Shown one piece after another: positions 1 through 34,858 of a stretch of 34,858 bases of DNA. The stretch's first letter is position 1, and each line of letters opens with the position of its first letter. The position numbers and the translations under genes were made by a program. Below the pieces are notes generated by a model. The model was not told where the DNA came from. It worked only from the letters and a program-made list of their open reading frames with translations, and did not search any database. The DNA lies in IMG/VR virus record IMGVR_UViG_3300010150_000068, positions 1 through 34,858 of that record. One strand, written 5' to 3'. The stretch is from a virus.

Positions 1-1
1 A

Positions 2-310
2 AAAGACAAACATGCTATTCTAGTAGATGATATTGTAGACTCAGGCGGAACATTATGCAATGCGGCCAAGGCGATTATGGACGCAGGTGCTAGTAGTGTT
101 CGTGCTTATATCACACATGGTGTATTAAGTAACGATGCATGTCAAAAAGTTGAGAAGAGTGTACTCAGTGAATTAGTAGTTACAGATACTATTCCTAATC
201 GTTGTCCTAAGAACTGTAAGAAAACAAGACAAGTAAGTGTTAGTAATCTATTTGGTGAAGCAATACGCAGAGTTACCAATGAAGAATCAGTAAGTAGTTT
301 GTTTGTATAA
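2..310 (+). CDS. prs: Ribose-phosphate pyrophosphokinase, C-terminal part (cut by window edge)
   Basis: The reading frame enters from the left edge, so only about the last 102 residues are present. The segment VDDIVDSGGTL is the PRPP-binding loop of ribose-phosphate pyrophosphokinase, which makes PRPP from ribose 5-phosphate and ATP for purine, pyrimidine and NAD synthesis. It is followed by the family's usual tail: AAKAIMDAGASSVRAYITHG, then a TDTIP strand and a short helical end. Large marine and vibrio T4-like phages are known to carry prs, sometimes with nicotinamide phosphoribosyltransferase; what lies upstream here is not visible. The stop codon overlaps the start of the next gene (TAATG), suggesting translational coupling. 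Identification is firm; completeness cannot be judged. Confidence 0.93.
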   Translation, partial: KDKHAILVDDIVDSGGTLCNAAKAIMDAGASSVRAYITHGVLSNDACQKVEKSVLSELVVTDTIPNRCPKNCKKTRQVSVSNLFGEAIRRVTNEESVSSLFV

Positions 311-537
311 TGGATAGATGGGAAGTACAAGACTTTAGACCAAAGAAACCAATACCAAGTTGGACTGAATGGATCTGGCCAGCAGACCAGGCTATGTTTA
401 TACTATGGCGAATATTCTTTTGGACCGTAGTAATTCCGTTTATTCTATTTGGTGCAGTACTAACTCCTATAGGATTATTAATACAAGTTCTCATAGTAGA
501 CTACTTTACATATCTTCAGTGGAAGAACCAACAGTAA
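310..537 (+). CDS. Small membrane protein of unknown function
   Basis: A 75-residue protein whose ATG shares its A with the prs stop codon. The first 25 residues are polar and Trp/Pro-rich. They are followed by a strongly hydrophobic stretch, about residues 28-65, long enough for one or two membrane spans, and a short polar end (QWKNQQ). I do not recognise the family. The overlap with prs implies co-translation. A holin-like or envelope role is possible but nothing in the sequence decides it. Confidence 0.6.
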   Translation: MDRWEVQDFRPKKPIPSWTEWIWPADQAMFILWRIFFWTVVIPFILFGAVLTPIGLLIQVLIVDYFTYLQWKNQQ

Positions 538-543
538 TAAATA
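536..543 (+). promoter_or_regulatory. T4-late-type promoter box AATAAATA
   Basis: AATAAATA matches seven of eight bases of the T4 late promoter TATAAATA. If T4 spacing holds, transcription starts near 549, giving a 23-base leader with AAGGAGA before the HNH gene. Confidence 0.5.
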
Positions 544-571
544 CATATAGCATAGCAAAGGAGACAATGAA

Positions 572-1081
572 TTGTCTGATGTACTTGTACTCAATGCAGA
601 CGCACAACCATTATCATATCTACCACTGTCAGCAATTCAATGGAAAGAAGCAATAACTTATCTATGGATGGATAAAGTTACAGTATTAGATTGGTATGAT
701 GATTGGATTGTAAGTTCCCCTACTTGGGAAACTCGTGTGCCGGCTGTGATTATGCTAAAGCAACATCAACGCAAACGGCGGAAGCCTCGCTTCTCTAAAG
801 TAAACTTATACATTCGTGACTTATACACTTGCCAATACTGCGACATACAATTAATTAAAAAAGAACTTACCCTTGATCATGTTATACCTTTGAGTAAAGG
901 TGGACGGACGTCTTGGGAAAACATTGTTGCGGCTTGTATGCCCTGTAACACTCGTAAGGGTAACAAAACTGTAATGAAACCTAAACGTGAACCATATGCT
1001 CCAGACTATTATGATCTAGTTAGCAAACGTAAACAAATGGAACTAAAGATCAAACACCCCTCCTGGACCAACTACATATAA
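572..1081 (+). CDS. HNH endonuclease
   Basis: A 169-residue protein. A CQYC pair (about residues 88-91), the segment LTLDHVIPLSKGG, then WENIVAACMPCNTRKGN form a complete zinc-stabilised HNH nuclease core of the McrA-like type: the two CxxC pairs bind zinc and the DH plus later N give the metal-dependent active site. The N-terminal ~80 residues (LVLNADAQPLSY) match the usual lead-in of stand-alone phage and bacterial HNH proteins. The start is a TTG: AAGGAGA lies seven bases upstream, while the nearby ATG at 567 is in another frame. It may be a homing-type nuclease or a genome-processing nuclease; it is not inserted in a visible intron. Confidence 0.88.
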   Translation: MSDVLVLNADAQPLSYLPLSAIQWKEAITYLWMDKVTVLDWYDDWIVSSPTWETRVPAVIMLKQHQRKRRKPRFSKVNLYIRDLYTCQYCDIQLIKKELTLDHVIPLSKGGRTSWENIVAACMPCNTRKGNKTVMKPKREPYAPDYYDLVSKRKQMELKIKHPSWTNYI

Positions 1082-1122
1082 TAGCAGTAGTTAATTACAC
1101 AACTCCAAGCCATTAAATAAGA

Positions 1123-1140
1123 GTGTAAATATATTTACAC
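1123..1140. repeat. Perfect 18-bp palindrome upstream of a small gene
   Basis: GTGTAAAT-AT-ATTTACAC is a perfect inverted repeat 15 bases before the ATG at 1156. It overlaps a TAAATA box, so it could be an operator on a promoter or a short RNA hairpin. Confidence 0.6.
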
Positions 1141-1155
1141 CTAACAGGGAGGGCT

Positions 1156-1302
1156 ATGGATTTTCGTTTTACATTGTTACTACTATTTGCTCTTGCCATG
1201 TTAGCCTTATTCGTTAAGCCAGGACATGTTCCACAAGATAAAAAAATTTACGATGCAGACGAAAAGGCTTGGAACGAAGTCGACGAATTAATGAACAAAT
1301 AA
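1156..1302 (+). CDS. 48-residue membrane-anchored peptide
   Basis: A short gene with a strong ribosome site (AGGGAGGG, few bases before ATG), isolated between the palindrome at 1123 and two hairpins at 1313-1360. The product has one hydrophobic segment (residues 5-20, FTLLLLFALAMLALFV) and a charged 28-residue tail ending NEVDELMNK-like (EVDELMNK). The segment could be an uncleaved membrane anchor or signal peptide. Function unknown. The dedicated ribosome site and terminator make it likely to be real despite its size. Confidence 0.65.
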   Translation: MDFRFTLLLLFALAMLALFVKPGHVPQDKKIYDADEKAWNEVDELMNK

Positions 1303-1312
1303 GAATGCCCCC

Positions 1313-1367
1313 GAACACTTCCGAGTGTTCAGAAAGCCCTCTACAATGATGTAGGGGGTTTTCTTTT
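1313..1367 (+). terminator. Double hairpin with T-rich tail
   Basis: GAACACT-TCCG-AGTGTTC (1313-1330) is followed by CCCTCTACA/TGTAGGGGG (1337-1356) and a T-rich run TTTTCTTTT. This is a clear intrinsic terminator for the small gene before it. It sits just past the stop of the convergent speD gene and may serve that strand too. Confidence 0.85.
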
Positions 1368-1368
1368 A

Positions 1369-1740
1369 TTAAAGTTTAATTTCTGTTAGACCATTTTCCC
1401 TATCAAGGTATTTAAAATCTATCTTAGTAGGGTTATATTTTTGTAACCAATCAAATACTACATTAGGATCAAACACTCCGCAAGTATACACATCAAGTTG
1501 TATCATAGCAGGATCTGTTTCGTCCCATGTGTGTATTATAACATGACTAGTTTCTATAATAGTAGCAACAGTCAACCCTCTATTACCTTTCATATTACAA
1601 TATTTGGCATATGGTCCCATTAGGATCTTCATACCTATTGCCTCTATCAAGGCTTTCACATCATTACTTGTAAGGGTTTCATCTGTTGGCGGATTAGTAA
1701 CTTCCGCTCGAATTATCACATGTTTGTGAACTAACTGCAT
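1369..1740 (-). CDS. speD: S-adenosylmethionine decarboxylase proenzyme
   Basis: A 123-residue protein, the usual size of bacterial/archaeal class 1B SpeD. The enzyme cuts itself at a serine to make a pyruvoyl cofactor, then decarboxylates S-adenosylmethionine to the aminopropyl donor for spermidine. The signature is present: ETSHVIIHTWDE, with predicted cleavage before Ser65 and His70 as the usual catalytic His, then QLDVYTCG with Cys87. These positions fit the Ser63/His68/Cys83 pattern of the Thermotoga enzyme. speD is a known auxiliary gene of marine phages; it could support polyamine packing of DNA or host metabolism. It lies convergent to the 1156 gene and divergent from the lipase. A perfect TATAAATA box is only seven bases from its presumed transcript start to ATG. 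Confidence 0.93.
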   Translation of the reverse strand: MQLVHKHVIIRAEVTNPPTDETLTSNDVKALIEAIGMKILMGPYAKYCNMKGNRGLTVATIIETSHVIIHTWDETDPAMIQLDVYTCGVFDPNVVFDWLQKYNPTKIDFKYLDRENGLTEIKL

Positions 1741-1752
1741 TTATGTCAGAGT

Positions 1753-1760
1753 TATTTATA
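1753..1760 (-). promoter_or_regulatory. Late promoter box TATAAATA for speD
   Basis: Perfect T4 late consensus on the minus strand. T4 geometry puts the start point at 1747, seven bases before the speD ATG at 1740, leaving almost no leader. Confidence 0.65.
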
Positions 1761-1770
1761 ACAAAGTTCT

Positions 1771-1778
1771 AATAAATA
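1771..1778 (+). promoter_or_regulatory. Late promoter box AATAAATA for the lipase gene
   Basis: Divergent from the speD box, 25 bases before the ATG at 1803. Predicted start near 1784 leaves a short leader containing GAGAGGG. Confidence 0.55.
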
Positions 1779-1802
1779 CTCATATTACTGAGAGGGAAAA
1801 CG

Positions 1803-2597
1803 ATGATACCAGAACAAGGGATTATGACTATGAACTTCAAGCAAAGAAGTTTATTGTTTGCGAAAATAAGCCAAATTGCTTACTTAAATAAAGCCAGTGC
1901 TACAAAGCAGGCTAAAAAATTAGGTTTTACAACTGTAGAGTACTACGATGTAAAAGGAGCTCAATCTTACCGTTTTATGAACAAACGTGATTTAGTTGTA
2001 GCTTGTCGAGGAACAGAACCAACACAATACGCAGACATCAAAGCTGATGCTAATGCGTTACCAGTTATAGCAGAAACAGTTAGTAGAGTACACAAAGGAT
2101 TCAAAGGGCAAGTAGATGAGCTATGGCCAGCTATTAGAGAAGACTTAACTCGTACACAAAATAAAAATAAAGACGTGTGGTTTACAGGACACAGTTTAGG
2201 AGCGGCAATGGCAACTATTATGGCTAGTCGTTGTTTGTACTTTGAACTAGTGCCTAACCCAGAAGAACTTTACACATATGGATCACCAAGAGTAGGTTGG
2301 ACAGGGTATGTTAATAGTTTAGGTATCACCCATCATCGTTGGAAGAACAATAACGATATAGTAACAACTGTTCCTCTTGCCATTATGGGTTTCAAACACC
2401 ACGGAACTATGCACTACCTAAACAGTTATGGTAATGTACGTAAACCTACTGGGTGGCAAATGGTTAAAGATAGATTACGTGGCATGTGGTCAGGTATTAA
2501 AAAAGGTCAAATAGATAATTTTTCAGATCATTTGATACACAACTATATTGATCATTTAGAAAACTTTGCTAAAGGTAAAGAGAACCCACAAAAATAA
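1803..2597 (+). CDS. Class 3 lipase / alpha-beta hydrolase
   Basis: 264 residues. VWFTGHSLGAAMATIMA carries the GxSxG nucleophile elbow (Ser131). YTYGSPRVG follows, as in fungal-type class 3 lipases. NNNDIVTTVP gives the catalytic Asp (about 185), and GFKHHGTMHYL the likely His (199-204). The upstream RGTEPTQYADIKADANALP matches the family's oxyanion-side segment. No signal peptide is visible, so the protein may act on inner-membrane lipids from inside or be released at lysis. A second ATG at 1827 is possible, but the first has GAGAGGG upstream. The gene is followed three bases later by a small membrane protein gene, so the two may cooperate. Confidence 0.88.
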   Translation: MIPEQGIMTMNFKQRSLLFAKISQIAYLNKASATKQAKKLGFTTVEYYDVKGAQSYRFMNKRDLVVACRGTEPTQYADIKADANALPVIAETVSRVHKGFKGQVDELWPAIREDLTRTQNKNKDVWFTGHSLGAAMATIMASRCLYFELVPNPEELYTYGSPRVGWTGYVNSLGITHHRWKNNNDIVTTVPLAIMGFKHHGTMHYLNSYGNVRKPTGWQMVKDRLRGMWSGIKKGQIDNFSDHLIHNYIDHLENFAKGKENPQK

Positions 2598-2600
2598 AAT

Positions 2601-2789
2601 ATGACTCGTAAAACAAATACCATGCTGATAGGTCTACTTGGTACTATCCTGCTAGGCTTAGCTTCATGGACATTGATTACATTGATGGAGTTACAGATAC
2701 TAGTTAGTATGATTGAACAAGACCTAATAAGTATTGACAAACAGTTTGGTCGTGTGTACAACTTTATAGATAGTATTAGACAACGTTAA
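2601..2789 (+). CDS. Small single-span membrane protein
   Basis: 62 residues: a short basic start (MTRKTN), one hydrophobic segment (about residues 8-30), then an acidic amphipathic helix ending in Arg. Three bases separate it from the lipase stop, so it is very likely cotranscribed. The layout, short cytosolic start, one span and polar helix, resembles many phage accessory membrane proteins, but I recognise no family. It ends three bases before the 3' end of the opposed tRNA-Trp gene. Confidence 0.55.
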   Translation: MTRKTNTMLIGLLGTILLGLASWTLITLMELQILVSMIEQDLISIDKQFGRVYNFIDSIRQR

Positions 2790-2791
2790 GT

Positions 2792-2865
2792 TGGCATAGG
2801 TGGAGGGAATCGAACCCCCAATAACTGATTTGGAATCAGTTGTGTTACCATTACACCACACCCAT
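2792..2865 (-). tRNA. tRNA-Trp (anticodon CCA)
   Basis: A complete cloverleaf on the minus strand: acceptor ATGGGTG/CACCTAT, D-stem GTGT/ACAC, anticodon stem ACTGA/TCAGT with loop TTCCAAA, T-arm GGGGG-TTCGATT-CCCTC, discriminator G and an encoded CCA. Loop position gives anticodon CCA, and G73 fits Trp. The 5' end directly abuts the T-run of a strong terminator, which is unusual. Confidence 0.92.
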
Positions 2866-2902
2866 AAAAAAAGCCCCTAATAAAATTAATTACTAGGGGC
2901 TT
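2866..2902 (-). terminator. Intrinsic terminator abutting tRNA-Trp
   Basis: AAGCCCCTA (2871-2879) pairs with TAGGGGCTT (2894-2902). On the minus strand the stem is followed by seven T. It would end minus-strand transcripts exactly where the tRNA-Trp gene begins, so the tRNA needs read-through or its own promoter. Confidence 0.8.
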
Positions 2903-3014
2903 CGCAATATAACTTTTTTTAGAAAGTCACATCAAGACATACCCCTCAAGGGCCAACATAATTGTGTTCTGATAGTCTTTGACATGTTTGAAATGTTCCT
3001 GTGTTCTAAGTTAT
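2866..3014 (-). ncRNA. Candidate small RNA or short-peptide transcript
   Basis: A strong promoter (3021-3049, minus) and the terminator at 2902-2866 define a transcript of about 149 bases that contains no ordinary gene. Internally there is a CCCT-TG-AGGG mini-hairpin near 2941-2950 and a 17-codon reading frame (2985 to 2932) starting MSKTIRTQL, with only a weak upstream AGGA. It could be a regulatory RNA, a leader peptide for tRNA-Trp (the frame has one Trp codon), or simply spacer. The bracketing by promoter and terminator is seen directly; function is not. Confidence 0.4.
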
Positions 3015-3020
3015 ACATAT

Positions 3021-3049
3021 AATATAACATCTGTATTTAGTGTTGTCAA
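3021..3049 (-). promoter_or_regulatory. Host-type promoter TTGACA-N17-TATATT
   Basis: Perfect -35 (3049-3044) and near-perfect -10 (3026-3021) with 17-base spacing, ten bases beyond the 3' end of the class II tRNA. It drives the short transcript that ends at 2866. Confidence 0.8.
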
Positions 3050-3058
3050 CCTTTTATT

Positions 3059-3157
3059 TGGCTCTGGGGGAAGGATTCGAACCTCCACGATAAATAATTT
3101 GCTGTCATTCATCACACGAGAAACAATCGTGCGTGTCTACCATTTCACCACCCCAGA
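3059..3157 (-). tRNA. Atypical long-variable-arm tRNA, anticodon GUU (Asn?)
   Basis: A 99-base tRNA. Acceptor TCTGGGG/CCCCAGA is perfect, discriminator G, CCA encoded. The D-arm (GTG...AAATGGTAGA...CAC) looks like tRNA-Leu. The anticodon stem CACGA/TCGTG closes the seven-base loop TTGTTTC, placing GUU at 34-36 and an unusual U at 37. The variable region is 28 bases: stem GATGAAT/ATTTATC (7 bp, one G-U) around an 11-base loop, longer than usual Leu or Ser arms. T-arm GGAGG-TTCGAAT-CCTTC is normal. U1-A72, G73 and GUU are features of tRNA-Asn; the D-arm and long arm are not. It lies six bases after the synthetase-like gene on the same strand. A tRNA-Leu call is disfavoured by the anticodon and by G73. 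Confidence 0.8.
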
Positions 3158-3163
3158 TTATTC

Positions 3164-3994
3164 TTATACTTTGTTGATCTTTTCTAGTGCAGGAATCATA
3201 CGTGTTACACCTATGCCTCCGCCTACTCTTTGAAAGAAGTCAAACTCTAAAAACTTTTCTAGTTCTGCTTCTACTCTTTCCTTACCAAACAGTTTGAATA
3301 GTAACTCTGCATACTCTCCGTCTACAATACTGTGGAATGTATCACGCATCATATCAACATCACATGAACGTTCTGCTGATCCTATTGTTTCCATACCACC
3401 TAAGATAACGTCCATCTTCTTTGCAGTTTCGCCGTCATCGTTTCTAGCCATGTTCCAGAAAGGTGATGTTAGTTCAGGGAAGTTTGTAATAAGTGTTTGA
3501 CCAAACTCTTTTTCCATTGCAAGTTCGTGTTGTGCTTCCATCTCTGTATCAGCACTTAGTCCAAAGTGTTGTTGCCATTCAGCATAGGTCTTTTCTGTAA
3601 TGTTGCCAAAGCCTAAGTATTCACATAGTTCATACTCCATTGCTTTTAGATCATCTACATTGCCTGGCATCTCAAATTCAAACATTGGAAATATTATATC
3701 ATGTCTGCCTGGTATTGCATTAGGCTCTTGTCTATAGGAAGTGGAGACACAAAAAAACCCCTTACTATCGGGGCTACTTAATAATTCATGTTCTAACCAC
3801 ATCTGGCCTGTTTGCGGCAATGGCCAAGTGTTGCCTGCGTATTGGTATGTTGCTACATTGAATGGATCTTCACATGCGGCAAGTATGCTTAGTCTGTTTT
3901 GGGTATGGACTTCTAAGAATCCTTTGTCCAAAAAAAATGACCTTAAAAGGCCAATTGTGTTTGTAAATTTTTGTGGGGATATTAACTGCGTCAT
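3164..3994 (-). CDS. Class II aminoacyl-tRNA synthetase-like catalytic core (Asn/Asp type)
   Basis: 276 residues from the ATG at 3994 (GGAAAAAAAG upstream); an in-frame TTG at 4036 is less likely. Class II signatures are visible. Motif 1-like GFLEVHTQ (residues 25-32) has Gln where Pro is usual. Motif 2 is STSYRQEPN...RHDIIFP (85-103) with the FRxE-type Arg88/Glu90 and then FEFEM. GMETIGSAER (200-209) recalls AsnRS. Motif 3 is GGGIGVTRM (258-266). There is no N-terminal OB anticodon-binding domain, so this is only the catalytic fold, as in asparagine synthetase AsnA, the archaeal AsnRS paralogue, or EpmA. A tRNA gene follows six bases downstream, favouring a tRNA substrate. AsnA-type asparagine synthesis or protein modification remain alternatives. 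Genes upstream on the same strand (zinc ribbon, two membrane proteins) may share its transcript. Confidence 0.8.
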   Translation of the reverse strand: MTQLISPQKFTNTIGLLRSFFLDKGFLEVHTQNRLSILAACEDPFNVATYQYAGNTWPLPQTGQMWLEHELLSSPDSKGFFCVSTSYRQEPNAIPGRHDIIFPMFEFEMPGNVDDLKAMEYELCEYLGFGNITEKTYAEWQQHFGLSADTEMEAQHELAMEKEFGQTLITNFPELTSPFWNMARNDDGETAKKMDVILGGMETIGSAERSCDVDMMRDTFHSIVDGEYAELLFKLFGKERVEAELEKFLEFDFFQRVGGGIGVTRMIPALEKINKV

Positions 3995-4048
3995 TTTCTT
4001 TTTTTCCTTTTCATTAGTCAAAAAAAATTTGCTCAACTAGTGCCGAGC

Positions 4049-4219
4049 TTAATCTTCCTTCTCGTTATTTATCCTTGCGGATGCTTTTACACCACAATGC
4101 GGACAATGGAAGGAGTAACGCTCAATACGTAACTTTTCTTCCATTGTCGCATATGTGAACCAGTTGTTGCAACTAGTACAAGTCAAATGCCAAATTATTT
4201 CTTTGACTGCATTAAACAT
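4049..4219 (-). CDS. Small zinc-ribbon protein
   Basis: 56 residues with two CxxC pairs, CTSC (14-17) and CPHC (39-42), spaced as in a zinc ribbon, each followed by hydrophobic or aromatic residues. Such mini zinc ribbons in phages may bind nucleic acid or RNA polymerase, but nothing here identifies the partner. It sits between a membrane protein (ten bases upstream) and the synthetase-like gene on the same strand, so it is probably in the same transcript. The ATG at 4219 is the first in frame. Confidence 0.7.
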   Translation of the reverse strand: MFNAVKEIIWHLTCTSCNNWFTYATMEEKLRIERYSFHCPHCGVKASARINNEKED

Positions 4220-4228
4220 TGTGTATAT

Positions 4229-4384
4229 TTATTCGCCTAGTCCTAAGCAAGGAATAAGGATAGATTGTTTACAGTTATCTGGATAAGCAATCGCTGACCC
4301 AAGTATAGGCATACCAACCATACCAATAATGATAATCAAGAACGCCCAGCCTAAGCCTTTAGTTGTGCAATAGTTTTCACTCAT
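4229..4384 (-). CDS. Small single-span membrane protein
   Basis: 51 residues from the ATG at 4384, which overlaps the stop of the preceding gene (ATGAGTGA), a typical coupled start; an upstream in-frame ATG at 4459 lies deep in that gene and is unlikely. One strongly hydrophobic span (GWAFLIIIIGMVGMPILG, residues 12-29), then a short tail with two Cys. The start MSENYCTT resembles the start of another small membrane protein at 14491 (MSETCETC), also coupled by ATGAGTGA. Function unknown. Confidence 0.6.
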   Translation of the reverse strand: MSENYCTTKGLGWAFLIIIIGMVGMPILGSAIAYPDNCKQSILIPCLGLGE

Positions 4385-4817
4385 GCTCGCCACCGTAACC
4401 ACGTGAGTTGATTCCGTTGTCTCTACGGAATGCTGTCGGATTGCGTTTGGCTGTTTCAAATGTTGCTACTGTAATTGCAACTGCGGCAAGTAATAATGCA
4501 TGTAACACCATGCTCATAATTCCTACCCACATGCTACCTACTATAATAGCAAATACAATACACCACATCCATGCAAGGACTTGCATAATCATATGTCGTG
4601 TGCTAAAGTCTGGAATTGCACTTAGTGGATTACGTTCGTGATCCATTACTACATTCCAACAGTTATATACCCATTCTCTCATTGATACTACCTTTCTAAA
4701 TATTATCTTTGTAGGATAGTGAGCGTCTACATCATCACGATATTCAATTGCATCGTGTAGGTCATGAAACTGTTGTGATACTTTACGGTTTTTAAACCAT
4801 GCTGTGACCTTATACAT
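4377..4817 (-). CDS. Membrane protein of unknown function
   Basis: 146 residues from the ATG at 4817; a farther upstream ATG at 4904 would run into tRNA-Glu and the promoter, so it is rejected. The N-terminal half is soluble and begins YKVTAWFKNRKVSQQF, resembling a small strand-helix domain. The second half has two likely membrane helices (about residues 75-120), then a basic/polar tail ending RGYGGEHE. First gene after the promoter at 4882-4854 on the minus strand, with the small membrane gene overlapping its end. Not recognised. Confidence 0.6.
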   Translation of the reverse strand: MYKVTAWFKNRKVSQQFHDLHDAIEYRDDVDAHYPTKIIFRKVVSMREWVYNCWNVVMDHERNPLSAIPDFSTRHMIMQVLAWMWCIVFAIIVGSMWVGIMSMVLHALLLAAVAITVATFETAKRNPTAFRRDNGINSRGYGGEHE

Positions 4818-4853
4818 TGACGTTTTGCTCTCTATTGTTTGACTTACTCTACT

Positions 4854-4882
4854 AATATAGCACAGGGCTATTAGGTTGTCAA
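4854..4882 (-). promoter_or_regulatory. Host-type promoter TTGACA-N17-TATATT
   Basis: -35 TTGACA at 4882-4877, -10 TATATT at 4859-4854, spacing exactly 17. It lies between tRNA-Glu and the membrane gene at 4817 and should drive the operon that includes the zinc ribbon and synthetase-like gene. Confidence 0.82.
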
Positions 4883-4892
4883 CCTTTTTTAT

Positions 4893-4967
4893 TGGTAGTC
4901 CCAAGGGGAGTCGAACCCCTCTTTTCGGGATGAAAACCCGATGTCCTAACCGATAGACGATGGGACC
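4893..4967 (-). tRNA. tRNA-Glu (anticodon TTC)
   Basis: Acceptor GGTCCCA/TGGGACT with a G1-U72 wobble, D-stem GTC/GAC, anticodon stem TCGGG/CCCGA with loop TTTTCAT, T-arm AGGGG-TTCGACT-CCCCT, discriminator A and encoded CCA. The U-rich loop with TTC is classic tRNA-Glu. Third in a three-tRNA operon. Confidence 0.93.
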
Positions 4968-4969
4968 AA

Positions 4970-5045
4970 TGGTGCCGGCACACGGACTCGAACCGCGGAC
5001 CTACTGATTACAAATCAGTTGCTCTACCAACTGAGCTATGCCGGC
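4970..5045 (-). tRNA. tRNA-Thr (anticodon TGT)
   Basis: Perfect acceptor GCCGGCA/TGCCGGC, anticodon stem ACTGA/TCAGT around TTTGTAA, standard T-arm with TTCGAGT, discriminator A, encoded CCA. Two bases separate it from the tRNAs on each side. Confidence 0.95.
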
Positions 5046-5047
5046 CT

Positions 5048-5121
5048 TGGAGCGGGTGAGGGGAATCGAACCCCTATCATTAGCTTGGAAGGCTAAGGTC
5101 TTACCATTACACAACACCCGC
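5048..5121 (-). tRNA. tRNA-Gly (anticodon TCC)
   Basis: Acceptor GCGGGTG/CACCCGC, anticodon stem TTAGC/GCTAA with loop CTTCCAA, T-arm AGGGG-TTCGATT-CCCCT, discriminator T and encoded CCA. First gene of the tRNA operon. Confidence 0.95.
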
Positions 5122-5140
5122 TTCAGTGTTTAATATACAT

Positions 5141-5169
5141 ACTATATAGCAGGTGTTCGGCTTAGTCAA
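5141..5169 (-). promoter_or_regulatory. Promoter of the tRNA operon
   Basis: TTGACT (5169-5164), 17-base spacer, TATAGT (5146-5141). Predicted start lies just before tRNA-Gly. Confidence 0.75.
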
Positions 5170-5201
5170 TCTCTTTATGAACAAGTTTGTTAATTTCTTT
5201 A

Positions 5202-5209
5202 CTAAATAC
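5202..5209 (+). promoter_or_regulatory. Late-type box ACTAAATA
   Basis: CTAAATA core as in many marine T4-like late promoters. Predicted start near 5215, 14 bases before the ATG at 5229, with TAGGAAC as ribosome site. It would open the long plus-strand gene run. Confidence 0.5.
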
Positions 5210-5228
5210 AACATAGGAACTGGATAAT

Positions 5229-5504
5229 ATGAGAAAACGTACAAGATCAATACTAGAAGAACTTAGTAGCTTTAGACAAACTACGGATAACGATGCACTC
5301 GTACAAACTACGGGCAATAATCTTATTGAAAGTTCTATTAACTTACTCAATCGCATTGCAGAACAATACGATGCTGAAACTGCTTCGGACTTAGAAAGAC
5401 GATTCATTAACAGTATACGTAGCGGAGACCCTCGCAAGTTTAAACGTGGTGTAGATAAAATTGTTGAAACACGCAACAAAAAGGATACAAGCAATGATTC
5501 TTAA
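5229..5504 (+). CDS. Helical protein of unknown function, head of the 5.2-8.6 kb operon
   Basis: 91 residues, mostly helical and charged: basic start MRKRTRS, then ILEELSSF, and a basic C-terminus. The start contains ILE, an I-x-E site like those cut by the T4 prohead protease; several following genes share such N-termini. The last ten bases overlap the next gene's start. I do not recognise the family beyond an impression that it recurs in marine T4-like phages. Role unknown; the gene context suggests a head-associated protein. Confidence 0.6.
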   Translation: MRKRTRSILEELSSFRQTTDNDALVQTTGNNLIESSINLLNRIAEQYDAETASDLERRFINSIRSGDPRKFKRGVDKIVETRNKKDTSNDS

Positions 5505-6198
5505 TGAAGGTGGAAACATATTCAAAGATCCAGAAACTAAAGAACCTGTAACACAGCGTATCAATCAAGCTGATGTTGATCCTACACTTGCATGGTTAGA
5601 AAAGATTACAGGACTACCACACAAAGATTTTAAATTAGGTAGTACAGGAATTAGAAGTACAAGTGGCGATATGGATATTGCTGTTAACCAAGACGAAGTT
5701 ACCAAAGACGAAATGGTTGCTAAACTTGCGGCGTGGGTACAAAAGAATCATCCAGGAGATGATCTTAAAAAGTGGATTAGAAAGAGTGGCATCAACGTAC
5801 ACTTCCTAACTCCAATCAATGGCAACCCTGAAGAAGGCTATGTACAAACAGACTTGATGTTTGGCGAGCCTGAGTTCATGAAGTTCGCACTCAAAGGCAG
5901 TGGCGACAACACTCCATACAAAGGACAACATAGAATGATCCTTATTAGCAGTATTGCTAAAGCACAAGGATACAAGTTTAGTAGTGGCGCAGGATTAGTA
6001 GATAGAATTACAAATCAAACTATATCAAAGAACCCAGATGAGATTGCAAAAACATTAATGGGTGATACTGCTACTGCAAAAGATATGGATAGTGTTGAAA
6101 CAATTATTGCAAAGATTAAAACAGATCCTAACTACGAAAACTTAATTAAAGACGCTAGAGATAATTTCGAAAAGAACGGACTAGAGTTACCCAAATGA
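5494..6198 (+). CDS. Predicted minimal nucleotidyltransferase (Pol-beta fold)
   Basis: 234 residues from the ATG at 5494, which overlaps the end of the previous gene; an earlier in-frame ATG (5461) lies deeper in that gene. The segment KLGSTGIRSTSGDMDIAV has the GS...DxD signature of the Pol-beta nucleotidyltransferase superfamily (CCA-adding, poly(A), kanamycin-type enzymes), and VQTDLMFG further on could supply the third Asp. The start MILNEGG carries L-x-E. It overlaps by four bases (ATGA) with the ligase-like gene, so the two are probably made together and may act on the same nucleic-acid end. Substrate unknown. Confidence 0.7.
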   Translation: MILNEGGNIFKDPETKEPVTQRINQADVDPTLAWLEKITGLPHKDFKLGSTGIRSTSGDMDIAVNQDEVTKDEMVAKLAAWVQKNHPGDDLKKWIRKSGINVHFLTPINGNPEEGYVQTDLMFGEPEFMKFALKGSGDNTPYKGQHRMILISSIAKAQGYKFSSGAGLVDRITNQTISKNPDEIAKTLMGDTATAKDMDSVETIIAKIKTDPNYENLIKDARDNFEKNGLELPK

Positions 6199-7337
6199 GA
6201 TTTAACGAAATAATAAACGAAGCAGAAGCTCGAATACAACATGCTGAAGACTTAATCTTCTTCCATGGTAGTGCAGGTGCCAAACGTGCATTGGATTCAA
6301 TTGCCAGCATGGGTACAGGAGGACACACCAGTGCAACAATTAAATGGGACGGATCTCCCGCAGTCATTTTTGGCCGCGATGAAAATGGAGAGTTCATACT
6401 TACAGACAAGTCAGGCTTTGGTGCAAAAGGATACGACGGCAAATCAAAAAGTGCTGATGACCTTGAACAAATGTTCCTCAACCGTAGTGGTGGAAAGAAC
6501 AGAGATAAACCAGGCTATGTAGCATTCGCAGGTAGAATGAAAGCTCTGTTTCCTATTGCAGAAAAAGCTGTTCCAATTGAACACAGAGGATTCTTTAAAG
6601 GCGACATGCTTTACTTTGATACACCAACTAACAACAAAGGCGTATTACAGTTTACTCCTAACACAGTAACTTACACAGTACAAGCAGACAGCGATGTAGG
6701 TAAGAAGATACTAGCAAGTCAGGCTGGTGTAGTTATTCACAGAGTAGTAGATGCAGAAGGTGCTGAAAGTCCTTTAAAAGATTACGACATGTTTCAAGGA
6801 TCAAAGCTATTAGTGTTACCTCCAGTGGTTGCACAAACAGCTCCAGAAGTTGATCTAACTAAACTAAAAAGTTTACAAGGTATTGTTGCTAAGAATGGTC
6901 CTGCTATTGATAGTCTACTAGACACAGCTACATTACAGCAGATGCAAGTTAGTGACTTTGCACAAATACTTTATGCTTATACAAATAGTAAAGTAGATTC
7001 AGGACTAGCTAACTTAGGTAAAGACTTTGTACAATGGTTAACATCTAGTAAAGTATCTAAGAAGAAACAAGCAAAGATTATTGATTATATTAAAACGCAC
7101 ATGAAGGCGTTTCAGGCAATGTGGCAAACTGTTTCAGGGATAATGGAAGTCAAGGACGACATTATTACACAAATGGAAAGCAAACAAACAGACATTAAGG
7201 CATCTATCGCAGGTAAGCCAGGAGGCGAGGGCTATGTTTTAGCTAACCCAGGTGGCGATATTAAACTAGTAAACCGCTCTGAATTTAGTAAAGCTAACAG
7301 AGCAATTAAACGGGAGAGCAAAAATGAAAGCATCTGA
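6195..7337 (+). CDS. Predicted nucleotidyl-transfer ligase-like protein (KWDGS motif)
   Basis: 380 residues. SATIKWDGSPAVIFGRD resembles motif I (KxDG) of ATP-dependent DNA/RNA ligases, where the Lys takes AMP. IEHRGFFKGDMLYFDT could be motif III and EGYVLANPGGDIKLVNRSEF resembles motif IV/V (EGxV...iKLV). Order and spacing fit the superfamily, but the long helical insert between them (residues ~210-340) is not typical of a known ligase. N-terminus MRFNEIINEAEARI carries I-x-E, like neighbouring genes. Coupled (ATGA) to the nucleotidyltransferase gene and overlapping the next one. A nucleic-acid end-healing and sealing pair is the obvious reading; it is inference. Confidence 0.65.
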   Translation: MRFNEIINEAEARIQHAEDLIFFHGSAGAKRALDSIASMGTGGHTSATIKWDGSPAVIFGRDENGEFILTDKSGFGAKGYDGKSKSADDLEQMFLNRSGGKNRDKPGYVAFAGRMKALFPIAEKAVPIEHRGFFKGDMLYFDTPTNNKGVLQFTPNTVTYTVQADSDVGKKILASQAGVVIHRVVDAEGAESPLKDYDMFQGSKLLVLPPVVAQTAPEVDLTKLKSLQGIVAKNGPAIDSLLDTATLQQMQVSDFAQILYAYTNSKVDSGLANLGKDFVQWLTSSKVSKKKQAKIIDYIKTHMKAFQAMWQTVSGIMEVKDDIITQMESKQTDIKASIAGKPGGEGYVLANPGGDIKLVNRSEFSKANRAIKRESKNESI

Positions 7338-7731
7338 TTTTGATAGCGACTTCGCTGATATGAAAAAGGGTTTTGACCCAGCGGACGACGATAATGCAGA
7401 TATGGATAAAGAATTTAAGCAAATGCCAATGATTACACAGATTGGTAAGATTTTAGATTCAAGAGGTAACCCTAATCCAGTTACACATTTAACAAGTGAA
7501 ACTGGCAAGAAATACAAAGCTAGTGTTACACATGCACAAACACTTAAAATGATGTTAACAACTGATGCAGTTAAACCTGCAATCAAACGTGAGTTTACAT
7601 TAGACATTGCACAAGACGAACTGTTAGGTAAAATGTTAAGTGCTAAGAGTCAAGAAGAAATGGTCAACATCTTTAAAGACAAGTACATGAAAGATGGTGG
7701 CAACACAGAACGCAGAAGTAATTACGCATAA
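7324..7731 (+). CDS. Conserved-looking protein of unknown function
   Basis: 135 residues, starting inside the end of the ligase-like gene after GGGAGAGC. The first 35 residues are very acidic with regularly spaced Phe/Asp (DFDSDFADMKKGFDPADDD). The rest is a mixed domain that includes a short strand pair (RGNPNPVTHLTSETGKKYKA) and helices. Not recognised. Its TAA shares its A with the next ATG (TAATG), so all genes from 5229 to 8603 look like one translationally coupled unit. Confidence 0.6.
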   Translation: MKASDFDSDFADMKKGFDPADDDNADMDKEFKQMPMITQIGKILDSRGNPNPVTHLTSETGKKYKASVTHAQTLKMMLTTDAVKPAIKREFTLDIAQDELLGKMLSAKSQEEMVNIFKDKYMKDGGNTERRSNYA

Positions 7732-8603
7732 TGGAACTTAACTTTTTAACAGAACTACACGAAGCGAGGATGACTCGCAACACGTCTGATAACTCTAAAT
7801 TAAGTTATACAGATTGTTGTGAGCGTCTTTACTTGATGACATTAGTATTAGAACTGTTAAGAAAGTTTTCAGAGTTCAATGGCACCGTAGCAGGATACGC
7901 AACAAAGACTACACAGAATCAAAACTATAGACAGTTTAGGATGCATGGCACTGATCTCTATAACTTAATATATTTTGTTAGTGGAGACGATGATGCGTTA
8001 ATGAAACTTAAAGACTTTGAAAGTGCAAAGAAAGTTAGAGCTAGTACATTTTTACCTGTAATGGGATTAAACAGATGGCTAATAACTTTAAAAGGTACAA
8101 GCAAACTATCAGGTAGTGACATGCTTATGTCAATTGAACGTGCTTGTAAAATTACTAATACTGATTACAAAACAATTAGACGAGCAGTAACTAATTGGGA
8201 TAGGCTTAGTGGCGCAGATAAAAAGAAGTGGGTAACTAAACTATTACTTGCTTCAAGAGCTAAACTTCGTAACAGTGATATTATTATGTACATTGAGGAA
8301 CTAGCAAGAAAAGCTAACCTTGAAGATACTAAAGTAAAAGACAACGAGCCTACAGTAAGTATGCCAGACATAGTACCAACTACTGCACAAGACCTAGCAC
8401 TATACAGATACATTGTTGGTGCAAAGAACGTAATGGGAACTAAGAAGTTTTTAGATGCGGCAAAGAAAGGTCAAAGTATGTCACCTGCATTTGTTAAAGC
8501 ATATCTACCAGCAGTAGAATTGCTAGACGATATTGTTAAAGCAGGCCCAGGATACATACAAATGCTACGAGCATTGCAAAAAAGAGCTAAAAACAGCCGA
8601 TAA
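7731..8603 (+). CDS. Helical protein of unknown function, end of operon
   Basis: 290 residues, almost entirely helical, with a basic C-terminus (LQKRAKNSR). The start MELNFLTELHEARM contains L-x-E (LTE), and its first residues resemble the start of T4 Alt (MELITELFDE), an internal head protein with a cleaved capsid-targeting leader. The body does not resemble Alt's ADP-ribosyltransferase domain. Start overlaps the previous stop (TAATG). A virion or internal-head protein is plausible; unproven. Confidence 0.6.
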   Translation: MELNFLTELHEARMTRNTSDNSKLSYTDCCERLYLMTLVLELLRKFSEFNGTVAGYATKTTQNQNYRQFRMHGTDLYNLIYFVSGDDDALMKLKDFESAKKVRASTFLPVMGLNRWLITLKGTSKLSGSDMLMSIERACKITNTDYKTIRRAVTNWDRLSGADKKKWVTKLLLASRAKLRNSDIIMYIEELARKANLEDTKVKDNEPTVSMPDIVPTTAQDLALYRYIVGAKNVMGTKKFLDAAKKGQSMSPAFVKAYLPAVELLDDIVKAGPGYIQMLRALQKRAKNSR

Positions 8604-8625
8604 TCCACCCATTTTCCTAAAACGG

Positions 8626-8633
8626 ATAAATAA
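8626..8633 (+). promoter_or_regulatory. Late promoter box GATAAATA
   Basis: Seven-of-eight match to TATAAATA; expected start at 8639, giving a 74-base structured leader for the gene at 8713. Confidence 0.6.
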
Positions 8634-8638
8634 AAGTA

Positions 8639-8712
8639 ACCACAATACACGAGAAAAAGTGTGTGGCCATTAGAGCCGAGGGAAACCTCATTTATAACAT
8701 AGGAGAAATAAA
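8639..8712 (+). promoter_or_regulatory. Structured 5' leader of a highly expressed gene
   Basis: Contains an ACAC/GTGT hairpin (8647-8663 region) and GAGG-GAAA-CCTC (8678-8689), a GNRA-capped stem, then a strong AGGAGAAATAAA before the ATG. Longer than other leaders here, so it may stabilise the message. Confidence 0.45.
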
Positions 8713-9051
8713 ATGGCTGGAGTAGCAAGAACAACTGGACTAGGACATGCACACGCAACGTTATATAGTACAGCAAATTTAGGATTTTACGTAGTAGACG
8801 CAGGAGCTTCATTAGCAGGCGAAGGCGGAATTGGTAAAGCATTAGAACTAATTGCACAAGCAATTAACCCAATCGCAATGAACAGTGAAGGTACTGCTGG
8901 ATTGTTAAACATCGTAGTTGACGACACACAGTGGGACGCGGCTTCTTTACAAGCGGCAATCAGACACTTAGGTGCGGCGGCTGGATCAGGCGACTATGAC
9001 GCGACTGGTGCAACTGTAACTGCAGGTGGACAATTCATCGTAAGTGCATAA
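8713..9051 (+). CDS. Small abundant protein, probably structural
   Basis: 112 residues, Ala/Gly-rich, low charge and without Cys or Lys-rich tracts: a compact, strand-and-helix composition typical of capsid decoration or tail subunits. It stands alone between a late promoter with a structured leader and a near-perfect terminator, with the strongest ribosome site in the area (AGGAG, 7-8 bases from ATG), all signs of a very highly made protein. I do not recognise the family; the virion role is inferred from expression signals and neighbourhood. Confidence 0.65.
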   Translation: MAGVARTTGLGHAHATLYSTANLGFYVVDAGASLAGEGGIGKALELIAQAINPIAMNSEGTAGLLNIVVDDTQWDAASLQAAIRHLGAAAGSGDYDATGATVTAGGQFIVSA

Positions 9052-9080
9052 TAGTACTAACGTAAATTAAAACTTAGAAA

Positions 9081-9109
9081 GGGCTCAGTTTTTACTGGGC
9101 CCTTTTTTT
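9081..9109 (+). terminator. Strong intrinsic terminator
   Basis: GGGCTCAG-TTTTTA-CTGGGCCC followed by seven T. Ends the 8713 transcript. Confidence 0.95.
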
Positions 9110-9114
9110 ATGGC

Positions 9115-9122
9115 CATAAATA
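9115..9122 (+). promoter_or_regulatory. Late box CATAAATA, start point on the ATG
   Basis: With T4 spacing (last A of the box at -6) the start point is 9128, exactly the A of the next gene's ATG, predicting a leaderless mRNA. Confidence 0.55.
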
Positions 9123-9127
9123 GATGC

Positions 9128-9532
9128 ATGGACACATTCATCATTGAAACACTTGTAGACATAACCAATACTGGATTGAACAAGTTCAAAACTGAAGATC
9201 GTCATTTGATTAATCAACAGTCTAACTGGAATACAGCACAGCAAGTTATGAGTATGAGAGCAAACATATACTTTGATACAAAGCCCACAGTTGAAAAAAG
9301 AGATATTAAAGACTTTGGTACAGCGTTTAAGGGCAAACATAATGTATGGTCGTTTCGTTTTGATGTTGAACAAGAAGGTGCCCTAAGTGTTGATGCACTA
9401 ATAGATGACTTTGATCTAATACCAGTTATACCAGGGTTAGATAGCACAATTACGATAAATAATAGTGCGTTTAGAACTAAAGATTCAGAGCGTATTAATA
9501 TTATTTTTAAAGTAGTAGATAAAGACATATAG
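9128..9532 (+). CDS. Protein of unknown function with predicted leaderless mRNA
   Basis: 134 residues from ATG 9128. An in-frame ATG at 9110 would put the late box inside the gene and touch the terminator, so it is rejected. The protein looks like a mixed strand/helix fold with many acidic residues, starting MDTFIIETLVDI, and ends in a hydrophobic strand (INIIFKVVDKDI), like phage tail or baseplate-wedge small subunits. Not recognised. There is no ribosome site, in line with leaderless translation. Confidence 0.6.
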   Translation: MDTFIIETLVDITNTGLNKFKTEDRHLINQQSNWNTAQQVMSMRANIYFDTKPTVEKRDIKDFGTAFKGKHNVWSFRFDVEQEGALSVDALIDDFDLIPVIPGLDSTITINNSAFRTKDSERINIIFKVVDKDI

Positions 9533-9538
9533 ACTACC

Positions 9539-9546
9539 AATAAATA
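9539..9546 (+). promoter_or_regulatory. Late box AATAAATA
   Basis: Expected start near 9552, leaving a leader of about 98 bases for the gene at 9650. The leader shows no clear hairpin; AAAGGATAG lies just before the ATG. Confidence 0.5.
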
Positions 9547-9649
9547 CTATAGTAAAAAGGCACATATAACATCTCGCATATAAACACATTAGGCTAACAG
9601 AAAAGTTTACTAATCACCATTTGAGCAATGGGTTTAAAGGATAGAACAT

Positions 9650-9883
9650 ATGGCAACGCCGTTAGAAAAAAAGAACTTAGAAGCACACGTTGATTTGTGC
9701 GAACAAAGGTATATACGTTTAGAAGCACGTCTAGCCAGCGTTGAAGATAAGCTAGAACATGTTCATAGCGATATTACACATGGCAACAAAGCTATGTTTA
9801 AAGTTTTAATTGGTGCAACAGGAACTATTGTTGCAGGACTACTTAGTACTATTGTAGTCATACTAATGAACTTTACCAACTAA
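9650..9883 (+). CDS. Holin-like / XhlA-type membrane protein
   Basis: 77 residues: an N-terminal charged heptad-like coil (about 5-50, with RLEARLASVEDKLEHV) and a single C-terminal membrane span (VLIGATGTIVAGLLSTIVVILM), ending NFTN. This layout is that of the XhlA/hemolysin-type lysis accessory proteins, which sit in the inner membrane and assist holins. A tail-tape or cell-envelope anchor could look alike. Good ribosome site (AAAGGATAG). No endolysin gene is adjacent. Confidence 0.6.
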   Translation: MATPLEKKNLEAHVDLCEQRYIRLEARLASVEDKLEHVHSDITHGNKAMFKVLIGATGTIVAGLLSTIVVILMNFTN

Positions 9884-9904
9884 TTACACTTCCCTACTTA
9901 CATA

Positions 9905-9912
9905 GATAAATA
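9905..9912 (+). promoter_or_regulatory. Late box GATAAATA, start point on the ATG
   Basis: Last A of the box at 9912; T4 spacing puts the start at 9918, the A of the ATG. Opens the run of head-type genes to 11607. Confidence 0.6.
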
Positions 9913-9917
9913 CACGT

Positions 9918-10202
9918 ATGCTGATACGTGAAGTCACATCAATAGACGAAAAACAAATTTGGGCACGTTCTGGAAAGAAAGTAGTCCGCAAGTACCGTTG
10001 TACCCAAGGTCCTCGTAAAGGACGTATAGTGAAAAAGATGTCGCAATGTTTTGCGGCACCTAATATTAAAGCAAGAATTAACATGAAACGCTTACGAGCT
10101 AAGATAGGCGGCAAGATGATGCGTAAGGCTCGCAGAACTAAACGTGTTAATCCTGTTTCACGCAGAGTCCAGGCGTTAAATAAAGCAGGACGCAGAAGAT
10201 GA
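9918..10202 (+). CDS. Very basic Cys-x16-Cys protein, copy 1
   Basis: 94 residues, rich in Arg and Lys throughout. Conserved block shared with the next gene: a GK-VRKYRCT stretch, then RKGRIV, then a second Cys 17 residues after the first, followed by an NIKA segment and an Arg/Lys-rich helix. Two Cys could bind zinc with other residues or form a disulfide. The start MLIREVTSIDEK has I-x-E twice, like prohead-protease sites. It likely binds nucleic acid; packaging with DNA in the head is a reasonable guess. Predicted leaderless start. Overlaps the next gene by four bases. Confidence 0.65.
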   Translation: MLIREVTSIDEKQIWARSGKKVVRKYRCTQGPRKGRIVKKMSQCFAAPNIKARINMKRLRAKIGGKMMRKARRTKRVNPVSRRVQALNKAGRRR

Positions 10203-10528
10203 AGATAGCAGAGATTAAAGAAGGTGTTATCGGCATATGGGGCAAAACAAAAGGTAAGTTAGTACGTAAATACAGATGTACAAGCGGAACACGTAAAGGA
10301 CGTATTGTTGCTAAGCCGGCAACTTGTAACGCAACTAAAAGAGTTTCAAGTGCGTTAAATATTAAACGTGCTAAGGCTAAGAAGGCTAGTGTAATGCAAG
10401 TCAGATCCTCTCGTACTAAACGTGCAAGTGGATTAAGTAAGAGAGTTGCTGGGGCAAATAAGCCACAGTCACAAGCAAGGTATAAAAAGCCTACAAGAAA
10501 AAAGAGTTTTAAAAAGAGATCTAAATAA
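10199..10528 (+). CDS. Very basic Cys-x16-Cys protein, copy 2
   Basis: 109 residues, a paralogue of the preceding gene: WGKTKGKLVRKYRCTSG then RKGRIVAKPATC, the same Cys spacing, and a following NIKRAKAKKA helix. The C-terminus is even more basic (TRKKSFKKRSK). The start MKIAEIKEG has two I-x-E sites. The tandem arrangement and ATGA overlap point to local duplication and co-translation. Probably DNA- or RNA-binding; could compact packaged DNA. Confidence 0.65.
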   Translation: MKIAEIKEGVIGIWGKTKGKLVRKYRCTSGTRKGRIVAKPATCNATKRVSSALNIKRAKAKKASVMQVRSSRTKRASGLSKRVAGANKPQSQARYKKPTRKKSFKKRSK

Positions 10529-10986
10529 TGAGAGCAGACGAGTTTACAAAACCAAAACAAGAACAACAGGTTGTTGAAGTAGTTCCGGCTATTGCGGCGG
10601 CAGTTGGTAGAGTCGGTGCTTCAATGGGTACAGCGGCCGCGAAGGCTGGAATGAGAGTTGCTACTGCTGGAATGAAAGCAGGTGCTAAAGCTGGAGCCAA
10701 TCTAGCTAAAGGTGCAGGTAAAGCGGCAATGAAATCAATTGGCAAGGCACAAGCTAACATATCAAAGAGCATACTTAAAAAAGGTGCCAAGTTAGCAATG
10801 CCAACACAAGGGCCAGGTGGCAAAGAACAAGAATTTGATATAGATGACGTACAAGGCGATCAAGTCATCTTAAAGAATCCAAAACCAAAAGCAGGTGAAC
10901 CACAGTCGTTTGTCTATAACAAAAAAGACTTAGACGATGTAGTAAAGCAAAAAGCTGATGCAATAGCACAAATGGGTAAAAGTTAA
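10528..10986 (+). CDS. Ala/Gly/Lys-rich helical protein with a C-terminal domain
   Basis: 152 residues. Residues ~20-95 are a low-complexity amphipathic stretch of Ala, Gly, Met and Lys (repeats such as GMKAGAKAGANLAKGAGKAA), akin to histone-H1-like tails or membrane-active helices. Residues ~100-150 form a small acidic domain (EFDIDDVQGDQVILKNP) with a strand-turn look. Coupled to its neighbours by TAATG at both ends. Candidate scaffold-core or internal-head protein; not recognised as a family. Confidence 0.6.
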   Translation: MRADEFTKPKQEQQVVEVVPAIAAAVGRVGASMGTAAAKAGMRVATAGMKAGAKAGANLAKGAGKAAMKSIGKAQANISKSILKKGAKLAMPTQGPGGKEQEFDIDDVQGDQVILKNPKPKAGEPQSFVYNKKDLDDVVKQKADAIAQMGKS

Positions 10987-11201
10987 TGAAACTAAAACAA
11001 GTGCTAGAGGGATTTACAATACAAGTAAGCAATGAAGAGCAAGAGATTCTAAATAGAATGACTCATATTACTCCTCTCAATGCTTTTCCTCAGAGGGAAC
11101 AATTTATTATTGAGAATTTGATTAGAAAAGCGTTGGTGACAAAAGTTGCTAACAATGGTATGACAATGGTGATCGCAAATGAACTCGAAACGTATAATTG
11201 A
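10986..11201 (+). CDS. Small protein of unknown function
   Basis: 71 residues starting MKLKQVLEGFTIQV at a TAATG overlap. The rest is helical (EEQEILNRM, EQFIIENLIRKALVTK) with a hydrophobic ending. Its last 23 bases overlap the start of the next gene. The compact shape resembles small winged-helix or head-completion subunits, but no signature is seen. Confidence 0.55.
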   Translation: MKLKQVLEGFTIQVSNEEQEILNRMTHITPLNAFPQREQFIIENLIRKALVTKVANNGMTMVIANELETYN

Positions 11202-11607
11202 AGATTTAGATAGTATCATGGAAGAAGGGCTTAACAGAGTCCATGTTCCATATGCAAAGGGTAAGAGTGTTCGTATAAAGAACACAGTGATTAGACAGAC
11301 GAAACAAGGATTTTTAGTGTTTGACGTAAAGACACATACAAGAGTAGCAGAAACATTTAGTAAGCGTGGAGCCATTGCCTTTGCAAAAGCTCGTGCTAAA
11401 GGATATGATGCGAAGTGTAGTGAAATACTAAATTTAGATGCAGGATTAAGCAAACATTACATGGATAGCTTGTTCCATAAGCATAGCATTGAACAAACAG
11501 ACGACGAAATGCGTAAAATGGCGTTAGAAACTAGGTTTGAGATAGCAAAAGACCGTACTTTTCAATATATGGACCAAATCGACAGGTTCATCTTTAACGA
11601 AGAATGA
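11179..11607 (+). CDS. Protein of unknown function in the head-type run
   Basis: 142 residues. Starts MNSKRIIEDLDSIMEEG (two I-x-E sites) and then has a strand-rich basic part (KGKSVRIKNTVIRQTKQGFLV-type, residues 25-55), followed by an AFAKARAKGYD helix. That arrangement looks like a small DNA-binding or virion protein domain. The ATG at 11179 lies inside the previous gene, preceded by a weak GGTGATCG. Last gene before the late box at 11606. Confidence 0.6.
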   Translation: MNSKRIIEDLDSIMEEGLNRVHVPYAKGKSVRIKNTVIRQTKQGFLVFDVKTHTRVAETFSKRGAIAFAKARAKGYDAKCSEILNLDAGLSKHYMDSLFHKHSIEQTDDEMRKMALETRFEIAKDRTFQYMDQIDRFIFNEE

Positions 11608-11613
11608 TAAATA
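11606..11613 (+). promoter_or_regulatory. Late box GATAAATA
   Basis: Overlaps the stop of the previous gene; expected start near 11619, with GTAAGGAAC as the ribosome site for the ATG at 11638. Confidence 0.6.
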
Positions 11614-11637
11614 ATATTAATGTAAGGAACAACTGAT

Positions 11638-12750
11638 ATGAAACTTAACGATTTGAAAAAACCTTTGACAGCTAATGCTTTAAATGAAAGCCTAGCTAAA
11701 ACTTTTGGAACAAGAATTGCTCTTGATAAATTTACTGTGGAGCAACTAGAAGATGCACGTAATAAATTACGTACACAACTAAGCCAAGTTGAAACAAGCG
11801 AACAGTTTGAAAGCGTACATTCAAGTGACACATATCAGAAAGCTAAAATGTTCCTAGACGTTATCAACCAAGAGATGCTTGAAAGAGAAGAAACTGCTAA
11901 CGAAGCAAAACCAGACTTTTTAGATTTAGACAAAGACGGCGACAAGAAAGAGCCAATGAAGAAAGCCGCAAAAGAAAAAGGCGATTCAAAAGATTCAGAC
12001 TCAAAAGGCTTATCAGCAAAACAAAAGAAACTTCCAGCAGGCTTACAAAAAGCTATTGCTAAGAAAACTAACGAAGATGCAGAAGAAGGCAAAATGCCAT
12101 CAAAAGCACACATTATGAAAATGTGTAAAGATGGTAAGAGTGCAGAAGAAATTTGTAAAATGCATCCAGACTGTGATCCAGTAAAAATAAAAGCAATGAT
12201 CAAAGACTGTAAATCAGAAATGAACGAAGCTCTTGATAAATTAATTGAAGGTGCAGAAGAAGCGGCAACTTTAGTTATGGCGGCCAAAGACATGGTAGAC
12301 AGAGTTACAGGTTGGATGGAAGACACAGCAGAAATGCAAACAGAAAGTATGCTAGAACTAGGCGACAAAATTAGAGACGAGATGGGTTCAGAAGCATCTG
12401 AAACATTTATTGGAACTGTAAAACCAGCACTAGAAAATCTTTACACAGTATTTGAAACAACCAGAGAAGCATTAACAGGTGGCGTAGCTATCGTAACAGG
12501 CGAAGGCGCACCAGAGACTATGGGAACAGACATTGAGGCTCCTGCAGAGGACCCAGCTATGGAACCAACAGTTGACCAAGACGCCGATGCTGAAGCACCA
12601 GTAGATGATGAATTTGGAGCAAGTGAACCTGCAACAGGCGGAGAAGAAATTGCGGACAGAGGTAAACGAGAAAGTGTTTTACGCTCACGCAGATTAGCTC
12701 AGTTATTAACTGATTCAAAAAAAAAGGTAGTACCTCAAGCAAAAAAGTAG
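11638..12750 (+). CDS. Scaffold/prohead-core-like acidic protein (zero-frame product)
   Basis: 370 residues in the zero frame. N-terminus MKLNDLKKPLTANALNES carries an L-x-E site. KPDFLDLDKDGDKKEPMKKA (residues 94-113) contains a DxDxDG-like acidic loop that could bind calcium. Low-complexity Lys/Glu helices follow, then a Cys-bearing helix pair (HIMKMCKD, EICKMHPDCDP), a helical domain and an acidic Pro/Ala-rich tail. Size, charge and helical content fit a T4-like prohead core protein; this is inference. Zero-frame translation stops soon after an A9 run; a -1 shift there would give a 482-residue protein ending at 13085. Confidence 0.65.
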   Translation: MKLNDLKKPLTANALNESLAKTFGTRIALDKFTVEQLEDARNKLRTQLSQVETSEQFESVHSSDTYQKAKMFLDVINQEMLEREETANEAKPDFLDLDKDGDKKEPMKKAAKEKGDSKDSDSKGLSAKQKKLPAGLQKAIAKKTNEDAEEGKMPSKAHIMKMCKDGKSAEEICKMHPDCDPVKIKAMIKDCKSEMNEALDKLIEGAEEAATLVMAAKDMVDRVTGWMEDTAEMQTESMLELGDKIRDEMGSEASETFIGTVKPALENLYTVFETTREALTGGVAIVTGEGAPETMGTDIEAPAEDPAMEPTVDQDADAEAPVDDEFGASEPATGGEEIADRGKRESVLRSRRLAQLLTDSKKKVVPQAKK

Positions 12751-12755
12751 CTGAG
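12720..12755 (+). promoter_or_regulatory. Candidate -1 frameshift site A_AAA_AAG with hairpin
   Basis: The zero frame reads TCA AAA AAA AAG GTA; positions 12720-12726 form the slippery heptamer A_AAA_AAG, the one used by E. coli dnaX. Seven bases on, CTCAAGC (12734-12740) can pair with GCTGAG (12750-12755) through a bulged A. The -1 frame then stays open for 119 codons. The A9 run could also cause transcriptional slippage or be a one-base sequencing undercall. Confidence 0.6.
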
Positions 12756-13085
12756 GCTTCCAATTCAGACACCAAGTCTTCCTTAATAAACGTATTTAGA
12801 AATGTGATAGGTAGTGCCGATACACAAGATCAGCCTGCCTATCTTTCATTTGATGCAATGAACACTATCATGAAGAACTTAAAAAAGCCACAGTTTGATT
12901 ACGATGGCTTTAAAAGAATTTATGATGAGAATCCAGAGATACAACCATTAATTAAAAACTTTGACGCTAAAGGTATTACACTTTACACAAAGAAACAAGC
13001 ACCTAGCGATGCACCTAAAGGTCAAAAGACTGATGGCAAAGTAGATAAAATGGCTCAACGTGCAACATCAAAAGCAACTGCATAA
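12726..13085 (+). CDS. C-terminal extension reached by -1 frameshift (or separate small gene)
   Basis: Continuing in the -1 frame from the slippery site gives 119 residues: a Ser/Lys/Ala-rich linker, then a domain with PAYLSFDAMNTIMKNL, FDYDGFKRIYDENPEIQPLI and KGITLYTKK, and a basic end. That domain looks folded and conserved in style. If it were a separate gene, the only start is a GTG at 12804 without a ribosome site, which favours fusion to the upstream scaffold-like protein. Function unknown. Confidence 0.6.
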   Translation, partial: GSTSSKKVAEASNSDTKSSLINVFRNVIGSADTQDQPAYLSFDAMNTIMKNLKKPQFDYDGFKRIYDENPEIQPLIKNFDAKGITLYTKKQAPSDAPKGQKTDGKVDKMAQRATSKATA

Positions 13086-13095
13086 CAAAAACCAC

Positions 13096-13124
13096 TTGAC
13101 ATCGTAGAACACTTCCTGTATACT
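13096..13124 (+). promoter_or_regulatory. Host-type promoter TTGACA-N17-TATACT
   Basis: Consensus -35, TATACT -10, 17-base spacer. Transcription should start about 13131 and reads into TAGGAGG before the ATG at 13147. Confidence 0.85.
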
Positions 13125-13146
13125 ATATAATGTATAGGAGGAAAGT

Positions 13147-13740
13147 ATGAGTGAAGTATCTATTGTACCTAATTTAGTTTGGAAATATAATTATACCCCG
13201 GGCTTTGATGTACAAGCATTTAAAGACTACCAATCTACAGAAGCACAGCTAAACCCAACAGAAGCTGATGGTGGCCTGAGTACAGCAGGACATTTAAACC
13301 CTCCCCACGAATGGGAATGTAACAGAGATTTTATGATGTGGTTACGTCCAAAGATTGATATAGCACTAGCTGAATGGGACGTAGACTACACAGACGTTAT
13401 TGCTACAGGTAGTTGGACTAATCTACATCAAAAGAACGCACACACATTACCACATGATCATGGCAATGCAAATGTAGTAGTGTCTGCATATGTAAAAGTA
13501 CCACCTAAAAGTGGTAACATACAGTTTGAACAGTTACTAAGAACTAACTGGACAGCATATTCACGTAAGCCAACTAATACAATACACGATTATTGGAAAG
13601 AAGTAAGTGTACAAACTAATGACGTTGTAATATTTCCAGGTTGGCTAACACACAAAACACAAGCAAGTAACAGTGATGAAGATAGGATCACATTTACTAT
13701 TAATGTTAACGGCAGAGATAGGAGAAACATACAACTATGA
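13147..13740 (+). CDS. 2OG-Fe(II) oxygenase-like protein (1)
   Basis: 197 residues. The cupin-like core is visible: HTLPHDHGNANVVVSAYVKV places candidate iron ligands (PHDH) before the strand pair. FPGWLTHKTQ gives the distal His, and DEDRITFTINV the Arg that would bind the 2-oxoglutarate carboxylate. Spacing fits the phage 2OG-Fe(II) oxygenase family (TIGR02466-like), whose substrates are unknown; nucleic-acid or protein hydroxylation is possible. AGGAGG gives a strong start and the host-type promoter makes it the first gene of an operon. Overlaps the next gene by four bases (ATGA). Confidence 0.75.
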   Translation: MSEVSIVPNLVWKYNYTPGFDVQAFKDYQSTEAQLNPTEADGGLSTAGHLNPPHEWECNRDFMMWLRPKIDIALAEWDVDYTDVIATGSWTNLHQKNAHTLPHDHGNANVVVSAYVKVPPKSGNIQFEQLLRTNWTAYSRKPTNTIHDYWKEVSVQTNDVVIFPGWLTHKTQASNSDEDRITFTINVNGRDRRNIQL

Positions 13741-14498
13741 CCCAACGTATGGACTTAGGCACACTAATGAGTGCAAGTAATCAATGGATAATAGATATTA
13801 AATGTCCTTTCCACGAACAGTTTTTACAGCTATTTGAAAATAGCAAGTTTAGAGGTGAAGACCAAAGTAACGTTAAAACAACATTCAATGGTTACCAATA
13901 TGATATTACTCCTCCTAGCTTACCTGCATGGGGCGGCAAAGTTGTAAGGTCAGATAAGATGAATGCTGATACACCTGAACAACAAGGCTTTCCAAGTAGT
14001 AAACTTCTTAAAGAAACAAGATTCGAACCATCAGTACAATCAAACTTTCCACCTATAGACAAAGAAAAGTTTGATAACATTGATTGGAAACACCTAATGG
14101 AATGGGTAATGAAAGTTGTTAGACGCAACGGCGTTCCTGTTAAAACTATTAAAGTAAGTAAGACTTGGTGTGTTGATTACAATGATGGAGGCTACCAAGC
14201 AATACACAATCACGGAAGTGCATGTATTAGTATGGTAATGGCTATGGACGACACTCCTGTTAACGATAGTGACCATAAGACTATGTCACCTGACAACGGT
14301 ATGCTTTACACACTAATGCCTAATCCAGATGGCACACAAGAATACAATCAATTTGCACCTTACCCAGGCAGAACAATTCTTATGGACGGCAGAGTGTGGC
14401 ACGGAGTTTATCCTTGCAAAGCACCAAGACGCACTTGGGTAGTTGACTTTGACTTTGAATACTTTGCACCAGACGAGGAGTTTGATCCTAATGAGTGA
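13737..14498 (+). CDS. 2OG-Fe(II) oxygenase-like protein (2)
   Basis: 253 residues. The C-terminal half matches the third copy at 14658: YQAIHNHGSACISMVMAMDD, later GMLYTLMPN, then PYPGRTILMDGRVWHGVYPC and WVVDFDFEYF. HNH supplies candidate iron ligands, VWHGVYP the distal His and RRTWVVDF the Arg-bearing strand. The first ~120 residues are an extra segment with no recognised motif. Same transcript as the first oxygenase (ATGA overlap). Substrate unknown. Confidence 0.7.
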   Translation: MTQRMDLGTLMSASNQWIIDIKCPFHEQFLQLFENSKFRGEDQSNVKTTFNGYQYDITPPSLPAWGGKVVRSDKMNADTPEQQGFPSSKLLKETRFEPSVQSNFPPIDKEKFDNIDWKHLMEWVMKVVRRNGVPVKTIKVSKTWCVDYNDGGYQAIHNHGSACISMVMAMDDTPVNDSDHKTMSPDNGMLYTLMPNPDGTQEYNQFAPYPGRTILMDGRVWHGVYPCKAPRRTWVVDFDFEYFAPDEEFDPNE

Positions 14499-14658
14499 AA
14501 CATGTGAAACATGTCGTATTGCAGTAGGCAAGGACGGCATTGAAATAGATGCAAGCCAAGGTGACTTAGCCGTAGAAGCACTAGTACTAACTGTGATAGT
14601 GTTTGTGATAGCTATATTATATGTAGGCAAGAAAGCCGTAGATAAGAAATTTAAGTAA
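14491..14658 (+). CDS. Small Cys-containing membrane protein
   Basis: 55 residues from the ATG at 14491, which overlaps the previous stop as ATGAGTGA; an upstream in-frame ATG at 14443 is buried in that gene. Starts MSETCETC (CxxC), then a polar loop, one membrane span (ALVLTVIVFVIAILYVG) and a basic tail. Its start resembles the 4384 protein. Its stop shares a base with the next ATG (TAATG). Confidence 0.6.
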   Translation: MSETCETCRIAVGKDGIEIDASQGDLAVEALVLTVIVFVIAILYVGKKAVDKKFK

Positions 14659-15200
14659 TGGATACAGTATACACAGGATACAACCAAGCAATAATTGAAA
14701 CTCACTATGACGGATGGAAAGTTGTACACCAACAGGCAAATAAAAATGTTATAGAAGTTAAAGAATATCCTAGACGAATACAAAGCACGATTGACCCTAT
14801 GTGTTTTGTAGGTATGGAAAACTGGGTTAGAGACAAAATGAATGAACATGACATACCCGTAAAGAAAGTAACAGTAGACGAAAGCTGGTTGCACAATTAT
14901 AAACCATACGAGTATCAAAGTGTACACAATCATACAGGCAAACCTAATCTAGTTAGTTTAGTAATGTATGCACAAGATTTAGAATTAGATCTACCAAACG
15001 ATAATTCAGGTTCGTTATACACGATTATCGCAGAACGAGATCTTACCCTTAGTATTAATGAAATAGTACCTACACCAGGTAAGACAGTACTAATGACAGG
15101 CAACGTTAATCATGGAACATATCCTTATCACAACATAAGGAGTGCATTGGTTATCAATTTTGTAACAGAATGGCTAGAGCCAGAGGAAGAAACTAAATGA
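14658..15200 (+). CDS. 2OG-Fe(II) oxygenase-like protein (3)
   Basis: 180 residues, paralogous to the C-terminal half of the 13737 product: YQSVHNHTGKPNLVSLVMYA, then GSLYTII, PTPGKTVLMTGNVNHGTYPY and SALVINFVTEWLEP. The HxH-type ligands and distal His are kept, and the Arg lies in NIRSALVINF. It lacks the long N-terminal segment of copy 2, so the two probably arose by duplication and diverged. Coupled to genes on both sides by overlaps. Confidence 0.68.
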   Translation: MDTVYTGYNQAIIETHYDGWKVVHQQANKNVIEVKEYPRRIQSTIDPMCFVGMENWVRDKMNEHDIPVKKVTVDESWLHNYKPYEYQSVHNHTGKPNLVSLVMYAQDLELDLPNDNSGSLYTIIAERDLTLSINEIVPTPGKTVLMTGNVNHGTYPYHNIRSALVINFVTEWLEPEEETK

Positions 15201-15877
15201 GTTTAATAACTGAACAATACCCTTATAAAGAATTAAAAAGAGAAAGCGTAAACGGTAAACGTTTGTACGCTTGTCCAGATGGCAACCATGTAGCAAGTGT
15301 TACAACAATCCTTAGTAAAACGAAGGATATGACGCATTTAAACGCATGGCGTAAACGTGTTGGAGAAAAGAAAGCACAGGAGATTGTAACTGAGGCCGCT
15401 AGTGTTGGTACACGTATGCACAAGTTTTTAGAAGATTATATCTTAGATGGTGAATGGCCACAACCAGGCAGTAACCCTTACAGTCAACAAGCAAACAAGA
15501 TGGGTGAACAAATCCGTGATAATGCTATGGTTGATGTAGATGCTATATGGGGTACAGAAGTGATGCTTTATCACCCTCAAATCTACGCAGGAACGACTGA
15601 TCTCGTAGGAACATACAAAGGCCAGCCCTGTATTATGGACTTTAAGCAATCTAACAAGCCTAAGAAGAAAGAATGGATTGAAGATTACTATTTGCAGTTA
15701 ACAGCCTATGCCCTAGCACATAACGAAATATACGGCACAGACATCAAAGAAGGGCATGTATTTGTATGCTGTCGCGACTTAACGTATCAGCAGTTTGATC
15801 TATGGCCAGACGAATTTAAAGAGTGGGAATCTAAGTGGTGGGACCGTGTGTATCAATATTATGACTCCATGAAGTGA
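15197..15877 (+). CDS. PD-(D/E)XK nuclease of the RecB/Cas4 type
   Basis: 226 residues. GTRMHKFLEDYI supplies the helix His/Glu. AGTTDLVGTYKGQPCIMDFK holds the catalytic Asp, the DFK triad and Lys. EDYYLQLTAYALAHN gives the QhxxYA helix typical of RecB-family exonucleases. The four-Cys iron-sulfur cluster of Cas4 is not evident. In T4-like marine phages such single-domain nucleases may act in recombination or host-DNA breakdown. Overlaps the preceding oxygenase by four bases, and its stop overlaps the late box at 15876. Confidence 0.85.
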   Translation: MSLITEQYPYKELKRESVNGKRLYACPDGNHVASVTTILSKTKDMTHLNAWRKRVGEKKAQEIVTEAASVGTRMHKFLEDYILDGEWPQPGSNPYSQQANKMGEQIRDNAMVDVDAIWGTEVMLYHPQIYAGTTDLVGTYKGQPCIMDFKQSNKPKKKEWIEDYYLQLTAYALAHNEIYGTDIKEGHVFVCCRDLTYQQFDLWPDEFKEWESKWWDRVYQYYDSMK

Positions 15878-15883
15878 TAAATA
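15876..15883 (+). promoter_or_regulatory. Late box GATAAATA
   Basis: Expected start near 15889, 20 bases before the GTG at 15909, with TTAGGAGAAAT as ribosome site. Confidence 0.6.
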
Positions 15884-15908
15884 CTTGTAGCAAATTAGGA
15901 GAAATATA

Positions 15909-17537
15909 GTGGCGATTGTACAAATTTCACGTATACAGGTTAGACGCGGACAGAAGAATGCAGGTACTGGCATACCGCAATTAGCTGGCGGTGAGTTTGG
16001 TTGGGCTGTAGATGCTAGAGAACTTTACATTGGTAACGGTTCTGTATCAGAAGGTGCACCAGCAGTAGGTAATACAAAGATTATTACTCAACATGATAAC
16101 TTGTTTACTTTCGCGGACACATACAAATATAAAGCAACTGATGATACATTACAAACAGGTGCTACTGCTACGACTCCAGTTACTAGAACACTACAAGACA
16201 GACTAGACGAAACAGTAAATGTATTGTCGTTTGGTGCATTAGGTGATGGATCAGATCAAACAGTAATTCTACAAAGAGCTATTGATCAGTTATATCTAAA
16301 CAACGCATCAAAAGGAAGTGTTGCAAGTAGAGTAACATTATACTTTCCAGCAGGTAATTACACATTATCAAATAGTTTAAAAATTCCACCACATGCTACA
16401 CTAGTTGGTGAAGGCAGTGAAAGAACAATTATTACACAGACTGGTGCATATCCAATTATGGAAACTGTTAATAGCACAAGTACTCCAGGTACATATGCCA
16501 GTGATGCAACTAGCTCATTTAATAATCAAGCACAAGACATTAAGATGTCAGGCTTTACATTAGTACAACAAACTGTTAACACAGGACTATCGTTAACTAG
16601 TTGTAGAAACAGTATGTTTGAAGACATTGCTATCAAAGGAACTTGGACGTCAGGTACAGTAGCAACAGCAACACAAGTTGGTATACTTTTAAACAGTTTA
16701 TCAACAGCAGTAAGTTCAAACAATAATACGTTTACTAACTGTAGTATGCAAGGACATACATACGGTGTGTTTAGTGACTTTGATATTAAAGAAAATACAT
16801 TTAGTAACACAACATTCCAAACTTTAGACAGAGGTGTAGTGTTTGGACAAGGAACTACTATTGGTGCTCAAGGACAATTAACAGGTCCACAGAACAATAC
16901 AGTTACTAACAGCACATTTACAGACATTGACGAATACGGTATATTTGTTAACAAGGGCAACTACAATAGAAGCTCACATAACTCATTTACTAGTGTTGGT
17001 AACAATGGTGGAGCAAATTCAAATGCTTCATTTGCTATCATTAAGTTTACAGACGGTACTGCATTAACTAATAGCAGTGACGGTGACTTCTTTGATAGAA
17101 CAGCAGATTTGACATACAATCAAACATTAATTTCAGGCTACAAATATGTACCAGAAGTTGAAGGACCAGGATTATTTAAAAATGACTTTTCATATAGAAT
17201 TCCTGTAGCACAACAAAACACATTTGTAAGAGTATTAAAGTGTAGTGGCGAAGTTAGTAAGAATGTACAAATTGCTTATGTATACAAGTCAACAGCCGTT
17301 AACGCAATTAGAGAAGGTGTACTTAACATTTTTGTTAACCTTGCAGACGGTACTACACAAACAACAGACGAGTTTACATTTTTAGGAACTGATGCTTACA
17401 GACCTAATTTAGAATTTCAGACAGCGTTAGCTGATGAGGATGGAGATGCAACTAACGAAACAATAGTTGTGCAGATGAAGAATACAACAACTAGTGATAC
17501 AGGATCAATATCCTTTAACGTTACGTATAAGACTTAA
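15909..17537 (+). CDS. Tail-associated beta-helix protein (pectate-lyase-like)
   Basis: 542 residues from a GTG with TTAGGAGAA upstream. N-terminal ~60 residues (IQVRRGQKNAGTGIPQLAGG, then WAVDARELYIGNG) match the attachment segment common at the start of phage receptor-binding and tail proteins (the major-tropism-determinant N-terminal type). Residues ~100-400 begin VNVLSFGALGDGSDQTVILQ, the entry of the pectate-lyase superfamily right-handed beta-helix, with parallel repeats such as FTNCSM, FSNTTF, VTNSTF. The C-terminal ~120 residues form another strand-rich domain. Likely a side-fibre or spike that binds or cleaves host surface glycans; which glycan is unknown. Confidence 0.83.
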   Translation: MAIVQISRIQVRRGQKNAGTGIPQLAGGEFGWAVDARELYIGNGSVSEGAPAVGNTKIITQHDNLFTFADTYKYKATDDTLQTGATATTPVTRTLQDRLDETVNVLSFGALGDGSDQTVILQRAIDQLYLNNASKGSVASRVTLYFPAGNYTLSNSLKIPPHATLVGEGSERTIITQTGAYPIMETVNSTSTPGTYASDATSSFNNQAQDIKMSGFTLVQQTVNTGLSLTSCRNSMFEDIAIKGTWTSGTVATATQVGILLNSLSTAVSSNNNTFTNCSMQGHTYGVFSDFDIKENTFSNTTFQTLDRGVVFGQGTTIGAQGQLTGPQNNTVTNSTFTDIDEYGIFVNKGNYNRSSHNSFTSVGNNGGANSNASFAIIKFTDGTALTNSSDGDFFDRTADLTYNQTLISGYKYVPEVEGPGLFKNDFSYRIPVAQQNTFVRVLKCSGEVSKNVQIAYVYKSTAVNAIREGVLNIFVNLADGTTQTTDEFTFLGTDAYRPNLEFQTALADEDGDATNETIVVQMKNTTTSDTGSISFNVTYKT

Positions 17538-17962
17538 TGCAAGAATTAAATTTTGAGAGCAGGCTCTTTGACTGGTCTAGATTTAGAAAGAAACTAGAAA
17601 CAAGTAATAAGCCCTTCCAGGATGCAATCTCCTACTACGATCGACACGAACGCTGTAAATTAAGCATTGATCCTTGGGATCGTACAACATGGCCTGGACC
17701 ATGGGAGATATTACTCCAAAATAAAATTTGTGACTTGACACATAGCTTGGCTGTGTGTTATACTTTACAATTAACTGATAGGTTTTCCCAGAGTGATTTT
17801 GAGATACATATCAGTACAGATAGAACAAGTGAGGTATTTTTTTATCCTGTATTCGTAGATAACCATGTATTGTGTTATGAGTTTGATGAGGTTTGCCAAA
17901 GAGCAGATTTACCAACAGAATTTATATCACAACGCATATATCGAATGCCCCGGCTACAATAA
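17537..17962 (+). CDS. Conserved-looking protein of unknown function
   Basis: 141 residues, starting at a TAATG overlap with the tail protein. Aromatic-rich, with SIDPWDRTTWPGPWEILLQN as the most striking stretch and FEIHISTDRTSEVFFYPVFV as a strand pair. No signature recognised. The coupling suggests a tail chaperone, but nuclease or enzyme roles are not excluded. Confidence 0.6.
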   Translation: MQELNFESRLFDWSRFRKKLETSNKPFQDAISYYDRHERCKLSIDPWDRTTWPGPWEILLQNKICDLTHSLAVCYTLQLTDRFSQSDFEIHISTDRTSEVFFYPVFVDNHVLCYEFDEVCQRADLPTEFISQRIYRMPRLQ

Positions 17963-17965
17963 ATA
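17958..17965 (+). promoter_or_regulatory. Late-type box AATAAATA
   Basis: Overlaps the stop of the previous gene; 45 bases before nrdA. TTAGGAGATAGAGA provides a strong ribosome site. Confidence 0.45.
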
Positions 17966-18009
17966 CACTTACATTAAAATATTAAAGATTAAAGATTAGG
18001 AGATAGAGA

Positions 18010-20358
18010 ATGACAAACGGCTTGGGAATCCAAATCCAAAAAAGAGATGGGTCAAGTGTACCACTAGACATCGATAAAATACACTTTGTGGTAGAAGAAG
18101 CATGTGAAGGACTAGCAGGAGTTAGTTCTAGTCAAATTGAAATGAGTGCAAACATTCAGTTTTATGACAACATGAGTACAGCAGAAATTCAAGAAATCTT
18201 AGTTAAGAGTGCGAACGATTTAATTACATTAGAAAATCCAAACTATCAGTTTGTTGCGGCACGTTTACTATTATACCCAATCTACAAAGAGTCATTTGGT
18301 CAATACAATCCTATTCCTTTAATCGATGTAATCAAACGTAATATTGACCGTGGTGTGTATGATAGTGCTATACTAGAAAAATACACAGAAGACGAACTTT
18401 CAACCTTAAACAAATACATTAAGCATAAACGTGATGAGAACTTTACGTATGCAGGACTTCGTCAAGTAGTTGACAAGTACCTTGTACAAGATAGAAGTAG
18501 TGGCGACATTTATGAATCTCCACAAATGATGTACATGATGATTGCGGCAACTCTATTTGCAGAATATCCTGCACAGTCACGTATGCAATATGTAAGGAGA
18601 TATTACGATGCGACCTCCCTTTTTAAAATCAATATCCCGACGCCCGTTATGGCCGGCGTCCGCACACCTCTTAGACAATTTGCTTCTTGCGTACTTGTTG
18701 ATAGCGATGATACCCTTAATTCCATTTTTAGTTCTGATATGGCTATTGGGCGTTATACCGCACAAAGAGCAGGAATAGGAATTAACGCAGGACGTATTAG
18801 AGCAGTAAACAGTAAAATTAGAGGTGGAGAAGTAGCACACACAGGTGTTGTCCCGTTCTTAAAAAAGTTTGAAGCAACAGTACGTTGTTGTACACAGAAT
18901 GGTGTACGTGGTGGTAGTGCAACTACACACTTCCCAATATGGCATTACGAAATTGAAGACATTCTTGTGCTAAAGAATAACAAAGGTACAGAGGATAACA
19001 GAGTACGTAAGTTAGATTATTCAATTCAACTTAATAAATTAATGTATGAAAGATTATTATCCGGCGGCGACATAACTTTATTCTCGCCACACGAAGTGCC
19101 AGACTTATACGAAGCATTTTATTCAGACCAAGATAAGTTTGCAGAGTTGTATACAAAATATGAACGTAATAAATCATTACGTACTAAAACTATTTCGGCA
19201 ATGGATTTATTTTCTGCGTTGATCAAAGAACGTGCAGAAACAGGACGTATCTATATTATGAACGTCGACCATGCTAATACTCACAGTTCATTTAAAGATA
19301 CAGTATACATGAGTAACTTGTGTCAAGAGATTACATTACCAACTAAGCCACTACAACACATTGATGATCCAGAAGGTGAAATTGCATTGTGTATTCTTAG
19401 TGCTATTAACGTAGGTAAACTTAATAACTTAGACGAACTAGAAGACTTATGTGATATGGCAGTAAGAGCATTAGATGAAATTATTGAATATCAACACTAT
19501 CCAATTTTAGCCGCAGAGAAAAGTACTAAAGCAAGACGTAGCTTAGGTGTAGGTTACATTGGACTAGCACATTACCTAGCTAAGAATCAAGTTAAGTATA
19601 GCGACAAGAAAGCATTAACAAAAGTACACGAACTATCAGAAGCATTTCAATACTATTTGCTAAAAGCATCAAACAACTTAGCTGTAGAAAAAGGCAAGTG
19701 TGAGTATTTTGACCGTACTAAATATAGCGATGGGGTACTACCCATTGACACGTATAAGAAGGAGTTGGATGACGTATGTTCAATAACATTAAAATATGAT
19801 TGGGAAACTCTTAGAACAGCCATTGTTAAAGACGGGTTACGGCACTCAACGTTGTCCGCACAAATGCCTTCAGAGAGCAGTTCCATTGTGTCGAACGCTA
19901 CCAACGGAGTCGAACCACCTAGAGGGTTCTTGTCCATTAAGAAGTCGAAGAAAGGGCCTCTTAAACAGATTGTTCCGCAATATACTACACTAAAGAATCA
20001 CTATACTTTATTATGGGATATGCCAAGCAACGAAGGGTATATCAACATAGTAGCAGTAATGCAAAAGTTTTTTGATCAGGGTATTTCAGGTAACTGGAGT
20101 TACAACCCTACACACTTTGAAAACAACGAAGTGCCAATGAGTGTGATGTTACAAGACATGTTAACAACATACAAATTAGGTTGGAAAACAGCATACTATC
20201 AAAACACTTATGACTTCAAGTCTGATCCTAGCGAGGAAGAAGTTGAAGAAGCTAAGTTAGAAAGCCCACTTAACGGCTTTGAACCACAGATTGGACGTGC
20301 GGAATTTAACGGCACAGACGATGAGTATGAAGAATATTGCGATAGTTGTGCAATATAA
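18010..20358 (+). CDS. nrdA: Ribonucleotide reductase class Ia, large subunit
   Basis: 782 residues, full length (E. coli 761). N-terminal ATP-cone (KRDGSSVPLDIDKIHFVVEE). FASCVLVD gives the active-site Cys227 (E. coli Cys225), and SNLCQEI gives Asn436/Cys438/Glu440 (E. coli 437/439/441). SAQMPSESSS and ATNGVEPPRG form the substrate-phosphate loop. AYYQNT holds the tandem Tyr of the radical path, and the tail CDSCAI bears the redox Cys pair reduced by glutaredoxin. It makes dNDPs with NrdB. No intron or inserted nuclease is present, but two conserved blocks (about 18600-18770 and 19730-19990) use C-ending codons unlike the rest, possible traces of recombination. Confidence 0.98.
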   Translation: MTNGLGIQIQKRDGSSVPLDIDKIHFVVEEACEGLAGVSSSQIEMSANIQFYDNMSTAEIQEILVKSANDLITLENPNYQFVAARLLLYPIYKESFGQYNPIPLIDVIKRNIDRGVYDSAILEKYTEDELSTLNKYIKHKRDENFTYAGLRQVVDKYLVQDRSSGDIYESPQMMYMMIAATLFAEYPAQSRMQYVRRYYDATSLFKINIPTPVMAGVRTPLRQFASCVLVDSDDTLNSIFSSDMAIGRYTAQRAGIGINAGRIRAVNSKIRGGEVAHTGVVPFLKKFEATVRCCTQNGVRGGSATTHFPIWHYEIEDILVLKNNKGTEDNRVRKLDYSIQLNKLMYERLLSGGDITLFSPHEVPDLYEAFYSDQDKFAELYTKYERNKSLRTKTISAMDLFSALIKERAETGRIYIMNVDHANTHSSFKDTVYMSNLCQEITLPTKPLQHIDDPEGEIALCILSAINVGKLNNLDELEDLCDMAVRALDEIIEYQHYPILAAEKSTKARRSLGVGYIGLAHYLAKNQVKYSDKKALTKVHELSEAFQYYLLKASNNLAVEKGKCEYFDRTKYSDGVLPIDTYKKELDDVCSITLKYDWETLRTAIVKDGLRHSTLSAQMPSESSSIVSNATNGVEPPRGFLSIKKSKKGPLKQIVPQYTTLKNHYTLLWDMPSNEGYINIVAVMQKFFDQGISGNWSYNPTHFENNEVPMSVMLQDMLTTYKLGWKTAYYQNTYDFKSDPSEEEVEEAKLESPLNGFEPQIGRAEFNGTDDEYEEYCDSCAI

Positions 20359-20403
20359 ATAAAGTACTTGACAAATAGACAAGACTAGTGTATATTATAA
20401 ATA
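20354..20403 (+). promoter_or_regulatory. Composite promoter before nrdB
   Basis: Two perfect TATAAATA boxes (20354-20361 and 20396-20403) surround a host-type TTGACA (20368)-N17-TATATT (20391-20396); the second box overlaps the -10. nrdB can thus be read early and late. Confidence 0.75.
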
Positions 20404-20427
20404 CGCTATTAGAGGATAAAGAGAAAC

Positions 20428-21531
20428 ATGGCAAAGACAGTATTTAATCGTGAACAAATAGACTTCACAAAACAACATATGTTCTTCGGAGCAGACCAAA
20501 ACACACAGAGATACGATACATTTCGCTTCCCTGTATTTGATAAACTTAACCAAACAATGCTTGGTTACTTTTGGCGTCCTGAGGAAGTGTCGTTACAAAA
20601 AGATAGAGCTGACTTCCAGAACTTTCGTCCAGAAGAAAAACATATTTTTACAAGTAACCTAAAGTACCAAACACTATTAGATAGTGTACAAGGAAGAGGA
20701 CCATGTCTTGCTTTCTTGCCTCATGTGTCTTTACCAGAACTAGAAGGTTGTATTGTTACTTGGGACTTCTTTGAAACTATTCACTCACGTAGTTATACAC
20801 ACATTATGAAGAATGTATATCCTAACCCAAGTGAAGTATTAGATCATATTTTAAATGACGATGAAATTATTAAACGTGCAATTAGTGTAACTAAAAACTA
20901 TGATGCGTTTACAGGTGCGGCAGACGCATTCATTCATCGCAAAGAAGGAACCATGCGTGACGTTAAGAAAAAAATGTTCCTTGCTATGATGAACGTAAAC
21001 ATCTTAGAAGGCTTACGTTTTTATGTTTCGTTTGCATGTACATTTGCATTTGGTGAGCTAAAGAAAATGGAAGGCTCAGCAAAGATTATTAGTCTTATTG
21101 CTCGTGATGAAAGTCAACACCTTGCACTAAGTTCACACGTTCTTAAGAATTGGATGCGTGGCGATGACGATCCAGAGATGGCTAAGATTGCAAAAGAGTG
21201 TGAAGCAGAAGTTTATGAAATGTGGAAAGCATGTGTTAACGAAGAAAAAGCATGGGCTAAACATTTAATGAAAGACGGATCAATTATTGGTCTGAACGAA
21301 AGACTGTTAGGCGATTACGTAGAGTACATTGCTAACCGTAGGCTAAAAGCATTAGGATACTCAACTATCTTTGATGCATCATCAACCCAAAACCCGCTAC
21401 CGTGGACACAACATTGGCTATCTAGCTCAGGCTTGCAAGTTGCACCTCAAGAGACAGAAGTTGAAAGTTATATCATCGGTGGGATTAAACAAGACGTGTC
21501 AACAGACAGTCTAAAAGGATTTAAACTATAA
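20428..21531 (+). CDS. nrdB: Ribonucleotide reductase class Ia, small subunit
   Basis: 367 residues. Metal ligands and radical Tyr are in place: LLDS (Asp85), WDFFETIHSRSYTHIM (Glu116, His119, Tyr123; E. coli Glu115, His118, Tyr122), EGLRFYVSF (third Glu) and ARDESQHLALS (Glu and His). The tyrosyl-radical, di-iron type is therefore indicated. The C-terminal acidic/hydrophobic tail would dock into NrdA. Starts after a composite promoter with GAGGATAAAGAG; its stop overlaps glutaredoxin's ATG (TAATG). Confidence 0.98.
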   Translation: MAKTVFNREQIDFTKQHMFFGADQNTQRYDTFRFPVFDKLNQTMLGYFWRPEEVSLQKDRADFQNFRPEEKHIFTSNLKYQTLLDSVQGRGPCLAFLPHVSLPELEGCIVTWDFFETIHSRSYTHIMKNVYPNPSEVLDHILNDDEIIKRAISVTKNYDAFTGAADAFIHRKEGTMRDVKKKMFLAMMNVNILEGLRFYVSFACTFAFGELKKMEGSAKIISLIARDESQHLALSSHVLKNWMRGDDDPEMAKIAKECEAEVYEMWKACVNEEKAWAKHLMKDGSIIGLNERLLGDYVEYIANRRLKALGYSTIFDASSTQNPLPWTQHWLSSSGLQVAPQETEVESYIIGGIKQDVSTDSLKGFKL

Positions 21532-21797
21532 TGCAAAAGGCAGACAACAACACAACAGTAGTATATTCAAAACCGAATTGTAGCTATTGTGTAAAAGCAA
21601 AACATCTATTAAAAAACAAAGGCGTAGAATTTATTGAAATGATTATTGGTTCAGATATTTCTCCACAACAGTTGATGGAAGAATTTGAAGTAAACAAACT
21701 TCCGATGCCACGAACTGCTCCACAGATTATATTCAAGGGTAAGTATATGGGTGGGTATCACGAATTAGAAAAACACTTTAATGAATCTGGAGAATAA
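21531..21797 (+). CDS. Glutaredoxin
   Basis: 88 residues with the thioredoxin fold landmarks: VVYSKPNCSYCVKAKHLL (CxxC dithiol site), then PRTAPQIIF with the cis-Pro before the central strand, and GKYMGGYHEL for the glutathione-binding GG. It is a dithiol glutaredoxin and would re-reduce the C-terminal Cys pair of NrdA just upstream. Translationally coupled to nrdB. Gene symbol left blank because phage naming varies. Confidence 0.95.
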   Translation: MQKADNNTTVVYSKPNCSYCVKAKHLLKNKGVEFIEMIIGSDISPQQLMEEFEVNKLPMPRTAPQIIFKGKYMGGYHELEKHFNESGE

Positions 21798-21800
21798 TAT

Positions 21801-22118
21801 ATGTTAATCGAAGCACCTTATAAAAAAGACGACATTGTCACTATTAAACTTATGTCAGGCGAAGAGCTTGTAGGTAAGTTTGAAAAAGAAGATGATAAAC
21901 AAATTCAACTTCATCACCCGTTGACACTAGTTGCTAGTGAGAAAGGCATTGGGTTACAACAGTTCTTGTTTACAGCAGAAGTAAATAGAAGCTATACTGT
22001 TAAGCATACTGCTATTTCTTTATGTGTACCTACTGCAAAACAGTTTGCTGACGCATATCAAAAGCAAACATCACCAATCATTAAAGCACCTGCAGGATTA
22101 GCCGACATCATTAAATAG
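21801..22118 (+). CDS. Small protein with a possible Sm-like start
   Basis: 105 residues, three bases after the glutaredoxin stop, with GGAGAATAATAT upstream. DIVTIKLMSGEELVGKFEKE, followed by IQLHHPLTLV, reads like the first strands of an LSm/Hfq-type barrel, where a short RNA-binding protein sandwich is typical; the classical Hfq YKH motif is absent. The C-terminal part is helical. Could bind RNA or be a virion subunit. Not recognised firmly. Confidence 0.5.
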   Translation: MLIEAPYKKDDIVTIKLMSGEELVGKFEKEDDKQIQLHHPLTLVASEKGIGLQQFLFTAEVNRSYTVKHTAISLCVPTAKQFADAYQKQTSPIIKAPAGLADIIK

Positions 22119-22120
22119 CA

Positions 22121-22128
22121 GATAAATA
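22121..22128 (+). promoter_or_regulatory. Late box GATAAATA
   Basis: Expected start near 22134 with AAGAGGAG just behind it; drives the two repeat-module proteins and the PAAR protein. Confidence 0.6.
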
Positions 22129-22149
22129 CTTTGTAAGAGGAGTATTAAT

Positions 22150-23115
22150 ATGCCAGAAATGATTTATAGACGTATTCAAGACAATGGTAGCGTTGTTAAC
22201 TTCAATGTTGACAAAGAAGGTACACCATTTATTATTGTTACATATCTAGGAAAAGAAACAAGAGTTCACGGTCCACAAGCCGCACTTGATAAAAAGTTTG
22301 CGGGTGGAACACCTAAGTATGTTGATGACACAGTTGATGCCAAAGCAGTAAAACTTGAAACAGCCTGTGATGCTACAATGGCAACTGCAACAGATGCCTG
22401 TGCAGTTATGGGTAGTATTGGATCGTTAGCATCTGATGTTGAAACAGCTATATCAGCCGCTGAAACAGAAGAAAAAATTAACGAGTTACTAACTGAGTCT
22501 ATGGATGTGGCAGGCGAAGCAACTGAAAAGATATCTGAAATCAATACTAACATTACAGATGCAACAGCTAAGACAGAAGAAGTTAATGCTCTCATCGAAC
22601 GTTTAGAAGCAATAGAACTTGACGACGATACTCCAGACCCGCAACTTTACACAGTAGCAAGAGAAGAATTAGAAACTGCCTTAGACAACTATATTAATGG
22701 AGTGTCTGAGACAATGAACGATCTAAATGAAGTACTAGGCGATGAAGCAACAGACGTTGGTCAAGAGATTAACGATGCGTGTGCAGTAGTATCAGAAAAC
22801 ATTGGAGCATGTCAAGGCGAGCTAAGTGCAATGGTTGCCGCAGTATCAACAGGTAACTGTAAAGGAATAACAAAAGCACTACAGAATACAAAGTTTACAC
22901 CTAGTGGACAAGCAGGTGAGATTAAAGAGAAAATGAAAAGCGATGTTCCAGCACAAACAAGAACTATACAATCAAATGGTACTATTGTTAACTGGAATAT
23001 TGATAAGAAGAAACCATTCAGAGATGTTATGCACCAAGGTAAGCTAACAAGAGTTTATGCTACAACAGAACAACTAGACAAAGCATTTCCTGAATCAATA
23101 TTGGTAGCAGTATAA
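22150..23115 (+). CDS. Virion-type protein with a repeated NFNV module (1)
   Basis: 321 residues. A ~40-residue module occurs at both ends: near residues 12-50 (NGSVVNFNVDKEGTPF... RVHG...LDKKF) and 275-315 (NGTIVNWNIDKKKPF... RVYATTEQLDKAF). Between them is an acidic helical region (coiled-coil-like, residues ~60-260) with paired Cys-containing helices (AVKLETACDA, ATDACAVMG, INDACAVVSENIGACQ). The next protein carries two more modules. With the PAAR protein behind it, a baseplate or spike-complex role is likely; the module's fold and partner are unknown to me. Confidence 0.6.
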   Translation: MPEMIYRRIQDNGSVVNFNVDKEGTPFIIVTYLGKETRVHGPQAALDKKFAGGTPKYVDDTVDAKAVKLETACDATMATATDACAVMGSIGSLASDVETAISAAETEEKINELLTESMDVAGEATEKISEINTNITDATAKTEEVNALIERLEAIELDDDTPDPQLYTVAREELETALDNYINGVSETMNDLNEVLGDEATDVGQEINDACAVVSENIGACQGELSAMVAAVSTGNCKGITKALQNTKFTPSGQAGEIKEKMKSDVPAQTRTIQSNGTIVNWNIDKKKPFRDVMHQGKLTRVYATTEQLDKAFPESILVAV

Positions 23116-23762
23116 TGCCTGAAATACCTAAAGTACAGTTAAAAGCTAATAGTCAACTTGTTAACTTTAATGTTAATACTAAGTTGAATAGTACTATTAA
23201 AAATATAAATGGCGTAGACACAGAAGTGTTTGGTGACCCTTCAATGATTGCTGAACGCTTTCCTGATATACCAGAAGCGGCTGTGGAAGGCTTTGAGATA
23301 CCTGATCCAACAGCAGACTTACCTGTAATACCATCTTCGCCAGGAGCCCTTATACCAGATTCAATTAAAGACGCTACTGCTAACAAATTAGAACTAGCTA
23401 AACAATCAACAGCAAGTGCAAGTGCTAAGATAGGTAGTTTGTTTACTAGCTTTGCTGGTTTAGATACAAGAAAGATATCTGAACTTGCATCATTAGGAGA
23501 ACTAGAAGCAAAGATTCATAACGCTAAAGTATTACTTGGTGATGTTGATGCAACATCAGAACCTAAGTCAGCTAAGCCAAGCGACAAGCCTGCTAAGTCA
23601 TTACAGGTACAAGAGGGTGGCGGCATTGTTAACTTTAATGTTAATAAGAAACTTCCGTACAAAGATGTTATGTATGATTACATGAGCGAAGGTTTAAAAC
23701 TGTACAGAATATACGGTACACAAGCACAACTAGATTCACAATTTCCAACAGGGTCAGCATAG
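23115..23762 (+). CDS. Virion-type protein with a repeated NFNV module (2)
   Basis: 215 residues at a TAATG overlap with the previous gene. Two modules again: residues ~12-50 (NSQLVNFNVNTKLNS... EVFGDPSMIAERF) and ~168-211 (GGIVNFNVNKKLPYK... RIYGTQAQLDSQF). A Pro-rich linker and a short helical region lie between. It is a smaller paralogue of the 22150 product, with the modules probably docking to the same partner. Immediately followed by the PAAR protein (TAGATG). Confidence 0.6.
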   Translation: MPEIPKVQLKANSQLVNFNVNTKLNSTIKNINGVDTEVFGDPSMIAERFPDIPEAAVEGFEIPDPTADLPVIPSSPGALIPDSIKDATANKLELAKQSTASASAKIGSLFTSFAGLDTRKISELASLGELEAKIHNAKVLLGDVDATSEPKSAKPSDKPAKSLQVQEGGGIVNFNVNKKLPYKDVMYDYMSEGLKLYRIYGTQAQLDSQFPTGSA

Positions 23763-24824
23763 ATGGGACAACCAATAGCAAGAATTGGCGACAGGACACA
23801 AGGTACTTGTTATCATCCTAGTCATCCACCTTTAGACATTGGTGGTACTATTATAACAGGTAGTCCAAACGTGTTCACTAACAACATTCCTACAGCAAGA
23901 CTAGGAGACCTAGTTGAAACTGACTGTGGACACATAGGTAAAATTATAACAGGATCAACAGTTGACATTACTAATGAATTGCTTACAGCAAGGATTGGAG
24001 ATGTAATTGATACAGATGCTCCTTACAAAGCAGTTATTGTTACAGGTAGTACAGATGTATCAGGCGATCCACAAGCAACAGCAGAAGAACAAGCGAACGC
24101 AATAGGCAACGTAGTTGCACAAGCAATGGGCTTTGAAAAGGTTACACTTGATCCAGTAGAAGCCGCAGACATTATTATTGGTCGTAAGATTGAAAGAGAT
24201 AACGGAGTTGATCCGGATACAACAGAAGCAGTAGAATATGGCGATGGTGGTATTCCAACTGCTAGACGTGGTAATGAAAGTCCTGTACTTACAGGTGGAT
24301 CATCTGGAGTAACAAACACAGCAGGACCACAACCAGCTCCAGCAAGTGCGGCAGTAGTAAATGCTCCGGCTGATGCGGCAGTAGAAGAAGTTCCAAGTAA
24401 ACAACCATCAAACGCAGACGGACAATTTGTTAAATGGTTGCCACACGTTGACAGTAGAGTGAAACCACAAGTTGTAACAGGATTAGAAAGAGTATCTAGA
24501 GAGATGGGTTTCCAATTAGTTTGTACTAGTGGATACAGAAGTCCAGCATACAATTCAAAAGTAGGTGGATCTAAAAAGAGTCAACACATGTTAGGCAACG
24601 CTGTCGATATTGTTCAAACAGGACTAACAACAGCACAACGTCAACAGTTCATTCAAGCGGCTATTGACGCAGGGTTTACTGCAATTGGCATATACAATAC
24701 ATTCACGCACATTGACATTAGAGGTGCAAAAGTGGCTTGGGGTGCTAATGGAAGTAGAACAGGCCTACCAAAATATCCATGGGCACAACAGATACTAGGT
24801 GCCAACGGATACGCCACTCGTTAA
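23763..24824 (+). CDS. PAAR-repeat spike tip fused to peptidase M15 (D,D-peptidase)
   Basis: 353 residues. Residues 1-100 are PAAR-like: PIARIGDRTQGTCYHP, then GSPNVFTNNIPTARLGDL and LTARIGDVIDTDAP. PAAR proteins cap the central spike of contractile tails with a metal-stabilised cone (T4 gp5.4). Residues ~215-350 are a peptidase M15 domain: SGYRSPAYNS, SQHMLGNAVDIV (His275, Asp282) and FTHIDIR (His316) supply the zinc ligands. The linker is Ala/Pro/Asp-rich. The protein therefore joins a puncturing tip to a murein hydrolase. A terminator follows. Confidence 0.85.
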   Translation: MGQPIARIGDRTQGTCYHPSHPPLDIGGTIITGSPNVFTNNIPTARLGDLVETDCGHIGKIITGSTVDITNELLTARIGDVIDTDAPYKAVIVTGSTDVSGDPQATAEEQANAIGNVVAQAMGFEKVTLDPVEAADIIIGRKIERDNGVDPDTTEAVEYGDGGIPTARRGNESPVLTGGSSGVTNTAGPQPAPASAAVVNAPADAAVEEVPSKQPSNADGQFVKWLPHVDSRVKPQVVTGLERVSREMGFQLVCTSGYRSPAYNSKVGGSKKSQHMLGNAVDIVQTGLTTAQRQQFIQAAIDAGFTAIGIYNTFTHIDIRGAKVAWGANGSRTGLPKYPWAQQILGANGYATR

Positions 24825-24856
24825 CTCACTTTTACTAATAATGCACTCAAAGATAG

Positions 24857-24864
24857 CATAAATA
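24857..24864 (+). promoter_or_regulatory. Late-type box CATAAATA
   Basis: Expected start near 24870, immediately before the hairpin at 24871. If active, the porin message would begin with that hairpin. Confidence 0.4.
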
Positions 24865-24870
24865 AGTGCT

Positions 24871-24896
24871 GAAGACTCTCCCGGAGTCTTTTTATT
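24871..24896 (+). terminator. Intrinsic terminator after the PAAR gene
   Basis: AAGACTC-TCCCG-GAGTCTT followed by TTTATTT. Ends the tail operon or, if transcription starts at 24870, forms a 5' cap hairpin of the porin mRNA. Confidence 0.8.
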
Positions 24897-24927
24897 TGTA
24901 ATATAGATAAGGATATAATAAAATAAG

Positions 24928-26001
24928 ATGAAAAAAGTAACGATGGTGTTAGCCGTCTTGTTCGCAACTCTTGCGACAGGAACCTTGGCTGACGATGCAG
25001 GTCTCGAAAATAGAGTAAAGGCCCTTGAAAGTAGTATGCCAAATCTACCCGCTGGACTTTATGTCAACGGTGAGATTGAAGGTATATATGACGATAAAAC
25101 TTATGACTCTGGTTGGGACTCACGTGCTGAATTGCAAGTTGGTATTAGCCAAGACTTAGATATTGACAAGAACATGCTTAACCTTAACTGGGTTGGTGCA
25201 ACTATGACGTATGATAGTGATTATGCGTTAGATAGTACTCTTGACAATACTATTGTTGAAAAGCAATTAGGTTTTGGTAATAACTTTGCAACAATCTATG
25301 TTGGTGAAACTGATGCACAACGCATTGGCTTTGCAAAAACATCAAAGATTGGAGCACCAATTATCATTACTGAATCAAGTAGTAGGTTGGATCATAACGA
25401 AAAGACTGTTTTAGTGTTAGGCGGATTTGAAAAAGAAACTGAATTCGAATTTGACGCATACAGACTTAAAAGAGAAAAGCCATGGGGTGTTGTAGTTGGT
25501 TACGATAACAACGAAGACTCATTGTATGCAAGTGCAACAGTTAGCTTATTAGGTTTAGCTGATGTATCATACATGATCATTGACACAACTGCGGCAGGTT
25601 CAGCAAGTTACACAACAGACACTCGTCAAGAAGGATACGCTATTGGCGGAACACTTCGTAGATGGGATATCCCAATGCAATGGGGTGTTGAGTTGTGGGA
25701 CGACAAAGACACAGGTCTTGCAAGTGATGACAGAATCGATATGGGTGTAATGTATAATGTTACTCCAGCAACTTATGTCACTGCTCATAGAACTATGAAT
25801 GATGACTTAGGTTACGATGGTAACTATTACGGTGTTGTTCATAACGTGTATGCTAACTATGATGCTGGCAAACGTTCTGATAAGCAAGATGGATTAGAGA
25901 TTGGTTTATATCTACACGATAAGAGTGGAACATCAACTATCACTGGTGCAGATTATGCTGATACAACATCAATCCTGGGATCTGTGAAATATAAATTCTA
26001 A
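24928..26001 (+). CDS. Outer-membrane beta-barrel porin with signal peptide
   Basis: 357 residues. MKK followed by a hydrophobic stretch and ending near TLA gives a cleavable signal peptide (cut near residue 21). Then a short heptad segment (LENRVKALES), as in trimeric porins with a periplasmic coil. The rest is alternating polar/hydrophobic strands with tight turns, and the last residue is Phe (SVKYKF), the BAM-complex signal for outer-membrane insertion. A full-length porin in a phage is unusual; it may change host permeability, replace a blocked receptor channel or block other phages. Strong AAGGATATAAT ribosome site. The barrel family (OprP, PorA-like) is undecided. Confidence 0.8.
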   Translation: MKKVTMVLAVLFATLATGTLADDAGLENRVKALESSMPNLPAGLYVNGEIEGIYDDKTYDSGWDSRAELQVGISQDLDIDKNMLNLNWVGATMTYDSDYALDSTLDNTIVEKQLGFGNNFATIYVGETDAQRIGFAKTSKIGAPIIITESSSRLDHNEKTVLVLGGFEKETEFEFDAYRLKREKPWGVVVGYDNNEDSLYASATVSLLGLADVSYMIIDTTAAGSASYTTDTRQEGYAIGGTLRRWDIPMQWGVELWDDKDTGLASDDRIDMGVMYNVTPATYVTAHRTMNDDLGYDGNYYGVVHNVYANYDAGKRSDKQDGLEIGLYLHDKSGTSTITGADYADTTSILGSVKYKF

Positions 26002-26007
26002 ACCACA

Positions 26008-26053
26008 TTTAACACGCCTTAAATGCTATGATAGTAAATAAAAGCGTGTTAAA
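26008..26053. repeat. 10-bp inverted repeat around a promoter-like region
   Basis: TTTAACACGC (26008-26017) and GCGTGTTAAA (26044-26053) are perfect inverted copies, 26 bases apart, flanking TTAACA-N17-TAGTAA and AGTAAATA. Could be an operator pair or a weak hairpin ending the porin transcript; no T-run is present. Confidence 0.5.
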
Positions 26054-26070
26054 CACAATAGGAGATAATT

Positions 26071-26250
26071 ATGTCACAACATCACGAAGCGATTAAAGCG
26101 GCAATGGAATCATACTTAGCTGAAAGCGAGTCTTTCGAAACTAAGGGTGTTAAAGCGTCCGCGGCGAGAGCAAGAAAAGCACTAGGCGAACTTGGTAAAC
26201 TTACTAAGGCAAGACGTGCTGAAATTCAGGAAAAAAAGAACTCAATGTAG
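26071..26250 (+). CDS. Small basic helical protein, histone-H1/Hc1-like
   Basis: 59 residues: MSQHHEAIKAAMESYLAESE..., then ARARKALGELGKLTKARR and EIQEKKNSM. The Ala/Lys/Arg helix with AxxARKALxELxKL spacing resembles the chlamydial Hc1 and phage histone-like small proteins, which coat DNA. AGGAG lies eight bases before the ATG. It is alone between the inverted repeat and a strong terminator, so probably well expressed. DNA binding is inferred from composition. Confidence 0.6.
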   Translation: MSQHHEAIKAAMESYLAESESFETKGVKASAARARKALGELGKLTKARRAEIQEKKNSM

Positions 26251-26260
26251 TTTATAATAT

Positions 26261-26294
26261 AGCACGGCCTATGAAAGGGTCGTGCTATTTTTTT
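26261..26294 (+). terminator. Intrinsic terminator
   Basis: AGCACGGCC/GGGTCGTGCT-type stem (one wobble) followed by TATTTTTTT. Ends the 26071 transcript. Confidence 0.9.
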
Positions 26295-26315
26295 GGCTTA
26301 ATTTTGACGTAAAGC

Positions 26316-26323
26316 TATAAATA
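26316..26323 (+). promoter_or_regulatory. Perfect late box TATAAATA for the cold-shock gene
   Basis: Start expected at 26329. The leader (26329-26378) has AACAAT/ATTGTT arms and AAGGAAAT before the ATG. Confidence 0.65.
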
Positions 26324-26378
26324 CACTATACAACAATAGCAATACTTAACATTGTTATATTAAGGAAATAATAAACTT

Positions 26379-26606
26379 ATGAGCGATAGAATACATGGCA
26401 TTCTAAAGTGGTTTGATGCGAAAAAAGGTTACGGATTTATTACTCCGGAATCAGGTGGGCAAGATGTGTTTGTACATGTCAGTGCTTTTAATGCCGCATC
26501 GATTACTAATATCCAAAACAAAATGATGCTTGAATTTGAAATGGTTGATAACCGTGGACGAATGATAGCTGGCAACTTAGCAATACCCGACAGTTTCAAT
26601 AGATAA
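26379..26606 (+). CDS. Cold-shock domain protein
   Basis: 75 residues, an entire CspA-like OB fold: GILKWFDAKKGYGFITPE has the RNP-1 motif (KGYGFI) and DVFVHVSAF the RNP-2 motif. Such proteins bind single-stranded RNA and act as RNA chaperones or transcription antiterminators. In the phage it may help late mRNAs or tmRNA. It ends one base before the stop of the convergent 26607 gene. Confidence 0.95.
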   Translation: MSDRIHGILKWFDAKKGYGFITPESGGQDVFVHVSAFNAASITNIQNKMMLEFEMVDNRGRMIAGNLAIPDSFNR

Positions 26607-26861
26607 TTAACGTGAGGCTTGTTTAGCCTTTAACGCCGCTCTCTTCTTCTCAGCTTCAATTGCTTGTCTAACTTTTCTTCCCCAAGGTAGTTTAATTGTT
26701 TCTATAATTGCTTTACCTTTTTTACTGATATACTCAACACCAATAAACATATCTTTGAAATCGCTTTGTACTGATTTCACTGCTCTTGATAGACTTAATT
26801 GTTCTGTATCTTTCTCATCACCTGCTTCATTCCAAAAATGGAACTTTCTCATTTTAGCCAT
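26607..26861 (-). CDS. Basic protein of unknown function
   Basis: 84 residues on the minus strand, starting MAKMRKFHFW; AAAGG lies four bases before the ATG, and a second Met at residue 4 is equally possible. The middle is strand-like (FIGVEYISKKGKAIIETI) and the C-terminus is a basic helix (EAEKKRAALKAKQASR). It ends directly against the convergent cold-shock gene. Not recognised; nucleic-acid binding is possible from the basic tail. Confidence 0.6.
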   Translation of the reverse strand: MAKMRKFHFWNEAGDEKDTEQLSLSRAVKSVQSDFKDMFIGVEYISKKGKAIIETIKLPWGRKVRQAIEAEKKRAALKAKQASR

Positions 26862-26887
26862 AAAGACCTTTCTTTTAGTTTCTACTT

Positions 26888-26895
26888 ATTAAATA
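26888..26895 (+). promoter_or_regulatory. Late-type box ATTAAATA, start point on the ATG
   Basis: Last A at 26895; T4 spacing puts the start at 26901, the A of the next ATG. Third case of a predicted leaderless message in the window. Confidence 0.5.
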
Positions 26896-26900
26896 TAGAC

Positions 26901-27206
26901 ATGAAGTGTACTAAAGGCGACTTAGCCCAAATCATATATTCAGTACGTCCTGAGAATATTGGACGAATTGTCAAATGCGTAGAGTATATTGGTAAATTCA
27001 AACAAGGAGAACAGTTTGAGTTTAGAGGTATGCCTTGCCAATGTCCTGTTACAGACCACTATTGGTGGATTGAAGCAGAAGACCTATCAAGTTTATTTGG
27101 ACCTAGCCCAAGAGCATATATTGCCGACAGTTGGTTAGAACCTTTAAAGAATCCAAATCAAAAATCTAAAGAAAAAGAAAAAATACCGGTTGACATAGCC
27201 GCATAA
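26901..27206 (+). CDS. Protein of unknown function with paired Cys
   Basis: 101 residues from the ATG at 26901; earlier in-frame ATGs lie over the divergent gene's start and are rejected. MKCTKGDLAQIIYSVRPENIG starts a small barrel-like domain, followed by GMPCQCPVTDHYWWIEAEDL with a CxC pair. The end is Lys-rich. No family recognised. It lies just before the tmRNA gene; the tmRNA promoter's -35 is inside its last codons. Confidence 0.6.
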   Translation: MKCTKGDLAQIIYSVRPENIGRIVKCVEYIGKFKQGEQFEFRGMPCQCPVTDHYWWIEAEDLSSLFGPSPRAYIADSWLEPLKNPNQKSKEKEKIPVDIAA

Positions 27207-27220
27207 TGAGTGTATAAATA
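27190..27220 (+). promoter_or_regulatory. tmRNA promoter: TTGACA-N17-TATAAATA
   Basis: TTGACA at 27190-27195, 17-base spacer, TATAAA at 27213, which is also a perfect TATAAATA late box (27213-27220). Both early (host) and late (phage) polymerase should read it. Confidence 0.8.
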
Positions 27221-27287
27221 TAGCTGTAACGTTGAAGCAATTCAAACGCTATACAGGACTCGGGGGCAGTACCCGACGCCTCCACCA
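27221..27287 (+). ncRNA. ssrA: tmRNA acceptor piece (permuted, two-piece form)
   Basis: The 3' part of the tRNA-like domain comes first, as in alphaproteobacterial permuted ssrA. The T-arm is TCGGG-GGCAGTA-CCCGA, with the loop sequence of two-piece tmRNAs. The acceptor 3' strand CGCCTCC is followed by A and an encoded CCA ending at 27287. CGCCTCC pairs with GGGGGCG at 27368, with a G-U as third pair, the alanine identity element. The exact 5' end is set by processing or the promoter start; it is not sharply defined. Confidence 0.88.
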
Positions 27288-27367
27288 TAAACACATGAGA
27301 GTAGATACACCTGCTTTTCTGTGTATAGGACAAGACCTCGAAAGGGTGCAAGTCGTGTGTTTATGAT
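27288..27367 (+). ncRNA. ssrA: Intervening segment of pre-tmRNA
   Basis: 80 bases removed in permuted tmRNAs. Its ends extend the acceptor helix: TAAACACA (27288-27295) pairs with TGTGTTTA near its 3' end. This continuous helix is strong evidence that the two pieces come from one folded precursor. Confidence 0.78.
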
Positions 27368-27518
27368 GGGGGCGAACTAGGATCGACTGGTAGTTAATAG
27401 AGTTAGTGGAGTTTCCCGGATCTAAGCACGGTTATCGCGAAGAAAACTATAGACGCAAACGAAAACTTTGCTCTTGCGGCCTAGTAATTAACTAGGTTAC
27501 GGGGTTGGCAACTTACCT
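27368..27518 (+). ncRNA. ssrA: tmRNA coding piece, tag (A)ANENFALAA
   Basis: Starts GGGGGCGAACTAGGATCGAC, the standard 5' end of tmRNA (acceptor strand plus D-loop). The resume codon is GCA at 27455 (after AGAC), followed by AAC GAA AAC TTT GCT CTT GCG GCC and stop TAG (27482-27484). The tag would be AANENFALAA with the charged Ala, ending in ALAA as needed for ClpXP/ClpAP recognition. CCTAGT/ACTAGG forms the hairpin around the stop. CTG-G-TAG near the 5' end can pair with CTA-TA-CAG in the acceptor piece. End set by the terminator that follows; pseudoknots were not traced. Confidence 0.9.
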
Positions 27519-27542
27519 GGCAACAGAAAAGTTGCGTTTTTT
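27519..27542 (+). terminator. tmRNA terminator
   Basis: GCAAC-AGAAAA-GTTGC followed by GTTTTTT. Confidence 0.88.
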
Positions 27543-27557
27543 ACTATTGGGGGCAAT

Positions 27558-27746
27558 GTGAAAGAACCAGGGCAAACAACACAAGATGCTATTAAAGATC
27601 TAAGGATGGTTATAATATCTTTAGGAATAACATTCTCAGTACTAACATTCCTTGAACCTAAAGATCCAGAGACAGTAGCTTTTTTAGTTGGCCCTCCTAG
27701 CTACATAATACTCCGTTGGTTACAGTTACAAAATATTATCTCATAG
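27558..27746 (+). CDS. Small membrane protein after tmRNA
   Basis: 62 residues from a GTG (ATTGGGGGC upstream gives a weak ribosome site; the overlapping ATG is followed at once by stop). Polar start, a span near residues 17-33 (MVIISLGITFSVLTFLEP), and a second hydrophobic part (VAFLVGPPSYIILRWLQL). Two short membrane segments with a charged loop are likely. Not recognised. Confidence 0.5.
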   Translation: MKEPGQTTQDAIKDLRMVIISLGITFSVLTFLEPKDPETVAFLVGPPSYIILRWLQLQNIIS

Positions 27747-27780
27747 ACACAGCCTATTAGACTTTGTGTTTTTTCTGTGC

Positions 27781-27796
27781 TATAATAATTTAAATA
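27781..27796 (+). promoter_or_regulatory. TATAAT -10 plus TTTAAATA late-type box
   Basis: TATAAT at 27781-27786 (the -35 is weak) and TTTAAATA at 27789-27796. AAGGAGATATC leads into the ATG at 27814. Confidence 0.5.
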
Positions 27797-27813
27797 TAGC
27801 ATAAGGAGATATC

Positions 27814-28869
27814 ATGCCACCACGTAATCATAAGAGTTGGTTAGCACAACCAAACGTAGAATCAATTAGCAGTTCAGCATATAACGATCCAGAAGTATTT
27901 GCACAAGAGCAAGAACGTATCTTTTCAAAGGTATGGGTGCCAATGTGTCATATCTCAGAGATGTATAACAAACTAGACTACCGAACAACACAGATAGCAG
28001 GTGTTAATGTTATTGCATACAACACAGGCGATGGTGTTCGAGCATATCGTAACTATGGCAGTTGGGCACCTAGTGGTACGCTAGGAGCACCTATTGTAAC
28101 TGTTGAACCACAGTTGCATTGTGAAGTAAAGCACGGAGGTATGGTATGGGTAACACTAGATCCTAATCCAACGCAAAGTGTAGAACAATGGACAGCAGGT
28201 GCATTTGATTGTATCGCTGATGCTATTGACACAGAAGAAATGGAAGTGTTTCATTATCATAAGGCAGTAATAAATACCAACTACAAGTTATGGCATGATA
28301 CTAACAGTGAATTCTATCACGACTTCATGCACTACTTTAATAGAGTAAGTGGATTCAACGATGAGTACTTCGCACGTAAAAATTTACCTTTTGATAATGG
28401 GCATGTTAACGTGTCTAGTTTTACTGTCAACTATGAGGAGTACGAGGGCTTTGAAGATAGAGGAGAGTTATCATTTCCAAACTTGCCGCCCAATCAATGG
28501 TACATGGTCGATTTGTTCCCCGGCTTCAACTTTAACCTTCGAGGCTCCGCCTACCGTAGTGATTCAGTTACTCCCCTAAGTTGTAACAAAGTTCTTATTG
28601 AGTTTAGAGGTTACGGACTACGCAAAGATACACCCAAAGAAAGACTAACACGTATCAAACATCACAACAGTATATGGGGACCGTTCGGACGTAACCTACA
28701 CGAAGACCTAATTGGTGTAGCAGGACAAGGAACAACAATGCGTGAAGGCACAGAAGCACGTAACATACTTCATGGTAGACATGAAAATGGAACTATACAT
28801 GATGAAGTAGGTATGCGTCATTACTATTCAGAATGGGGCAAGTATTTGGATGTTGACCCGTATCAGTAA
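27814..28869 (+). CDS. Ring-hydroxylating-oxygenase-like protein lacking the Rieske centre
   Basis: 351 residues. Residues 15-50 (SAYNDPEVFAQEQERIFSKV) match the lead-in of Rieske non-haem iron oxygenase alpha subunits. The Rieske ligands CxH...CxxH are absent and that part seems shortened: RAYRNYGSWAPSG runs directly into PQLHCEVKHGGMVWVTLDP, which normally comes after the cluster. The mononuclear-iron site survives: SEFYHDFMHYFN (His169 and His173; the usual spacing is one longer) and LHEDLIGVAGQ (the Asp-bearing helix). It could use another electron source or be a non-redox relative. Stand-alone gene, not near a reductase or ferredoxin. The reading frame is intact. Confidence 0.75.
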   Translation: MPPRNHKSWLAQPNVESISSSAYNDPEVFAQEQERIFSKVWVPMCHISEMYNKLDYRTTQIAGVNVIAYNTGDGVRAYRNYGSWAPSGTLGAPIVTVEPQLHCEVKHGGMVWVTLDPNPTQSVEQWTAGAFDCIADAIDTEEMEVFHYHKAVINTNYKLWHDTNSEFYHDFMHYFNRVSGFNDEYFARKNLPFDNGHVNVSSFTVNYEEYEGFEDRGELSFPNLPPNQWYMVDLFPGFNFNLRGSAYRSDSVTPLSCNKVLIEFRGYGLRKDTPKERLTRIKHHNSIWGPFGRNLHEDLIGVAGQGTTMREGTEARNILHGRHENGTIHDEVGMRHYYSEWGKYLDVDPYQ

Positions 28870-28885
28870 ATTGGTAAACTAACTC

Positions 28886-28914
28886 TTGACATAATGTTAA
28901 CTCTGCGTTACAAT
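28886..28914 (+). promoter_or_regulatory. Host-type promoter TTGACA-N17-TACAAT
   Basis: Consensus -35, TACAAT -10, 17-base spacer, 35 bases before the ATG at 28949. Confidence 0.8.
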
Positions 28915-28948
28915 AGTAGTATTAAAGTAAAGTAGAGGTAACATTATT

Positions 28949-29401
28949 ATGACTATGAGTTTGGTACGTGGAATGACTTCCCTTAATACTAAGAAACGTA
29001 AAGCTACCAAGATGACTAAAGGCAGGCTCGAACGTCTTGTCAAAGAGCATCGTGAACATAATAAGTCCATGAAACGTATTCATGCACACAGTAATATAAT
29101 GACATTTGATGAATATGTTGAATACGTAAGTGGTAACTTTAAACCCAAAACAAAAACATCTACTAAGGCATGGACTTGGGAAGGTCCAAAAGTACGTGAA
29201 ACAGAACACATTCCTAGTCGTGTTACTAAGGATAGTTTCGCTCCAGCAACCAAAAAAGAATCTATGCAATACACAGGTGAACGTAAACTTGTAGGTATTG
29301 CTATGATGCATAAAAGTAACTTGGTTCCTGTGTTTGCAGATGACGATGACAAAACAGGATCAAAACAAGCAACTGAAATCGCACAGATGAGGAGAAATTA
29401 A
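28949..29401 (+). CDS. Conserved-looking basic protein of unknown function
   Basis: 150 residues, starting MTMSLVRGMTSLNTKKRK, with AGAGGTAACATTATT upstream. Basic throughout, with TFDEYVEYVSG, then a stretch ending in the distinctive YTGERKLVGIAMMHKSNLVPVF and a final EIAQMRRN. I have an impression of the same end block in marine T4-like phages, but assign no function. Cotranscribed with the 28-residue peptide two bases later. Confidence 0.65.
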   Translation: MTMSLVRGMTSLNTKKRKATKMTKGRLERLVKEHREHNKSMKRIHAHSNIMTFDEYVEYVSGNFKPKTKTSTKAWTWEGPKVRETEHIPSRVTKDSFAPATKKESMQYTGERKLVGIAMMHKSNLVPVFADDDDKTGSKQATEIAQMRRN

Positions 29402-29402
29402 C

Positions 29403-29489
29403 ATGCTCGAAATAATTGGTTTTGCATTTGTAATTCGATTATTGAACGCACAAGATTTGTTAATGATTTGTGTGTCAGGCTGTAGCTAA
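29403..29489 (+). CDS. 28-residue hydrophobic peptide
   Basis: Starts just after the previous stop with AGGAGAAATTAAC as strong ribosome site. MLEIIGFAFVIRLLNAQDLL leads to ICVSGCS. Hydrophobic with two Cys near the end; may sit in the membrane. Too short for family recognition; the ribosome site is the main argument for it. Confidence 0.45.
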   Translation: MLEIIGFAFVIRLLNAQDLLMICVSGCS

Positions 29490-29509
29490 ACATTTTGGTA
29501 AACAAAAGG

Positions 29510-29538
29510 TTGACCATTTGAATTAATGGTGCTATAGT
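29510..29538 (+). promoter_or_regulatory. Promoter of the lipoprotein operon
   Basis: TTGACC, 17-base spacer, TATAGT. Followed by AAATAGGAGGC before the ATG at 29579. Confidence 0.75.
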
Positions 29539-29578
29539 ATAAACATAATTAACAAATAGGCAAAATAGGAGGCTTATA

Positions 29579-30058
29579 ATGAAGGCGATAATGAAACTAG
29601 CAATGGCAGGTACTATTGTATCCATGTTGGGTGCTTGTTCAAGTATGACAACCATTGCAGAAAGAGACACGTATGCACAACCTAAGTGGTATGCATCATG
29701 TGCCCAAGCAGGAACCGAAGGTTGGTTCTGGTGGAAAGAAGAGTATGCATATGCATGTGGGGCAGGAGAAAGTATTTTCCAACAAGCCGCAGAAGAGCAG
29801 ATGTATGCTATTGCAATGAATAACTTTGCAAAACGTATTAATGGTAGAGTGAATAGTGAAACAACTATGAATTTTACAAATGATACTAAAGATACAAACA
29901 CATTTATTTCGTACAAGGTAAATGATACGGCAATTACACAACACCTTGAAGAAGAAAGATCAACGTTTGTATATGCAGGTAAACAGTACACCTTTGTAAA
30001 ACTAAGAATGCCAAAGGCAGTATTTGATTCACTCGTAGCACAATCAAAGAGTCAGTAA
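29579..30058 (+). CDS. Lipoprotein 1 (LPP20-like)
   Basis: 159 residues. Signal peptide with lipobox LGAC (lipid on Cys20). The mature part has KWYASCAQAGTEGWFWWKEE and then an Ala-rich helix block (QQAAEEQMYAIAMNNFAKRI), NGRVNSETT and strands. A gap of helices followed by strand pairs is like the LPP20/DUF-type lipoproteins of Gram-negative bacteria. No Asp at +2, so the outer membrane is the likely site. First of three lipoprotein genes with a strong AGGAGG ribosome site. Confidence 0.75.
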   Translation: MKAIMKLAMAGTIVSMLGACSSMTTIAERDTYAQPKWYASCAQAGTEGWFWWKEEYAYACGAGESIFQQAAEEQMYAIAMNNFAKRINGRVNSETTMNFTNDTKDTNTFISYKVNDTAITQHLEEERSTFVYAGKQYTFVKLRMPKAVFDSLVAQSKSQ

Positions 30059-30059
30059 C

Positions 30060-30395
30060 ATGAGAATACTCCTGTTGCTTGGCCTAATCCTCGGAGTGTC
30101 GGCTTGTAGCACGACACCTCCTATAGGTAAAACTCAGATGCAGTATTGTGAAACAGATCAAGTCATTAAAAAATCTAATGATAAAACTGTTAGTAGTGAA
30201 ACAACATTGACATGTTCAGACAGCCCAGTGAAGAAGTTAATTCCTCCCAAGATGGGGTTAGGAACAAACTGTAGAGAACACTGGTATTCCGTTAATATTA
30301 ATGGCAAGATGGTTGAAAGAAAAGGCTATGCTTGTTTATTCAAAGGAAAAGATTATGAGAGCTCTCGTTGGTATATTGTTGATAGCCCTTACTAG
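30060..30395 (+). CDS. Lipoprotein 2
   Basis: 111 residues; signal peptide MRILLLLGLILGVSAC with lipobox VSAC (Cys16). The mature domain ends TNCREHWYSVNINGKMVERKG and then YACLF and WYIV, a CRe...aC...W pattern like that of the rickettsial 17-kDa surface-antigen family. One base separates it from the first lipoprotein (TAACATG). It overlaps the start of the third. Confidence 0.7.
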   Translation: MRILLLLGLILGVSACSTTPPIGKTQMQYCETDQVIKKSNDKTVSSETTLTCSDSPVKKLIPPKMGLGTNCREHWYSVNINGKMVERKGYACLFKGKDYESSRWYIVDSPY

Positions 30396-30783
30396 TGCAT
30401 GTAGCACAACTGGCTCTGACGTAACAACATCACAAACATCTAATGCAAGTGTACAGTCAACATATCAGCCTAATAACGGATATGTTAATATATTAGTAAA
30501 CGTTACTAAATGGCATTGGTATAGACTTCCAACTGAAGACCGTATGAAACAAGAACGAGCATTGTTCTTTGCACTAGATAACTCTGAAAACGGACAAACA
30601 ACTAGTTGGTATAACAATACTACAGGAACAAATGGTGTAGTACAAATATTATCTACATTCCCACAAGGGTCAGGTTATTGTAGAACTGTAGTGACACGTT
30701 TACACTACAAAAGTAAAGAACGAATCTTCAAAGAAATTGCTTGTAAAGAATCAGGACACCCAGGTTGGCGGTTTCAAACTTAA
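30355..30783 (+). CDS. Lipoprotein 3 (17-kDa-antigen-like)
   Basis: 142 residues from the ATG at 30355 (MRALVGILLIALTSAC, lipobox TSAC, Cys16); a farther upstream ATG at 30301 would put non-signal residues first and is rejected. The mature part ends with WYNNTTGTNGVVQI, then GYCRTVVTRLHYKSKERIFK and IACKESGHPGW, the Cys/Trp pattern of the 17-kDa surface-antigen family also seen in lipoprotein 2. It lies in the last 40 bases of that gene. Confidence 0.7.
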   Translation: MRALVGILLIALTSACSTTGSDVTTSQTSNASVQSTYQPNNGYVNILVNVTKWHWYRLPTEDRMKQERALFFALDNSENGQTTSWYNNTTGTNGVVQILSTFPQGSGYCRTVVTRLHYKSKERIFKEIACKESGHPGWRFQT

Positions 30784-30841
30784 ATAGTAACTTAATTAAC
30801 AATAAAAAGGCAGGTAAATAGTGTATACAAAAGGAAACCAT

Positions 30842-32812
30842 ATGTTAATAGGAATACTAACTTTTTTATCTGCTATATCTATATCAGCAGTTGCAATATA
30901 TTACTCCATAGCAGGACTAGTGGCTATCTTTGCCGCGGCCGCTATACCTATTATGATTATGGGCGGTGTACTTGAAGTTGGTAAACTTGTTACCGCAGTA
31001 TGGTTACACAGGTATTGGCAACAGGCAACATGGTGGCTTAAAACTTACCTAAGTGTGGCTGTGGTTGTACTCATGTTTATTACAAGTATGGGTATTTTTG
31101 GTTTCTTAAGTAAAGCTCACATCGAACAAACAAGTGCAGGCGAAGAAAGCATTGCAAAAGTTGAACAAATTGAAAATGAGATTGTAAGACTTAATGCAGT
31201 TATTGATAGAGCTGATGGCAAAATTAAAGCATTAGAAACTAGTGGTTCAGGTAGTGATGCTAATATACAAGCACAGATTGATAAAGAACAGGATCGTATC
31301 GACAAAGCATTTGATCGTATCAAACCTGCTATCGAGCAACAGAACAAAATTATTGACGATGCTAGAGGTACTGACTCAGCACGTACTAAACCTTATGAAG
31401 AACAACTTGCAACTATTAGTGCAGAAGTCCTTCGTTTAGAAGCTAGTGCAAGAGAGTACGAAGATAAGATTGCATCACTAGAACAAGACACAAGTGCAGT
31501 ACAACCATTATTAGATAGTATTGATACTATTGAATCAGAAATTATTCGTGTTACTAATCAACTACAGTCAACAGAACAAAGCGAAGTAAGAGCAGGCCAG
31601 GCTATCATTGGCGTAAGTAGTGATGGACTATTTGGTGGCAACACTCGTTCAGCTCTTGCTAAATGGGTCAAAGCTCAACGTGACAGAATTACACAAATAC
31701 AAAATGATGTATCTCAACTACGTACTGATGCTAAGAAAACTGTTGACATGGAACGTTTCCGTTTAGGTAAAGTAATCACAGATATTCGCACAGTACAGAT
31801 ACCAGCATTAAAAGAACGTGAACTTGTAATGCTAGGTAAGATTGACGAAGTACGTCAAACTGAATCACCTGCTATTGCAGTAGCAAGAGATGAAATACAA
31901 AGACTACGTGAGAGTGCAGAGGCACAGGTAGTTAACAGCCAAGCATTAATTGAACGCCTACGTGGCCAACTAGCTGACACAAGTAATGCAGACGACATAG
32001 ATACGGCTGTAGACGAACAACTACTAAAAATTAAAAATGCTGAAAAAGAATTAGATATTATTATTGAAGAAAAGTATGCACTAGAAGGCGAGTACCGTCA
32101 ACTAGAAGCTGAAGTAGGACCTATCAAATACATTGCTGAATTTGTTTATGGCGAAACAGCCGATAACAATATGCTTGAAGAAGCAGTACGTTGGGTTATT
32201 ATAATTATTATATTTGTATTTGATCCGTTAGCAGTATTAATGCTTATTGCATCACAGTATACATTCCATTGGGTAAATGGTGGAAGTACAGGTGGAGGCG
32301 GCCGCCCAAAGTCAGACGAGGACGAGCCACAAGACGATCCTGAGTTTGAAGATGTTAGCCCAGAAGAACTAGCAGAAGAAGAACGTAGAGATTACGAACA
32401 AGCAAGAGCCCAAGCTATTGCTGACAATGTTCCACCAGACTTTGAAAAAGAAGAAGAACCAACTAAGAGTGAACATAGTGATCAATTATTGTTATTCCCA
32501 GACATTGACCCAGAACCTGTAGTACCTACAAAGATTGAAACTCCTGAAGTAGTTGCTGACCCTAATCAATTAGAGTTTGACTTTACTACAAAGCCTAGTC
32601 AAGAAGAACTTAATAACGAAATGATTGAAACAGACGATCTAGATAAATGGAATGACTGGGTTGAAAAAGCAAATGAAGAAGCAGAAGCTAATCCAGAAAT
32701 TACAACACTAGGTGAAGGCGAACAAGGCACTAGACAAATCATAGGTCAAAAAAAAACTTCGTACATAACCAAAGTAGAAAACAAGCAAGTCAGACTGAAG
32801 ACACAAGAATAA
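30842..32812 (+). CDS. Large coiled-coil inner-membrane protein (zero-frame product)
   Basis: 656 residues from the ATG at 30842 (AAAAGGAAACC upstream); a GTG at 30821 is an alternative. Three membrane spans lie near residues 2-21, 23-45 and 68-90. About 350 residues of charged heptad-like coil follow, then a fourth span near 455-475 (RWVIIIIIFVFDPLAVLMLI) and a long acidic tail (PQDDPEFEDVSPEELAEEE). Inside the coil, GVSSDGLFGGNTRSALAKWV resembles the core of a peptidoglycan-binding repeat. Sitting behind three lipoproteins, it may tie the inner membrane to the wall or outer membrane. The zero frame ends 20 codons after an A9 run; see the frameshift site. Confidence 0.7.
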   Translation: MLIGILTFLSAISISAVAIYYSIAGLVAIFAAAAIPIMIMGGVLEVGKLVTAVWLHRYWQQATWWLKTYLSVAVVVLMFITSMGIFGFLSKAHIEQTSAGEESIAKVEQIENEIVRLNAVIDRADGKIKALETSGSGSDANIQAQIDKEQDRIDKAFDRIKPAIEQQNKIIDDARGTDSARTKPYEEQLATISAEVLRLEASAREYEDKIASLEQDTSAVQPLLDSIDTIESEIIRVTNQLQSTEQSEVRAGQAIIGVSSDGLFGGNTRSALAKWVKAQRDRITQIQNDVSQLRTDAKKTVDMERFRLGKVITDIRTVQIPALKERELVMLGKIDEVRQTESPAIAVARDEIQRLRESAEAQVVNSQALIERLRGQLADTSNADDIDTAVDEQLLKIKNAEKELDIIIEEKYALEGEYRQLEAEVGPIKYIAEFVYGETADNNMLEEAVRWVIIIIIFVFDPLAVLMLIASQYTFHWVNGGSTGGGGRPKSDEDEPQDDPEFEDVSPEELAEEERRDYEQARAQAIADNVPPDFEKEEEPTKSEHSDQLLLFPDIDPEPVVPTKIETPEVVADPNQLEFDFTTKPSQEELNNEMIETDDLDKWNDWVEKANEEAEANPEITTLGEGEQGTRQIIGQKKTSYITKVENKQVRLKTQE

Positions 32813-32907
32813 GACCTGACTTTACTGAAGTAATAGAACCAAACTATAAACAAAATTCAGAACAGAGCCAGAATAGTGTTTGGCAAACAATCCACAAGAA
32901 TAAGTAA
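32749..32907 (+). promoter_or_regulatory. Candidate -1 shift at A9 and its 50-codon extension
   Basis: The zero frame reads CAA AAA AAA ACT across A9 (32748-32756), giving the slippery A_AAA_AAA (32749-32755). The -1 frame continues 50 codons (NFVHNQSRKQ... ending SVWQTIHKNK) to TAA at 32905-32907, eight bases before the next ATG. Fusion length 688 residues. A one-base undercall of A10 would produce the same picture. Confidence 0.5.
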
Positions 32908-32914
32908 TATTACT

Positions 32915-33346
32915 ATGTCCGAGCCAACAGTAAACCTAATCACCTCACCCGACAAGTTATTGAACGGTAACCTTAGCTTCTTATTGCTTAATCCGTCTGT
33001 TACAGTTAAAGAACAATTTAACGATATGTTAAAAGAACTTTCAGACGAACCTATCAATTTGTATCTTTCGGAGAACGACAATGACATTGCATGGGTATTA
33101 GATGTTGCTCAAAGTGTTAACTATATTATTATTGATATTGATAATACTAAAGAGTCGCAATGGGTAATAGGACATTTGTTAAGTTTTGATAAAACATACT
33201 ACTTGACAAACCAGGCAGAGATGCAGTATAATATACTTAATATCAATAGAGTTTATGATATTAGACAGATAGCAGAAGGAGAAAACTATTTTGTCAAAGT
33301 ACAGCAACGACAGACCAAAGACGGGTCTAAGAGTAGAAGTGCGTAA
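32915..33346 (+). CDS. Protein of unknown function upstream of bS21
   Basis: 143 residues from the ATG at 32915; a GTG at 32876 would overlap the frameshift extension. The start MSEPTVNLITSPDKLLNGN leads to strand-helix alternation (INLYLSENDNDIAWVLDV, YIIIDIDNTKESQWVIGHLL), which looks like a Rossmann-like or toprim-like domain without known motifs. The basic end overlaps the bS21 gene by 56 bases. The bS21 promoter lies inside it. Confidence 0.6.
   Translation: MSEPTVNLITSPDKLLNGNLSFLLLNPSVTVKEQFNDMLKELSDEPINLYLSENDNDIAWVLDVAQSVNYIIIDIDNTKESQWVIGHLLSFDKTYYLTNQAEMQYNILNINRVYDIRQIAEGENYFVKVQQRQTKDGSKSRSA
33203..33232 (+). promoter_or_regulatory. Internal promoter for bS21
   Basis: TTGACA, 18-base spacer, TATAAT, inside the upstream gene and 59 bases before the TTG start of bS21. 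Allows separate early expression. Confidence 0.65.
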
Positions 33347-33530
33347 TGGAGACTTTGCAGGGGCTTTAAGAAAGTTCAAAAAGAAGATTGCATTAGAAGG
33401 CGTGTTGATTGAATACAAAGAAAAACAACACTATGAGAAGCCAAGTTTAAAGCGAAAGAAAGCCAAAGCGGCTGGACGGGCTAGACACTTGAAAGCGATG
33501 AGAGAACGTAATAAAGAACTAGGATTTTAA
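33291..33530 (+). CDS. rpsU: Ribosomal protein bS21
   Basis: 79 residues from a TTG with GAAGGAGAAAAC upstream. The body matches bacterial bS21: RNGDFAGALRKFKKKIALEG (E. coli has ALRRFKRSCEKAGVL), then EYKEKQHYEKPSLKRKKAKA, the FYEKPTxxRKRAKA signature, and a basic helical end. bS21 sits near the anti-Shine-Dalgarno end of 16S rRNA and helps initiation. Phage copies are known, including from pelagiphages, and can be taken up by host ribosomes. Here it is the clearest sign of ribosome modification by the phage. Confidence 0.95.
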   Translation: MSKYSNDRPKTGLRVEVRNGDFAGALRKFKKKIALEGVLIEYKEKQHYEKPSLKRKKAKAAGRARHLKAMRERNKELGF

Positions 33531-33531
33531 A

Positions 33532-34134
33532 ATGAGTTTAAAAGCTGACCTTTGGTTTCCATCGATTGTATTTGCAGGTTATGTAGAATCAATTGATAGA
33601 CAATCACTAAAAAATATTGCCCTTGCATGGCAAACAAAAGAACCTAACCTTGGTGGCAATAGCAATATGAATGGTTGGCATAGTCGCAGTATTGAGAATG
33701 TAAACTTAGTTGACCCTAACTATGTGTTTGCTCTTAATACGTTTGTAAAAGAACTAGATGCACAAATAGATTACTGTCGCAAAACTATGGGACTACCTGA
33801 ATTAGAATTCCAAAACTTCTGGATTAACATTAATGGTCCAGGAGCATATCATACATTACACAATCACCAAGACGCTATGTTGAGTGGTGTATTTTATATA
33901 GACGTTCCTACAGAGAATATGGGCGACTTACAATTTTTTAGAGGCGATGATGCACAGTATTACATTCCAGATAACTTTGATGCATATAATACAATAACAA
34001 GTACAATGGCAACGTATCCTCCAAAAGACGGAATGATAGTAATCTTTCCTAGCTGGGTCAAACATCAAGTTAAATCAAACCAAAGTGACTTGCAACGGAT
34101 TGCAGTCTCTTTTAATTACGGAGTTAAGAAGTGA
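33532..34134 (+). CDS. 2OG-Fe(II) oxygenase-like protein (4)
   Basis: 200 residues. The N-terminal part WFPSIVFAGYVESIDRQSL and WHSRS, then AYHTLHNHQDAMLSGVFYI and a Pro-containing strand, FRGDDAQYY, IVIFPSWVKHQVKSNQSD and RIAVSFNYG follow the TIGR02466-type phage 2OG oxygenase. Iron ligands are HNH plus the distal VKHQV His, and the Arg before IAVSFN binds 2-oxoglutarate. It is the most canonical of four such genes. One base separates it from bS21; its stop overlaps guaC (GTGA). Confidence 0.82.
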   Translation: MSLKADLWFPSIVFAGYVESIDRQSLKNIALAWQTKEPNLGGNSNMNGWHSRSIENVNLVDPNYVFALNTFVKELDAQIDYCRKTMGLPELEFQNFWININGPGAYHTLHNHQDAMLSGVFYIDVPTENMGDLQFFRGDDAQYYIPDNFDAYNTITSTMATYPPKDGMIVIFPSWVKHQVKSNQSDLQRIAVSFNYGVKK

Positions 34135-34858
34135 GAATTGAACAAGATATTAAGTTAGACTATAAAGACGTACTGTTTAAGCCTAAGAGATCAAAATTAG
34201 AAAGCAGACGTGACGTTGACTTGACTCGAACGTTCAAGTTTCATCATGGTAATGAATGGAACGGCATACCGATCATGACAAGTAACATGGACGGCGTGGG
34301 TACATTCGAAATGGCAAAAGTAATGCAAGAACACAAAATGCTTACTATTATGAGAAAGCATTACTCTGTTGATGACTGGAAAGAACAGAGCCAAGGTGTT
34401 AAGATGAAGTACCTAAGTGTTTGTACAGGTACAGGAGTTATTTGGGATAAAGATGCAAAAGACTATGCTACTATGAAAGCAGTCTTAGAAATGTTTCCAG
34501 ACATTAAATTTATTACAGTTGATGTTGCAAATGCTTATCATGAAAACTATGCAGACTTTATTGCACGTTTACGTGATGCATATCCAGACAAAACTATTAT
34601 TGCTGGTAATGTTATTTCAGCAGAGATGACAGAAGAACTTATTATCAAAGGTGCTGACATTGTCAAGTGTGGTATTGGTCCAGGATCAGTATGTACTACA
34701 CGACTAATGACAGGTGTTGGTGTACCGCAACTATCAGGCATTATTGAATGTGCTGATGCGGCTAACGGTATTGGTGGACACATTATTGCTGATGGCGGTT
34801 GTGTGTATCCAGGAGATGTAAGTAAAGCCTTTGGAGCAGGTGCTCACTTTGTTATGCT
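34131..34858 (+). CDS. guaC: GMP reductase (5' part; cut by window edge)
   Basis: The first 242 codons, from a GTG overlapping the preceding stop. YKDVLFKPKRSKLESRRDVD and MTSNMDGVGTFEMA open the IMPDH/GMPR barrel. TVDVANAY precedes IKGADIVKCGIGPGSVCTTR with the catalytic Cys loop, then GVGVPQLSGIIECADAANGI and IADGGCVYPGDVSKAFGAG. The VGVPQLS and CADAANG features and the absence of a CBS domain between strands favour GMP reductase over IMP dehydrogenase. It converts GMP to IMP with NADPH, recycling host purines. Unusual in phages. Confidence 0.92.
   Translation, partial: MRIEQDIKLDYKDVLFKPKRSKLESRRDVDLTRTFKFHHGNEWNGIPIMTSNMDGVGTFEMAKVMQEHKMLTIMRKHYSVDDWKEQSQGVKMKYLSVCTGTGVIWDKDAKDYATMKAVLEMFPDIKFITVDVANAYHENYADFIARLRDAYPDKTIIAGNVISAEMTEELIIKGADIVKCGIGPGSVCTTRLMTGVGVPQLSGIIECADAANGIGGHIIADGGCVYPGDVSKAFGAGAHFVM

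Follow-up and report, generated by a model that had tools for sequence, protein, structure and literature searches.

An AsnRS-like catalytic core linked to a long-arm tRNA-Asn in marine phages: a candidate module for handling asparagine outside normal decoding

Why should a phage keep a synthetase-like gene that has no anticodon-binding domain directly ahead of a tRNA with a long variable arm? The question is raised by the IMG/VR virus record IMGVR_UViG_3300010150_000068, analysed here over positions 1 to 34,858 (34,858 nt; hereafter the window), for which a private aminoacyl-tRNA synthetase/tRNA pair had been proposed (hereafter the original prediction). The features of the window that bear on the question, together with two further genes, are collected in Table 1.

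Table 1. Coordinates in the window of the genes and tRNA elements discussed, with the basis of each assignment
Feature	Position	Strand	Basis
Ribose-phosphate pyrophosphokinase (PRPP synthetase), 3' part	1..310	+	PF14572 93.7 bits, PF00156 35.4 bits
S-adenosylmethionine decarboxylase gene	1369-1740	-	PF02675
tRNA with long variable arm and Asn-type identity set, CCA encoded, 99 nt	3059..3157	-	ARAGORN, Rfam, covariance model, covariation
A72 and discriminator G73	3062..3063	-	Invariant; A72 pairs with U1 at 3157
Variable region, 28 nt with 7-bp stem	3087..3114	-	Relatives 13-32 nt, stem always present
U37	3121..3121	-	Pyrimidine in 77/86 distinct enzyme-linked tRNAs
Anticodon GUU (positions 34-36)	3122..3124	-	Invariant in 86/86 distinct relatives
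AsnRS-like class II catalytic core protein	3164..3994	-	276 aa from ATG; PF00152; phrog_29758
Ring-hydroxylating oxygenase alpha subunit	27814-28869	+	PF00848

The enzyme and the tRNA

The sole Pfam match of the enzyme is PF00152, the core of the class II D/K/N synthetases, at 59 bits, and its PHROG family (phrog_29758, 428 bits) bears the function label "unknown". The ORF begins at motif 1, leaving no room for an OB-fold anticodon-binding domain, and the AlphaFold (AF2) model, based on an alignment of 57 relatives and having a mean pLDDT of 92, consists of the core only. The solved structures closest to the model are those of AsnRS and AspRS, the best being 1x54 (AsnRS, TM 0.79), with 9sh8 as a second AsnRS structure among the best fold matches. 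The enzyme is a bare AsnRS-type catalytic core, and it lacks an anticodon-binding domain, as had been claimed from the letters of the window.

In a profile alignment the substrate and ATP residues of AsnRS are retained, namely E42, Q64, E68, R88, E90, H98, E202, R209 and R265. Both the Asn-pocket Glu of the Gln-Leu-x-x-Glu strand and the Arg after the GG motif are present, with E68 and R209 corresponding to E213 and R392 in the Asn pocket of AsnRS, and the ATP residues of motifs 2 and 3 (R88, E90, H98, E202, R265) also align. Because these residues are retained, the enzyme is predicted to bind Asn (or Asp) and ATP. The proline of class II motif 1 is replaced by Gln (Q32) in at least 97% of the phage members and of the cellular members, and the phage enzymes are acidic, with a mean pI of about 4.7.

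The curated family models are not reached: the enzyme scores 34.4 bits against a cut-off of 342.6 for AsnRS (TIGR00457), 20.1 bits against 389 for the AS-AR asparagine synthetase (NF005055), with 15-24 bits against 389/309 for the AS-AR-type models NF005055/NF005054 as a whole, and, for EpmA/GenX, 16.9 against 264 (NF006828) and 14.6 against 286.9 (TIGR00462), while the AsnA Pfam family gives no match. An AsnA-like or EpmA-like identity, which the original prediction had held in reserve, is rejected on these scores.

The 99-base tRNA foreseen behind the gene is indeed there on the same strand, with a gap of 6 nt after the stop codon of the enzyme gene. It is detected by ARAGORN and by Rfam RF00005 (46.7 bits), and a covariance model, which was built from 19 sequences including this tRNA itself, matches it at 104 bits. 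The acceptor stem is UCUGGGG/CCCCAGA and the D arm is Leu-like. In the cloverleaf common to the relatives, the anticodon stem CACGA/UCGUG encloses the loop UUGUUUC, giving the anticodon GUU and U37, and the variable region forms the stem GAUGAAU/AUUUAUC, of 7 bp with one G-U. The anticodon CUC (Glu) reported by ARAGORN is rejected, since the stem and loop common to all relatives give GUU; the misreading was probably caused by the long variable arm.

The identity elements and the arm described at the outset also hold across the relatives. U1-A72, G73 and GUU are unchanged in 86/86 distinct tRNAs, and in a covariation test with 26 distinct sequences all 23 pairs are 100% standard, those of the variable arm included, with changes on both sides in 19 of them; U1-A72 is the only acceptor pair without variation. 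At the apex of the long variable arms (e.g. in L014, L018 and L040) a conserved motif recurs, (C)UGCAA or UCGCAAA and then UAUUUA, which the short arms do not have. Since the variable region spans 13-32 nt across the relatives, every one with a stem, the arm is not a fixed recognition ruler, and its proposed part as the recognition element of the enzyme, in the manner of SerRS, is weakened.

In bacteria, Asn identity resides in the anticodon and G73, and where Asn is formed on the tRNA itself, GatCAB reads U1-A72 (PMC9976931, PMC4206432). Based on this published identity, the conserved positions of the tRNA are the set for charging, with G73 and GUU serving AsnRS or a non-discriminating AspRS, and for amidation, and the relaxed ones are the decoding features. 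Among the traits of bacterial tRNA-Asn, the linked tRNA has GUU, G73 and U1-A72, and it lacks the short variable loop and usually also A37.

Linkage in viruses and relaxation at position 37

Relatives of the enzyme are encoded in more than 600 IMG/VR loci, of which the best 80 were taken as a first set; a second set, seeded with the protein of cyanophage P-SSM7, contributes 76 loci in which the sequence extends past the gene. The tRNA lies directly behind the enzyme gene in 152 of the 154 assessable loci of the two sets, counts that are weakened, like those below, by contig ends, metagenome bins and the relatedness of the phages. In the first set a complete tRNA begins 4-10 nt behind the gene in 76/78 loci and is absent behind it in L039 and L063, with L057 excluded because it ends inside the gene and L060 because only the 5' half of the tRNA is seen before the contig end. 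In the second set the tRNA is present in 76/76 loci, 63 parsed by script and 13 read from the printed sequence, the latter having been missed by the script because of C33, a variant T-loop, an unusual stem or, in two loci, a cut by the contig end. The cultured cyanophages P-SSM7, P-SSM2 and P-SSM5 have the same tRNA directly behind the gene; it is annotated as tRNA-Asn in P-SSM7 and P-SSM5, and in P-SSM2 the annotated position of tRNA-Asn differs and the sequence matches.

The reverse sampling gives the same picture. A scan of IMG/VR with a pattern that combines the D arm, the anticodon and the T loop and includes a long gap, and that is blind to the enzyme, gives 120 matches. Of these, 103 immediately follow the enzyme gene, 2 are at most about 250 nt from it, 6 are at contig edges and 9 have no enzyme nearby, so that 105 of the 114 assessable tRNAs adjoin the enzyme. 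Seven of the nine records of the last kind, which may be fragments, were searched whole and contain no enzyme. The linkage persists over enzyme divergence of up to 40%, the gap being 4-10 nt in most loci and the neighbour genes varying. It is old and nearly obligatory in phages. Enzyme genes without the tRNA in related phages, which had been named in advance as evidence against a pair, occur in L039 and L063 and in the jumbo-phage records discussed below, and nearly all other loci are linked.

Some further observations on these loci are as follows. In L090 (about 4863-4885) only ATCCGGGGTCCCCCGGAGCCA lies behind the enzyme gene, looking like a tRNA with the middle deleted. In close relatives, as in L001 (about 5981-6358), a gene that by eye is IscU-like, i.e., for an iron-sulfur scaffold, lies directly behind the tRNA. 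The window also contains a permuted two-piece tmRNA of the alphaproteobacterial type at 27186-27538 (+) (Rfam RF01849, RF04321); permuted tmRNAs are near the enzyme in L040, L047, L052, L053, L059, L062 and L064 too, as well as in L073/L074, where the predicted tag is unusually long.

Decoding is harmed, as a rule, by a pyrimidine at position 37, and here the linked tRNAs depart from ordinary ones. In the tRNA-first scan, pyrimidine-37 is found in 94 tRNAs with the enzyme and in 0 without it, and A37 in 11 with and 9 without (Fisher p = 2.6e-8, in which the related phages are not independent). Among other distinct phage tRNAs of the same loci, pyrimidine-37 occurs in 2/163, 7 enzyme-linked GUU tRNAs missed by the filter having been removed by hand from this baseline; the suspicion that U37 is odd was well placed. 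The anticodon loops of the 86 distinct tRNAs are CUGUUUA (45), UUGUUUC (23), CUGUUAA (9), CUGUUUC (7) and CUGUUCA (2), and C33 is present in nine further loci (CCGUUUA). All nine enzyme-free phages with a long-arm tRNA-Asn (GUU) have the normal A37 (L339, L343, L353, L356, L360, L361, L368, L409 and L410), and some of these tRNA genes sit in large tRNA arrays; class II tRNA-Asn thus seems to be a wider phage oddity. Relaxation of the decoding features of the tRNA (the purine at 37 and sometimes U33) goes hand in hand with the presence of the enzyme and is not seen without it. Pyrimidine-37 and the occasional C33 suit codon reading poorly, and a tRNA with U37 may still decode.

Because the two independent samplings agree and pyrimidine-37 is tolerated only with the enzyme, the enzyme and the tRNA almost certainly form a real functional unit. 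A coincidental mobile tRNA cluster beside an unrelated metabolic gene is very improbable: phage tRNAs do cluster, and P-SSM7 has three other tRNAs just upstream of the gene, but the linkage is near 100% in both samplings, the gap is constant in most loci despite the changing neighbours and the association of pyrimidine-37 with the enzyme is perfect. Chance adjacency, and with it the unrelated tRNA that had been named as an alternative, is therefore rejected.

These data also bear on the private translation pair, in which the core enzyme would charge its own long-arm tRNA with asparagine, independently of host AspRS/GatCAB or of damage to host tRNAs, with the loss of A37 and the long arm repelling host enzymes and nucleases. 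We regard this as a possible explanation, though on the unlikely side. Direct charging for translation would be the simplest chemistry and the strict GUU fits the decoding of AAY, but pyrimidine-37 and C33 are poor for decoding and Asn makes up just 5.3% of the codons sampled in this record. The enzyme has an AsnRS-like pocket, but it is a core-only protein of pI about 4.7 with no RNA-binding domain, and its tRNA-less cellular relatives share the active-site residues. The obligatory linkage is what a pair would require, and escape from host anticodon nucleases by altered anticodon loops has been proposed for phage tRNAs (PMC10264068), but phages free of the enzyme use a long-arm tRNA-Asn as well, so the long-arm tRNA body does not require a private synthetase. 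Of the original prediction, the co-inheritance, the covarying variable arm and the core enzyme without an anticodon domain stand, while the enzymes without the tRNA in cells and jumbo phages and the relaxed decoding features argue against a pair dedicated to translation.

Relatives without the tRNA and the neighbouring pyrimidine genes

A scan of GTDB gives 80 loci with relatives of the enzyme, mostly from Patescibacteria, with further hosts among Midichloriaceae, Pasteurella atlantica (complete chromosome), gammaproteobacteria, Myxococcota, Dependentiae, Coatesbacteria and DPANN archaea. The cellular relatives are 50-60% identical to the phage enzyme, the phage-invariant positions are the same in them, and no active-site switch between phage and cellular enzymes was found. 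In a search with an anticodon-specific pattern, the tRNA is unmatched in 45/50 whole GTDB genomes that have the enzyme; the five GTDB loci with the tRNA are phage contigs in bins (L087, L088, L089, L094 and L131). The first covariance model, R1, was rejected as a detector for cellular genomes, as most of what it detects is ordinary tRNA-Leu. The jumbo-phage records LR756501 and LR756508 (sizes 735 and 484 kb) have the enzyme and no match to the tRNA pattern; of their two enzymes, used as queries against viral contigs, one retrieved no relatives and the other retrieved two. The tree groups the main tRNA-linked phages in a single clade (support 99) nested among cellular lines, with L094 and L131 as a second tRNA-linked branch. 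Since the tRNA-less relatives keep the same active-site residues, the tRNA is not needed for the basic chemistry of the enzyme.

In 16 cellular loci pyrE, pyrF or pyrD lies near the enzyme gene, often in an apparent operon (L095, L096, L098, L107, L108, L109, L116, L118, L125, L136, L140, L146, L156, L159, L160 and L163). The gene order is enzyme-pyrF-pyrE in L118, enzyme-pyrF-pyrE-pyrD-prs in L108, L109 and L125, and enzyme-pyrE-pyrF in L156, L159, L160 and L163, with the PyrF of L118 and the PyrD of L108 both confirmed. Among 18 cellular genomes, PyrD is over the cut-off in 12 and PyrB, PyrC and CarB in 2 each; PyrD is kept with none of CarB, PyrB and PyrC over the cut-off in 10/18, mostly metagenome bins, the absence being firm only for the complete Pasteurella atlantica chromosome. 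In the control genomes, PyrB, PyrC and CarB are matched in 14/14. The cellular AsnRS-core proteins beside pyr genes are thus candidates for a further route to dihydroorotate; in the literature, as far as it was covered, no account of a bypass of PyrB/PyrC was found.

An operon with PyrD/E/F in the absence of CarB, PyrB and PyrC is seen for several cellular homologs, not for the present phage. On the phage side, L088 has the order pyrD-enzyme-tRNA (PF01180, 46 bits, above the cut-off), and L094 has a PyrD-like gene 1 kb downstream (23.4 bits, below the cut-off). In the flanking sequence retrieved, 16 viral loci have PyrE-like genes and 7 have prs, this record among the latter (the others being L001, L003-L006 and L065), and the PRPP synthetase fragment of the window may belong to the same set of nucleotide-supply genes. 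In P-SSM7 an orotate phosphoribosyltransferase is encoded at a different place in the genome. The complete pyr pathway is absent from most phage loci, and the pyr genes near the phage enzyme could reflect the general nucleotide metabolism of large phages.

The cellular relatives also weigh on two other explanations. It is improbable that the enzyme is an archaeal AS-AR-type asparagine synthetase that raises the Asn supply beside an extra tRNA-Asn doing the same, with no direct contact between the two. Like AS-AR, the enzyme is an AsnRS-derived core without the OB domain, and it does match NF005055/NF005054 weakly, but the scores are far under the cut-offs, the cellular genes are linked to pyr genes, 12/22 cellular genomes with the enzyme already have AsnB, and the confinement of pyrimidine-37 to enzyme-linked tRNAs is left unexplained. 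The AsnB pattern is not clean, and free asparagine supply was rejected as the rule for the need of the tRNA; no simple rule ties the enzyme to asparagine supply.

Still less probable is an RNA-modifying paralog that attaches an amino acid to an anticodon-loop base of the linked tRNA. A precedent is GluQRS, a core-only GluRS, which glutamylates Q34 of tRNA-Asp. A core-only synthetase with a partner tRNA would fit, as would the invariance of G34 while its neighbours vary, but GUU aside the loop has no conserved base, and the cellular relatives, placed with pyr genes, have no partner tRNA.

Proposed role and comparison with known systems

Our favoured explanation, to which we give a probability of only about 0.4, is that the enzyme and the tRNA-Asn are a co-inherited module that handles asparagine outside normal decoding. 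The tRNA would acquire its asparagine through host AspRS and GatCAB, through host AsnRS or through the phage enzyme, and the user or recipient of this tRNA-borne asparagine would be the phage enzyme, not the ribosome; this role of the tRNA is read from its conserved nucleotides. The end purpose, of which we are least sure, may be the supply of pyrimidines during infection. Of dihydroorotate, the atoms N1, N3, C4, C5 and C6 and the carboxyl are already present in asparagine, and the ATP-dependent addition of one carbonyl to asparagine would give the PyrD substrate. Pyrimidine supply is the leading guess because dihydroorotate differs from asparagine by one added carbonyl and because of the gene neighbourhoods of the cellular relatives. 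The more specific proposal, that the tRNA is a largely non-decoding Asn carrier for the synthesis of dihydroorotate (or a precursor) without CarAB, PyrB and PyrC, its cellular counterpart working without a special tRNA, is doubtful. Regarding the tRNA as a mere supplier of asparagine leaves the tight genetic coupling and the long arm not fully explained.

If the side pathway is true, phages would have recruited a tRNA as a metabolic cofactor, and a second question would arise, namely whether, in many bacteria and archaea, an AsnRS-like enzyme stands in place of the three enzymes that open the pyrimidine pathway. If instead the private pair is true, a natural, abundant and very small synthetase without an anticodon domain would provide a ready-made orthogonal pair. 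By either reading, a common marine phage module gains a testable function.

The nearest described relative is the "tRNA ligase" T4-GC194 of cyanophages P-SSM2, P-SSM5 and P-SSM7 (PMC3037559). It belongs to the same family, is 64-67% identical and has a tRNA-Asn directly behind the gene. The literature, in the part covered, gives the label only and is silent on the pairing with the tRNA, on the long arm and on the cellular relatives, and no other account of the enzyme-tRNA pairing was found in it; the module is widespread in marine phages and has so far been labelled only "tRNA ligase".

AsnRS is the best fold match and shares with the phage enzyme the amino-acid and ATP residues and a partner tRNA with the bacterial Asn identity set, but the phage enzyme has no N-terminal OB anticodon domain and has Q32 in place of the motif 1 proline, and the variable arm of its partner tRNA is long, with position 37 usually being U. 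The archaeal AS-AR (PRK06462) is likewise an AsnRS-derived core without an anticodon domain, whereas the phage enzyme is far below the cut-off of that family and its genes are tRNA-linked in phages and pyr-linked in cells.

In the PylRS/tRNA-Pyl system, a special class II synthetase core and a special tRNA are inherited together and constitute an orthogonal pair. The co-inheritance of a synthetase core and a tRNA is common to both systems, but here the anticodon is the sense GUU rather than amber, the pocket is AsnRS-like and tRNA-less relatives are common. Finally, non-proteinogenic tRNAs serve side pathways, as the Gly-tRNA of S. aureus does for the cell wall. They resemble the phage tRNA in that the charging identity is kept and features for the ribosome are lost, with the difference that here a phage tRNA is linked to a synthetase-like gene.

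Follow-up and report, generated by a model that had tools for sequence, protein, structure and literature searches.

The 34,858-nt viral DNA analysed here (hereafter the window; IMG/VR virus record IMGVR_UViG_3300010150_000068) very probably carries a working permuted ssrA gene of the alphaproteobacterial type, borne by a marine T4-like phage, in which the intervening sequence (IVS) serves as a helix-bounded cassette slot with contents that are exchanged. Nearly all bacteria have tmRNA, and textbooks cover its split form; the IVS, the part that is removed and is absent from the mature tmRNA, has so far been regarded as filler. The phage two-piece tmRNA is itself known, and the new part of the finding is the IVS as an exchangeable cassette, the variable part of the gene that the original prediction had overlooked. 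If marine phages use the IVS to house small genes that can be swapped, the gene for a structured non-coding RNA serves as an mRNA as well. Small phage proteins, for example in the cultured phage Melnitz, would then have been missed because annotation overlooks open reading frames (ORFs) inside a tmRNA gene, and the link between tmRNA processing and nested-gene expression would be testable in a culturable phage.

The gene was located by covariance search. The alphaproteobacterial model RF01849 matched positions 27186-27538 over its full length (model 1-355) with 119.8 bits against a cut-off of 50 (E = 2.4e-32), and the general permuted tmRNA model RF04321 matched 27226-27484 with 100.1 bits (cut-off 47). 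Both matches bear out the original prediction, which had placed a permuted two-piece tmRNA at 27190-27542 and named an Infernal search with RF01849 as its check; ARAGORN, run on the window, missed the gene. The acceptor piece (about 27226 to 27287, plus strand, as are all parts given here) was delimited by the covariance match, sequence reading and covariation. It contains the T-arm TCGGG-GGCAGTA-CCCGA (27260-27276) and the acceptor 3' strand CGCCTCC (27277-27283), followed by the discriminator A and CCA (27285-27287). Next comes the 80-nt IVS (27288-27367), delimited by comparison with the relatives L347 and L261, and then the coding piece (27368-27538, from the covariance match) with acceptor strand, D-loop region, tag and 3' hairpin. 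The coding piece starts with the 5' acceptor strand GGGGGCG (27368-27374), in which 7 of 7 positions pair, the third as G.U. The order is therefore permuted, with CCA preceding G1 at 27368 and the IVS between them. The tag reading frame (27455-27484) was read as GCA AAC GAA AAC TTT GCT CTT GCG GCC TAG, from the resume codon GCA to the stop TAG, and encodes ANENFALAA, nine codons with a small apolar C-terminus. The tag had been given as AANENFALAA; the encoded nine residues stand, but the extra A in front of them stands for the alanine with which the tRNA part is charged. A conserved 3' hairpin, GCAACTT/AAGTTGC with a ACCUGGCAACAGAA loop, is followed by a T-run (terminator; 27508-27542) and is supported by the covariance match. 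The acceptor piece, GGCAGTA T-loop, CCA, G-U third pair, GCA and terminator of the prediction were thus all read in the sequence.

A sigma70-like promoter, TTGACA N17 TATAAAT, lies at 27190-27220 on the same strand. By eye and by script, TTGACA starts at 27190 and is followed by a 17-nt spacer and TATAAATA at 27213-27220, so that the -10 element doubles as TATAAATA, the T4-type late promoter core. An early plus a late promoter had been predicted here; both motifs are present. A generic promoter scan does not list the promoter at 27190-27220, and its support is that it is conserved with fixed spacing in relatives. Taken on its own, TATAAATA shows no enrichment within the window. A TTGAC-N17-TATAAAT-like arrangement 6-7 nt before the start of the acceptor piece, which recurs as the commonest upstream arrangement in relatives (57 of 65 matched cases), would have transcription begin close to the tmRNA's first base.

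Computational comparison of relatives establishes both selection on the RNA and its intactness. The third acceptor pair (G3.U70, the alanine identity pair), present in the window tmRNA, is G.U in 215 of 219 distinct viral permuted tmRNAs parsed from fetched contigs. Across this set acceptor pair A5 varies between GC, CG and TA and pair A6 between CG, TA and GC, and T-arm pairs T1-T4 show alternative Watson-Crick pairs (four types each at T1 and T2). The detector accepted only stems with 6 or 7 of the 7 acceptor pairs; the level of pairing is inflated by this, the variety of pair types is not. Decay in relatives, named beforehand as grounds for doubt, was not seen, and with compensatory changes and a retained G.U pair among the related genes, the window tmRNA is not decayed. 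No SmpB gene was found in 12 related phage records, complete Melnitz among them, and the tmRNA therefore presumably uses host SmpB.

The window tmRNA belongs to a known phage type: a 2022 paper on phage Melnitz described marine phages with two-piece tmRNA (PMC9004378), and a strict pattern for the acceptor piece occurs in at least 120 contigs of IMG/VR. The rarity that had been claimed for phage tmRNA does not hold against these numbers: two-piece forms made up 53 of 133 distinct phage tmRNA structures, nearly all of them aquatic (PMC9004378), and a 2025 tmRNA database holds 79 phage sequences (PMC11915505). The functional ideas that accompanied the original prediction, ribosome rescue and host-protein tagging, had likewise been made already, as ribosomes kept working or host proteins tagged (PMC9004378), and the alphaproteobacterial permuted type itself is supported. 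The window gene shares with RF01849 and RF04321 the order acceptor piece, IVS, coding piece, as well as the T-loop GGCRGTA, CCA, G.U third pair, resume codon GCA and 3' hairpin with ACCUGGCAACAGAA; it differs in its IVS of 80 nt versus about 28 nt in the model consensus. Its tag has 9 codons, versus the 13-14 common among related viral genes. Melnitz ssrA (PMC9004378, MZ577097) is also a two-piece alpha-type gene of a marine T4-like phage, with an early-type promoter and no SmpB found, but it has the tag ANDNYVPVDYALAA, different neighbours and an IVS of 142 nt with a Shine-Dalgarno (SD) motif and an ORF that is unannotated in the Melnitz record. A glutamine riboswitch has been proposed for Melnitz ssrA (PMC9004378); a glnA riboswitch at the window locus was rejected, as no Rfam family other than tmRNA matched 27100-27760 up to E 5.

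Viral IVSs span about 20 to about 390 nt overall, and in aligned relatives those at the window's syntenic position measure 29-245 nt; the only yardsticks for length and content are the Rfam consensus (about 28 nt) and the paper on the 2025 database, which has 11,946 bacterial permuted tmRNAs (PMC11915505). As predicted, the ends of the intervening segment lengthen the acceptor helix. In the window, 27288-27297 folds onto 27354-27363, and this closing helix, which continues the acceptor stem, shows many compensatory changes among 212 viral IVSs; where the IVS contains an ORF, each of the 10 helix positions is paired in 80-100% of cases. Exchange of what lies inside was evident from two comparisons. 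Window and L347 share 79 of 80 IVS positions (0.99) and an acceptor piece at 0.91 identity, against 114 of 150 (0.76) in the coding piece and 0.58 upstream, and L347 has a different tag (ANDNYAPEMALAA) and unrelated flanks. The nearest relative, L261, matches the coding piece at 147 of 150 positions (0.98) and has an unrelated IVS of 33 nt (31/80 matches, 0.39). Seven further pairs of distinct tmRNAs combine an IVS identity of 0.91-0.98 with a coding-piece identity of 0.69-0.79. Judged from these alignments, IVS contents are evidently swapped between phages independently of the tmRNA body.

One family of 65-66-nt IVSs (L126, L134, L145, L155, L156 and L297) has two apparent hairpins, TGCTT...AAGCA with covarying CTG/CAG and GTG/CAC, and CAG-ACTGATAAA-CTG. 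The family looks like a conserved structured RNA; the two members checked had no Rfam match. At 17 loci, no known structured RNA was found inside other IVSs at gathering score.

Long IVSs of relatives contain protein genes. Among 73 unique viral IVSs with lengths of 110-400 nt, 52 had an ATG ORF filling at least 70% of the IVS, where dinucleotide shuffles of the IVS interior led us to expect about 3.9; the 73 were drawn from 227 unique viral IVSs, a partly redundant set for which the detector required a near-perfect acceptor stem, and the counts are thus not population frequencies. The excess held in both length classes within this range (28 versus 2.8 and 24 versus 1.1 expected). It was also seen in a first sample gathered blind to IVS content, save for Rieske and upstream-gene neighbours (26 of 38 versus 2.3 expected, with 0 of 200 simulations as high). 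IVSs of 80-110 nt showed a modest excess (14 versus 6.1 expected), and those under 80 nt (the 50-80-nt class) none. Inspection suggests some 20 or more ORF families. In 11 multi-member families dN/dS lay mostly between 0.04 and 0.4; the few values above this, reaching 0.76, came from sequence pairs that were either divergent or very close. The IVS ORFs of relatives are under purifying selection. SD-like motifs (GGAG, GAGG, AGGA, GGGA or AAGG) lie upstream of 43 of 68 IVS ORFs.

Some of these ORFs have free-standing homologues. An ORF of 77 aa is nested in the IVS of 15 relatives and free-standing in 5 distant contigs, and the nested ORF of L166, L333, L336 and L113 has a 67%-identical homologue that is a separate gene ending just before Melnitz ssrA. 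Melnitz, a cultured phage with four sequenced isolates, itself has GGAG and an ORF, MFKWLSKTRLVVITRDYF... (also written MFKWLSKTRLVV...), inside the IVS of its annotated SsrA gene; with four Melnitz isolates and many metagenomes, assembly artefacts are an unlikely source of the IVS ORFs. In L445-L447, two overlapping ORFs share one 388-nt IVS. Among isolate phages no homologues of the 77-aa and MNWDWHW ORFs were found, and none of ten IVS proteins compared with Pfam reached the cut-off, one giving a borderline match to the membrane family DUF2061. The stops of IVS ORFs cluster at -12, -7 and -1 relative to the first base of the coding piece, in the closing helix region, and further at +13 and +42, inside the tmRNA, where the +13 stop is the conserved UAG of GAAAUAGGAUCGAC. 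Slightly fewer than half of the ORFs pass the expected RNase P cut, with stops mostly at +13 or +42. The permuted viral tmRNAs of L333, L336 and L320, which contain IVS ORFs, have very short apparent tags (ANYSLAA).

Searches of the open-licence literature gave no earlier description of a tmRNA IVS with protein genes inside it. Permuted tmRNAs with unusual IVSs have been described, one holding a tRNA-Ala gene and one a repetitive element (PMC11915505). These are likewise permuted with added IVS content, but protein genes are unmentioned there, whereas the viral relatives carry recurring, swapping small genes. Group I introns with homing-endonuclease genes in the tmRNA T-loop (PMC11915505) also place a protein gene inside a tmRNA gene; they differ in being T-loop introns, whereas the IVS is processed out without splicing and its small ORFs mostly lack family matches.

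The window's own IVS contains a 23-codon ORF, MRVDTPAFLCIGQDLERVQVVCL (27295-27366, plus strand), without an SD motif. Its ATG at +7 and stop at -1 are placed as in the conserved ORFs of L354/L077 and L366/L394. Exact and degenerate-codon scans of the collection recovered homologues only in L138 and L347, both without codon variation, and we rejected the ORF as a proven gene. It is not distinguishable from chance, and that it is coding is possible but rather doubtful. Nested coding is thus a result for the relatives and not for the window, because the window ORF is not above chance and lacks an SD motif. The interior of the window IVS alone has a folding z of -0.63, and -2.3 with the helix ends; no Rfam family matched it.

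Three other explanations were weighed. The tmRNA might be a functionless copy of a host gene, decayed or a mere passenger, that was acquired accidentally, for instance when a prophage excised imprecisely. Phages can indeed carry ssrA fragments (PMC9004378) and some syntenic relatives lack the tmRNA, but here all parts are intact, promoter spacing is conserved and the phage is T4-like, with no integrase seen among the scanned window proteins; the compensatory changes and near-invariant G.U over 219 distinct genes largely refute a passenger origin, which we consider highly improbable. Neutral drift of a spacer, with long ORFs as chance or annotation noise, is very unlikely to account for the variation in IVS size. 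It fits the lack of ORF excess under 80 nt and the unexceptional stability of the window IVS interior, but not the more than tenfold ORF excess at 110 nt and above, the purifying selection, free-standing homologues and SD motifs, or the near-identical IVSs within divergent tmRNA bodies.

An unlikely, though somewhat more credible, explanation is that the inserts are mobile elements or ribozyme-like RNAs with the ORFs as by-products. Near-identical 80-nt inserts in different tmRNAs, exchange independent of the tmRNA body and the many 60-110-nt inserts that appear folded within the closing helix are all consistent with it. Against it, no Rfam family except tmRNA overlaps the inserts, the many unrelated ORF families do not form a single element, and recombination in the conserved tmRNA flanks explains the exchange.

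We therefore favour a working ssrA with an exchangeable IVS cassette, for which we infer processing, SmpB use, timing, translation of IVS genes and a benefit in infection as follows. The gene's own promoter would drive transcription from about the first base of the acceptor piece, and host tRNA-processing enzymes would excise the IVS by the established permuted-tmRNA pathway, leaving two pieces held together via the acceptor helix. G3.U70 would direct alanine charging, and the tmRNA with host SmpB would rescue stalled ribosomes, adding (A)ANENFALAA for proteolysis. The conserved, covarying helix bounds the slot. Its contents are a short loop, an insert of 60-110 nt with no clear coding (the window's case), or one or two complete small protein genes, for which either the precursor or the released IVS would serve as the message.

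A further proposal, which we hold only tentatively, is that phage permuted ssrA is a dual-function RNA with an IVS slot for small protein genes controlled by tmRNA maturation, of which the window IVS may encode a 23-aa member. IVS ORFs that end at +13 or +42 span the site where RNase P is expected to cut, and maturation would thus sever them from their stop codon. They would then become non-stop messages, substrates of the very tmRNA under maturation, and the full small protein would be made only while the tmRNA is unprocessed. The stop positions suggest that a built-in feedback of this sort couples expression of the nested genes to tmRNA maturation.

The genome around the tmRNA is that of a phage. 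Among the proteins encoded in the window, the ribonucleotide reductase subunits NrdA/B, an endolysin-like PAAR protein and a DUF6267 protein are of T4-like type; 2OG-Fe(II) oxygenases are also present. Its nearest isolate relatives are T4-like marine phages: the Pelagibacter phages Mosig and HTVC008M, cyanophages and Melnitz. Upstream lies a syntenic gene of unknown function with homologues in related contigs (phrog_2529; 26901-27206, plus strand), and the tmRNA follows its homologue in 52 of the 65 contigs that extend far enough to show it; L302 and L335 also have it there, missed by the pattern (at least 2 extra). At the same locus in L282, L284, L286, L287 and L331 no tmRNA was found, which makes the tmRNA accessory. 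Downstream, a Rieske-type oxygenase (27814-28869, plus strand) is 71% identical to a methanesulfonate monooxygenase-like gene of SAR116 phage HMO-2011. Given the T4-like marine relatives and this SAR116-phage-like gene, the host is probably a marine alphaproteobacterium. The permuted form, originally read as a host marker, is a weak one, because Melnitz carries an alpha-type tmRNA and infects a gammaproteobacterial (OM43) host (PMC9004378).

The ANENFALAA coding pattern occurred in 62 viral contigs versus 2 bacterial MAGs, neither alphaproteobacterial, which points to a tag specific to a phage lineage. Assigning the host by tag match was rejected, as a scan of the genome collection found the pattern in no alphaproteobacterial genome. 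Gene capture is plausible; a plasmid search using the acceptor piece gave no match. Other viral contigs (L127, L136 and L172) have a one-piece-type tmRNA with the identical tag, adjoining a tRNA, which suggests tag convergence. Permuted tmRNAs are present but unannotated in the isolate phages RcXuper, DSS3P8, RcSimone-Hastad, Cp1R7A-A1 and vB_EliS-L02 (L342-L346), and in RcRudolph (L341) the region is annotated as a hypothetical CDS.

Elsewhere in the window, 3059-4036 (minus strand) encodes an AsnRS/AspRS-like catalytic core of 290 aa that lacks an anticodon-binding domain. Directly after it comes a tRNA whose variable arm is long. ARAGORN called this tRNA Glu(CTC), whereas its fold has a 7-nt anticodon loop UUGUUUC, giving GUU (Asn). 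The two may form a phage-owned synthetase/tRNA pair. A synthetase-like gene and a tRNA (tRNA-Asn GTT) are also adjacent in L458, and Prochlorococcus phage P-SSM7 has a 'tRNA ligase' and tRNA-Asn side by side. The window further contains metabolic genes for a GMP reductase-like protein (34131-34856), AdoMet decarboxylase (1369-1740), a class 3 lipase (1803-2597) and a PRPP synthetase fragment (2-310).
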